This document shows positions 1-64,000 of a DNA stretch of 64,000 nucleotides, piece after piece. The notes under the pieces were generated by a model. That model worked only from the letters and a program-made list of their open reading frames with translations, was not told the DNA's origin and ran no database searches. This DNA is from Zanthoxylum bungeanum (Eukaryota; Streptophyta; Magnoliopsida; Sapindales; Rutaceae). Position 1 is the stretch's first letter; each line of letters begins with the position of its first letter. The translations under genes and the position numbers were made by a program. The DNA lies in the NCBI GenBank assembly GCA_019454045.1, contig SKCR01049637.1, forward strand, positions 124,001 to 188,000, read 5' to 3'.

Positions 1-304
1 ATTTTGCATGTCCGTGCATAGCTAACCAACATATAATAGTATTCCATGGTGAGACAGTGGTGGTGCTGTCTCGGATCTGATTGAACACTTCTAAGGAAGT
101 ATTAATGCTGCCACATTTCATATACTTGTCCATAATTGCTGCAGTTAAATTGGCAACAAGTGGGATGGCATTTTTAAGCACATAGTAAGGCGAATGCACA
201 GAACACTCACCGTTGTGATTTGATTAGGTTTCACTCCAGCAGCAACCATTCCATGCAAGAGTTCCGAAGCCGTGTTAGGTTGCTCATTTTCTGAGTAGCA
301 AGAA

Positions 305-312
305 ATCATCGC
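305..312. repeat. 8-bp target site duplication of the hAT element, left copy
   Basis: ATCATCGC at 305-312 is repeated exactly at 2037-2044, directly flanking the element. Eight bases is the normal hAT duplication length. Both copies lie in the PPR coding remnant and remain in register with it. Confidence 0.93.
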
Positions 313-2036
313 TGGACCCGGCTATGGTTGCGATTCGAAACTGAAGCCGAACCAGAAGGAATTGGACAGTTTCTATTTCTTCCGGTTCCGATTCCCAGAA
401 CCGTTGAAACCTTCCAATTGTAAAGAACCAGGCCGGAACCTTACGGTTCCCTTAAACCGTAAGGTTCCACGGTTTCGGTTGGAACCGTTGCATGCCAATG
501 GCTAGTAGCCATTGGTTTTTGGCAGGGAGCCAAACGGCTCCCTGCTTAATATTTTATTTTGAATTTTTAATATATTTTTTAAAAATGACTAAATTACCCT
601 CAATAACTGTAATAAAACAGTTATTTTTAGGGACAATTTGAGCATCACAAAATTAACCAAATAATCTATTTTGAGTTTTTGATGAGCAACATAATATTTA
701 TAGAATGATTAGAGTATTTTTTTTTTTTTATGAATATGGTTTATTAGGTAAAATTTTAACAATTCGTTTTGACAATGTATCTGCAAATACTACATCAATT
801 AGAGAATTAAAAGTTTTTAATGAAGCAACACATATTTTTAGTGGTGTTTAATATCCAATAATAAATTTATTTCTTGTTGAATATTTGAATATTGTTGGTA
901 CTCTACATGAGCATGTTGAAAGTTCAAATGTTAATGATATTATTTTATTTGGTGCTATTACTCTAATGAAGAGAAAATGGTTGACTTATTTTAAAGACAT
1001 TTCATTACTTTATCTTATCACTATAGTTTTTTATCCTAAATTTAAATTAGAAGGTTTGAATGATGGCTTACAAACTTACTATAAATTTTTAGGAAAGACG
1101 ATGAAATTAATGTTAGAAAAATAATAGATATAATAAAAATTGATTTAATAGAATTATTTAATGATTAAGTAACTAAATACAACTTGAACACAGTAGCTCA
1201 ATCTAGTAGCCAACCCGTACTGGATTCAAGATTTAGCATAGGTGATCAACGGTTAGTACAAAGAAATAGAAAACAGAAGGAACGGAAATTAGATAATTAT
1301 TTATCAATAAATTTCGAGTTTCATGCTGAAAATGTTGTAGGTAAAAATTTTCAAATGCTTGACTGGTGGAACCGACATCAAAATGTCTATTATATTTTAT
1401 CGATTATTGTTAAAGAGGTGCTGGAAGCATCTGTTTTCACCATTGCGGTTAAATAAGCCTTCAGCTTATGAGGTAATATTTTGGAAGCGAGACAGTCTTC
1501 ATTACATCCAAGCATCTTAGAAGCAACCGCATGAGTTGATGATTGGACCAGAGCTACTTTAAGGCAACAAGAAGATATCCCCGATGATTTTGAAGACTTG
1601 TTCAACAATGCTTTTGCAAGCGGAATGAGAGCTAAAAGATCAACAGTAGGAACAGATAACAATGATGAGTAAATAATTATAATGAGGTTAACTATATAAA
1701 AAAAAATAATGGAACTACGTGAGCAATGATTGAATACGTAGTAGCTTAAGTTTTTATAAATTTACGTAGACATCTTAAGTTTTATAAATTTAAGTTCAAG
1801 CTTTTTATTTTTAATTTACGTTATTAATTTAATAATTTTTTCTTTATTTGTATTTGATAATATTAACAATATCCCATTTTTATTTTTTAAATTGAATTTT
1901 CATTTTTTAAAATTAATATTTTTTTAAAAAAAAGACTCGGAACCGGAACCATTCGGTACGGTTCCACAAGTGTGGAACCGAGAACCGTTCAGTTCGATTT
2001 TGATTCGGAACCGAACTAAATCGATGGCAAGGTCTA
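313..2036 (+). mobile_element. hAT-superfamily DNA transposon, decayed, 1.72 kb
   Basis: The left end begins TGGACCCGGCTATGG and the right end, read in reverse, TAGACCTTGCCATCG: degenerate terminal inverted repeats. Exact 8-bp target duplications (305-312, 2037-2044) fix the borders. Subterminal regions (340-490 and 1930-2030) are rich in inverted GGAACCG-type motifs. Inside are C-terminal fragments of a BED/RICESLEEPER-type hAT transposase; the N-terminal half is missing, so this is an internally deleted, non-autonomous copy. Confidence 0.92.
739..1672 (+). pseudogene. hAT transposase, C-terminal remnant
   Basis: Fragments in shifting frames read in the order expected for the C-terminal half of plant hAT (RICESLEEPER/DAYSLEEPER-like) transposases: DNVSANTTSIRELK (about 770-810), a WLTYFKDI...YPKFKLEGLND block (980-1060) matching the region before the dimerisation domain, then DNYLSINFEF and MLDWWNRHQNVYYILSII (1290-1420), the signature start of the hAT C-terminal dimerisation domain. 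After a frame change it ends with an acidic tail closed by TAA at 1670-1672. The BED zinc finger and most of the catalytic core are absent. The minus-strand open frame over 1390-1662 is an antisense shadow. Confidence 0.85.
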
Positions 2037-2044
2037 ATCATCGC
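2037..2044. repeat. 8-bp target site duplication of the hAT element, right copy
   Basis: ATCATCGC, identical to 305-312. The PPR reading resumes immediately to its right. Confidence 0.93.
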
Positions 2045-2131
2045 ACTCATGAATAAACATCTCTTTTGGGCATGTCGTTGAATAAATGCCTTGCCTTCTC
2101 AATCATTGCATTATGTATAAACCCATCAATG

Positions 2132-2449
2132 TAAGGGTGGCAAAAAAGCCCGGGACCGGCCCGAGTTCAAAAAACCAGGGCCGGACTTTAAAATGAGCGG
2201 CCCGATTCGGGCCGGGTTCAACTAATAAAGCCCGGGCCCAACCTAACCCGGGCTTAAAATAAATAAAAAAATATATATTTATAATATATATATATATATA
2301 TATATATAATTTTTTATATAAAAAAATCCAGGTCCTAGTAAAGCTAGGCCCGGCCCGAGCCAACTCGACCCGGTAATAGCCTGGGCCGGATTTTTCCCGA
2401 ACCCGTGCTTATCAAAGCCCGGCCCGAGCCCGACCCATTGCCACCCTTA
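2132..2449. mobile_element. hAT-like MITE, about 318 bp, GC-rich ends
   Basis: Perfect 12-bp terminal inverted repeats TAAGGGTGGCAA (2132-2143) and TTGCCACCCTTA (2438-2449), extendable to 15 bp including the flanking ATG/CAT. The arms are full of GGCCCGGGC-type inverted motifs that would fold into one long hairpin around a central TA microsatellite (about 2281-2310). It sits in the PPR remnant between the blocks VTSWNAL and EKARHLF. No clean 8-bp target duplication was found. No coding capacity. Confidence 0.82.
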
Positions 2450-3290
2450 CATAGGGCATTCCAAGATGTAACATGGTCCTTAATTCCCAATTCAAACTGC
2501 AAATAAAAGATTGACCCTCCCATAAGCTGCGTAAAAATGGATAATCGTTGCCTGTATAAAATCATAACAATCAAAACCTTCCTTCACAATTGTACTGTGA
2601 ATTTGCAAGCCCTCGCCAATTGCCATTGCTCGTCCACATGCTGAAATCAAATCTACAATCCTAACATCATTAAGTGCAACTCCATCACGTAGCATAGCAC
2701 AATACATCATCGAAGCTTGTAGATACCCATCAATCATTATACCCCACGAACTACATCCTTTGTAGGAATCCTCTGAAACAACTCTTTAGCCAACTCTACA
2801 AGCCTTGCTTTTGCATAACATCACTTTCCAAGAAACAATATTCCTTTCCTTCATCTCATCAAACAAACTTCTTGCTTCTCCCAAACTCGAACAAACACAA
2901 TACATGTTCAATAAATTCGTCGAAATAATAACAAACCCATTAATCATCAATTTAATCACCAGTCCATGCAACATCCTACAATCCCAAATCCCATCTTAAT
3001 GCACAGAACTTGAAATCACACTAGCTAAAGTCACCTCATTTGGCATCAAACACGATTTTCTCATATCCTTAAAAACCTCAATAGCTTCTACCCAACAATC
3101 ATTTTGAGCAAACCCCATTATCATACTAGTATATGAAACACAGTCTTTAATGGGCATTTTATCAAACACTTCCCGTGCATCATTAATTGACCATTCCTAG
3201 AATACCCAAATATCATAATGTTGGACATGAATCAAACATAGCCTTGACGTGAGAAATGAACCAACATTTTGCGTACATGTTGATCAAGTC

Positions 3291-4728
3291 GTTTTGAATT
3301 AAAGTCAGACGGCTGCTTTTTGTTCCAGGTATAATTCGGGAAAATCATTCCTCGAACAAACTTCTATCAACTATGAATTTGTTTGGTTTTGTTGGGAACC
3401 AAATACAAATTTGGCAAAAGATAGAAACAACAGACAAACAAAGGATTTAACGTGGTTCGACGGAATGGATCCAACCTACGCCCACGAACATAAGAGAAAA
3501 TGAAACTTTTATTACTGGCTCGGGTCTGACCAACCTCTTTTCTTTCTCTGGCTCGGGATTCTTTTCTCTCTATCACAAGTTACAAGTGATTGTGAATGAA
3601 AAATGATCAACCCTCTGCAATGAACTCTCAATCCCTCTATATACTAAGTTAAATTACACTGTTACACTAACTTCGTGATGTCAGCCATGTTACTAAGCCA
3701 TTATTGCATAGGCTCTCTTCCCCCAAATACCCTATGGATAATAGCCCAGCTGCCTGAAACCCCTACGACCTACCACATGAATCTCATTACATTAACCATT
3801 CTCGATAACTGTTACAAGTTATTCACATGTTCAAACCGATATTCTAACCACTCCCATGCGATAACATGTGTCAATCAATAAATTTGCAGCCCTGCTCCGT
3901 CCTATCATCCATTGGCCTATTTCTAGCCCATCAGACCTTGGTAGACCGGAACTTCCGTTTAGGGCTTACGTCATCTAAACTTGAACTTAATGCCATTACC
4001 CCGACCTAACTCATCGAGTCTGTAAGCTGAGATGATCGACTGTAAGCTGAAATGATCGACCTGTCCCACCAGGTCAGGTCGGTGCTGAGACCTTCACTCC
4101 TCTCATATTCCCTGAACATCTTTCTACCTCGGTTCAGGTATCAAGAGCAAACTAATTCTGGTCTTGTTGTCGGGCCGAATGCCTATGCCTCTTGGGCCTA
4201 AGCCCCTTGTTCCGGAAGTGGAAATCTCTTCGATATCCTTCTTCAAACTTCTTCTTCTCTCAGGTTAGGAAATCACCATCAACATATGCCCATTGATTCT
4301 CAATATCAACTTGTATACGAGTTGGTGCAGGGAACTATAATGGTACGGTATCGATCGTCCCCCAGTCTTCGGGTCAAGATATTGCATATGATCGAAGGGT
4401 TATGTCTTAATGACGATTTCTTCACTAGATGCTTTCTTGGGCTTTTAAACTGTCATTTGGGAATCGTGTTGCCATCAATGCCTCTTTTAAATGCGTGTCA
4501 CATCATTCTAGGGTGGTTTACCCACTTCGTCTCCCCAAGAGGCCACGCGTCATGCTCCTGTGGCTTGCGCGCCAAAACCAAATGTAATTGGATAGTTGGA
4601 CGTCGACTGAACAGTCGTTCCAATCTCGTCCATCTACTTGAAATTCAACCACTGAGACCCCCTGCCACACATGGCACTGATCCGAGCCGCTTGTCTTAAT
4701 CCAACGATCAATATCAACCCAAGTCGAC
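3291..4728. other. Non-coding, repeat-like region before a transposon promoter
   Basis: No convincing gene. The stretch near 3450-3490 (AACGTGGTTCGACGG, then CCAACCTACGCCC) resembles a motif common in plant repeats, so this may be the LTR or 5' part of the element carrying the gene at 5238. A 137-codon open frame at 4286-4699 has no recognisable domain and a composition (Leu/His/Arg/Ser) typical of chance frames. Confidence 0.4.
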
Positions 4729-4736
4729 TATTTAAA
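4729..4736 (+). promoter_or_regulatory. TATA box (TATTTAAA) of the PF04195-type gene
   Basis: TATTTAAA lies in a GC-poorer patch followed by a pyrimidine-rich leader and a possible first-intron donor (AAGTAAGTT near 4868). The first plausible ATG is at 5238. Position and context fit a plant core promoter; only inferred. Confidence 0.45.
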
Positions 4737-5237
4737 GGCCAACCACACGTCATTATCTCCTTTTAGTAAAATCGCCTTCTTCAAAGAACTTCAAAACCTT
4801 TTCCCGTTAAGTGCAACTTCGGTCCTCCACCGCTTCATCAGCATCTCAGAATCTTCCTCCAAACCAATCAAGTAAGTTATTCTCTGTACACCCTTCTTTT
4901 TTGCTTTATGTTTCATTCATTCTGTGTTGCTATGAATGCTTGTGTTTGTGCTCTAATTTCTGGGGATGATTGCGATAATGGTGGGATGAGGGTGGGCTTA
5001 TTTATGTGGGTTTGTGTATATTGTTTGCGTATATGTGTGAGTATGCTCTTTCTGGGTTTCTCAGATGTATTACTTTTTGGTTGTGCTTGAAAACTTACTA
5101 TTCCGCTATCTTTAGAGCTTTTAGAGATTTTTAGGGTTCGCTAATTTGGTAGGGATGAGGAATAACTATAAATTTTGTTTGCTTTACAAACCAAAATTAT
5201 GAATTGACCTTCCACCTCGGATAATGTCTTGATAGAA

Positions 5238-6992
5238 ATGTCTGGGTCTGAGTGTGAGTCTTCGTCCCTCACTCCCCTCGAGGTCCTGCCTACAGCCATG
5301 CCCCCACACACAACTATACACATCTCGAGATCAGAGAGTCTCATCGACTATGATACCACTCTGATTGTTTTAGAGGAGAACAACCAATCATACCACAGAT
5401 GGGTTCCCCGCCTTGAGATAATTCATACCAGGCTTGACTTCGCGAACCTCGACATGGACCGAGCTTCAACAATCACCAAGACCGAATTGGAGCAATTGAG
5501 GGAAAAGTTTGATATTCCGGGGGATATCAGCCTAGCCATCCCAAGGGAGTGGGACTAAGTAAGCCGACCCGAAAATGATGTTGTGGCACTGTGCACGGCT
5601 TTCTTCGATATGGGACTTCGGCTGTCCATCCAAGGCTACTTCGCAAGGATGATATCTTCCAAGTACATAGCTCCGTGCCAACTGAATCTGAACAGCTGGA
5701 GAATTTTGGCCTGCTTGTACGTCATCTGGAGTCGAGCCGGGCTGGGAGACCCGACCTTCTCCAAACTGAAGAGGTTGTACGAGATGAATGCCAATCCAAA
5801 TGAATACAAGGGTTGGATTCCCCACCTCATTACTAATCTCCTGGCCACCAACAATAACTTCAAAGACTAGTGGTTTTTCGATGTGGGCCCCTAGGGCCAA
5901 CAACAGCTAGTTGACGGGGAACTCCTCACAATCCCCAATGTCTTTTCTGACAGAGGTAATGACCCGACCTTTGAATTCCCCCTTTTTATTGACTTAACCG
6001 ATTTCTAACCTCGGAATCCTTTGCAGCTTACTGGGGGATCTCTCCAAAATCCACCACGAGACCCGGGGCCAAGGTGAAGATGGAAACTGAATTTGGAGGT
6101 CACTACGGGGATCTCGTTAACTCCTCCGCCTTGGCCGACTGTGACCTAATCCCGAGCACTCTGCCACCCCAACTCAGGCAGGCTGGTAGGTTCTGACTGA
6201 CCTGCTAACTTTATGTTTTTTTCCTTAGTCTATGTTTCTCATTGCTTTTCCTTATTTCTTCTTTTATGTTATAAGTGTTTTTTCTTCTTTTTTGCAGGAA
6301 TGTATGGCTCCCTAACTCCTTTCCAGCGTGCCCAAGAGATGTTGCGAGCCCCTCAGGGTGGGTCTAGTAGCATCCGACCTCGAATGACTATGCCTGTCCC
6401 GCCAAAAGCTAGGTGGAAATCTACCCATGCCACTGTTGCACCGTCATCAGGGCCTTCAAGCACCCCATCAACCGCCATAGTCCCAACCCTTTCAGTCTAA
6501 CCCGAACATGCCCATTCGGCCGTTCAGACTACAAGCACCACATACCAGTCCAAGCTGTAATTGCCCATCCCCGATTGAGCAAGCGACGTCACCATCAGAT
6601 CGGGGAGGATGAGCCTGAGAAGCCGATGGAGAGGACCCCGAGAAGGAAAATAGTTGCCCAAAAGGGCAAGGCCCCAGCGGTTCCTCCCCAATGGACCCTA
6701 GTGTTGGGCATCAACAAATTCACCGAGGATGTGAGAGACAAGGTTGCTCACCTCCTCCCATCCTTTAATCATATGACTGATTCCATTACTCTAGAGAAAG
6801 CTACGGAGTACGAAAGCCACTCGCTCGAAGACCTCATCACCAAATCGAGTCGGGCCCTCTCAAGGGTAATCAAACTCTTCTCTCATAACTAGTTCTCACC
6901 CTTTTTTTATCGTACTGACCCTGCTTTCTGTGTTGCAGATGGCTTACATCATGGCCACCATCAAAACTAAAGCCTCACTTCAGTTACTGCTT
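5238..6992 (+). pseudogene. Transposon protein with PF04195-type ('putative gypsy type transposon') domain, intron-bearing, broken
   Basis: Exon 1 starts at ATG 5238 (MSGSECESSS). After a TAA at 5556-5558 the same frame continues with VALCTAFFDMGLRL, then APCQLNLNSWRIL and GLGDPTFSKLKRLYEM, the pattern of the PF04195 domain carried by plant Gypsy-related LARD elements. Further in-frame stops lie at 5868 and about 5892. A donor near 5955 and acceptor near 6027 (TTGCAG) open exon 2 (AYWGISPKSTTRPGAKVKME). Another intron ends at the TTTTTTGCAG before 6300; exon 3 begins GMYGSLTPFQRAQEML and, after a frame change, continues to KLFSHN (6892). A last acceptor (TTGCAG, about 6938) precedes MAYIMATIKTKAS, after which similarity stops near 6992. 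Its role in transposition is unknown. Confidence 0.68.
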
Positions 6993-7268
6993 CGCAAATC
7001 GCTCAGACCTCATCACCTCAGTCGCTCTTCATCAATTTGACAATCTCATCGTCATTCGTCAATTCATCAGTCGTCACTCAGAGTCGTGCAAGGAATTTGG
7101 GGAATCAACGAGAAACACAATCCTCTATCAAATCACTCACCATCGATTCTTAAGTTTGGATTGTTAGTTTGTTGATAATATATATATTTTATGTATTTAT
7201 AAATTGTCTTCTAATTTTTGCATTTCATGAATGTATGAGTATGATGTATTATTAATTTTTTTTTACAA
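6993..7268. other. AT-rich stretch, no gene
   Basis: Short TCATC-rich segment (6990-7090) followed by AT-rich sequence. No reading frame, domain or terminal repeat recognised. Confidence 0.4.
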
Positions 7269-7318
7269 TTCGGGCCGGGCCAAATTTTTTTTAGCCGGGC
7301 CCGGCCCGGCCCATTGCC
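7269..7318. mobile_element. End fragment of a GC-rich hAT-like MITE
   Basis: GGCCGGGCC, GCCGGGCCC and GGCCCATTGCCA match the right terminus of the MITE at 2132-2449 (...GACCCATTGCCA) but the last CCCTTA is missing. The fragment ends exactly where recognisable Tat LTR sequence starts. Confidence 0.6.
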
Positions 7319-8058
7319 ATGCATACACACACAAACCAAAGCCTGCCCTCCACGTGAAATAACCAAATACAAACAATAAAGACACCAGCAACTCCATGCA
7401 GCCGAACACGTGAAGCAACAGATTCCCTTAACCGACAAAAGACTCACAATAAACAGCACACTCACGCCTCTCACCCAAACCCTAAGAATCCACTAACTGC
7501 CCCCACGTGAAGACAAGTAAAACAGCAGACAAAAACCCTCATCAGCCGAGAACAACAAAGCTTCACAGCCCCTGACCGCAAACAACACAAATAACCAAAA
7601 CAGTAGCCAAAACAGTGAACCAAAACAGTCCTAAAACAGCAGAAAAATAGCAGCAAAGACAGAGAAAACAGCGGCTCGAAAACAGCGAAGGAAAATACCG
7701 AACCAGAAAACCAGAAAAGTTACGGAGCATTAACCCTTCCGGTGACGTCCTAACGCACTCCCGAGAAGCGACTTAAAAGGTAAGACCTGAGGGCACCCTT
7801 TATTGTATTTTATTTTGTAGTTTTGGACACGGCACGCTCGGTTGGACGTGAAATATGTCCAACCGGGTGTGCGAGGTCCTATATCAAAAACGACCAAATT
7901 TTTGGTCACATCTCTTATTATTCTATTATTTATTTATCGCACATTTATCTTCCTCTAATGTTTCGCACTTAATTTATTATTTATCGCTTCCGTTATGTAT
8001 TGTTATTTCATCACATGCATTTCATGTATACATTGGGTTAATGATGGCATTATGTTAA

Positions 8059-9095
8059 ATGGTCGGTGCTACCTCTTGCGGTATATCGGATGGAAACCAA
8101 GACGTAAATTCCGTAGCCGAATCCGAATGGACGGTATTGCGGTCTGTACTTGGGATACAACTCCACATACCGCTTGAGAAACTTTCAAGCACGTGTTACA
8201 TTTTGGTATTTAATTTTGTGTTTATTGTTCCGCTATTTATTTTCCATATATTGTTTCTTTGTTCATGCATTGTTAATCTAGATGCGCATGGGCTAATCAT
8301 GCGGGGTAAAGGTCCTCTATTCGAGGGAAATGCCTAAAGGCTACCTTTACCACGATGTTTTGCCGCGCCGAACGAAGCACGTTTGATTGAACGTGAGATA
8401 TGTTCAATCGGGCATACGAGGTCCCATATTATTGCTTTATTTATTTTCTATGCATTGTTACTTGATGCGCATGGGCTAATCACATTGGTTTAAAGGTCCT
8501 CTACTTGAGGGAGAAAAAGCCTAAAATGTTACCTTTACCACAATATTTTGCCGCGCCTTTTCATTATTCCGTATTTACCTTTTGCATATTATTACTTTGT
8601 TTACACATGCATTGCTATCTAGTGCGCATGGGCTAATCACATGGGTTAAAGGTCCTCTATTCGAGGGAAACGCCTAAATGCTACCTTTACCATGATGTTT
8701 TGCAGCGCCGGATGAAGTACGTTTGATTGAACGTGAGATATGTTCAATCGGGCATACAAGGTTCCATATTATTTATTTGTTTATTCATGTCTTGCTACTT
8801 GATGCGCATGGGCTAATCATGTAGGTTAAAGGTCCTCCACTCGAGGGAAATGCCTAAAGGCTACCTTTACCACGATGTTTTGCCGCGCCCTTCTCCTATT
8901 GACTTCGCTATTAGTCTTTATTTTGGTCGTTGTTTCGCATTTTTCATTTGCGCATTCGTGTCATGTTTATGTTTGAGTGCTTGTTATCTCTTGCGGTATA
9001 TCGGATGGAAACCCAGACGTAAATTCTGTAGCCGAATTTGAATGGACGGTAGTGCGATCTGTACTTGGGATACAACTCCACGTACCGCTTGAGAA
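8059..9095 (+). repeat. Duplicated about 110-bp module within the Tat LTR
   Basis: A module beginning GGTATATCGGATGGAAACC and ending CAACTCCACRTACCGCTTG occurs at about 8079-8180 and again at about 8993-9093. The LTR at 19478-22611 has the same pair at about 20727-20822 and 21437-21537, so the duplication predates the separation of the copies. Confidence 0.8.
8280..8890 (+). repeat. Four tandem 156-186 bp units with a three-way-junction motif
   Basis: Units start GCGCATGGGCTAATCA near 8284, 8467, 8622 and 8801. Each contains an outer stem TAAAGGT...ACCTTTA (9 bp at 8305-8313/8343-8351), an inner hairpin CCTC-5nt-GAGG, a GAAA-type linker and, in the best copies, a second hairpin GCC-TAAA-GGC. 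Each unit then ends near GTTTTGCCGCGCC. Two further units lie in the second Tat LTR near 21071 and 21253. Confidence 0.8.
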
Positions 9096-9142
9096 ACATT
9101 CACGCGTGTGTTTGTGTCATTTGGATACCACTTTGGTAATCT

Positions 9143-9320
9143 CGTTCGAACGCGTCTCCGGACGCTACACGAACGCATGCATTCTGTTTGTCGTTCGAAC
9201 GCGTTTACGAACGTACACATTCCATCTCATTTTCGTTCGAACGCGTTTACAAACGCTACACGAACGCATGCAATCTGTTTACCGTTCGAACGCGTTTTCG
9301 AACGCTACACGAACGCAAGT
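9143..9320 (+). repeat. Array of CGTTCGAACG palindromes and GCGTT-NNNN-AACGC hairpins
   Basis: Four repeats of about 45-50 bp. Each has the palindrome CGTTCGAACG followed by a short hairpin: GCGTC-TCCG-GACGC (9152-9165), GCGTT-TACG-AACGT (9201-9214), GCGTT-TACA-AACGC (9243-9256) and GCGTT-TTCG-AACGC (9292-9305), then TACACGAACGC. The second Tat LTR has a longer array (20879-20960 and 21590-22050). Confidence 0.85.
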
Positions 9321-9799
9321 ACAGTAAACAGATTTCTTTTCATCACATTTCATGCATGTTTGCTTCTTTGGTCACTTCTTTTGCATTACATATTTAATTA
9401 TCCGTTTTTTTATTACTGCCTTTACAGTTATTATCTATTCACATCTTGTGCACTTCTTTGTCTAATACGTCTATGGAATTACGCATTTGTATTTATTTGC
9501 GTTTATGGGTGTGCAAACTTGTGTGTTGATTACATTATCTTGCATGTGTTGCATAAGACTTGGTTATACTATTGCATAAATCATTTCATTACAATTGGCA
9601 TAAGTAAGGGACCATTCCGAACCCAACGGTTTGAGGTCTTCCCTTGCGAAGGGTGAGTGCGGCCTTAAATCATTTTCCAGTTCACACTGGGTGGCGACTC
9701 CATTTTATTTCTCCGGTTTAGTCCCCCGCGGGCTACCCCGTACTCCCGACCGGGCCGCGAGCCCGGGCAGCGTCGCGCACCTCTGTGGCCATGTCTACA

Positions 9800-10131
9800 C
9801 TCAGCTAATCATATCATGCTTTTATCCATCTTATACAGTTGAAGAGACAATATAAACGATTAGCTAAATTATCAGAGAACCTCTCTCTTGAATAAGACAG
9901 CTAGAGAAAATTCTAAAGTACTTCATTGAAGGTTAGACCCATCTTCATTGTTGTCCGTAAGAGAGTCACACAATTTTACAAGTTTAGAAATGCCTCAACA
10001 ATGCTTAGCACTACCATTGAACCAATGCAAAGTTTTACAACACTCTGCTAGATGCAATCTCACACAACAGAAAACAAAAACTTTCTAAAGTGACTTAAAA
10101 GAGGTATAAGTAACACCAGCTTCACAGATTA
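9800..10131. other. Flank between Tat LTR and tandem repeat, no gene seen
   Basis: AT-rich unique-looking DNA with no supported reading frame. It may belong to the 3' flank of the minus-strand gene at 10812-11417. Confidence 0.4.
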
Positions 10132-10653
10132 AAACCTATTGACAGAGTTTCTTACAAATTAGCATCAGTACAATAGTCCAGATTCCCACCAAGAAACGAC
10201 TACGTTATTCATTACCATTGACTAACAGTCTAGATCATCTCATCAATAACAACAAATCCATAAACCAACTCAATTATGCAATCACGGAAGTCAGCATACA
10301 ATATCAAACCTATTGACAAAGTTTCTTACAGATTAGCACCAGCACAATAGTCCATATTCCCACCGAGAAACGACTACGTTCTTCATTACCATTGACTAAC
10401 AGTCTAGATCATCCAATCAATAACAAAAAATCCAAAAACCAACTAAATAATGCAATCACGGAAGTCAGTATACAATATCAAACCAATTGAAAAAAGTTCT
10501 TACAGATTAGCGCCAGTACAATAGTCCAGTTTCCCACTAAGAAACGTCTACGTTCTTCATTAACATTGACTAACAGTCTAGATCATCTCATCAATAACAA
10601 AAAATCCAAAAACCAACTCAATAATCCAATCACAGAAGTCAGCATACAATATC
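10132..10653. repeat. Three tandem 174-bp units
   Basis: Units begin AAACC at 10132, 10306 and 10480, exactly 174 bp apart, and share TTCTTACARATTAGC, ACAATAGTCCA, AGAAACG, CATTGACTAACAGTCTAG and CAATCACRGAAGTCAG with few differences. The array lies 160 bp downstream of the stop codon of the intact gene at 10812-11417, so part may be 3' untranslated region. Confidence 0.9.
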
Positions 10654-10811
10654 AAACAGCAACCCAGAACAACAAAACGATCACCAAGACTATATCAATG
10701 AAATCAAGAATCTCCCAATTCAATAGAATCCTTTAACAACTCGCAATCCCAAATTCAACAACACAATTAGAACAAAACCCATTTCAAAAAGAGTAATTAG
10801 ATCACCAGAAC

Positions 10812-11417
10812 TCACTTTTTATGCTTTCTGCTACGCTTAGGTCCCCATCCTTCGAGTTTGGCAACAGGGCACCCACATCTCGCCCGAAACAACAAAACGG
10901 CCCGCCCATTAGGCGGCGCCATCTTACGCAATTCGGCACGAAGGCACTCATAATCAGGGTTTCCTTCGCTTCCTCCCTTCCAAGGCAATTTATCAATTAC
11001 CACATCCGATCTCACGCACACATCGGTCTGAAGCTGCAAATCAAATTCCATAGCCTTCTTAAGGCCCTTACAATTAGGGTTGTGGCATTTTCTGGCGCGT
11101 GGGCCGCAGCAAAACTCGAGGGCGAGTAGTACGGTGACGAAGAGGAGGATGAATCCGAGAATGTAGGGCAAGTGAGGGGACGAGGCGGATAATGAGAAGG
11201 CGTGGTGGTGGTGGTGGGAGAAGAGGAGGGAGAGGGAAGTGAAGATGTACGAGAAGTACGACGAGATTAAGAAGGTGCCGGAGAAGAGCACGAGGATTAG
11301 GATTAAAAGGTCGAGGGTGGCGGATGGGGAGTGCTTGCAGTGGAGAGGGGTCGATGATGACGTGGACGACGGCGCGGCGGAGGGCATGGTGGTTTCCGGG
11401 AGGAAGTGGTGGTGCAT
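10812..11417 (-). CDS. Two-membrane-span protein of the plant 'ribosomal protein L34e superfamily' (At5g19025-like)
   Basis: Intact 201-codon frame. The function of this family is not established; the 'L34e' label is an annotation name and this is not a ribosomal protein by sequence. Visible features: a Ser/Pro-rich N terminus; a hydrophobic span at residues 35-60 starting at SATLDLLIL; a His run (68-72); a second span (83-102); then a conserved, probably cytosolic Cys-containing domain with CHNPNCKGL (111-119), EFDLQLQT, LPWKGGSEGNPDYECLRAEL (144-163), KMAPPNGRAVLLFRARCGC (165-183), and a basic end GWGPKRSRKHKK. The Cys set 103, 104, 111, 116, 158, 181, 183 could bind metal or form bridges. 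The start may be Met1 or Met11 (MPSAAPSS), the N terminus being the least conserved part. The gene is GC-richer than its surroundings, as expected of a host gene. The plus-strand frames at 10821-11129 and 11239-11520 are antisense shadows. Confidence 0.9.
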   Translation of the reverse strand: MHHHFLPETTMPSAAPSSTSSSTPLHCKHSPSATLDLLILILVLFSGTFLISSYFSYIFTSLSLLFSHHHHHAFSLSASSPHLPYILGFILLFVTVLLALEFCCGPRARKCHNPNCKGLKKAMEFDLQLQTDVCVRSDVVIDKLPWKGGSEGNPDYECLRAELRKMAPPNGRAVLLFRARCGCPVAKLEGWGPKRSRKHKK

Positions 11418-11652
11418 GTTATGTTATGATGGGGATGTTGGGGTTTTGGTGGGGGTGTATGTGTATGAAGTTGAAGAGTTGAAGGGGATAGTGAGGGTGG
11501 GATGCACGCGCCTTCGATAACAGTGGTTAAGTTAGTTTGTTTGGGAATTTTTTTTTTTTTGGTTAATAGCAGTAGATTCGTTGACGATTTTGCCAGCTTT
11601 TATCGTCAAAATCATCAATTGGACTATTATGCCCTTTAAACATTGAAGCAGA
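11418..11652 (-). other. 5' flank and putative promoter of the 10812-11417 gene
   Basis: Minus-strand upstream region. It includes a pyrimidine-rich segment on the coding strand just before the start codon and a T-run at about 11549-11560. No clear TATA box could be assigned. The hAT MITE begins 235 bp upstream of the start codon. Confidence 0.45.
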
Positions 11653-12260
11653 TAGGGGTGTTCACGGGTCGGGTCGGGTCGAGTCGGATTTTTTGTATTT
11701 TTTATGATCCGATCAGGTTGGGTTATTCAGTTTTTCTGATCTGAAACTCGAAATTTGAGAAGGTGGCCCGCGCGGATCGGGTCGGGTCAACATAATAGGC
11801 AGTAAATATAATATATGTACTATTATTGATACAAATTTAATAAGATAAATGTGTAGTTGAAATGTCAAGGTATTTAATTTGTACCTGATCACATATTCGA
11901 TTCTCAACATTAACATTTTGTTTTTTGTTTTCCTCTTTTTGGAAATAGAAAGAAAAAACAAAATTTTCAGAATTGTTATGTTGAGAAACGAAATTGGGAC
12001 CTCTTAAAGACTAAGTAAACACTTTGTCATTTCAGCCATATATTCTTCTTGTCAAAATTGTATCACTAAATCTATATATATTATAATTATAATATCATTT
12101 ATATCGGGTCGGGTCAGACTCGAGTTTTCTAATCTAAACCTGTGACCCAACCCGAAATTTCGAGTCGGATCCAAATTGACCTGAAATTAAATTTAAAAAT
12201 TCATAAACTCAACCGGGTCGGGTCGGATCGCGGGTCGACCTGACCCTATGAACACCCGTA
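11653..12260. mobile_element. Non-autonomous hAT element (MITE), 608 bp
   Basis: Terminal inverted repeats TAGGGGTGTTCA (11653-11664) and, read in reverse from the right end, TACGGGTGTTCA. Subterminal runs of GGGTCGGGTC-type motifs occur in opposite orientation at the two ends. Flanks GAAGCAGA (11645-11652) and GAAGCAAG (12261-12268) form a near-perfect 8-bp target duplication. No coding capacity; the 82-codon minus frame inside is not a gene. Confidence 0.88.
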
Positions 12261-12949
12261 GAAGCAAGTGTCTTTGGATATGACTAATATTAGGGGTATA
12301 ACGGTCAAATTGTTAATTTTAATAAGTTGTTTTAGATATAATTTTGGCTTTGCCTAATTTTTTTTTTTTTTGCCTGTAGTGGGGATTTCACTATAAGTAT
12401 TAAATAAAAATTCAAATTAGTTGGATTTTGTAATGTAAAATACGGTCTTGAAAGAATTTAAAATTCTCATACGATAAAGATAAAAATTGGAAATGATGTG
12501 AAAAATTATGTTTATCTTCTTTTTTTTTTAACAAAATTGTAAACGGCTCATACTTTGTGCTGGTTGAATATTTATTTTAGGTATTCATTTTATAAAATGC
12601 TCTGAATCTTGTCGATTTTATCATTTAATTTAGACAATTAATTTACTTACATGAAATTTTTATGCCTAATTTGTTTGTCTCTAGCTTCCCAAATAATATT
12701 TCTATAATAATCAGGCATCTTGAAACACACTAAATAATAAAAAATTCATGAAATAAAGAAAAACATTAAAAATATTATTTGTAAAGATTATGTGTCACAT
12801 ATATTTTTTATTTTAATAAAAGAGTATATTATATCTTCTTATTATAATAGGTAATAAAAAAATTAATTGTAAATATTAGGTATCATGTGACGTGATTAGA
12901 AAACTTAAAATTGTTTAACTTTGATATATATATATATATATATATATAT
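12261..12949. other. AT-rich intergenic DNA with TA microsatellite
   Basis: No gene or terminal repeats recognised. A TA run spans about 12924-12949 and is the target of the following element. Confidence 0.5.
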
Positions 12950-14230
12950 CAATGTTTAAAAATACGGATAATGCATCGAGGCGGTTGGCCGTTAATGCAC
13001 GAGGCGGACCTCCTCGAGGCGGGCGCCCCAATCCGAACATCAAAACAAAAATTAAAATCATAAAATCAGCATAATAAAAGCATCAATAAAATTGATGACC
13101 TAATTTTAATAAACAAAAACCTAATTATAATACCCATAAATTGACCTAATTTTAATACAAATAGAACTAATTAAAATTTCAAAATTAACTTAATTTCAAA
13201 ATTATTTTTGAATTATGTAATGGAATATTTTATCAAATTTGTATTATATTTGTGATTTTATAATAAATTATTTTATAATGAATAATAAATTTGTATAATC
13301 CACCATCAAAATTCAAAATTGATGAAAAATATAATGAATTAAAAATTTATAAATGGAATAAGTTTGGAACTAAGGAATAATAATTATTATTATTTTACAA
13401 TAATATTCAATTTATGAAGAAATTATATATCACAATTAACAAGATCTTCAACTCTCACCCACCAATAGGAGTTGACTCCTGCAAAATACAAAAAAAAAAA
13501 AAAAAACTAATTAGTAATTTATTAAATAAATTTTGAAAAGCAATAATGGCCAATTACTTTGAATCCAAAAACACTTTTGAAAAAAATGTAAAGTTGAGGT
13601 ATTGTTTTTTTTGGTTTTTTAAAAATGACAAAAAAATAAATTAATTAAAAGAGTGGTTAGATATTTTTACCTTTCATATTTTAAAATAAAATATAATTTG
13701 TTGTTTTCTTCTCCTTCATCGTTTTTCATCTCTCCATTTAGACGAACCCTAAACCAACAGAAACCAATCACTTCCTCATTTTCGTACATGAGTCTCACTC
13801 TCTTGGCTCTCTCTCAGCCAATATATGTTACTGCATCATCTCTGTAATCGTCATTCGTCATCTCTGCATAACCATCGGTGTTATTCGTCGTCTCTGTGTC
13901 ATCATTGCTCTCTCATTTTCGTCCACCGTCTAGCGCGATTGTTTCAAGCCTCTTCAGAACGGTATCTCGCCGCTTAGCATTTTGACACCGCCTAAGCGGC
14001 CTCTTTGACCGATTTTTAGAACATTGCCTACACCGACGTAGGGATTGAGGTGGCCGCCTCACGCTGTCGCATGTCGCGTCATCGTGAAGTGGTGTGAGGT
14101 GGTCGCCTCACTCGCTGCAGTGCGGGAAAATAGAAAATGACGCCAGAGGCGGTCGTCTCAACGCGCATTCACCGTAAGGCGGCGACGTAGCGCCTCGAGG
14201 CGCCGCCTGTGACCTCATTTTCAAACAATG
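12950..14230. mobile_element. hAT-like non-autonomous element, about 1.28 kb
   Basis: Ends CAATGTTTAAAAAT (12950-12963) and, in reverse from 14230, CATTGTTTGAAAAT form degenerate terminal inverted repeats (12 of 14 matched). Subterminal GAGGCG/CGCCTC-rich blocks (12977-13030 and 13990-14215) are inverted relative to each other. It sits in a TA microsatellite (ATATATAT on both sides), so an 8-bp duplication is compatible but not provable. The interior is AT-rich without a transposase. Confidence 0.62.
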
Positions 14231-15231
14231 ATATATATATATAGATAGAGAGAGTTTGCCGGATTATCAATGATATTATTTAAAATTAATCGGATATTAT
14301 AATATATATATTTTTATTGTAATATGTTTTTAATTTAATACAAAAATTATTGTAAATATATTTTAATTATATAATTTAATAATAAAAAATCAATTATAGA
14401 GGTTAATTGTAGAGGTTAAGTGACACATATGTTTTTTTTTCCTTTTAATGATAAATTATAATATGTTTTCTTATCATAACATGTTTCTTTATTTTAATTT
14501 TATAATTTAACAATAATAAATTAAAATAGTAATTAATTAAATAAATTAATAGGTTTCTTACTTTAATAGTATATTATGTTTTTATATTATAATATGTTTC
14601 TTATGTTAATAATTTATTATTTTAAATTTATAATTTAATAATAAAAAATAATTGTAGAGATATGTTAATTTTATAATTTAATAACAAAAAATTAAATATA
14701 GAGATTGGGTTAATTATATATAATTTAATATTTTTTTTTTATATTTTAATATGATAATCTTATATGTTTTCTTATTATAATAAAATTCTTATAAAATTAT
14801 AATATGTATTTTTATTGTAATATATATTTTTATTTAATATATATATAAAGGGACTATACAATATAAGCTAGATGATGATGCAAATTTTCCCTAATTTTGT
14901 GACATTTACTGGGAAATATTTGTAATTTTTTTAAAAGTTGGACATGTTTTAGATGGGTTTGAAATTTACATCAAACTCGTTTAAATACTTGCAGGTTCAA
15001 GTTTGATTTTGACCATTATTAAGTCCAATTCAGTTTTTGACATAAATTATAAAGTTGTATGTAATTGAATTTTCTTTTCAACGTAACTTGAATCACCTCA
15101 TTTTAACATCGTATGAAAATGTTATGCTTAAAATACTGAAAACTGCGCAAATTAAAAATTCACTCTTGTCAATTGGAAATTTTGGATTTTTCACTATTTT
15201 TTATTCAATTCTTCATAAAAATATATCCTAA
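14231..15231. other. Very AT-rich intergenic DNA, no gene
   Basis: Simple AT-rich sequence with repeated AATATGTTT/TTTAATAATAAA-like phrases, possibly an eroded repeat. Nothing codes. Confidence 0.5.
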
Positions 15232-17470
15232 TGTAACGACCGGAGGACCCTACTACTGTTGAATCCTTGACTGTAGTATTATTACACCGCGGGATGAGTG
15301 TTACACAATATAATTTATGTACAAGTATATATATACACATTCGCAGAACGACTTTATGGATGAACAGCAAATTCTTCGAAACTTCGATGCGGGATTCTAT
15401 GATGTTCCACTACGAACAGTCCATAGTATTTGGGCCGTATATTTCTCATACTAACTCCAATATTTATGAATCTTATATCGTCGGAAAGCTAAGATCGAAA
15501 TCTACAACTTTCGAGTTGAACATTTTTCCAAATTCGGACCAGACATAAGACGAAAATGTAAGTCAAAAATTTGGATGAATAGTGATTTGGGGTCCAATTG
15601 GAAGATTCTCAAACTTTCCACTCACTTCCACACTTTTCTCAAATTATCCAAATATCTAAAAAGCCCTAGTATATAAAGGAGACACTATTCACAAATCACA
15701 AAAATGAAAGAAAGAAGAAGAAAAAGAAGAAGAATGTTATTGATAATGTTATAGGATGTTTAGGGAAGATATTTGCTTGTGTGATTTCCTTGGGGGAAGT
15801 TGGCTATATTTGGGTATGAAAGGATGAAGATGAGGCTTGAATTTTGGCCTCGCATCGCGACGTGATATGGGAATTTTCCCAGGAACGCCTCTGGTGTGTT
15901 ACGCGTCGCAACGCGCAAGGTTCTTGCGTCGCGACACGCAAGGCAAAAGTTTAGGTACGTTTCTGGACAGCGCTCGTCGCTACGCGCCCAAACCTGTGTC
16001 GCGACGCGAAGTTAAAAATTTCCCTAAATTCGTTTCTAATCATTTCAATTTCACCCAAACACGTTAGGGGCTATCCTATAAGTTCTGTATCAACTCGTAT
16101 GCTCATGATACATCATGATATCTGTACAACACCTTCAGAGTGATAACGCTTACTTGAATAAGTAAATTTTAATCTGATTTCGTAAGTACGTTCTTAGTTC
16201 GTTCCTAATCTAGTTTACCCGATGATAGATCATCGCAGGAACTATAAGATTCTCCAGCGAAATGAGGAAAGGCTAGCGGAACTCCAAGACAGTGAGTGAA
16301 CACTACTCTTTTTAATTGATTTGTATTGTGTTATTTTGTAAACAGACTTATTTTTACGCTTTAGGGCGTTAGATTACCTTTTATCATAGTTATTTCATGA
16401 AGATTTATGTTTTAATTTATGTTTGAGACAGAAATGCTTTTCAAGCATGATTTTATAGTTTTCGGGGCATGTGGGAAAAACCCACCCCAGTATGTAACTT
16501 GAGATAGCCTTAATTGACGGACAGAGGACATGTGCACATGTAAAGGATTGGAGGGACGGTGATACATAACGCCCCAGATCCTAGTTCAGGGCTAGGGGGA
16601 CGACGATACATAACGCCCCTAGACCCTAGTTTCAGGGTCAGGTAGTAGCATGGATCAGCACTACCGGCTCTTGTTCAGTGGCTTGGGGGACGGCGATACG
16701 TAACGCCCCAAGACCACAAATTTCAGGGATAAGATTGGCATGCTTTGGGGGACGACGATACGTAATGCCCCAAAGTCATGGTTTTGCATTCTTGGCTTCA
16801 GATAGGCGTATGGGTGGACGGCGATACGTAACGCCCTCATACGTCAAGTTTTCATATACTAAACAGTTTTCAGATACAAGATTTCCAGAAAATAATTTTC
16901 AAAGATCAGATTTTAGAAATAGTTTTTAGAAAGCAGATTCAGATAGAGAAGATTTATAAAAGAGATTTCAAGAAAAGTTTTCAGAAAAAGATTTTTCATG
17001 AAAGTTACTTCTGAAATTTTGGTTTTAGTACCAAATGATTTTATGTCAGTATTTCAGATTTTTGTTCACTCACTTAGGTCGTGCAACGATCTAACCCCCA
17101 CCCCTAGTTTTCTATCGTTGCGGGTATTTACGGAGGATGAGCTCGGGAGGGTGGATACTGATGTAGTCACTAGGGTTGGAGTCCACCAATACAAGTCAGA
17201 GATAGAGTGAGAGTCTAGTCAGAGTCAAGTACAAGTCATGTACTAGTCATTGATTGTGTGTAGTCATTGTAAAAACAATTGTCACTAAGTACATTAATTT
17301 ATATTGAGTTTTTTTTTTCTGTATTTTTGAGTTGGGCTACGGTCCCACACAAAATATAGTCAATTAGAGCAAAATGCATTAGTGTCTGTTTATGGTTAGA
17401 TAGTCAGAGGCTTATGGGGTTAGTACGGTTATCCCCTTCCGGTAGTATTTTTCATATCATGGATGTTACA
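15232..17470 (+). mobile_element. 5' LTR of a Tekay/Del-like Gypsy (chromovirus) element
   Basis: Starts TGTAAC (15232) and ends GTTACA (17465-17470), a perfect 6-bp terminal inverted repeat including TG...CA. A tRNA-Met-type PBS follows five bases later. Length is 2239 bp. It contains the stem-loop array at 16545-16845. Tekay/Del assignment rests on the TGTAACGACC start, LTR length and PBS; no coding domain is left to confirm it. Confidence 0.8.
16545..16845 (+). repeat. Five stem-loops with a conserved loop and complementary, differing stems
   Basis: Hairpins at 16545-16581, 16589-16626, 16678-16717, 16739-16780 and 16805-16845. Loop core is close to GACGRCGATACRTAAYG in all. Stems differ yet pair: GGG-CTAGGGG with CCCCTAG-A-CCC; GTGG-CTTGGGG with CCCCAAG-A-CCAC; CATG-CTTTGGGG with CCCCAAAG-T-CATG; CGTATG with CATACG. 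Each 3' strand has a single unpaired base at the same place, about four pairs from the stem base. The first hairpin pairs less well. They are unevenly spaced, 40-90 bp apart. Confidence 0.85.
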
Positions 17471-17474
17471 AATA

Positions 17475-17490
17475 TAGTATCAGAGCATGG
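17475..17490 (+). other. Primer binding site (tRNA-Met type)
   Basis: TAGTATCAGAGCATGG, one change from the TGGTATCAGAGC complement of initiator tRNA-Met, five bases after the LTR end. Confidence 0.82.
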
Positions 17491-19477
17491 TCTAGGGAGT
17501 TAGTGACTGCAGTGGGTAGAGTGCTGGGGTCTTGTATAAGCAGTATGTCTGGGATACCCGTATACGAGGCACTACCTCTCCAGTATTCGATCCTTGAGTA
17601 CATCCTCAAAGTTCTATAGGCAGGTTAGTAAGCATTCCCAGACTAATCAAATAGTATTCCTTACTAGAACAACGACACTCTATATCTAAGTTGAGAATTC
17701 TCCTATAGTTATTCTGACCCATTATCAGAAGTACAAACGAGCTAAGAAATCAGGCAGTAAGATTTTAAGAAAATTACCCGAGGGAGTGGGAAAATAAGTT
17801 ATAAGAAAGAGAGGTGTGTAGAGGTTAAAGCAGTCGAAGACGGAAAGGTAAGGAAATAGAAAGCAATAATAAATTTCTATGGAAAATTACCTAAGGAAGT
17901 AGAAAAGAGAGAGAGATGAAGTTAGAAAGAAAAGCAAGGAAAGAAAAAGTTATAAAGAGAAGTAAAAATATAGAATATAGATATATGAGCAATCAGAAGC
18001 AAATAGAGATAGAGGTACGGAAGCAGATAGATAAGAAAATGCCAGAACCTACAGTAGTAAAAAACAACAACAGAGACATAGAATTAGATAATAAAGGATA
18101 ATATTAGAACTAGTACTAAAGAAGAGAATAACAGACCTGAATGAGAATAAAATACCGAATAAACTTGAGTAGAGTTTTTTCTTTCCCAACAAGATTCATT
18201 TTCTCCTCAGAAAAATTCCTCCAAGCATGTTCAATAGTCCTTAAGCATTTCATATAGATAGCGAGTTCCCAAATAATCAAGGTTAACCATAAGACAGAAG
18301 AAGTAAGAAGTCAGGAATATTCGTGGAGAATTCTAATAGATTGAGATGCCAAAGAGGACGAAGACAACTCCGGATCCCCAACCCAAAATCAGGTCCTCAA
18401 ACAGATAAATAAAGGTCATAAACATACAAACAACTAGTTACCTTACCCAACCAATTCGAGGAGGACAAAACCCTAAATTACCTAGTTCGCCACCACTTGG
18501 TGAAACCAGTTAAGAAAGTCGCCCTGACAGAGCCTATCTCATACCTACCCTATATGAGCAATAGACTCTACCAGGACATATAGTACTAGAACAATGATCT
18601 TGAAATCCATCGAAACATAAAGAAATTAACCGACTAGATATAAAGTCGTTCCTACCAGCATAGATATAGGCGACCATAAGAAACCCAACGAGAGTTTATC
18701 ATAAGAAATGAAAAGACCTTGGAAGGCAGACCACCTAGAAAAGAATTCAGGAAGTCTCAGAAGGTATGAAGAAAAGAACCCAGTATAGCCTAAAAGATCT
18801 AGACAAGACAACATAAGGTTTACAGTATTAGTAGAAGTCCACAGGACAGATTAAACTCGAAAAGACCTACAGATAAGCCCAAGTCAGTAGTAATCCGTAG
18901 AAGAATATAAGAATAGACCTATGAAGTTGGAGATAGTTAGGAAGTAGTAAGAGTACCAGTATGGACAATACAAAAGAGTGAACCAATCGAGGTTTATAGC
19001 AAGACCAGGTAGTGGAGATCTAAGAAGCAGATAGAAGAATGAACCACCGTTAACCTCAGTAGCAAGGCGTAGAGCAAGGAATATGATGTGTAAATGGTAA
19101 GAGGAACACAAGAGGTAATAAAGAAATTTGGTGCATTCAGGCATGAAGATAACATAACGAGAATATAATAGTGTAGAGAATTGATGGTAGTTGTGGGACC
19201 CCGAGACATGGAGTAGTCGACCAATTTCCTACAGAATAAATAATGACTTTTCCTTCTGGAAACCCTGATTCGAGTAAGCATAGAAACACCGAACCAAACA
19301 CGTGAGTATGTATCCATTCCCAATTTAGAGTCCAATAATGAAAAGAACCAATAAGTAAGAGCAAATAAGAGATTAGATGAATTACAAGATGATTAGACAG
19401 CTAAATCAGTGAGTTCAATGAATCAAATATAAAGAGTATGAGATAAAATAGTTTGAAATTATGATAAGTTGAACTAG
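17491..19477 (+). mobile_element. Decayed leader/gag region of the Tekay-like element
   Basis: Purine-rich leader (17690-18120). A possible gag start lies at 18346 (MPKRTKTTPDPQPK) followed quickly by stops. No reverse transcriptase, integrase or chromodomain remains. The region is cut at 19478 by the Tat LTR; the rest of the element is not in view. Confidence 0.5.
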
Positions 19478-22400
19478 TGTAGACACTTGCATTTTTGCAT
19501 GAAAGCCCGATGATGAGCCTCGTTTGGAGGCACTACCCGATAAGTTGCGAAAGTTGTGGGAAACAGACGTCGGAAGGGAAAATTCAAAAATAAGTACATC
19601 CTCATATTTAAATCGTTTGTTTAGCCTTGGGTTCGCTCGATTAATCCCTGTTTTAACTATTGGTCTCGGCCCAAAACCCCCACAGCCCATACCAAGTCAC
19701 ACGCCCAAGCCCACACACAACCAACCCACACGCTCAAGCCCACCAAAGAACCAACCCACACGCCCAAGGCCCACCAAATCCCATCCAAAATATTCAAAAC
19801 ACATTAAACACATATCTAAATCAAATCAAATCTCATTCCTAAATTAAACAAATCACTTTCCTATTTACCAAATATCTAAATCCAATCAAATCCAATCACC
19901 TTCCAAGTTAAGGATATTCCCCACCAAAATTACACAAATTTATTTCCCTAATTAATTTAATTAAACACATCCCATATTTGCATGATTTCATTCCTTACCT
20001 AGAAACCCTAGCTCACCATTATAAAAAGAGACCTAAACCAACCCTAATGCTCCTTAGCTTATCACAAAAAACACCCTAGAACACACACCACACTCTCATA
20101 CACGGGAAACAACAAAAAAAAGAACAAACTGCCCTCAACCAAACCTACAAACTGCCGTGAACAAGCAGCCCAAATTGCCATCTCCATCACCGAGAATAAT
20201 AACCAAGATCAGTCTCAAAAAAATCACCCGAAATCGAGTCCAAAACAGTGAAGAAATTGAGACAAAACAGCAGCAAAAATAGTCCGAAACAGTGAGGAAA
20301 GACCGAGAAAACAGTAGCGAAAATAGCGGAACAACGAAGGAAAATATTGGACCAAAAAGCCAGAAAAGTTACAGAGCATTAACCCTTCCGGCGACGACGT
20401 AACACACTTCCAAGGAGCAACTTAAAAGGTAAGACCTGAGGGCACCCTTTATTACTTTTTATTTTGTAGTTTGGATGCGGCACACTCGGTTGGACATGAA
20501 ATATGTCCAACCGGGTGTGCGAGGTCCTATATCAAAGACGACCAAATTCTTGGTCACATATTTCTTTAATGTTCCTTTATCTATTTATCGCACACGTATT
20601 TCATATTATTTGCTCTTTGTCATTTCGCATGTTTATCTCTTCGCCTATGTGTTGTTATATGCATTATCATACTTCACGTCTATTTTCATGATTGCATTGT
20701 GTTAACGCTTGAGTGTTGCCTCTCGTGGTGTATCGGATGGAAACCCAGACATAAATTTCGTAGCCGAATCCGAATGGATGGTAGTGCGGTCTGTACTTGG
20801 GATACAACTCCACGTACCGCTGGAGGAAACATTCCCGCATGTGTTTACTGCATTATGGATGCCACTTTCGTCATCCCATTCGAACGCGTTCCCGAACGCT
20901 ACTCGAACAAATGTATTCTGCCTCGCCCCCGTTTGAACGCGTTTCCGAACGCCACACGAACGCGGGCCTTCTGGACAAGATCCTTTATCATGTCTTAGGT
21001 ATTTTTGCGTTTATTGTTCCGCTATTTATTTTCTATGTGTTGTTTATTTATTTATGTATTGTTAATCTAATGCGCATGGGCTAACTAGGGTGGATTAAAG
21101 GTCCTCTATTCGAGGGAAATGCCTATTGGCTACCATTACCACGATGTTTTGTCGCGCAGGACGAAGTACACTCGATTGAATGTGAAATGTGTTCAATCGG
21201 GCATACAAGGTCCCATATTATTTATTTGTTTATTCATGCATTGATAATTTAGTGCGCATGGTTTAATCATATTGGATTAAAGGTCCTCTATTTAAGGGAA
21301 ACGCTCAAAGGCTACCTTTACCATAGTTTTGCCGCGCCCTTCTTATGTCGATCTTGTCATTTACCTTTCTTTGGTTGTTATGTTTTCATTATTCATTTTA
21401 CATTCCTGTTGCGTTAGTGATTGAGTGTTGCCTTTTGGGGTATATCGGATGGAAACCCAGACATAAATTTCGTAGCTGAATCCGAATAGACGGTAGTGCA
21501 GTCTGTAATTGGGATACAACTCCATGTACCGCTCGAGAAGCATTTGCGCATGTGTTTGTGTCTTTTTTAGATACCACTTTGGTAATCTCGTTCGAACGCA
21601 TTTCCGAACGCTACACGAACGTATACATTCTGCCCCAGTCCGTTCGAATATGTTTCAGGATGCTACTCGAACGCGCATGTATTCTGTTTTATCATGCATC
21701 AGGTCTAACCCCAATCGAATGCATTTCCGAACGCTATACGAACGCGAACATTCTGTCTCATTTCCATTCGAACGCGTTTCAGAATGCTACTCGAACGCGC
21801 ATACGTTTTGTTTTATCATGTATCAGGTCTTATCCCGTTCGAACGCGTTTCTGAATGCTAGACGATCGTGGACATTCTGTCTCATTTACGTTCGAACTCG
21901 TTTCAGAATGCTACTCGAACGCGCATGTATTATGTTTTGTCATGCATCAGGCCTTATCCTGTTCGAACGCATTTCCGAACGCTATAAGAACGCGAACATT
22001 CTGTTTACTGTTTGAACGCGTTTTCAAATGCTACACGAACGCACATACAGTGAACAAATTTCTTTTCATCACATCTCATGCATGTTCGCTTCTTTGGTCA
22101 TCTATTTTGCATTACATAACTAATCATATCATTTCATTATTGACGCTTTTACCGTTATTAGTTATTTATATTTCCGCATTTATTTATTTGATATGCTCAT
22201 GAGATTGTGTGCTCGCTTTTATTATTAATGCCTTTCTAGTTGTTATTAGTTACACTATTACGCTTCATCATTTAATGCGTTTATGAATTATGTGTTTTAC
22301 CTTCGTTTTTTTATTTGCGATTATGGTGTGCAAACTTGTGTGTAGATTAAGTTATCTTGCATGTGTTACATAAGACTTGGTTATAATATTGCATAAATCT

Positions 22401-22611
22401 TTCCATTACAATTGGCATAAGTAAGGGACCATTCCGAACCCAACAGTTTGAGGTCTTCCCTTGCGAGGGATGAGTGCGGCCTTAAATCATTTCCCAGTTC
22501 ACACTGGGTGGCGACTCCATTTTATTTCTCTGGTTTAGTCCCCCGCGGGCTACTCCGTACTCCCGACCGGGCCGCGAGCCTGGACAGCGTCGCCGATTTC
22601 TGTGTTCTACA
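19478..22611 (+). mobile_element. 5' LTR of a Tat/Ogre-like Gypsy element
   Basis: Starts TGTAGACACTTGC and ends TTCTACA, giving the terminal pair TGTAGA/TCTACA. Length is 3134 bp. A Tat-type PBS follows three bases later. It carries the family landmarks: AAAAGGTAAGACCTGAGGGC (20426), two TATCGGATGGAAACC modules, three-way-junction units near 21071 and 21253, the TTCGAACG hairpin array, and the CCCCCGCGGGCTAC terminus. It is inserted into the Tekay-like internal region. Confidence 0.88.
20879..22055 (+). repeat. TTCGAACG palindrome/hairpin array in the second Tat LTR
   Basis: Copies include GCGTT-CCCG-AACGC (20886-20899) and GCGTT-TCCG-AACGC (20939-20952), then about eight more between 21590 and 22050, several with G-U-compatible changes (GCGTT-TCAG-AATGC). 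Repeats alternate with ACGAACGCG and CATTCTG. Two three-way-junction units lie between the two halves. Confidence 0.8.
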
Positions 22612-22614
22612 GTC

Positions 22615-22632
22615 TGTCGACTCCACTGGGGA
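22615..22632 (+). other. Primer binding site of Tat/Ogre type
   Basis: TGTCGACTCCACTGGGGA differs by one base from TGGCGACTCCACTGGGGA, the site I associate with Tat/Ogre elements. It lies three bases after the LTR end. Confidence 0.82.
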
Positions 22633-23999
22633 TAGATAATCGGCCCCGAAATAATGTCTTGTAATGTTTGTGATTTTTGCTTTAGTTAACCTTGTCTAAA
22701 GACATTATGAATCACTTGTTTATAATAAAAGACATTATAAAAGATACAAGTGGGGTGGGACCAAGGCGTTAATAAAACTTTCTCAACTAAAGTTAATTTA
22801 ACCAAAGCTATTAGAGTTAGATAATGATTTGGTGTCTTCCTTCACTCACTACCTTTTTATAACCAAAAGGAAAAGTTGTGAAGACATCTAGATAATTATT
22901 TACTCGAAGCTTACCTTAGAGTATATTTAAAGTGATGGACTAATTTGGGTGATATGTTGTTTATTCTTGTCACCAATGCGATAAGAGCCTAAGAGGTAAG
23001 GGTATTTAAGAGAGTTCGCTCCACCCTCCCTCTGGGGAATCATCAATAGAGGAATCCATTTGACAGTTACTCATGTATCGTAAAGTCGTTTCACTCGAAG
23101 CGGTGGATCGCTACATGGTACCATCACTCGTTGGTACGTACCTTAGGGTATAATAAAGGTACGCCCACTTGGTCACTCAAACCCTTGAGTGGGGAGACCT
23201 AGTTGTGGGCAATCCTTCACCGGCGGGAGCCTTTATCTATACTCCTATAAACCCGCATGTGAACCATAGTTGCATGACCTATAGAAGCCACCCTTCTATG
23301 CTTGTGTTTGAGACCATCATCATTTGGATTCAGTTGGACTTCTTGTCATGATATGTGAACTTGTTGGGCCATTTAAACTGGGACAAGTTTGCGTCTTATG
23401 ACAATTGGGCCAAAAGCTTCTAAAATGCCGATGGGCCACTTTGTGTTTGGGCCTCCTATCATTTGAAGTTGTTTAGCCACGTTATTGCAAAAGTGTAAAC
23501 CTGTTGGGCCTTTTTCAACTGGGACAAGTTTGCACCTCGCAATAATATGTTTGAATGCTTTGAAATGATAATGGGCCAACTTGTATGAAAACCTTGATAG
23601 ACTTAGAAAATCCAATCATGATATAAATATGCTAGAAACATGAGTCCGATATCCACACTGGCTTTCATCCAGAAAGGATACGCATTGTTACGGCATATTT
23701 GTATACTTTTGGACACTTCTAAGTTCATCCCCATGACCACGGTTGCCGAAAGCCCAATTCGTCGTTTCTAGACAATGGCATGATCTCATAATCGGCTTAG
23801 TCCATGTTGTAAATGGGCGGTCTTTGTCTTTTATCGATGGAAAGAGACAGAAGCAGCCAAGGTTCACCTCGTAGTATAGGAGAGAGCGATTTTATGTACC
23901 TTGCACCGGTGCATAGAACGAGCCATATCTAGAACCAAAATAGGCTTACCACGAGTGTGGGAGAAATAAGGTTGGAAGGATATATTCCGTTTGATCACC
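22633..23999 (+). mobile_element. Leader of the Tat/Ogre-like element
   Basis: Non-coding leader after the PBS. Block 22711-23071 is also present in the leader of Copia C. A 140-bp unit is repeated at 23361-23500 and 23501-23640 (TGTTGGGCC..., CTGGGACAAGTTTGC, ATGGGCCA in register). It is cut at 24000 by an Athila-type LTR. Confidence 0.6.
22711..23071 (+). repeat. Leader block shared with Copia C (52310-52675, reverse)
   Basis: Colinear with the reverse complement of 52310-52675: shared stretches include ATCACTTGTTTATAATAAAA, GATACAAGTGGGGTGGGACC, GTGTCTTCCTTCACTCACTA and GAGTTCGCTCCACCCTCCCT. Similarity ends at the ACAGTTA at 23063-23069. Confidence 0.88.
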
Positions 24000-25480
24000 T
24001 GATCGGCGTAAACACACACGTATAACGCAAGGGTACGTATCGTTCAAGTAGTATAAAAAGTATCGATCCCACGAGGACTTAATACCTAAGCTATTAATTT
24101 TATGAGGTCAAATGATTACTAGTATCTAATAGGTTGATTGATTGATTTGAAATGGTGACGATTCTAAATTTAAAAGCAAGTAAATAAAACTGTTCGAAAG
24201 TAGGTTTTAAGAAAATTCAATATTAAAAACTATATAGGGTTGTGATTTATTCCAATATTATTTAAAGATGAAGTGATTATCCTATAGCTGGGTAATATAT
24301 TGATTTATTAACCTGCAACACTAAATTATGTAAAAGCCTCTTCCGATGGTCAATTACAAATACCTAGTATAATCCAATTGAACCATATGTCTATGTCAAC
24401 CAAATTACCTAGATTCATTAAGATTAAGTTCCAATTTGGCTACCCCCGCCCGACAGGTATATTCCTATCCTGTAAGGAAATCTATTAAAGGGTTATCTAT
24501 CCTCAAGGAAGATCGTGGGCTATTGAATCTAAGGTCTTAAACTTAAAATCCCTATGTCTAGTTCATTTTAAGTTTACCTAGTCAATTTTATTAGTGGCCA
24601 GTTAATACAAAGCATTAAGATTAAGACTCAATAAATAAATCTTTATATTACCCAAACTATAATCTAACCCCTTATAAACCGGTGATATTAAAAGTCATCA
24701 CAACCCTAGATAATTAATTTAGTTACAACACATAACTAGGGCTAGTAAAATAAAAGACATAAAGTAAAAATGCCAAAAGTAAAATGCGGTAAAGTAGAAA
24801 TTGAAAAGTAAAATAAAATAAAATGAAATGCTAAGGTAAAAGGAATTAACTTCTACTATTTACTATTTTAGATATCTCCTATTAAATAATATATAAACTT
24901 GTGATAATATTACCAACCAGCCATATAGGCGGTAACCTGATTAAGTCAAATTAAGTCCAACCAGCCATTAAGACGGTAATATTTGTCCATAATCCAGCAA
25001 TAAAAGCGGAACCAAAATAAACCAGCCATAAAGGCAGAACCAAAATAAAATTACCAACCAACCAATCTGGCGGTATCCTTGATTAGTCAGGTTTAAACCA
25101 AATTAAAATGAATTACCAACCGACCAATCTGGCGGTATCCTTGATTAGTCAGGTTTAAACCAGATTAAAATGAATTACCAACCGACCAATATGGCGGTAT
25201 CCTTTTTAAGTCAAATTTTAAATAGTGAATATATTATTTTTAAGGGAGATTAATCTGAATAGTAATAGTAAAAGAATTACCTTTCACCTTAGCAGGGGGA
25301 AGTTACCTCCTCATGGTAAATAGTAAAAACTGTAAAAAGTAAAGAAAGTAAAACACTATTATTACACAAAGTAATTAAAATTAATTACAAAACTTAAATT
25401 AAAAGAAACTAGAGAGAGAAACTCCCTATTTACATCAAAGAAATGAGAGAGAATGGTACAACTGAAACTGAAACGTCGAG

Positions 25481-25492
25481 CTGAATTTATAG
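25481..25492 (-). promoter_or_regulatory. LTR TATA box (CTATAAATTCAG), minus strand
   Basis: CTATAAATTCAG on the minus strand, downstream of the ACGTG-rich block in transcription direction. Identical to the TATA segment of the other Athila LTRs. Confidence 0.65.
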
Positions 25493-25553
25493 GCATCAGT
25501 GGGGTCTGGGCGTCGCGACTCTGGAACAGTTAGGCGTGGCATGCTCTGGTGAT

Positions 25554-25896
25554 GACACGTGGCAATTCGGATAAGAAGATAAAGCAACACATGGCAAGGC
25601 GGCTGAGAGCTCAATTATTATGCTGACGTGGCATGACGTGGCAGTGACGTGGCGACACGTGGCGAAAGGGAGTGTCGACACCGTATGATTACGACACGTG
25701 GCACACGGTGATTGGTTGATGATGACGTGGCGATGATGTGGCACTTTGACTCGGTCAACTGGTGATGTGGATGATGACGTGGCGGTGATGTGGAGTGACA
25801 CGTGGCACACGTGGCAATGGTGATTGTTGGCACCGTAGGATGATGACGCGTGGCACGATGCACGTTAGCAAATTAGCTGTGATGGTGACACGTGGC
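25554..25896 (-). promoter_or_regulatory. Cluster of GACACGTGGC (G-box/ABRE-type) sites
   Basis: Perfect GACACGTGGC at 25554, 25654, 25693, 25797 and 25887, with many GACGTGGC and CACGTGGC relatives between. The motif is the reverse complement of GCCACGTGTC, the site repeated in the other Athila LTRs. Such sites bind plant bZIP/bHLH regulators; actual binding here is inference. Confidence 0.75.
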
Positions 25897-26179
25897 ACGA
25901 CGCACGTTAGCAAAGTCAAACTTTTCATATTCTGATCTGTTGACATGGCGCACATTAGCATGACCCGGTGCACGTTAGGCGTCGCGACGCGCCCAAATTA
26001 CCAAAATGCCACTTTTTCCAATTTTCACTGTTTTGCTCCAAATCACCTCCAGAATGTCCTGAAACTTTATTTATCTACAAAATAACACAAAAAAAATCAA
26101 AATATTCACAAAACTCAAGAAACTATACAAAATATTAGGTTAAATGAGTGGGAAATAGTGATAGATTTACCACTCATCA

Positions 26180-27600
26180 CACCCCAAAACCTAACATTTT
26201 TCTAGTCCTCGAGCAAAACACATAATAAATTTAACTAAGCCACTTTTGTAGGGATCACAGCTGCATTTAGCATATGCAACAAGCCTTTAAACCCATAGGT
26301 GTCCCTAGTGGACGAGTTGTAGTCTCGTGAGGGTTTACAGCAATGATACCCACAAACATTTTACAAAAGTTAAAAGGTAGTGAAACTAATGCACACAAAA
26401 GCAAAAAGACAAGCGATAAGAGAATAAAGAAGTTAGTGACTAATCAGGTGAAATTTCTACTCCAAGTTACTAGTTGTTTTCTTTCTTTCTAATTTACTGA
26501 ATAAGTAAATTCTCCGATTATATTTACCATTCTTCATATACACAGCTAACAAAATATTAAACAACTCATTTATGCCCACAACAGTCACAAGTATAGTTGA
26601 TAAGAGAGTAATATTTTTGTTCTAAAGTTTTATCAGAATTCACACCTTTATGCAGCAATGGAATAATTTTTCTCATTTTTCTGATTTTTTTTTTGATTTT
26701 TTTCTTTTTTTTATATACAATACCTTCCGTCTATGTAACGAGTGTTGGGTCGGTGGCTCCCAAACCAGTTGGCTTTAGGGCACCAGATGTTAAGACACCC
26801 CTACAGACTTAATTACTCAGACTTCAGATATATATATTTTTGCAGCATCTTTGATCCATGTAGCAAGCTTTGGGCCAGTGACTCCCAAACCAGTTGGTTT
26901 TAGGGCACTATGTGTTAAAACACCCTTACAAACTTAATAACTCGGATCTCAGATTTTTTTTTTACTCCATTGCTTTTTTTAAGATGCTTCCTCCAATTAA
27001 ACTAGAGCACTGAATATTACAAACTTTTCAATTACAGCTCATGTCCGTATATTTCCATGTATGTTGATAATACCTGTCAACTGAGCATATGAAGATCCAT
27101 TTTAGTTAGTTTTATGGAGAATTCACAAATTAAATAATTCAAAAGGAAATAAACAAAAATTAACTTGTTTCGAAATAAGTTTGAAATACGTCTCAGGAGT
27201 GAAAATTCCTTACTCAGCTAACTCTTACCAATTTCACCTTTTTAGTCAAAATAAAAACACAAAAACACAAAATATTTTTGTAATTTAAGAAAAATTTTCA
27301 ATTTTTTTTTTGTATTTTTCGAAAAATTTTGGACTAAAAATAAAAACAACACACAAACTAAAAACAAGGTACTAATCAACTAATTCCCTCCCCCAAACCT
27401 AAATGAGACATTGTCCCCAATGTCTTAAACAGTAGAAGAAGAGTTTAAAAGATAATACCTGGTTAGCTGAAATTCTACAAGAAATTAAAGGTTAAGATCC
27501 AGATTAACACGACGCCTCTGTGCGCCTTGCGCTACTTGCCTAATTGCAAACTTTGACTTTATCTCATTGAGAATAGTCATTAACTCTCCCAGAGTTATAT
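26180..27600 (-). mobile_element. 3' internal region of the minus-strand Athila element
   Basis: A polypurine tract (GGTTTTGGGGTG on the minus strand) abuts the LTR at 26180. The next about 1.3 kb is the reverse complement of 48060-49377: the same TTTGGGGGAGGRAATTAGTTG, the same two CCAACTGGTTTGGGAG segments, and the same ACAATGTCTC. The 5' half of the element is missing. Confidence 0.85.
27485..27600 (-). pseudogene. ORF tail of the minus-strand Athila element ending in NLDLNL
   Basis: An open stretch of about 36 codons on the minus strand, closed by TAA at 27485-27487, ends QRRRVNLDLNL. Its last 11 codons and 3' flank match the end of the LOG frame at 48025-48057 (KRRQINLDFNL), but sequence upstream (ELMTILNEIKSKF...) is not LOG. 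The function of the upstream part is not recognised. LDLNL fits the LxLxL pattern of EAR repression motifs, possibly by chance. Confidence 0.55.
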
Positions 27601-29704
27601 ATTACAATTTAGTACTTCTAAAATCTAAAGATAGATTTATGAAGATCCTTCAATTTCTGTATCATACTTTAAGGATCTAATCCTTAGTTCTGATTAAGAA
27701 ATTAAGGAGTCTACTGCGGTAAGTTTAATGGATTAAGCACTTACGTTGTCATCACATGAATCTTCCAAAGATTATGCTCTACTATTTGCTTAACTCCGGG
27801 CTTTAGGCATAATATGTTATTTTATCAAATAAAGTAACTTATTATTTTTCCAGGACCCTCCTGAAATTATTTTCCCAATTTGAAAATTAAACCATTTAAA
27901 TACATTTTCCCTAGGATTATGTTTTAAATGTCAATCTTTCAATTTTATCTTGATTTTAATAGTCCAACTATTTAATCAACGATTTTGGTACTATTTATTA
28001 TAATGATTACAATAGTCCAACTATTTAATCAACTATAATTAAATTGTTTGAATATAGTCCAACTATTAATTAAAACAACATTTAAATATTAGTCCAACTA
28101 ATATTTAATTCATTTGACGACGAATGATATTTATTTGAGCGTGTATGGCGAGTAATTGAACGAGTATTGCAAATTCAATTCTTGCCTCCCACTATTTTTC
28201 GGCGAGCCTCTAACCCTCTGTCGAGTACTCGGGAAACCGTATTTCCTAGTGGGCTAGGATCCCGTTAAATATCACACAATCTTGACTTTGGCCAACAAAT
28301 TGTATGATAATTAACTAGGTAGATCTCTAAGATCGATTGGATCCAATCCAATTCCTAGATCCGGTAGGGGGACATCCAAGTCCGAAACATATATCTTATA
28401 TATGCCAATACATCCAATGTATTACCTAACCTTTTTCCTCTGAATCAACTAAGCCTTGGCTTTGGCACAACAAACTTAGTGATCCCAGTCAAGCGCGACC
28501 CATTGACCATGGAAAGCTTCGTAATCAATGTCAATGGACAAGAAGTGGTCTTGACTTTGGCCAACAAACCACAACTTGGACAAGAAACTGATATGGAACA
28601 AAGCCTTCGTGATTCAAACACATCCTCGACGGACAAAGGCCTTGACTTTGGCCAACAAGCCAATGCCAGTCTCGGATCTTGAGTGAGAATCACTCAATGG
28701 ACGGAAAAACGCTTAATATTATTTGAGGGTTTTTCACGTGCAAATTGGCAACCAATTTATTATCTTTGTTAATGTCTCATCATCATACACCCTTAAACAT
28801 GCATTCTAAACACATAATAAAGCGCATATGAAAAAATAATAATGATATGCGGATGGATACTTTACACATTGATCCTATATCAAATCTCTCCCTTTCTCTC
28901 TCCCGCTAGCACATGTATTACTTCTACCCGTTACACTACACTTCTAAAGAAACCTCATTTACATTGAGGGGAATAGGTGAGAAGAGAATACAAAGAAATG
29001 AGAGGTAATAAGGCTGGACACGCAGGTCCAATTAATAAATCGAATTTATTACAACAATTTCTAAAATTGTCCCACCCATCTAATATCCATCTGATATACA
29101 TTATTCATGCATCGCAACCATGTATTCACACAAGCATGTTATCAATCAATCTAATCAAATTAATTAATCTGATAATTAGTGATCATCCAATGTTCAAACA
29201 ACGATTTGATTTTGCTCGAGTCAAACTCGTTTTTGCGAATAAGTACTCAAAGTACGAATTCTCAAATTAAATTAAACTACATCATTAAATCCAATTTAAT
29301 ATGCATTCAATTCTAATTCGCTATTTAATTTCAAATTAAATATCACACTTTATTAATGAACTTTTACGACTTAAATTCCAAATTTAATCGCAACGGGTCT
29401 CAAAGCCCGATTAACGTCCAACGTCAATTTAATTAAAGTCCAATGGGATTTTAATTAATTTCTTAAGGCGTGGACTTTTGGTCAACTCGTGTCAAACCGA
29501 ATAACCAAAATCCAATCCGGGAGTTACTCCAAAAGCCTAGAAATCAATCTTGGCCCATTAGGCCCAATTAAACTATAAAGGTTCATTAAGTCGCATTTGG
29601 GCTTTATGGATGCGGTTTTGGGCCTAATTGGATCCAAAAAGTAGATGTACAACAGTCAGAAGAGCATACCCCCACAAAAAGTAAGGTAGATTTGTAAAAC
29701 TCAA
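27601..29704. other. Unassigned retrotransposon-like region
   Basis: AT-rich DNA with internal short repeats: TAGTCCAACTA four times between about 27958 and 28105, and CTTGACTTTGGCCAACAA at 28281, 28550 and 28641 (a diverged copy at 28454). It resembles LTR/leader DNA of Copia elements. A possible minus-strand LTR start follows the G-rich GTGGGGGTA near 29670. No reliable border or gene; the plus frames at 28479-28682 and 28977-29270 have no recognised domain. Confidence 0.45.
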
Positions 29705-31578
29705 CATCGATCGGACCATATCCAATAAAGTCCGATTTCACCTTTTAGATACTCCATTGTGCTGTGGAGTACCCGAATGAGTATATTTAGCGAGAATCCC
29801 ATTCGCTTTAAGATACTCGGTGAATTCACTACTCACATATTCACCACCTCGCTCTGATCGAAGGCATTTGATGAATTTACCAGTTTGCTTTTCTAATTCG
29901 TTTCGAAATTCTTTGAACTTTTCAAAGGTTTCTGATTTATGTTTCATCAAATAAACATAACCATACCGTGACAAATCATCAGTAAATGTTACAAAGTAAG
30001 AAAAACCACTATGAGCAATGTGACTTATAGGACCCCATACATCACTATGCACGAGTTCCAATAAGTCAGTGGCCCGATGTCCAACACTAGTAAATGAGAC
30101 TTTGGTCATTTTACCCTGAATACAAGATTCTCATGTTGGAAAAGATTGTATGGTTAGATTCTCAATCAAACCATTCTTATCTAACTGGGTTAGGCGACAT
30201 ATACCTATATGACCTAACTACATATACCACAATTCAGTATCTGTTATTTCAGATCTTTTATGTTTATTATCCCCAATTTCATAAACATCTCTATTGGCAT
30301 GCAAAATATAATGACCTTGCGAATTTGAACATTTGTGTAACAAAACATCATTCATATCATATATATACATAGAACGATTCTTAATATGTACATGATATCC
30401 TTTTGTATCTAATACAAAGAGGGAGATAATATTAGCTACACAACCAGGCACAAAAACATAATTTGTCAAAATGATGCTACCTCTGGATAAACGAATCTCC
30501 TATTCGCCAACGGCTGCTGCAGATAAAGAATCTCCATTCCCAAAACATTGCTGCATCTCGCCTGGATTTAGCATCCTACTGACCCTCAGCCCCTGCAACG
30601 AATTGCAGATGTGAGTCGGACTAGCAGAATCTAAAACCCATCCAGAACCAATGGCTTCACAAGCCAAAAAGATATCAATGATATGGAAAATAAACATACC
30701 TTATGCGGAGGCTCTCTCCCGTCTGACGGAAGCTATGTAGTCTGAACAATTGCGCCTCCAATGTCCAATCTTGCCACAATGGTGGCACTTGTCCTCAGCT
30801 GCTTTCTTTTTCTTCGACTTCCTTGGCTTTTCAACTTTTCCTCTGGGAGGAACACCAGAACCAATCTTCTTTACCTTTTTTTTTTCTTCTTCTTGCCCGA
30901 TCTCGTAGATTGAGAAGAAGAAGAACTAGGCAAAGAAGACTTTTATATGAGTGTTGGCACACCATTCTTGATGTCCTCATCTGCAGTCTGAAACATCCTA
31001 TGCAACTGAATGTAGGAACAGTGAATACCATGCATGTTGAAGTTAATAATGAACTAAGAATACGCCAGTGGGAGTGAGCCAAGAATCAAATTCCTGCCCA
31101 AAGTCTCATTCAGTTGAAAGTCAAACTTTCAAAGCTGCTCCATGAGATCCATCATGTGCAGGACATGTGGACTCACGGGCTTGCCATCAGGTAAACGAGC
31201 ATGGAACAATTCCACAGAGATTCTATATACCAAAGTCTGCTCCTGGATTAGAAACAGCTCCCAAAGTTGAGTTATAATGTTGTAAGAGTCAGTCATATCA
31301 GCATATTACCTATTTAGATCCGGAGACATAGAATAGAGAATGAGTGACCTGACTCTCAGATCATCATCCTTCCACTTCTCAAATACCTCCATCTTTTCAG
31401 GTAAAGACTCCGGTGTAATATCCAGCGGCACTGGATTATCCAGGACATAACCCAACTTCTCCGATCTCAAGACTATCTTAAGATCTAATTCCCATTCACT
31501 AAATATCTCGGGACCAGTCAATTTGTTCGCATCCAGGACACGAGCAAATAGATTAGAGGAAGTAGTAGATGTCATCAC
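29705..31578 (-). pseudogene. Copia A gag-pol, truncated in integrase
   Basis: The minus-strand gag begins at 31578 (MMTSTTSSNLFARVLDANKL, WELDLKIVLRSEKLGYVLD). Then, with many stops and frame changes: a CCHC zinc knuckle CHHCGKIGHWRRNC (about 30788-30747), a protease remnant with WVLDSASPTHICNS (about 30640), a GAG-pre-integrase segment, and an integrase core (30109-29738) with SDVWGPISH, FTDDLSRYGY, RSERGGEYVS (second Asp replaced by Glu) and GTPQHNGVS. It stops near 29705; reverse transcriptase and RNase H are gone. Inactive. Confidence 0.85.
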
Positions 31579-32308
31579 AAACTTTACAAAAGAAACATGA
31601 GTTAGCAGAAAAAAGTAATTTCATCAATATCACAAAACATCCAACATATCATATATTTTTAATATAAGGATGCCCTCCCACTATTTTATGTAAATCGATA
31701 ATCCCCAAACAAAATACTAGAATTCAATAATTAAATTAAATTCTATAGTAAGAAGTAGACCTCACAAATATATTTGAACACACAGCTTTGGCACATTGTG
31801 CCCTAATATATTTGAAAGTAGATAACAATTATCAATCACATCCAATGTGACTCTTTAAAATAGGTCCTGAACCGTTTCCGATCCTCACTGTTTTGGCATC
31901 TATTAGATGGGGCGTATTCGAGGCAATACTCGTCAATGTACATACCCAAGGTACTAATGCATCACCTCCCTGCTTTGGCATCTATTGGTATGCACGTTCA
32001 ATCGAATTTGTTTCTTTATCAAATTAGTTTTACCAGTATAAACAAATTTTCATTAACCATAACCACTCTGCTTTGGAAAATACAACCACGATATCAAGAA
32101 AAATATTTATATCCGTACTGACGAGACAGACCCATTAGTGTACAATACACTTCACGAAACATAAAGCCTTATTATGAGGATTTTACAAACACGGTCAAAC
32201 AACCAAAATAATTGATCCAATCAATTAATTCTCAAGCATGTGTAAAATAAATTGAATTAAATATCAAATATTTAAGGTATGAAATATTATTTTGGATATG
32301 GGATCAGA
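31579..32308 (-). mobile_element. Leader of Copia A with four GCTTTGGCATCTATTGG-type cassettes
   Basis: Framework homologous to the Copia B leader (GGTCCTGAACCGTTTC, GACAGACC). Cassettes at 31781-31806, 31883-31910, 31966-31990 and 32064-32078 carry CTTTGGCA-type sequence where Copia B carries CACACTAATGACGATATTGG. Confidence 0.75.
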
Positions 32309-32324
32309 TGCTCTGATACCATTT
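32309..32324 (-). other. PBS of Copia A (tRNA-Met type)
   Basis: Minus strand AAAATGGTATCAGAGC; TGGTATCAGAGC is the standard initiator-tRNA complement. It fixes the LTR border at 32325. Confidence 0.9.
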
Positions 32325-34721
32325 TGTTGGGGTGTACGCAGTGGAAGGGTGCGGCGGAAGGCGAAAATAGTTTTTAAACATTTTAAAAATTTTCGAGTGA
32401 ATTAATAAATATCAAATATTTTTAATTCGCCCAAATAAGTTTAAATATAATTACATAATATATTTCGTTACATGACGAATTATTTACGAAAATATTTTTC
32501 GACAAATCTACGAGTAATGGGCAAACGGTCAAACCGGTTGATGGGTCGCAACTCGGACACTTGGACAGTGTTAAGTCAGCCCTTGGGCTGCCCGAACAGT
32601 GCCCAGTTCGCTGGGTTCACTGCCTCGACTCAACGAGCCCGTTTCGACGTGAATTTCGCCTTTTTCTCGCGTTTTCACCCCGGAACAATTTCCGGAATTT
32701 ATCCACCACCCAATACACATCCAATATCATCCAAATAACATATTTTTCATGAAAAATATTCTGATTTAACAACCAAAAATAGATCTGATCCAGTTTTTGT
32801 TTTTGTCAAATTTTCAAGCCAAAATTCAATTTATTCACAAATTAATCCAATTAATTTACACCAAATTAAATCACCACAACATAAAGCCTCAACAATAATT
32901 ATAGGAAATATTAGAGTGGTAACATCACTCTAGAATGGAAATTTTAATTTTTTTTAGATTAATTCCCTAATTAATCATTTACACATGCTAAACAAAGAAA
33001 ACAATTAAGGTTACCTAATCAATCAATACCTAGTTTTGCTTCAAACACATATCCAAGATACATATATAATCAATAAATGTAAAATACATATCCAATATAT
33101 ATTTTTCATGCTCAAGAAACAAAAACTAGAAAATTAGAAATTAGAAATTCAATATTACCTTAATTTTGGTTTCCAATTCCTTCAATTTATCTCATTTGGT
33201 GTTGATTAATTTTGGAACCCTAATCCTCTTTTTCTTTTTGTTCTCAACACATGAGAAAGTGGTTGAAAACTTATAAAAAATGAAAAAACTTCATTTATAT
33301 ACAAAATAACCCATTTTGCCGAATTTCCTAGAAGAAATTTGGTCAAAATTAATTTTTTATTTCACCATTATTTTGTCACAAGTTTTAATCTTATCAAAAT
33401 GCAATTATTTTGATTTTTGTTAATCAAAATCCATGTGTCCAAATCACATGGTTTGGCAAATCAAATTTTGCCAAAATTAAAAAATATTCAATGTAATATT
33501 CTTAATTAAAATGAATTAATTAACCAATTAATTAATTCATTTTATTATTAATAAAAAGATAAAATAAATACATGGAAAAAGATTCCAACAATATTCTTCC
33601 AATTTATCATTATTAATAATTAATTAATTAATAATAATAAAATAATTGTCAAAATTTAATTGGCTAATAATGTGTATCTAATCTAAATTATGTATTGTAT
33701 ACGAATACACATTATTTAATACGCATGTGTATATTATGATTAATCTGAATTATCCATAATTAATTGCCCAAGTGCTCAACGAGTACACTTTATATTATGG
33801 GACTCTCTAGGTTCAAGTTTATCTGTCACGGAAACCATTTCCATGTCCGTAATTTATCCACTCACAAATTACGACGACCACAGATAATCAAGTTGAACCA
33901 TCCAAGTCGAAGTCATTGCATATATAATCCTTCTGTCATAGGTTATCCGAATTGTTCCAGAGATATATATTAAACGTCAAATATCTGCTATTAAAAATTT
34001 ATGTGTCGCGACATAATTATGATTCTTCAATAAATATTCGGAACTTGTTTCTGAATCATACATCGGCCAATGATTTCAAAGAATCATAAATTGGACACCT
34101 AAATCCCATATACGGGACTGACAGATCCTCTTTGGATATATCACCGGATATTGTGAGTATCAATCCAAACCCAATGAACAGACGAAGGTTTGATATTAAA
34201 AGATCGTTGACGTGACTATCATCAAAGTATGAAGGATATCTCACATATCCACAGTGGTATCTCAAGTTAAAGGAGCTAATATGATATTCGACTCGTAAAG
34301 ATTCCTATTGACATTGATGTACCATATATCATGAATCTTTAAATGAGTCATTCAATATTTATCCAATAAATACCTACGTATCTATATGAGTCTCCCAAGA
34401 CTCATGGTTTACTGGGATAAACCATTAGAACAATTCTAATATACAACACGTACCGGTCTCACAGGTTTACTAACTGACCAAGTATGTAAACCTTGACTAG
34501 GAACAATTTAAGAATGAATTGTATTGTGACATTTCTCAGTAACAATTGCGGCGCTTTTGCAATTATGTCACAACTATTCATTCTACGGTCATTTACACTG
34601 TTACCATATATAAGATTATATTGATAAAAATTACTTAATTTTATTCATAATAAAATAAAAATGTACATCGTATTTACAATAAATACAACAAAATTTGGCG
34701 TGTCGAGCACCAAATCCAACA
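32325..34721 (-). mobile_element. 5' LTR of Copia A
   Basis: Plus-strand ends are TGTTGGGG (32325) and CCAACA (34721), i.e. minus-strand TGTTGGATTTGGTGC...CCCCAACA. About 2.4 kb, adjacent to the PBS on its left. On its right it abuts Copia B LTR sequence, suggesting that Copia A inserted into the Copia B 3' LTR. Confidence 0.82.
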
Positions 34722-36526
34722 TGTTTATACTTCTAAACTATCGTAACACAATTGATTAGCATTATTTCAATATTAAGCTATGTGATCATGCATCTAATAC
34801 AGAAATGAACATAGCTTAGGAGAAGATCAAACATTACCTAGTAAGCTTGATGCAAGATCCAATCTACTTCTCCTTTGTTGAAATCGTCGGAGAACCTCCA
34901 AGGTGTGCAAGCTCAACTTTAAGATCCAATCTTGATTTCCAACGCAAGCAAGCTTCACTTCAAGATCTAATCTTGATTTCTCCTTAATGAAATATTTTAG
35001 AGACCTCACAAGCTTCTCTAAACACTTCTCTAACTTAGGCTAATCTATCAAGAACAGCTTGTGTATAGCTTACTCAAGCTTTTACTTATGTTTAAAATTT
35101 TTCTTATACTTGTAATTAAAACCTTCCTTAAGCTTGCTATTTATAGCAAAACTTATGCAATTTTTAATTAATAAAAGTTGTAATCAACTTTTAAGTGGGC
35201 TTAATCTAATTTGTCCAAATATGTATAATTAGGTGTGACTAATCTCCATTGTCTCCCACTTTGATTTAATCCAATTAAATCAAGCCAATGATTAGGAAAT
35301 GGATTAGTTGAATGTTTTCCACTTTGATTTAATCCAATTAAATAAAAACAAAACCACCTATTATTACATACTTACAATTACCATAATATCCTCAAATGGT
35401 AGAGATAATTATGATTTTATAATTAAACCATTGTGTAATTATTGAATTAATCCAATTAATCCAATTAGGTCAAAGTAAATATTCAATGCTATCCAATAAC
35501 ACTTAATTATCTTAGTTGATAATTATAATATCGAATATTATCTTTTATCAAAATTAATCGGCTACCCAAGTGCTCAACGAGTACACTTCATATTGAGACT
35601 CTCTAAGTTCAGACACGTTCGTCATATAAGCCTAGCAAATATGTACGTAATTTAGCCACCTCCGGATTCGCGAAGAACATGAACGACCTTTCTGAACTAT
35701 ACAAGTCGAGGTCATCACATATGTTTAACAATCCATCCGCCGTAGGCTATCCGAGTTGTGCTTAGGAAACATAGAATATACCGTCAAGTTTCTGAGGCAC
35801 ACATCTCATGTCGACATGTCCACGATTCCTTACAAATGATGTGATCGACCCTAGGTGATCGACTTTGGCCAAAGATTTAAGAATCGTGATTTTACTGACA
35901 TGGATACCTAAACCCCTTTATGGTACACATACGGGCCGACAGATCATATATTGTTTCGCACTTGATTACTGAGTGCATCAGTCCATACCCAACGAACATC
36001 TATAGGCCATACCATGAAAGGTTTCTGACATACATGGCATCAAAGTGTGGATGATCTCAAACAAAATCAATGATATCCTATAGTCAAAGGATTACATATG
36101 CTACTCGACTCGAGGAGATTCCTATTGACGGTGGTATGTACTTCCAACTATTAGGAATCGCCTGCGAGTCATTCAGTATTCGCTTCAACGAATACCCACA
36201 TGTCTATACAAGTTTCCAAAACTCATGGTACATCCAGTTAAACCATTGGAACTCCAATTCCAATATACGATATGTGCTAGTCTTCTAGGTTATAGGAATT
36301 TGACCGTATTCCAAAACCAAAAACTGGAATATTTACTTTAAAAATAATTTATACCTAGTGTCAAGAGTATTATAAGGTCGATGTCATTCTCAGCATATCT
36401 ATACATTAATCTAATATACATAATGACAATACCATTAATGAGGTATGAAATGAAAAATGTAGTTATTTTATTAATAAATAAGAAAATATACAATTCGGAT
36501 TGTCACTCCAAGCACCAACTCCATCA
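34722..36526 (-). mobile_element. 3' LTR of Copia B (partial)
   Basis: 34722 onward matches 58879-60128, the 5' LTR of the same element (TGTTTATACTTCTAAA, ACCTAGTAAGCTTGATG, CCAAGTGCTCAACGAGTACA). The right border at 36526 reads TGATGGAGTTGGTGC on the minus strand, close to the start of the Copia A LTR. The part homologous to 58171-58878 is missing on the left. Confidence 0.82.
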
Positions 36527-36539
36527 AACTCATACTTGC

Positions 36540-38082
36540 TTAGTGCCAACCTAGATGGTACCGCAGTCTTATCTCATCCACATGTTTATCGAATAACTTA
36601 GGAGGTAAGGCCTTTGTAAGCGGGTCTTTTATGTTGTCTTGTCCATGAACCTTCAAGACCACAATGTTTGTTCGTTCAATTATCTCTCTAATTACACGAT
36701 ATTTCCTTTCCACGTGTTTAGACTTGGAATGCGCCCTCAGATCCTTAGCCTGCGCGATGGCTCCATTATTATCACAGTACAATGGGATCAAATCCACAAT
36801 ACTAGGCATAATGCCAAGTTCTATGATAAAATTTCGAATCCAAACAGCTTCTTTAGCAGCTTCTAAAGCCGCTATAAATTCCGCCTCAGTGGTGGAATAA
36901 GCTGTTAAGCCTTGCTTTGAACAACGCCAACTAATCGCACCACCGTTAAAGGGTAAATATGTATCCTGATGTAGATTTTCTATCATCTGGATCTGCATGG
37001 AAGTCGGAGTCTGTATAACCCTTAACTTGTAACTCATCTTCTCCATATATTAGAAACTTATCCCTAGTACCCTTAAGATATTTCAGGATATGTTTCACGA
37101 CTGTCCAATAATCATTACCCAGATCAGATTGATATCAGCTGGTCACACTAACGTCGAAACTAGTACATAGCACAAAATACATTATGATTCTAATACAAGA
37201 AGCATATGGCAAGTTAGACATCTTAACTCTCTCTTCCTCAGTTTGAGGTGCCATTTTCTTCGAAAGATGTATGCCATATGGAAAAGGTAGATTTGCTGCC
37301 TTACAGTTGGTAAAATTGTACCTTTCTAATATCTTGTCTATGTACGTCGATTGTGACAACATTATAAGCTTCATAACTCTATCTCGGTATAGCCTTATAC
37401 CTAGTATATAGGAACCTTCACCCATATCTTTCATAGAGAAGTTCTTACAAATGTAGGCTTTCACATTGTGCATCATCCGTATATCATTTCCTATGATAAA
37501 GATGTCATCTATATAAAAGACTAGGAAAACTAGCATGCTCCCACTAACTTTCTTATAAACACATGGTTCTTCCTTATTTTTTATGAATTCAGATAATCTA
37601 ATTATCTCATCAAAACGACGATTCCAGCTTCGGGATGCCTGTTTAAGTCCATAAATAGGCTTTTGTAGCTTACAAACCAAGTTTGAAGTCTCACTGGATA
37701 CGAAACCATTTGGTTGTTCCATATAGATATCTTCTTCAAGGAATCCATTTAGGAAAGTGGTTTTAACATCCATCTGCCATATCTCATAGTCGTGATATGC
37801 ACCAATGGCTAAAAGAATCCTAATAGATTTTAGCATGGCTACTGGTGAAAAAGTTTCCTCATAGTCAATCCCAGGACGTTGAGTGTAACCTTTCGCTACC
37901 AGTCGGGCCTTAAAGGTTTCCACCTTTCCATCGAGCCCTCGCTTCCTTTTGTAAACCCATTTACAACCAATAGGTTTAACTCCTTCAGGAAGTTCGACTA
38001 AGTCCCAAACTTGATTGGCATGCATTAAATCCATTTCGGATTTCATTGCTTCCTACCATTTTCCCGAATCGATATCCACTAT
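36540..38082 (-). pseudogene. Copia B reverse transcriptase and RNase H
   Basis: The reverse transcriptase frame (38046-37135) has VWDLVELPEGVKPIGCKWVY, ARLVAKGYTQRPGIDYEETF, WQMDVKTTFLNG, YGLKQASRSWN and the catalytic YIDD in VFYIDDIFIIGND. A stop (TAG) lies just before it at about 38052. The RNase H frame (37046-36540) carries STTEAEFIAALEAAKEAVW and YCDNNGAIAQAKD with the acidic residues in place, ending RLRYHLGWH and TAG. The two domains are in different frames. Part of Ty1/copia pol; catalytic motifs survive but the reading frame does not. Confidence 0.9.
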
Positions 38083-40022
38083 TGTTGGGAAGCGGCCGCG
38101 AGTGCGCAACGGGAAATCAAAATTATTATGCCGCTTTCCATTTTCCCAAGACCCATTTGTTTTGATTATTCTACAAGCCTAGGCATGTTACTATATATTC
38201 TAAGCATAAAACTCATAAAACATGCAAAGAACATAAACCTAAACATGCTAACTATCATAAGAACTCTAATTAAATTAAAGAAAGAAAAAGACTTACTTGA
38301 ACCGAAGACTCCTCCAGTCCTCCCTCCAATCTACAAGCTTTTCTCGAACTCAGCAAGCTATTCCACGTTCCAAAGAGCCACCCAAGTGTATGGCCTCCAA
38401 AGATGCACACACCAAAGCCAAAACTCAATGGCAAGACTACGCTTTGACTGCACATGTATTTTGCCCTTGGTGCTAGCCTAGGCAAATACCTCAAAACTTT
38501 TAACTCGAGGTTACTCTAGTCAATTAGACTTAAGGATCCTCAAAATCAGTGGCTTACTCTTAAACTTTAGAGTTGCTCACTTAGATAAACCCAAGATATG
38601 AAAGGTTTTGGTGTAGCAAATTTGTAAGGAATTCTTTGAGTTTATATAGTGCTTCAAAGACAACAAAATTAATTAAGAATCTGATGTGGGATAAAAGCTA
38701 ATTTAATCTTAGCCATTGGATCTTAATTTAGTGGTTTAATGAGATTATAAAACCCTAATAAGAGTTTGGGCCGAATTGGAATTCAAAACAAATAAATTTT
38801 TTTTCTATTCACGTTACTGTTCACGTGAATAGTAATTTTTTTAAAATTCCAATTCCCAAAGTGCCCCTATCATCATTCACCAATCCCTAAGCCACAATGG
38901 AACCTCATAAATGATCTATTCAATAATTAAACACATTGAACCATTTATGAACAATTCCTATATCAATCATATAGGCTGTTATATTTATACTGTGCACTGT
39001 TAACCATTGATTTCGACTTTGTTGTGTGTGACCTTTTGGGTTCCCCTCAAGTTGGACATGAAATGAATCATGATAATTTAATCGAACATAAATTATCCTC
39101 CGATCAGATGGTCGTTCGATTTCAATGACCAAGGTTGACATCTAGCAACATGCCAATGCCCCCAAATGAGAAGGAAAGATATATAAACCCATTATGTATG
39201 CGATTTACATATGATACGGTCCATCAACTCACTGTATCCCTACCTATTGACCTAGGGTATGGAAAGTACCTACCCATATGGTCAAATGTATGATGTTGAT
39301 AGTGTCATAAATCGTGCTAACCCAAGAATCTCACATGATTCTTCCGCTGTGGCCACAGTCTCAAGCACTGATCACACATATCAACCCGAGAACTGGATTA
39401 CTACTCTTATAAGAAAATATTTCCGAGAGAGTGGCGATTCTCTGTTGTATCATTACAAACTTCATGTGTTTCATCAAATGACCCAATCATACCTTATGAC
39501 CAGATCTTTTGAACTGGGGAAGGAGAATTTCAAAGTTATTTGATCAACTCATAAGATTGTAAAGACCTCAAGTCAAAGGACTAGTCATATAATCGATACA
39601 TGAAAGTTCTCACAGACACATGGGATAAACACTCCATATGAAAACTTTCGGTGGTCAATTCGATGGACAGGAGCAACTCATGCATCCATGTGATACACCA
39701 AGCAGACGGATCTTCGTTAGTAGCCTATGAGATCAGCTACCCCACTTAAGGGCGAATCATATCATCATGCTAGTCTCTCTGCTTTGTGAACGCCCAGATT
39801 ATTCACAAAACTATGACTAGGAACATTTAAGAGTAATGATTCTCATAAGGCGTGGAAGCCATCGTCTTATTACTCTAAGGGCTTTATTACAGTGTTGATT
39901 ATTCATATAAGTTATGTAAGACACGTATAATAAAGATTGCCATTTTATTAATTAATGAAAATATTACAAATACATGTACATATAGCCTATCCACAAGTTG
40001 GGTATAGGGCATATCCCTAACA
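38083..40022 (-). mobile_element. 3' LTR of Copia C
   Basis: Plus strand TGTTGGGAAGCGG (38083) to CCCTAACA (40022), 1940 bp. It matches the 5' LTR 53123-55052 throughout with scattered differences. The adjacent polypurine tract confirms orientation. Confidence 0.93.
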
Positions 40023-40036
40023 ATCTCCCACTTGCA
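40023..40036 (-). other. Polypurine tract of Copia C
   Basis: Minus strand GCAAGTGGGAGATT directly before the LTR start TGTTAGGG: the standard Copia arrangement. Confidence 0.9.
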
Positions 40037-43000
40037 CTATAGCCAACTAGTATGAATCTGGACACCATACTCTCGGGTGTGCCTATCATGCTTTTGTTGA
40101 GTTAGCTCTTTAGTCAGAGAATCTGCAAGATTATCTTCTGTGAGTATTTTCTCTATAATAACTTCTTTTCTCTCAATAATCTCCCTGATGAGATGAAATC
40201 GCCTGAGTACATGGTTGGATTTCTGGTGGGACCTTGGTTCATTTGATTGAGCAATGGCGCCCGTGTTGTCACAGTACATCGTGACGCCATTCTTTATTAC
40301 GGGAAGCACTTCCAGCTCCGTGATGAACTTCTTTATCCAGACTACTTCTTTAGCTGCCTCAGATGCGGCAATATACTCGGCTTCAGTGGTGGAGTCCACT
40401 GTAGTTGACTACTTTGAGCTTTTCCAACTTACAGCACCGCCATTTAAAGTAAACAGATATCCTGTTTGCGATCTGCTGTCATCCCTATCGGTCTAAAAGC
40501 TTGCATCACAGTAACCAATACTTTCATCTTAGAACAATTTTCGTATGTCAAAAACACATCCTTAGTTCTTCTCAGATACTTGAGGATTGTTTTGACCCTG
40601 CCCAGTCTTGCTCACCAGGATTGGCCTGATACCTGCTCGTTATGCTAAGAGCATAAGAGACATCAGGTCTTGTACATAGCATGGCGTACATGATCGATCA
40701 TATTACTGAAGCATAAGGGATCCTACTCATACACTCTCTATCTGAAGGAGTATGTGGACATTGCTCCTTAGATAATTTGATTCCATGACAAGTAGGTAAA
40801 TTACCTCTTTTGGAATCTTCCATTTTGAATCTTTTCAAAACTTTATCTATGTACGTAGATTGAGAAAGTCCTAACAATCTCTTAGATCTATTACGGAAGA
40901 TCTTAATGCCGAGGTTGTAGGCTGCTTCTCCCAAATCTTTCATGGAGAAATTCATAGATAACCATTGCTTGGTGGCTTACATCATGGTAATATCATTCCC
41001 GATGATTAATATGTCATCGACATATAATACAAGAAATAACAACAACACTCCCACTACTTTTCTGTAAACACAAGGCTTGTCTACATTTTTTTGATGAAGT
41101 CAAATTCTTTGATTGCCTCATCAAATCATATATTCCAACTTCTGGAGGCTTGCTTGAGTCCATAAATGGATCATTTAAGCTTGCATACTTTATTATGATC
41201 ATCCTTAGATGCAAACCCCTCAGGTTGTGTGTCATATAGACTTCCTCTACGAGGTTCCCATTAAGGAAAGCTGTTTTGACATCCATCTGCCAAATCTTAT
41301 AATCAAAGTGTGCAGCTAGTGCCAGTAAAATTCGAATGGACTTTATCATTGCAACAGGCAAGAAGGTTTCGTCACAGTCAATTCCTTGGATTTGTCTATA
41401 ACCTTTCGCCACCAACCTAGCCTTATAGATTTGGATGTTGCCTTCTGCATCAATTTTACTCTTGTAAATCCACTTGCAGCCTATGGGTTTTATCCCTTCA
41501 GGTACATCTACCAAGTCCCAAACTTGATTCTGATACATAGAGTCTATTTTGGATTTCATGGCCTCAAGCCACTTGACTGAATCAATGTCACACATTGCTT
41601 TGTCATAACTGGTGGGATCGTCATTATCAATGACCTGATCATGTTTCTCATCAATATGGAAACCATATCTTTCAGGCTCATGTCTTTCCCTTCCCGACCT
41701 TCTGAGTTCATAACCTTGTGGTTGTTCCGTCGCTGCCTTTTGAGAGGCCTGGGGTTTAGTTATATGTTAGTTTGTTCTTCTTGTACCTCATCGAGGTCAA
41801 GTCTACTCCCACTATATTTCTTGAGAAGGAATTCATTCTCTAGAAATTTAGCATTTCGTGAGACAAATGTTCTTTGTTCATTTGGGATGTAGAACATGTG
41901 TGCTATTGAGTTCAAGGCATATCCTACAAACTTACATTTAACTGCCCTATCATCCAATTTGTTAGTTTGTGTGAGCTTGACATATGCGTCACATCCCCAA
42001 ACTCTTAGATAACTAAGACTAAGACGTTTCCCAGACCATAACTCATATGGTGTTTGTCTAACAGTCTTGGAAGGAACTTGGTTTAGTAGTAGTGTTGCCG
42101 TTTCTAAAGCAAGACCCCAAAATGAAAGAGGTAGATCCGTGTCTGGCATCATTGATCGGACCATATCTAATAATGTCTGATTTCTCCTTTCGGAGACCCC
42201 ATTATGCTGTAGAGTTCCCAGAGGAGTCCACTGGGAAACAATGCCATTTTCTCTCAAGTAATCTTGAAATTCGTTGCTTAGGTATTCACCACCTCGATCA
42301 GACCTCAGTGACTTAATACTTTTATTAAGCTGGTTTTCTACTTCAGCCTTGAAGTCTTTGAATTTCTCAAAGGCTTCAGATTTGTACCGCATAAGGTACA
42401 CATACCCATATCGCGAATGATCATCGATAAAGGTAATGAAGTAAAAGAATCCACCTCTAGCGGTGACTGACATTGGTCCGCATACATCAAGTGTATGAGT
42501 TCTAATGTCTCCAATGCACGATGTCCTTTACTTTTGAAGGGTAATTTGGTCACTTTACCAACTAAATAAGACTCATAAGACACACAAGTTCCATAAGGTT
42601 TATATTTGAAGGGTTTGAAATACCCATCCTTATGTAGCTTAGTTAATATTGTTTCATTGATATGACCTAATCGACTGTATCATAGAAGTGATTCATTGAG
42701 ATCATTCGAGTTAATGTTGTATATATTAGAGGTTGAACATTCTTTGTTAGTTTGTAAGACATAGATACCATCTCCATATTTTATTTCATTGAAATAAATA
42801 GAACATTCATTACAACTTATTAGGCATGAAAAGCCTTTATTACATAAAGAAGAAATTGAAATGATGTTCTTTACTAGAGAAGGTACATAAACACAATCTT
42901 CTAAGTCTAAAACTAAACCATTCGGCAAAACTAATGAATAAGTCCCCACGCACAATGCAACCAGTTTTGCTCCATTACCCATGCGTAAGTCAACCTCCCT

Positions 43001-43553
43001 ATAACGGAGTCTCCTACTGTTTCTCAGGCCCTGCACATTGTTACACAAGTGAGTCCCACAATCGGTGTCAAGCACCCAAGTAGAAGGTTCAGAGTTTTGA
43101 GAATATAGTTCAATCATATACAACATACCTGAAGCATTGGGCATTTTGGCCTCTTGGGCTTCCCTAGCTTCATTGGTTTTCAAGGATCTGCAGTCTTTCT
43201 TCCAATGACCTTTCTTTCCATAAAAGAAACATTTCCTATTTCCCTTTTTTTCTCCACCTTACCATTGGGCTTTAGGTGATCTGGAGCCTTGGCCTTGCCC
43301 TTATTTTTCTTTGGGCCTCGTAGCTTCAGGTCCGTACCCGTAAGCATGACGGAGGTTTTAAGCTTCGGTTTCAAGTCATTCTCTGCTTGCTTTATCAGAT
43401 TGTGCAATTCTGTTAAAGTAGCTTCTTTATCTAACATATGAAACTGCATAATAAAGTTAGAGAATTCTTTTGGTAAGGACTGAAGAATTAGATCGTGACC
43501 TATCTCATGATCCATGATGAACTCGAGGTTGGCCAATTTTTCAATGTGGCCAT
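40037..43553 (-). pseudogene. Copia C gag (C-terminal part), protease, integrase, reverse transcriptase, RNase H
   Basis: From right to left on the minus strand: gag (43548-43180, EIGHDLILQSLPKEFSNFI); a zinc knuckle whose second Cys is Tyr (CFFYGKKGHWKKDC, about 43220); protease with DTDCGTHLCN in place of D-T/S-G (about 43075); GAG-pre-integrase; integrase (42473-41760) with DDHSRYGYV, SDRGGEYLS and NGVSERRNQ holding the D,D,E triad; reverse transcriptase (41595-40700) with WQMDVKTAFLNG and a YVDD near 41020 in a shifted frame; RNase H (40399-40037) with STTEAEYIAASEAAKEVVW and YCDNTGAIAQ. Several frameshifts and stops make it non-functional. Confidence 0.92.
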
Positions 43554-43812
43554 TGATTAGTGGTATTTATATCACTATTTCCCACTCATCTAACCTAATA
43601 TTTTGTATAGTTACCCGAGTTTTGTGAACGTTTTAATGTCTTTTGTGTTATTTTGCAGATAAATAAAGTTGGGAAAGCATTGGAAGCAAGTTGGGGCCAA
43701 AATAGAGAAAAAATGACAAAAGGGCAATTTTGTAATTAGTAAGCGCCGCGACGCCAAGACCCTACGCGTCGCGACGCCTAACGTGCGCCGACCATGCTAA
43801 CATGCGCCGAGG

Positions 43813-44178
43813 GACATGTGTCAGAATCTGAGAAATTGGACTTGCTAACGTGCGCCGATCTTGCTAACGTGCGTCGTGCCACGTGTCATCATCATAGAAG
43901 ATCAGCTAAAATCTGCCGGCTGCCATGTGTCGAAATCTCATTGGACCAAAGCAAGCGCGTGCCACGTGTCAATCTCTCATTGGACCGAATATTGGATAAA
44001 TCACATGTTGCCACGTGTCGACCTCTCATTTGACCGATCTTTACCGCGTGCCACGTGTCAACTTCCCATTTGACCAAAAATCCAGCCATTCACAGTGCGC
44101 CACGTGTCGTCGTCTGATTGCGCCGCTCTGCCACGTGACAAGTATCATCTTTTGATTGTGCCGACAGAACCCACGTGG
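43813..44178 (+). promoter_or_regulatory. Array of GCCACGTGTC (G-box/ABRE-type) sites with TTGACC-type boxes
   Basis: Perfect GCCACGTGTC at 43878, 43961, 44010, 44050 and 44099; variants at 43813 (GACATGTGTC), 43922 (GCCATGTGTC), 44130 (GCCACGTGAC) and 44171 (CCACGTGG). Between them TCTCATTGGACC/TCTCATTTGACC recurs, giving rough 40-50 bp units, some with TTGACC W-box cores. The array ends about 80 bp before the TATA box, where upstream promoter elements would sit. Regulator binding is inferred from motif identity. Confidence 0.82.
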
Positions 44179-44259
44179 TCAACCTGTGTTGACCTTAAAC
44201 GCGTGCCAGCGTCGCTACGCTGGGACCTTGGCATCGCGACACTGGTTCCAGAAAATGGC

Positions 44260-44265
44260 TATAAA
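44260..44265 (+). promoter_or_regulatory. LTR TATA box
   Basis: TATAAA within CTATAAATTCAGGCC (44259-44273), downstream of the GCCACGTGTC array and upstream of a CTTCTTCACTTCATTTGG segment likely to hold the transcription start. Conserved at 50084-50098 in the 3' LTR. Confidence 0.7.
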
Positions 44266-44528
44266 TTCAGGCCTTCTTCACTTCATTTGGTGTGCTTTCC
44301 TTGGGATTTTTTCCCTGATTTCATAGGAGCATCTAGTTTTGTAATAATAAAATTATGTATTTTTATTTTTAGTTTTTATTACAGCTTTTTATTTATTTAC
44401 TTTATGTTTTGTAGTTAAATTTCCGCTGGGGTAAAATGTGAAACCTTTAATATAATTATCTAGGTAAATCTCACTTAATTATAATTTATAAATTATAATT
44501 TAACCAGATTAATTAATGTCAGACTTTA

Positions 44529-44660
44529 TTACCGCCTATATGGTCGGGTTAATTATAAATTACTTTACCGCCTATATGGCTGGTCTTTATGTGACAGATA
44601 ATTACCGCCTATATGGCTGGTGTAATTGGACTAAATGGATTACCGCCTATATGGCTGGTT
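44529..44660 (+). repeat. Four ACCGCCTATATGG repeats in the LTR
   Basis: TTACCGCCTATATGGYYGG occurs near 44529, 44567, 44604 and 44640, spaced 36-38 bp. The 3' LTR (50355-50480) and, in reverse, the minus-strand Athila LTR (24910-25195) have the same repeat in different numbers and states. CCTATATGG has only five A/T bases between CC and GG, so it is not a standard CArG box. Confidence 0.85.
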
Positions 44661-45515
44661 TTAAATGTTTAACATTATTAATTCCTGAGAAAGCAGAATG
44701 TAAAATAATTTATATTTTATAATAAGTGAGATTTCTAGATAAGAAATATTAAATGTGGATCCTCTAACCCCAGCATTTTATTTTATTATAGGGAAGTGAT
44801 GAAACACAATATCCACACTTAATAATTGATTTTCTTTTTATGGGTAATTCTTTAGATTGTTTATTGAGTCTTAAGCTTAATGCTTCCTGTTAACTGGCCA
44901 TTAATAAGATTGATTGGTAAACTTAAAATGAACTAGATATAGGGATTTTAAGTTTCAGCCTTAGATTCAATAGCCCACGATCTTCCTTGAGGATAGATAA
45001 CTCTTTAATAGATTTCCTTACAGGATAGACATATACCTGTCGGGCGGGGGTAGCCATAATTGGAACTTGGGCTTAATGAATCCAGGAAATTTGGTTGACA
45101 TAGACATATGGTTTAATTGGGTTATACTGGGTATTTATGTCTGACCATCTACATAGGCTTTTGCATATTTTTGTGTTCCAGGTTAGCAATCTGATTTATT
45201 ACACATAAATAAGAGAATCAATTCATCTTTATAATAATATTGTGTGGAGTCATGACCCTAGATCCTTGAGTATTTTCTTTTATTTTCCTTAGTATTTTAT
45301 TTTGAGTCTGTTTTTATTTTATTTTGCAAAACCACATTCAACCAACCAAAAGCAATCAATTCCATTCTCCCTATAATTAGATACTTGTAAATAAATAGTA
45401 TCAATAATTAATAACAACAGTAGGAATTAAGTCCTCGTGGGATTGATATTTTTTATACTACTTGAACCATACGTGCGCTTGCGTTATACGTGTGTGTTTA
45501 CGCCTGTCAAGTTTT

Positions 45516-45533
45516 TGGCGCCGTTGCCGGGGA
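45516..45533 (+). other. Athila-type primer binding site
   Basis: TGGCGCCGTTGCCGGGGA, the site typical of Athila elements, six bases after the LTR end. Confidence 0.93.
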
Positions 45534-45645
45534 CTTATTTTTCTTGAGTTATTAATTTTGAAGTTACCAATTTACTTGTATCTAATTTTCTTTTATTTTT
45601 ATCTGTAATTTTTATTTCTTTCTTTTGTTTTCAGGTGGTTGAAAA

Positions 45646-46881
45646 ATGGAACTTTATTGGGAGATTGAGAGATCACGAGCTTTACTAGAAGATACACCCC
45701 ACATCTGGGAGCAACAGTCCGGTTTTCTGAGGCCTGTTGTACAGCCTAACGACTATCACTGGATGCTAGAACCAAGCAATACTACATTTGCTCATCAGAA
45801 CGAAATGGGGAGATGTGTAATATGTGATGGTAACCACCCGAGCGATCAATGCATATACTTTTCACAGTGGCAGAATTATTGGAATCATTCAAGGTACGAA
45901 GAGACATCACATTTTCCATCTTATCCACCATCCACCTACGACGTTCATCAACAACCAGAACCATAAGAGGAAGATCAGATACTTCACATGCTCAAAGATT
46001 GGTTCAAGGAACGGGAAGCTCAAATTGATGCACAATTTCAGAGTCAAGCAAAATCTATTCAGAGAATGACTGAGCAGATCAGACAATTAACAGAAAACCA
46101 GAGCTACATACCTCAAGGACCATTTTAAGGTGAAGCCTTCGAGTACCAATCATTTCACAATGACACTTCAATAGAGAAAGAGGCTGAGCAGTATCAACAA
46201 CCAGAGGTATCAGTTCAGGAGCCCGAACCGGAAAAGTCTTGATTTGATTTTTATTATTCTGACTCTGACGAGGATGAAGCTGATCTATTTGTACCAACTG
46301 CACCAACAACGAAGGATCAAACTTTCAATCCTCAAAATGAAGATATTGGAGCATGCTTTACCATGATGTTTGATGAAGATCTACCTGAACCATCCATTCC
46401 AGTCATATCAGAGGATGAAGACCTAAAATCTGACACATCTTTTCATCCTCAGGTTGACAATTTTGAAGCATGTATTTCACATATGACAGATGAAGAGCTG
46501 AATGCAGAAATTTTCAAATACATCTTTGAAGAAAAGGTGGAGCAAGAAGCAGAGCAAATGGAGGAGCAATTGTCTGAACTTATTAAAGATCCAAAGCATT
46601 CAGGCGAAACATCACTGTTTTGGGGAGTACAAATCAAAGATATCACCCAGAAGCTTGACAGAATGGAACTTCCATTCCAAGTCAAGCACCATACAAGACC
46701 TCCCGATTTTATTTCTTTCTTTTCAGGAACCACTATAGCAATAAAGATTAAAAAGGTGGCACGAGCACTGAATGAGACAAAAAATTTTCTGCTACTTTAC
46801 CGTTGGAAGAGACCCTTCAAAAGCAACGCTCGTGGGATTGTCTTTAATCGGACATCCAAAACGACATTGAAACCTCCTTAA
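45646..46881 (+). pseudogene. Athila-type gag remnant
   Basis: One frame from ATG 45646 to TAA 46881, broken by stops at 45964, 46126 and 46240. It holds CVICDGNHPSDQC (about residues 62-74), a CX2CX3HX4C knuckle like that of Athila gag, then a Gln/Glu-rich coiled-coil-like stretch (REAQIDAQFQSQAKSIQRM) and an acidic region (DSDEDEADLF, SEDEDLKSD). The gag N-terminal capsid-like part is missing. The segment ending MELPFQVKHHTRPP is not recognised. Soon after the frame comes TAGAGAGGCAACCCA (46931-46945), a landmark I associate with the Athila pol/env junction. Confidence 0.72.
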
Positions 46882-47351
46882 CAGATGGATTTCAGTCACG
46901 TCTGGCAGAAGACGAAAAATTTAACGCTAGTAGAGAGGCAACCCATGTAATTTGTTGTAATTTTTGTTTTCATATTTTGTGTATACATGTTGTAGAATTT
47001 TTAATTTTGTGTGTTATTTTTGTAGGGAAAAGCACAAACGGAGCATTTTAAGACAGAAGGAATGGTTTTTGGCAATCACAAAGAGGAAAGCTAATTCATT
47101 AGAGATGGCTGAGTAAGGAATGAAATCTTGAGACGCATCCTAATGGATTTATATACCAAACGAGTGGCGTATTGCATACACAATTCCGTTGCCTTAATTA
47201 TTGCTTTGATTCGCTTTTCTGTTGTAATTATCTTTATTTTCGTAGACAGGATCCAGACTTTTTGACATTTCACGATTTCTTTTGTTTTGTTTAGATAAAA
47301 AACGTCCTATGGAAGATACTAATGCTATTTTTACTCACCCTTTTTCATTTA

Positions 47352-47366
47352 CTATAAATTCAGCCC
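47352..47366 (+). promoter_or_regulatory. TATA segment before the LOG frame, near-copy of the LTR TATA segment
   Basis: CTATAAATTCAGCCC here against CTATAAATTCAGGCC in the LTR (44259-44273, 50084-50098). TATAAA lies 63 bp before the LOG ATG, compatible with an internal promoter and a short leader. Could be chance in AT-rich DNA, but 14 of 15 bases agree. Confidence 0.5.
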
Positions 47367-47415
47367 GTCATTGCACTTTTGAAGGCATCCAGATTTAAGA
47401 AAGAAATATATAAAA

Positions 47416-48057
47416 ATGGAAGCCACTTCAAGAAGACGAGTTGAAAACATATGTGTGTTTTGCGGTAGTAGTGTTGGTGTTAAGCCACAATACGTAGAGG
47501 CAGCACATGAATTGGGTCGAGTCTTAGCTGCAAGGAATATGCACTTAGTATATGGTAGAGGCAATCTTGGACTAATGGGGATCGTTTCAAAGGCTGTACA
47601 GGAAGGAGGCAGTCACGTTTTGGGAATCATCCCAAAACCCTTGGCAGATGCAAATCTTATTGAACCATCAAACGGAGAAGAACTGATCGTGCCAGGTATG
47701 TCTGAGCGACTAATGGAAATGATTAACCGTGCTGATGCTTTTATTGCTTTGCCAGGTGGCTTGGGCATATTGGAGGAAATGTTTTGGGCGAACCTGAACA
47801 TACACTAGAAACCGCTTGGACTGTACAACGTTGAAGGATTTTATGATTTTCTTTGTGTGTTTCTTGATGATGCTCGGGGAAATGGGTTCGTGTCAAAACC
47901 TATGAAAGAACTCCCCTTCACTGCCAGAACTGCTCCAGATCTAATAGATCAACTTTTAGCCTATGAACCACAAGTTGACCCTATCCTTTCAAAGATAAAT
48001 TGGTCTGAGGACGATCGTGGTAAGAGGCGTCAGATTAATCTAGATTTTAACCTTTAA
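47416..48057 (+). pseudogene. LOG-like: Captured cytokinin riboside 5'-monophosphate phosphoribohydrolase (LONELY GUY family)
   Basis: LOG enzymes release active cytokinin base from its riboside monophosphate in the cytosol. A single frame of 213 codons, close to the usual LOG length of about 215, reads through with one TAG at codon 131 (47806-47808; CAG would give Gln before KPLGLYNVEGFY). Landmarks: ICVFCGSS (12-19), LVYGRGNLGLMG (44-55; family YGGGS-GLMG), VLGIIPKPL (68-76), the conserved Arg of SERLMEM (98), and ADAFIALPGGLGILEE (106-121), matching PGGxGTxEE except Thr to Ile. Next to it, four residues expected before WANLNIH are missing as an in-frame gap. There are no introns, whereas plant LOG genes have several, so a spliced transcript was probably the source. 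The end KRRQINLDFNL is shared with another Athila copy and is probably element-derived. Likely inactive now. Confidence 0.9.
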
Positions 48058-49364
48058 TTTCCTGTAGAATTTCAGCTAACCAGGTATTATCTTCTAAACT
48101 ATTCTTCTACTGTTTAAGACATTATGGACAATGTCTCATTTAGGTTTGGGGGAGGAAATTAGTTGATTAGTATCTTGTTTTTAGTTGTGTGTTGTTTTTA
48201 TTTTTAGTCCAAAATTTTTCGAAAAAAATAAAATAAAATTGAAAAATTTTCAATAAGTACAAAAATATTTTGCGTTTTTGTATTTTTATTTTGACTAAAA
48301 AGGTGAAATTGGTAAGAGATAGCTGAGTAAGGAGTTCCCACTCCTGAGACGTTTCTCAAACCTGTTTCGGAACAAGTTAATTTTTGTTTATTTCCTTTTG
48401 AATTATTTAATTTGTAAATTCTCCATAAAACGGATTAAAATGGATCTTCATATGCTCAGTTGACAGGTATTATCAACATGCATAGTAACATACGGACATG
48501 AGTTAAAATTAAAAAGTTTGTAATATTCAGTGCTCTAGTTTAATTGGAGGAAGCATCTCAAAAATCAATGGAGTAAAAAAAAATCTGAGATCCGAGTTAT
48601 TAAGTCTGTAAGGGTGTTTTAATACTTAGTGCCCTAGAACCAACTGGTTTGGGAGTCACTGGCCCAAAGCTCGCTACATGGATCAAAGATGCTGCAAAAA
48701 AAATATATATATCTGAAGTCTGAGTAATTAAGTCCGTAGGGGTGTCTTAACACCTGGTGCCCTAATGCCAACTGGTTTGGGAGCCACCGGCCCAAAGCTC
48801 GTTACATAGATGGAAGATATTGTATATAAATAAAAAATAGAGAAAAATCAAAGAAAAAATCAGAAAAATCAGAAAAATGATTCCATTGCTACAAAAAGGT
48901 GTGAATTCTGATAAAACTTTAGGACAAAAATATTACTCTCTTATCAACTGCACTTATGACTGTTGTGGGCAAAAATGAGTTGTTTAATATTTTGTTGGCT
49001 GTGTATATGGAGAATAGTAATTATAATCGGAGAATTTACTTATTCGGTAATTTAGAAAGAAACAAAACAGCTAGTAACTTGGAGTAGAAGTTTCACCTGA
49101 TTAGTCACTAACTTCTTTATTCTCTTTTGCTTGTCTTTTTGCTTTTGTGTGCATTAGTTTTACTTTCTTTTTACTTTTGTAAAATATTTGTGGGTAACAT
49201 TACTGTAAACCCTCACGAGACTACAACTCGTCCACTAGGGACACCTAGGGGTTTAAAGGCTTGTTGCATATGCTAAATGCAACCGTGATCCCTACGAAAG
49301 TGGCTTAGTTAATTTTATTTTTGTTATTTTATTTTATGTTTTGCTCGAGGACTAGCAAAATGTA
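48058..49364 (+). mobile_element. 3' non-coding region of the LOG-carrying element
   Basis: Homologous in reverse to 26193-27484 of the minus-strand Athila. It contains two related 100-bp units with CCAACTGGTTTGGGAG (near 48640 and 48767). No gene seen. Confidence 0.8.
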
Positions 49365-49377
49365 AGGTTTGGGGGTG
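49365..49377 (+). other. Polypurine tract of the Athila-type element
   Basis: AGGTTTGGGGGTG directly before the LTR start TGATGAGTGG. Confidence 0.9.
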
Positions 49378-51331
49378 TGATGAGTGGTATTTATATCACT
49401 ATTTCACACTCATCTAACCTAATATTTTGTATAGTTTCCCGGTTTTTGTGAACGTTTTGATGTCTTTTGTGTTATTTTGCAGATAAATAAAGTTGGGAAA
49501 GCATTGGAAGCAATTTGGGGAAAAAATAGAGAAAAAATGACAAAAGGGCAATTTTGTAATTAGTCAGCGTCGTGATGCCAAGACCCTACGCGTCGCGACG
49601 CCTAACATGCGCAGGCCATGCTAACGTGTGCCGAGGGACACGTGTCAGAATCTGAGAAATTGGACTTGCTAACGTGCACCGATCTTGCTAACATGCGCCG
49701 TGCCACGTGTCATCATCATAGAAGATCAGCTAAAATGCACCGGCTGCCACGTGTCGAAATCTCATTGGACCAAAGCAAGCGCGTGCCACGTGTCAATCTC
49801 TCATTGGACCGAATATTGGACAAATCACATGTTGCCACGTGTCGACCTCTCATTTGACTGATCTTTACCGCGTGCCACGTGTCAACTTCTCATTTGACCA
49901 AAAATCCAGCCATTCACCATGCGCCACGTGTCATCGTCTGATTGCGCCGCTCTGCCGCATGACAAGTGTCATCTCATGATTGTGCCGATAGAACCCGCTT
50001 GGTCAACCCGTGTTGACCGTAAATGCGTGCCAGCGTCGCTACACTGGGACCTTTAGCGTCGCGACGCTGGTTCCAGAAAATGCCTATAAATTCAGGCCTT
50101 CTTCACTTCATTTGGTGTGCTTTCCTTGGGATTTTTTCCCTGATTTCACAGGAAGCATCTAGTTTTGTAATAATAAAATTATGTATTTTTATTTTTAGTT
50201 TTTATTACAGCTTTTTATTTATTTACTTTATGTTTTGTAGTTAAATTTCGCTGGGGTAAAAGGTGAAACCTTTAATATAATTATCTAGGTAAATCTCACT
50301 TAATTATAATTTATAAATTATAATTTAACCGGATTAATTAATGTCAGACTTTATTACCGCCTATATGGTTGGGTTAAATATAAATTACTTTACCGCCTAT
50401 ATGGCTGGTCTTTATGTGACAGATAATTACCGCCTATATGGCTGGAGTAATTCGACTAAATGGATTACCGCCTATATGGATGGTTTTAAATGTTTAACAT
50501 TATTAATTCCTGAGAAAGCAGATATAAAATAATTTATATTTTATAATAAGTGAGATTCCTAGATAAGAAATATTAAATGTGGATCCTCTAACCCCATCAT
50601 TTTATTTTATTCTAGGGAAGTGATGACACACAATATCCACACTTAATAATTGATTTTCTTTTTATGGGTAATTCTTTAGATTGTTTATTGAGTCTTAAGC
50701 TTAATGCTTCCTGTTAACTGGCCATTAATAAGATTGATTTGGTAAACTTAAAATGAACTAGATATAGGGATTTTAAGTTTCAGCCTTAGATTCAATAGCC
50801 CACGATCTTCCTTGAGGATAGATAACCCTTTAATAGATTTCCTTATAGGATAGACATATACCTGTCAGGCGGGGGTAACCATAATTGGAACTTGGTCTTA
50901 ATGAATCCACGTAATTTGGTTGACATAGATATATGGTTCAATTGGGTTATACTGGGTATTTGCGTCTGACCATCGACATAGGCTTTTGCATATTTTCATG
51001 TTCCAGGTTAGCAATCTGATTTATTACACATAAATAAGACAATCAATTCATCTTTATAATAATATTGTGTGGAGTCACGACCCTAGATCCTTGAGTTTTT
51101 CTTTTATTTTCCTTAGTATTTTCTTTTGAGTCTCTTTTATTTTATTTTGCAAAACCACATTCAACCAACCAAAAGCAATCAATTCCCTTCTCCCTATAAT
51201 TAGATACTTGTATATAAATAGTATCAATAATTAATAATAACAGTAGGAATTAAGTCCTCATAGGATCTATATTTTTATACTACTTGAACGATACGTGCGC
51301 TTGCATTATACGTGTGTGTTTACGCTGGTCA
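49378..51331 (+). mobile_element. 3' LTR of the LOG-carrying Athila-type element
   Basis: TGATGAGTGG to GCTGGTCA, 1954 bp, colinear with the 5' LTR. It retains six perfect GCCACGTGTC sites (49702, 49746, 49785, 49834, 49874, 49923) plus GACACGTGTC at 49637, and the TATA segment at 50084-50098. Confidence 0.93.
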
Positions 51332-51741
51332 CCAATCATTTTAAGCACATGTCCACTAACAGATCATTCCTTATACCTTGTTTGGAATAAGGCACATGAC
51401 GCTTGGAATCTCACGGTATGAACGGAAGTTGCATACAACTCCTTCAAGTGAAAGATGATGGTTTGAGCATTCATATCTTCGTGAGCTTTCTGAATTTTGT
51501 CCGACATAGAGCCAAGCATTATGCAAACTGCTTGCTCATCATCATCGACATGTTTCTTCCAAGCATCAAATGTATCTTGGTCAGCATCTTCTGCGGGTTC
51601 AGGGGGAAATGGTCTTTCAAGAACATAGAAAATCTTTTCTTGTCGTAAGACAATTTTAAGGTTTCTAAACCAGTCATTGTAGTTGTCCCCTTTGAGCTTA
51701 TGCTCATCAAGGAAGGAACAAAGTGATACTCTGTTTGCCAT
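51332..51741 (-). pseudogene. Copia C gag, N-terminal part
   Basis: Starts at 51741 with MANRVSLCSFLDEHKL, then YNDWFRNLKIVLRQEKIFYV and the gag signature MLGSMSDKIQKAHEDM, FQASCALFQTRYKE, to the insertion point at 51331. The remainder of gag lies left of the Athila element (43548 downward). There is a stop at about 51362, shortly before the break. Confidence 0.9.
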
Positions 51742-53109
51742 TTGAATGTTTGTGAAATATTTTAACCCACATGTTAAGAGAAAATGTTAAAATTAGGAAT
51801 ATGTTTTCATTAATGTTTCATAATAACATGGGCTTTTAATATTATGAATTTGCTCCCACTCAATTGTTTTAAAATTTTAAGCAAATCGCATCAACCCCAA
51901 TATGATGGATTTCTTGTGGGCAAGGATCCCATTATCATCATTTCATAACTTCGACTAGGGTCGGTCGTTATAAAATACGATAATTAGGTAGGTTCCCAAC
52001 CAATTTATGATATAAATCACAATTCCTTGATCATTGGGTTGGGCAATCAAACATGCCATAACTTATGTTAGTCCTTGTGGACACCCAATCTTTGCCACTA
52101 AGTTATACGACCACGCCTAAGGGTCGCTGCGTCTTATGACTCAGAAAAGTCAAACCATTGTTAATAGTACGATTTAGGGACAAATTGGTATTCGTCAGTC
52201 TGGTAAAGCCTAGTCATGCCAATACGGTTTAAGCCCTTTGGGTCTATACTTTACAATGGGTGGCAAATTTTAGGCTTAAATTATTATTGAGGATTTTAGC
52301 AAGTTTAAGTGAATAACTGTCAAATGGATTCCTCCATTGAAAATTCCCCAGAGGGAGGGTGGAGCGAACTCTCTTAAATACCCTTACCTCTTAGGCTCTT
52401 ATTGCCTTGGTGACAAGAATAAACAATAGATCCTCCAAATTAGTCCAACACTTAAATATGCTTTAAGGTAAGCTTTGAGTAAATGATTATCTAGATATCT
52501 TCACAGCTTTTCCTTTTGGCTATAAAAAGGTAGTGAGTGAAGGAAGACACCAATTATTATCTAACTCTAGTAATACCTTTGGTTAAATAAATTTAGTTTG
52601 GAAAGTTTTTTTTAACGCCTTGGTCCCACCCCACTTGTATCTTTTATAATGTCTTTTATTATAAACAAGTGATTTATATCTATTAGCCTTAAAGGTAATA
52701 AATCTTTATGTTCATCACGGAATATTACTACTAGCTAAGGGATAAGCAATACACTCTCTATTTCCTTAGAAAGTCTCTAGATGCTTGCACCAAAAAATAA
52801 TCATGCCAATTCTAATCATACATAGAATCATCAAGCATATTAGTTTTTTTAATGTTGGAATTATTTTAGGCATTAAATAACTTTGATTAATATTAAATTA
52901 TGATACTGTATTTTATTTTATTCAAATAAATTTAATATCACGTTTTTCTGCAGACGCGTGAACTTTAAATGTATTTTCATAATTCAAATCTTAACCAAAT
53001 CATGCAAAACTTGTACCTAAAATTAGGTCAGGGTGTTAGCTTTCCAACGAGCTTTTAAACACCCAATTGCGAGTTCAAATGAGAGAGAACTAATCAAAAT
53101 AAAAACGGC
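51742..53109 (-). mobile_element. Leader of Copia C
   Basis: About 1.37 kb of non-coding DNA between PBS and gag ATG, unusually long. It contains the block 52310-52675 shared with the Tat leader at 22711-23071. Confidence 0.75.
52310..52675 (-). repeat. Leader block shared with the Tat element (22711-23071)
   Basis: On the minus strand it runs ATCACTTGTTTATAATAAAA ... GAGTTCGCTCCACCCTCCCT ... ACAGTTA, the same order and sense relative to PBS and gag as in the Tat element. Confidence 0.88.
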
Positions 53110-53122
53110 GCGCTGATACCAC
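53110..53122 (-). other. PBS of Copia C
   Basis: Minus strand AGTGGTATCAGCG: TGGTATCAG core of the initiator-tRNA complement immediately next to the LTR end. Confidence 0.85.
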
Positions 53123-55052
53123 TGTTGGGAAGCGGATGCGAGTGCACATCGGAAAATCAAAATTATTATGCCACTTCCCTTTGCCCAAGACCCATTTGTT
53201 TTGATTATTCTATAATCCTAGGCATGTTACTATATATTCTAAGCATAAAACTCATAAAATATGCAAAGAATATAAACCTAAACATGCTAACTATCAAAAG
53301 AACTCTAATTAAAGTAAAGAAAGAAAAAAACTTACTTGAACCGAAGACTCCTCCAGTCCTCCCTCCAATCTACAAGCTTTTCTCGAACTCAGCAAGCTCT
53401 TCCACGTTCCAAAGAGCCACCCAAGTGTGGGGCCTCCAAAGATGCACACACCAAAGCCAAAACTCAACGGCAAGACTACGCCTTGAGTACACAGGTATTT
53501 GCCCTTGGTGCTAGCCTAGGCAAATACCTCAAAACTTTTAACTCGAGGTTACTCTAGTCAATTAGACTTAAGGGTCCTCAAAATCAGTGGCTTACTCTTA
53601 AACTTTAGAGTTTCTCACTTATATAAACCCAAGATATGAAAGGTTTTGGTGTAGAAAATTTGTAAGGAATTCTTTGAGTTTATATAGTGCTCCAAAGACA
53701 ACAAAATTAATTAAGAATCCGATGTGGGATAAAAGCTAATTTAATCTTAGCCACTGGATCTTAATTTAGTGGTTTAATGAGATTATAAAACCCTAATAAG
53801 AGTTTGGGCAGAATTGGAATTCATAACAAATAATTTTTTTTTTACTTTTCACGTTACTATTCATGTTAATAGTAATTTTTTTTATTCCAATTCCCAAAGT
53901 GCCCCTATCATCATTCACCAATCCCTAAGCCACTATGGAACCTCATAAATGATCTGTTCAATAATTAAACACATTGAACCATTATGAACAATTCCTACAG
54001 CAATCATATATATTTGTACTGTGCACTGTTAACCATTGATTTCGACTTTGTTGTGTGTGACCTTTTGGGTTCCCCTCAAGTTGGACATGAAATGAATCGT
54101 GATAATTTAATCGAACATAAATTATCCTCTGATTAGATGGTCGTTCGATTTCAATGACCAAGGTTGACATCTAGCAACATGCCAAGGCCCCCAAATGAGA
54201 AGGAAAGATATTTATACCCATTCTGTATGCGATTTACATATGATACGGTCCCTCGACTCACTATATCCCCACCTATTGAACTAGGGTACGGAAAGTGTCT
54301 ACCCATATGGTCAAAGGTATGATGTTGATAGTGTCATGAATTTTGCTAACCCAAGAATCTCACATGATTCTTCCGCTGTGGCCACAGTCTCAAACACTGA
54401 TCACACATATCAACCCGCGAACTGGAATAATACTCTTATAAGAAAATATTATCCTAGAGAGTGGCGATTCTCTTTTGTATCTTTACAAACTTCATGTGTT
54501 TCAACAAATGACCTAATCATACCCTTTTGACCGGATCTTTTGAACTGGGGAAGGAGAATGTTAAAGTTATTTGATCCACACATAAGATTGTAAAGACCTT
54601 AAGTCAAAGGACTAGTCATATAATCGATACATGAAAGTTCTCACAGACACATGGGATAAACACTCCATATGAAAACTTTCGGTGGTCAGTTCGATGGACA
54701 CGAGGAACTCATGCATCCATGTGATACACCAAGTGGACAGATCTCCGCTAGTAGCCAATGAGATCGGCTACCCCACTTAAGGGCGGATCATATCATCATG
54801 CTAGTCTCTCTGTTTTATGAACGCCCAGATTATTCACAAAACTATGACTAGGAATATTTAAGAGTAATGATTCTCATAAGGCGTGGAAGCCATCGTCTTA
54901 TTACTCTAAGGGTTTATTACAGTGTTGATGATTCATATAAGTTATGTAAGACACATATAATAAAGATTGCCATTTTATTAATTAATGAAAATATTACAAA
55001 TACATGTACATATAGCCCATCCATAAGTTGGGTATATGGTATATCCCTAACA
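53123..55052 (-). mobile_element. 5' LTR of Copia C
   Basis: Plus strand TGTTGGGAAGCGG (53123) to CCCTAACA (55052), 1930 bp, pair of 38083-40022. Confidence 0.93.
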
Positions 55053-57403
55053 AATATCGCTTCTGTATACGTAGTCGGATCTGTTTCCTCCAAGAGGAGA
55101 ACATCAAGGCTCATATCAGATCTTAAAAATAGTCTCTAAGAAGGCCTTGATATTTTGTTCGACTTACGTAGAACATGTTTTGTAGATCCTTCATTTAATT
55201 GGATCTCTGGTTCCATCTCAGGTTCCTTAATGTTGGGATCAAACTCATCAAGTTTAATCTCTCTACAATTCCCACTTTCTCTCAAAATTGCTTTTCAAGA
55301 AAAGTTGCAAAGCGAACAAAAAATACATTTTGTTGCTTATAATCGTAGAATTGATATCCCATGGAATTATCAGGATATCCAACGAACCTATATTTATACC
55401 CTCTTGGTGCTAGTTTATCCCGCTGCGTAATTCTAACGTATGCAGGACAACCCCAAATCTTTAAATGCTTAAGACTTGGATTTCAACCAAACCATATCTG
55501 ATATGAGGTCGTAGAAACAGCTTTCGATGGAACCCTATTAAGTATGTAGGCAGCAATTTGTAAAACGTTACCCCAAAGGTAATACGGAAGATCTGTATAG
55601 CTCATCATCGTTCGCACCATATCCAATAAAGTAGGATTTCTACGCTCAGACACTCCATTGTGTTGAGGTGTTTCTGGTGGGCTATATTGGGCGAGAATTC
55701 CATTCTCCCTTAAATAATTTCTGAATTATTCACTCATGTATTCACCGCCTCGATCTGATCTAAGGCATTTGATGAATTTAGTGGTTTGCTTTTCTACTTC
55801 ATTTCAGAATATTTGTAACTTGTCAAATATTTTCGACTTATGTTTCATCAGATATACATATCCATATATAGACTTGTCATCTGTTAAAGTCACAAAGTAT
55901 GTGGAACCATCATGAGCGGCATGATTTAATGGACCACACACATCGCTGTGTATTAGCTTCAGTAAATCTCCAGCACAGTGTCCAACACCTTGAAATTGGG
56001 CCTTTGTCATATTTCCTTGGACACATGACTCACAAATCGGATAAGGATCTAAGGTAAGATTTTCAATCAAACCATCATTTACCAATTTGGATAGACATCT
56101 AACACCTATGTGGCCAAATCTCATATGCCATAATTCAGTATTATTTAGTTCAGACTTCCTACTTGTATTTTTCTCTTTATTAAAGACATCTCTACATGTT
56201 TCTAAAATATAGTGACCGTTTGATAAAGAACATTCACATTTCAATAAATTATCTTTATCATATAAACATAAAGTTTCATCCTTAATGTTTATTTTATATC
56301 TCTCTTTATCTAATATTGGCAGTGATATTATTTGTCTGATAAGTGAGGAAACATAATAACAATCATGCAAATCTAATTTACATCCATTTAGGAGATCTAG
56401 AACAACTGTTCCTATGGCCTTGACATCCAATGTCTCGCCACTACCAACTCTAAGCTGGATCTCCCATTTATTCAGCCTTTTTTTAACCCTCATTTCCTGC
56501 AGGGAATTACAAATATGAGTAGGACTGCCAGTGTATAACACCCATCCACTATTTGCATCTAAGGCTAATGAGATGTCACTAATTGGAAAAATACAAAGCG
56601 TACCTGAGGGTCCTGCTTTTCCTTTAAGCTCTGGACAATCCTTCTTCCAGTGTCCAGACTTCTTGCATTATAGACATTGATCACGAGCTACTTTTGATTT
56701 TGTACCTTTACGCTTCTTGGAATTCTTATTTGATATCTTCTTCTTCCCCATCTTTATTTTCTTTGACTTTCCAGAAGTCTTTGAAGAGCCAGCTCCACCA
56801 TGGAGATACAATGTGGGGTTGTAGTTATTCAAATCTTGCTCCGCCATGTGTAGCATGTTATGAAGTTCTTCATATGTGGCTTGCATCGAATGCATATGGA
56901 AATTTAATACAAAGCCAGCATAAGAACCAGGCAAAGAAGACAGAATCAAATTACGGCCCAGTCATTCCAGATATCAAATCTGGTCGATCATGTTCAAAAT
57001 ATGAGTGCTGACAGCTTCTCTCTCCTTGAGTTCAGCACAGAATAATTCTTTAGACCTTTGATAAAGTCCATCTCTTGGTTTGCCTCGAATAACTCCTTGA
57101 GTGTTCACATGATGCTCCAAGCATCTGATACTTCAATATACTGTCTCAGCAAATCTCTGGAACCATCTATCCCAAGATGTAGGATTTCACCTTTTGGTTA
57201 TCATCCTTCCATCTATCAAAAGTTTTTCGCTCTTCTGGAGTGGAGTCAGGATCGATATAAACAGGCAGTGGATTGATCGTGACATAAGTCAATTTTTCAT
57301 ACTCCAAGACAAAGCGTATGTTCATTTCCCATTCGAAATAGTTCTCGGCTCCTTTTAGCTTATAGGAATCCAAAAGTTTCATCAATGGATTAGCGGCAAC
57401 CAT
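55053..57403 (-). pseudogene. Copia B gag, protease and integrase
   Basis: gag starts at 57403 (MVAANPLMKLLDSYKLKGAE, FEWEMNIRFVLEYEKL). A second gag stretch (56949-56668) has SSLPGSYAGFVLNFHMHSM and a basic tail; the knuckle following it (C-x2-C-KKSGHWKKDC, about 56680-56640) contains a stop. The GAG-pre-integrase frame (56541-55804) opens with a protease relic TGSPTHICNSL, then WHMRFGHIGVRCL, CESCVQGNMTKAQF and the integrase start HSDVCGPLNH. Integrase continues in broken frames to about 55500, and the linker ends LLLEETDPTTYTEAI at 55053 where Copia C is inserted. Non-functional. Confidence 0.88.
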
Positions 57404-58154
57404 TTACAAGACAACATTTTTGAGTAGTAGCAGAACAATTTTCATTTCAAAAGTGATAACACTAATTGATTAAGGAATTTTAAATCTATTAGTGCCCCCA
57501 CTACTATATGTAATTCTGTAATCTCCCTTGACAGAAAAATAGAAATTTGACTATCAAAATTTCATAGCGAGAAGTGGATCCCATGACATTTACTCCAGCC
57601 TCACACTAATGACGATATTTGCCTTTATAAACTCATTAAGTAGACCACCAAGGTCAATCACTTCATGTGACTCCTAGTTTGGTCCTGAACCGTTTCTTAT
57701 CCTCACACTAATGACGATATTGGATTAAGACGTGTTCTAGGTGTATACTTGTCAATGTGTACTAATGAGTTTCGTATGTACACCCTCACACTAATGACGA
57801 TATTGGGTGATTACGTTAACGCATCATGCTACATCTAATATTTTTCCAGAGCGACCTAAATTCCGAGCACTTATACCCTCATATTAATGATGATATTGGA
57901 TATAAGTAGTAAGAACCCATTCATCTCCGTATTGACAAGACAGACCATCCAATAATGCTCCAACATTATTAATACTATCTTTAAATAAAGTAATCACCTA
58001 ATCACGAGAGATTTATGACAATCAAGTCATTAAATTAATTATGGCCAAAGTTTTAATTTAAAACATGCAATAAATATCCAATATTTCTTATGCATAATTA
58101 AATTAAAATTACTATGGCATAGATTCAAAACAAGTGTTGTGTGGTTAAGCCTTT
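57404..58154 (-). mobile_element. Leader of Copia B with four CACACTAATGACGATATTGG cassettes
   Basis: Cassettes at 57599-57620, 57701-57723, 57784-57806 and 57878-57899, the last diverged (CATATTAATGATGATATTGG). The framework between them matches the Copia A leader. Confidence 0.82.
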
Positions 58155-58170
58155 GCTACTGATACCATTC
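58155..58170 (-). other. PBS of Copia B
   Basis: Minus strand GAATGGTATCAGTAGC, a tRNA-Met-type PBS with a small change after TGGTATCAG. It fixes the LTR end at 58171. Confidence 0.82.
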
Positions 58171-60128
58171 TGTTGGGGCAGTTGTGGAACCCCTAGGGTC
58201 GGATAGGTGCCCCGGGCAGTGGAAGTGGGTCTAACCTATGGATAATAAGGATAGGTGTATTTTAAAATTTTTATGTAAAACTAATTCTGATCAAGTCCGT
58301 AGGAAAAAATGGGGACCCAATCGGAGTCCGGAAGCTTTGGAACGGAGAAAAATAAGTTTTAGTATAATCAGGTCTTCGTGTCACGACGCAAGTCTTGTGC
58401 GTCGCGACGCAACCCAAAATGCTGAGAGGGTGCTGAAAATCAACGGCGACCCGTCGCGACACAAACAAGTTGTGTCGCGATGCGCAACTTTGTGTTGCAA
58501 TACAAAAATTTTGTGTCGCGACGTAGATCAGGCAGTGAGTGATTTTTCACTTCAAAACATTACTAAACACTTCCAATTTTCTCCCAATACTTCAAATACA
58601 CTTAAAATCCAATTTTCACTTCATAACCACCATCAACACATGTTTTACAACTAGCATATATGTATTCTAAATAATTATATGCATTTGTTTGAATCTAATC
58701 ACAAACCATTTTAGAATCCCAATTAGAAATGTCTCATGAACAATTCTAGTTCACCTAAAGGTGGTCAAGTGAATCTAAAATGGTAGCCATAGCTCTAAGC
58801 TTTAATATAGAGTTCCAAACTCTTATTATTATTCCATGTCCAACATGAACATCTTTGACCTAATACATAAACATGTTGTGTTTATACTTCTAAAGTATCC
58901 TAACACAATTGATTAGCATTATTTCAACATTAAGCTATGTGATCATGCATCTAATACACAAATGAACATAGCTTAGGAGAAGATCAAATATTACCTAGTA
59001 AGCTTGATGTAAGATCCAATCTACTTATCCTTTGTTGAAATCGTCGGAGAACCTCCAAGGTTTGCAAGCTCAACTTCAAGATCCAATCTCGATTTCCAAC
59101 GCAAGCAAGCTTCACTTTAAGATCTAATCTTGATTTCTCCTTAATGAAATGTTTTAGAGACCTCACAAGCTTCTCTAAACACTTCTCTAACTTAGGCTAA
59201 TCTCTCAGAACAACTTGTGTATAGCTTACTCAAGCTTTTGCTTATGTTTAAACTTGTTCTTGTACTTGTAATTAAACTATGCCTTACGCTTGCTATTTAT
59301 AGCAAAACTTAGGTAATTTTTAATTAATAAAAGTTGTAATCAACTTTTAAGTGGGCTTAATCTAAGTTTTCCAAATATGTGAAATTAGGTATGACTAATC
59401 TCCATTTTCTCCCACTTTGATTTAATTCAATTAAATCAGGCCAAGAATTAGGAAATGGATTAGTTGAATGTTTTCCACTTTGATTTAATCCAATTAAATC
59501 AAGCCAAAACCACATATTATTACATACTTACAATTACCATAATATCCTCAAATAGTATGGATAATTAGGATTTTACAATTAAGCCATTGTGTAATTATTG
59601 AATTAATCCAATTAGGTCAAAGTAAATAATCAATGTTATCCAATAACATTTGCTTATCTTAGTTGATAATTATAATTTCGAATATTATATTTTCTCAAAG
59701 TTAATCGGCTATCTAAGTGCTCAATGAGTACACTTCATATTGAGACTCTCTAAGTTCAGACACATTCGTCATATAAGCCTAGCTAATATGTACGTAATTC
59801 GGCCACCTCTGAGTTCGCGAAGACACGAACGACCTTTCTGAACTATACAAGTCGATGTCATCACATATGTTTAAAAATCTCTCCGCCGTAGGCTATCCGA
59901 GTTGTGCTTATGAAACATAAAATATACCATCAAGTTTCCAAGGCGCACATCTCATATCGACATTCCACGATTCGTTACAAATGATGTGATCCACCCTAGA
60001 TTATCGACTTTGGCCAAAGATTTAAAAATTGTGACTTTACTCACATGGATACCTAAACCCCTTTATGGTACACATACGGGTTGACAGATCCTATCTTTCT
60101 ACGTACTTGATTACAGAGTGCATCAGTC
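58171..60128 (-). mobile_element. 5' LTR of Copia B (right end cut)
   Basis: Begins TGTTGGGGCAG on the plus strand and matches 34722-35970 from 58879 onward. The match ends abruptly at 60128 (GAGTGCATCAGTC), where another LTR begins. The missing part corresponds to about 35970-36526. Confidence 0.85.
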
Positions 60129-60830
60129 TTTTGGGATGTATGCCCTAGAGCTACATGTAATGTAAACGTCTTTATGTGTTATGAAATAAAATGATGCATT
60201 ATCATTTATCAAAGTGTTTGTTTAATTCACATATTATAAATTATCTTGTATACCCTAGATTACTTATAAGCCTTCGGACTTAGTGTATGAGTGTCATACA
60301 CAAGAGGATTTAAGTATGAAGTTACTAATCTTAAATAGTCCATAGAGAGCAAACAAAGCGGGTATTTTGTTTATGGTTTATCTATAGCTGCGGTCCATTC
60401 TATATTTGTATGGCGACCTTGATCCTGGATCGTCCATTTAAAGACATGAGAATGTAGGCACCTTATATGATGTGATCATATAAGACTGGACCTAGATGGA
60501 AATGACATTCTTATAATATCCGTTAATCAAAGAAAGTCATTTCGATCTACTAGATGGTCATATATGGATTGATCTTAATCCTAAGTGTACTACGAACTCC
60601 TACATGGCAGGCTATGTCTTGATTTCTTGACAAAGGTGAGGTTGGTGTAGGCAGTCCCGAGCAATAGCTACGTACTACTGGGGACATAGTCTGTTGTGTA
60701 GGCTGGGAATTATTTATAGATATGGAGTTCACTCCTTCTTACGAGAAGTAGATGGGTATCTTTCTTAAGGGTTGATTTGGTATTTGAACGATTAGAGCGC
60801 TCAAGTCTTTTTATTACGAATAGAAAGATT
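60129..60830 (+). mobile_element. Copia-type LTR fragment
   Basis: TTGGGATGTATGCCCTAGAGC is followed by non-coding DNA with LTR-like composition. It resembles Copia LTR starts, but neither a PBS nor a matching end was found, so family and borders are uncertain. Open frames inside (for example 60550-60732) have no domain. Confidence 0.45.
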
Positions 60831-61015
60831 AAAATTCAAAATCGTTATGAATAAATCGTTCATTAGAGAATCAAAGTGGGGGCGACTAAAGACACTATAT
60901 TTTTGCATGTAGTCCGGCAACGGCCGACGAACCAGTAAGTAAAAATACACATGCATGACTTTGATAGGGTTGTCAATGTCACACAATGCACAAGCCCCAT
61001 CAAAGTGGGGGCGAC
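60831..61015 (+). mobile_element. 3' internal end of a Tat/Ogre-like element, duplicated polypurine tract
   Basis: ATCAAAGTGGGGGCGAC occurs at 60870-60886 and again at 60999-61015, the second directly before the LTR start. After the first copy an LTR-start-like sequence follows (TAAAGACACTATATTTTTGCATG), so about 129 bp appear duplicated. Confidence 0.75.
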
Positions 61016-61472
61016 TGTAGACATTGCATTTTTGCATAAGCCCAATGATGAGCCTCGTATGGAGGCACTACTTGAAAAGTTGGGGAAGTCGCGGGAAACG
61101 AATGCCGGAAGGAAAAACTCCTAAATTAGTACCTCATTGGATTCATACTCACTAGCCAGCCTCAGATTCGCTTAGCCAGTTTCTATTTCAAACCTCAGCC
61201 TCGGCCCATGCAACCACGCCCAAGGCCCAAAAGACACCTACACACACGCCCAAATCTTCCCAAATAAAAGAAAATCCCATGAAATTCACATGCTAAAATC
61301 ACAAGTCAAAACCTTCCAATTTAACAAGATTTGAAATCCCATTCTCACCAAAATTCATAAGTTTCTTTCCAAAATAATTATTCCCCAAATCAACATGATT
61401 ATTTCCATGATTTGGAGATCCCTTATCACTATAAAGAGGACCTTGGACGTGACCTTGGAGGGGGGAAACTGG
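61016..61472 (+). mobile_element. Tat/Ogre-type 3' LTR, first part
   Basis: TGTAGACATTGCATTTTTGC and GATGAGCCTCGTATGGAGGC match the start of the LTR at 19478, with clear divergence. Interrupted at 61473 by a Copia-type solo LTR. Confidence 0.82.
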
Positions 61473-63619
61473 TGTTGGGTTCTCTAAGAACAAGTCCAAA
61501 ATCAATTAAGCATAAAATTTGTGTGAATAATCAAAGTAAGATAGCGGAAAGTACTCACTTTGATCGGCTAGGTAGGATGTGTAGACAAAAAAAATTTGCC
61601 TCATTTGAAGTTGCTCCAAGCTCTCCTTTGAATTGTATGTTGAGCTTCCAAGCTTGTTCTTATTGAATTCCAAACTCAATGGATGTTTCCCTATCACCTT
61701 AGTTGACCATTTTGTGTGCTAGCACTTTAGATTTTTGAATCAAAAATCAAAGAGAATGAACCCTAGGTTCACGCCCAAGTGGAGAGAAAATGGGTGATAT
61801 TCACGCCCAAGAGAGAGAGGAAGATGAATGAAAAGTGAATTGTTATTGATTTTCCAAAAAATAAAAACATATACCAAAACAAGATTTGGTAAAAAGTCTA
61901 TCACATTTTCAAAGTTGAGTGTTTGGTAAGTCATCACCAAATACCAAATTCCATCAACATAAAGTGATGAGAATGACATGTGATGTGACTTGATGTGGGC
62001 CCCACTTTGATTCAAAATCCTAGTGGGCCCGCAAACACATTCCGGGCTCGGGTTTGTTAATTCTAAATTAACGAATTTTCCGTTGCGACTTAATTAAATC
62101 AAATTTATTAAATAATAATGCCTAGCAAAATTACTATTAAAGTCGCTCGTAAATTAATTCTAAATTAATTCGTTCGCCTGAATTAAAATCTAATTTTAAT
62201 TCGGATACACCCCTTGGAATCCCATTGGTAGTATGACTATGTGTCTATGGGAATTTGAATCAGGGTAGGTGTATTTGGTCTTAACCTGAGACTTGCATCG
62301 CTAATACTTGCGACAATCAGTATACTTTGGTTTTGGTCGTCCGGGGCTTTAACAGGTTCTGTGTACGCCTCTTCTAGGTATACTGAGAATCGAAGTGTAT
62401 TGGGTGTGATGTCAAGATGGAAGTATCACTTCAGTCATATGGAGATGATGATCACGTAGGATACAGAACTGGTACTCTTATGTACTGCAGTCATCGGGAT
62501 AATATGACTAGGTCATGATTATCCGATTATAGAGACTAGTTTCCAGAGATCCGATATATGCTTCGTACGGGGCAGACATAATTTCAGCCCTAGGCCTAGC
62601 ATGTGATATAGATACTGGATCGCAATATGCAGTACTATGTATACTACGCCTGACATAGATTATATATTCCTTAAAGAATATTTCTTGAGAATTGGGTAGG
62701 CACGGTGCTTTGCTAGAAGCCAACCATGTCTTGTAAATCGGTAAGAACGCGGTACCGGTACGCACGTGTTTGGATAGTCCAACGACCGTATTTACTGCCA
62801 ACATATCCATGGATCTCATTGGTCGCTTCCCGAAGATTCACCGATGACGTATGACTCGAACATAATTAATCTGCGATTAATTAGAAGAGAGAGAAAATTA
62901 ATATAAGATTAATTACGACGAGAATTTTATCTGGAATAAAATTCAATTAATAGAGAGGACGATTAATTCGGAAATAATCGATTAAAATAATATATTCGAT
63001 ATATTAAATGAAATTAGATTTCATAACGGAATTAAAATCCAATACACTACGATTCTCAGTATACCCCAAAAGAGGCGTACACAGAACCTGTTAAAGCCCC
63101 GGACGACTAAAACCAAAGTATACTGATTGTCGCAAGTATTAGCCATGCAAGTCTCAGGTTAAGACCAAATACACCTACCTTGATTCGGATTCCCATAGAC
63201 ACATAGTCATACTACCAATGAGATTCTGAGGGGTGTATCCAGAGTGAAGCTGTATCCATACCATCGGTAAACAGAACCTCCTATTACACTTGCATGAGTA
63301 TCCAATATCCAAATATATGAGAACTATGCTGTTACGCTTCCATAACACGCACAAGTGTAATACTAGTCTATTCCACATTATCGATGTCCAGTCTCAATAA
63401 TACTACGACTAGGGATATTTAATGATTAAACCTTAGTGGATTAATATTATCTCATATCTTATTAATCCGGTACTAATCATATGGACTTTTATCATTTATG
63501 TATCTCGGTAATCCAATTACAAATGATAAAAGAGCAATTTCCTTTATCACATAGTTAATTTGCACAACAACACAATGTTCTGTACAAATAGTGATGCTAT
63601 GGGTCATAATTGTCCAACA
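61473..63619 (-). mobile_element. Copia-type solo LTR, about 2.15 kb, containing a long inverted repeat
   Basis: Ends TGTTGGGTTCTC (61473) and TTGTCCAACA (63619), the TGTTGG...CCAACA form seen in the other Copia LTRs here. Flanks ACTGG and GTTGG agree at only three of five positions, so the target duplication is weak. Internal landmarks suggest minus orientation. It carries no coding sequence; frames such as 62508-62819 have no domain. Confidence 0.62.
62203..63240. repeat. Inverted repeat, arms about 201 bp, spacer about 635 bp
   Basis: Left arm 62203-62403 and right arm 63039-63240 are reverse complements with few differences, from GGATACACCCC to GTGTATTGG, including GTATTTGGTCTTAACCTGAG and CAGGTTCTGTGTACGCCTCT in both. 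The spacer 62404-63038 is not repeated. Confidence 0.92.
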
Positions 63620-64000
63620 GTTGGAGACAGCAACTTGACACAAACAAAAAACCCTGGGACTCTATTTTCTTCTTTCTTTTGACGGCAACCAAATAAGCCA
63701 CCACCAAAAAACCCAAAACCAGAAAAAAAAAAAAAAAAAAACCGAACACAAAACAACAAGTACCACCGAATAAAAACAAAAAAAATGACCAGAAAAAAGA
63801 AACATGCAGACTTGGACGTGAAACCAAGTAGCAGCTTGAGCCACCTGGATGTGAAGCAACACAACCGAACAAAAACCAAACACCAACCGACCAAAACAAA
63901 CCCTTCACCAAAAACAAAACAACGGACAACAAACAGCTCCCCACCGACCAAAACAGCCCTTCACCAAAACCAAAACAAATCAAACAACAAACACCAAAAC
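63620..64000 (+). mobile_element. Tat/Ogre-type LTR, continuation beyond the solo LTR
   Basis: An A/C-rich region with GGACGTGAAACC, GTGAAGCAACA and repeated CCGACCAAAACA. It resembles the composition of the early Tat LTR at 7330-7700 (CACGTGAA, GAAGCAACAGATTCCC, AAAACAGC). Continues past the window edge. Confidence 0.55.

Follow-up and report, generated by a model that had tools for sequence, protein, structure and literature searches.

The window, a stretch of 64,000 nucleotides from Zanthoxylum bungeanum, contains an LTR retrotransposon (E1) which carries a LONELY GUY (LOG) frame and interrupts the gag of a Copia element. A second, truncated element (E2, 24000-27519, minus strand) lies in the same window and begins inside a LOG C-terminus. 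The features of both are:

24000-26179, minus strand: E2 3' LTR, a different LTR type with partial matches to the E1 LTR (70-79%)
26180-27519, minus strand: E2 3' internal part, 90.9% identity to 48023-49377 over 1361 columns
27485-27517, minus strand: LOG C-terminus in E2, RRRVNLDLNL and stop (translated sequence)
43180-43549, minus strand: Copia gag, part after E1 (frames and joined reading)
43550-43553, plus strand: CCAT, the 5' copy of the target-site duplication (read from the flanks and the empty site)
43554-45509, plus strand: E1 5' LTR, 95.0% identity with the 3' LTR
45516-45532, plus strand: E1 primer-binding site TGGCGCCGTTGCCGGGG, 17 bases, exact match
45646-46881, plus strand: gag-like ORF1, 412 codons including the stop (frame list; stops verified)
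47416-48057, plus strand: LOG frame, intronless (frame, protein matches, Pfam)
48058-49377, plus strand: E1 3' untranslated stretch with the polypurine tract at its end, 91.3-95.2% identity to E2 in 150-base bins
49378-51331, plus strand: E1 3' LTR, 95.0% identity with the 5' LTR
51332-51336, plus strand: CCAAT, the 3' copy of the target-site duplication (read from the flanks and the empty site)
51364-51786, minus strand: Copia gag, part before E1, the insertion host (frames and joined reading)

Anatomy and insertion of E1

The two E1 LTRs share 95.0% identity across 1959 columns by blastn. Their global alignment has 1861 matches, 90 mismatches and 9 gap columns, with a K2P distance of 0.048. 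The 17-base sequence at 45516 is complementary to the 3' end of tRNA-Asp. The polypurine tract (ggtttgggggtg) is purine-rich and abuts the 3' LTR on its 5' side, and two 128-base repeats are found at 48583-48838 within the 3' untranslated stretch. E1 has the two LTRs, primer-binding site, polypurine tract and target-site duplication of an LTR retrotransposon, with the duplication copies unequal by one base (the 5' copy is the shorter). Pfam found no pol domain in any of the 12 E1 ORFs of at least 80 aa. The element is as the sequence-only reading described it, with both LTRs, a primer-binding site and a polypurine tract, but no pol found.

The empty site was rebuilt from short flanks with 0, 3, 4 or 5 repeated target bases removed. 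Only the 4-base removal leaves a frame broken by no more than one stop. It reads as Copia gag (...VLKMIGHIEKLANLEFIMDHEIGHDLILQSLPKEF...), and its single stop is upstream of the junction. Since excision of E1 restores a continuous Copia gag, the LOG lies within the element, as had been claimed. E1 jumped as one unit into the Copia gag. The possibility that the LOG is host DNA between two elements is ruled out by the empty site.

ORF1 has three in-frame stops (45964, 46126, 46240) and a CX2CX3HX4C knuckle, the pattern that gives it the label gag-like; Pfam gave no match to a gag domain in ORF1. Among its 23 relatives, P0136 (299 aa) and P0122 (293 aa) are open across parts that are broken in E1, and P0139 combines ORF1 with an LTR end. 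Placement in the Athila lineage is made by RT, RH and INT phylogeny (PMC6317226). Since pol, which is needed for placement, was not found, E1 can be called no more than Athila-like. Primer-binding sites of non-chromoviruses correspond to several tRNA types, of which tRNA-Asp is one and is not exclusive to Athila (PMC6317226). The Athila ORF-1 domain PF03078, which is present in 16% of Athila elements (PMC6317226) and so is not obligatory, had no match among the 12 ORFs scanned.

The LOG frame and its remnant in E2

The LOG frame lies only about 0.5 kb from the gag-like ORF1, between it and the 3' LTR. An intronless LOG between a gag remnant and the 3' LTR had been read from the letters and is borne out by the frame and by PF03641; it occupies the slot in which Athila elements may carry env (PMC2410132). 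The best listed protein match has 88% identity with an E value of 1.7e-66, far above chance. The first part of the frame matches PF03641 (E 1e-18) and PF18306 (E 2.2e-14), and the second part matches PF03641 below the cut-off (E 4.4e-4). PF03641 places the frame in the LOG family; the LOG fold was predicted for the relative P0001 and not for the broken copy (pLDDT 84.7; best match AtLOG3, TM 0.95 by target). The frame contains an in-frame TAG at 47806-47808 and a 4-codon gap at 47784/47785 relative to P0001, the closest listed relative. It also has PGGLGI (PGGLGILEE) instead of PGGxGT, and the PGGxGTxxE motif is absent. Judged by these lesions, the E1 copy of LOG is dead, as was suspected earlier.

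E2 retains just 10 LOG codons and the stop, which is counted against the best explanation given below. P0002 and P0009 gave weak tblastn rows against 27571-27488 (E 0.5-0.6). Homology of the LOG tail is accepted because of the continuous 1361-column DNA match with E1 and not because of these rows. Similarity between E1 and E2 is 91-95% as far as the LTR border, where there is a step in identity; the two LTRs share 47.6-93.3% in bins. The shared tail beside different LTRs makes the LOG older than the divergence of E1 and E2, or older than a recombination between them. Since E2 keeps the LOG C-terminus, the LOG seems to have been cargo of such elements rather than an accident of one copy, and a capture private to E1 is ruled out by this remnant. 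The same 3' stretch follows the C-terminus in E2, and the proposal that LOG was carried beyond a single copy is upheld.

Relatives and the base pocket

The relatives examined (P0001-P0120) are the 120 listed of 2193, of which 71 are at least 200 aa long; they are known as protein only and their element-borne status is presumed. The PGGxGTxxE motif is present in 66 of these 71, and 53 carry an LxLxL-type tail. Of the listed relatives, 38 have at least 65% identity. Fifteen of them are at least 200 aa long and all 15 have the motif, so relatives with open frames do exist as predicted, at the protein level. The other 23 are shorter than 200 aa, a number in which contig ends and broken frames are not told apart. 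Arabidopsis LOG3 (2a33) and LOG8 (1ydh) have the fold, the PGGxGTxxE motif and the catalytic Arg and Glu in common with most listed relatives. They differ in the Lys100 and Glu125 positions, which are replaced in the carried clade, and in the LxLxL-type tail of the 53 relatives; the window LOG also differs from them in being intronless and element-borne. In the tree the window LOG falls within an 18-row clade (100/99), and Arabidopsis LOG3 and LOG8 fall outside (97/92). P0001, P0036, P0136 and the LTR-end pattern had no match in viral contigs. A search of genome contigs with P0036 gave 22 loci, all bacterial by record title and none from plants, and these were left aside.

The cytokinin pocket (Met96, His97, Lys100, Glu125 and Trp129 in CgLOG numbers) is incomplete in the window LOG, which keeps Met and Trp, has Ser for His and Leu for Lys, and has Glu125 within its gap. 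P0001 has Ile at the Glu125 position. Across the 64-row clade which holds the window LOG, the Lys100 position is L, I or M in every row, and the Glu125 position is T, I, H, Q or R in 63 rows and gapped in the window LOG. The catalytic Arg is kept in 59 of the 64 rows and Glu122 in all 64. The complete residue set is retained in 8/8 rows branching outside the clade and in 3/3 outgroups. On a tree built without these two columns, the Lys and Glu losses each require one change and the clade with the changed pocket has support of 94/82. In the CgLOG study (PMC4979012), Lys100 contacts adenine/prenyl and Glu125 belongs to the prenyl site. Alanine at the AMP-contacting residues, Lys100 named among them, nearly abolished activity, S19A excepted (PMC4979012); for Lys100 the text gives this as a group statement and the figure holds the single-mutant value. 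Wheat LOGs with identical key residues differ in activity (PMC11593424), so the pocket residues by themselves do not identify the substrate. In the carried LOG, part of the pocket which recognises the hormone precursor seems to be gone. The sequence-only reading had the element moving a hormone-activation gene; because Lys and Glu are replaced clade-wide, the spread of such a gene is doubtful.

Origin and role of the carried LOG

It is likely that E1, itself dead, belongs to a pol-less Athila-like family whose second ORF, resident in the slot of env, is a LOG with an altered pocket. A spliced LOG mRNA may have been taken up in an ancestor by template switching during reverse transcription. The family would be mobilised by pol supplied in trans, and the cassette of LOG and 3' untranslated region may have been exchanged between LTR types through recombination. 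In intact copies, LTR-driven RNA would encode a protein of LOG fold which may still split the N-glycosidic bond of nucleoside monophosphates. Its base pocket is unlike that of cytokinin LOGs, and it is probably no plain cytokinin activator.

A captured LOG mRNA may instead be copied passively with no role for the element, the open frames reflecting recent amplification only. This is possible but is not the favoured reading. The E1 LOG is broken, and Gln replaces the catalytic Arg in 5 of the 18 near rows. The same replacement is seen in 4 of the 15 listed relatives that have at least 200 aa and at least 65% identity, and in P0032. G48R is common to P0001 and the window LOG, the two closest rows; both sites are conserved. 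These replacements and the 23 short relatives among the 38 fit passive copying, and purifying selection on catalysis is no more than a possibility. However, the 15 longer relatives with their intact motif, the LOG tail adjoining two LTR types and the recurrence of LOG domains in Citrus and poplar elements (PMC9289625) speak against a passive passenger.

If intact copies gave active cytokinin from LTR-driven RNA, dividing cells would be favoured and the element would spread. The predicted fold of P0001 and the retained catalytic Arg and Glu are consistent with this, but the Lys and Glu replacements throughout the clade and the near inactivity of the CgLOG alanine mutants make it unlikely. Chance enclosure of a host LOG retropseudogene between unrelated LTRs is extremely improbable, since no point was found in its support, the empty site and target-site duplication denote a single insertion, and the junction of LOG and 3' untranslated region is repeated in E2.

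LOG-carrying Gypsy elements are already in print for Citrus and poplar, so the kind to which E1 belongs is known. The YgdH (LOG) domain is reported in Gypsy consensuses of Citrus sinensis and C. clementina, and in those of Populus trichocarpa without the n5 filter (PMC9289625, citing Steinbauerova 2011). Like E1 these are plant Gypsy elements with a LOG-family domain, and Citrus also belongs to the Sapindales. Compared by description, they differ in having pol, as they were found through a reverse transcriptase marker, whereas pol was not found in E1. The YgdH section of that paper does not go into position, activity or pocket. Besides this paper, no LOG-carrying element appeared among the literature matches listed, which covered titles and abstract openings outside subscription papers. 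Pol-less Athila elements of Arabidopsis resemble E1 in having LTRs and two ORFs, Gag and Env, but the second ORF is env there and LOG in E1; recombination between distant families is also described (PMC2410132). Gypsy elements of orchids likewise carry a host enzyme domain, that of an m6A demethylase (2-ODD), but the enzyme is different and is termed functional in the paper's title (PMC9289625).

A broader proposal is that pol-less Gypsy elements of rosid trees are the main home of a LOG lineage, that its pocket changed after it left the host, and that it serves the element through hydrolysis of other nucleoside monophosphates or a non-cytokinin role. This is speculative and rather improbable as a whole. 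Retrotransposons which keep host enzyme domains are described as rare (PMC9289625), and the cargo of E1 is such a domain, one linked to hormone metabolism. With the pocket change, the vague idea of elements spreading a hormone gene becomes a question which can be assayed.

Anatomy and insertion of E1

E1, the LTR retrotransposon with the LONELY GUY (LOG) frame, has an LTR pair with 95.0% identity over 1959 columns (blastn); global alignment gives 1861 matches, 90 mismatches and 9 gap columns (K2P 0.048). Primer-site sequence starts 6 bases past the 5' LTR, and the 3' LTR is immediately preceded by a purine tract.

43554-51331: E1, whole element
45646-46881: gag-like ORF1 of E1, with three in-frame stops
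47416-48057: LOG frame of E1, intronless, 214 codons including the final stop

When E1 and 4 target bases are removed, the flanks form a single minus-strand Copia gag whose one stop lies upstream of the junction; taking out 0, 3 or 5 target bases instead gives no such frame. This empty site and the frame positions place LOG inside the element, between the gag remnant and the 3' LTR, as the sequence-only reading had proposed. In line with its claim that E1 has no pol, the domain scan shows no pol domain in any of the 12 listed E1 ORFs of at least 80 aa. ORF1 has 23 protein relatives, including P0136 and P0122, which are open across regions broken in E1, and P0139, which spans from an LTR end into ORF1.

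Both E1 LTRs (43956-44129; 49780-49953) have 85-base units at 89-base spacing containing GCCACGTGTC. The CACGTG in these units is G-box-like. The 3' stretch has a 128-base tandem repeat pair (48583-48838, 78% alike). The window also has a host gene, with best matches by organism in Mangifera (80% protein identity), Pistacia (79%) and Dipteronia (78%); judged by the families of these matches, the source plant probably belongs to the Sapindales.

10812-11387: At5g19025-like host gene, best protein match 82%

Relatives and base pocket of the LOG frame

The E1 LOG is 88% identical across 212 columns to its closest LOG relative, P0001 (217 aa), whose predicted model (pLDDT 84.7) has AtLOG3 as top structural match (TM 0.95 by target). 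The TAG, 4-codon gap and altered PGGxGT motif (PGGLGI) noticed in the first reading are all present in the E1 frame.

The best 120 of 2193 related proteins are listed, from organisms including Populus, Xanthoceras, Diplodiscus, Dipteronia and Reevesia; the closest are mostly from short contigs. At least 200 residues are present in 71 of the 120, with PGGxGTxxE in 66 of these. Among the 38 listed with at least 65% identity, 15 reach 200 residues (motif in 15, catalytic Arg in 11) and 23 are shorter owing to contig ends or broken frames. Five listed relatives (P0010-P0013 and P0032) have Gln in place of the catalytic Arg, a hint from sequence that they may be LOG copies without catalysis.

An LxLxL pattern, which resembles an EAR repression motif, occurs at the C-terminus of 53 of the 71 listed relatives of at least 200 aa. 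The E1 LOG C-terminus (48025-48054) contains NLDFNL; with a middle F permitted, the LxLxL label needs five changes on the LOG tree.

In this tree (75 rows, unrooted, drawn at midpoint), the E1 LOG and P0001 are sisters (100/95) within an 18-row clade (100/99). The E1 LOG belongs to a 64-row clade with support of 99/91, or 94/82 after dropping trait columns. Arabidopsis LOG3 and LOG8 fall outside the clade of the E1 LOG, together with the bacterial row (97/92). One clade (100/100) holds 32 listed rows of at least 200 aa (among them P0036, P0039 and P0045-P0047), the named ones including Populus; it may reflect high copy number in poplar.

Across the 64-row clade, every row has L, I or M where CgLOG has Lys100. 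At the Glu125 position 63 rows have T, I, H, Q or R, and the E1 LOG has a gap. Of the 64 rows, 59 retain the catalytic Arg and all retain Glu122. The full residue set is kept in 8/8 rows branching outside this clade and 3/3 outgroups. Lys100 of CgLOG touches adenine; together with Glu125 it also contacts the presumed prenyl site. Alanine mutants at AMP-contacting residues are said to be almost inactive, except S19A (PMC4979012). In wheat, LOGs that share their key residues have unequal activity (PMC11593424), which weighs against a strong reading of the pocket change.

Two LTR types beside the LOG tail

24000-27519, minus strand: 3' part of E2, the second, partial element

The internal stretch of E2 begins within the LOG C-terminus (RRRVNLDLNL, then stop) and is 90.9% identical to E1 48023-49377 over 1361 columns. 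In 150-base bins, E1 and E2 are 91.3-95.2% identical as far as the LTR border; the single border bin falls to 78.0%, and bins inside the LTR range from 47.6 to 93.3%. The LOG tail and a near-identical 3' stretch therefore adjoin two LTR types, that of E2 (24000-26179) and that of E1 (49378-51331). E2 seems to have both 128-base repeats too (cross matches at 26730-26954). LOG-LTR linkage is seen for elements within the window. The simplest account is that an ancestor already had LOG and that the LOG-3' cassette changed its LTR by recombination. Recombination of this kind has been described in Athila families (PMC2410132).

Known and new features

Among the papers listed, mostly open-licence ones, no description was found of the pol-less two-ORF anatomy with LOG, of LTR exchange around LOG or of the LOG pocket change. 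Steinbauerova 2011 is said to be in line with a YgdH domain in Citrus and poplar Gypsy elements. According to PMC9289625, Gypsy consensuses of two Citrus species contain the YgdH domain known from LOG proteins, as do those of poplar when the filter is off. LOG-bearing plant elements are thus a known kind, and LOG-carrying Gypsy elements as such are known already.
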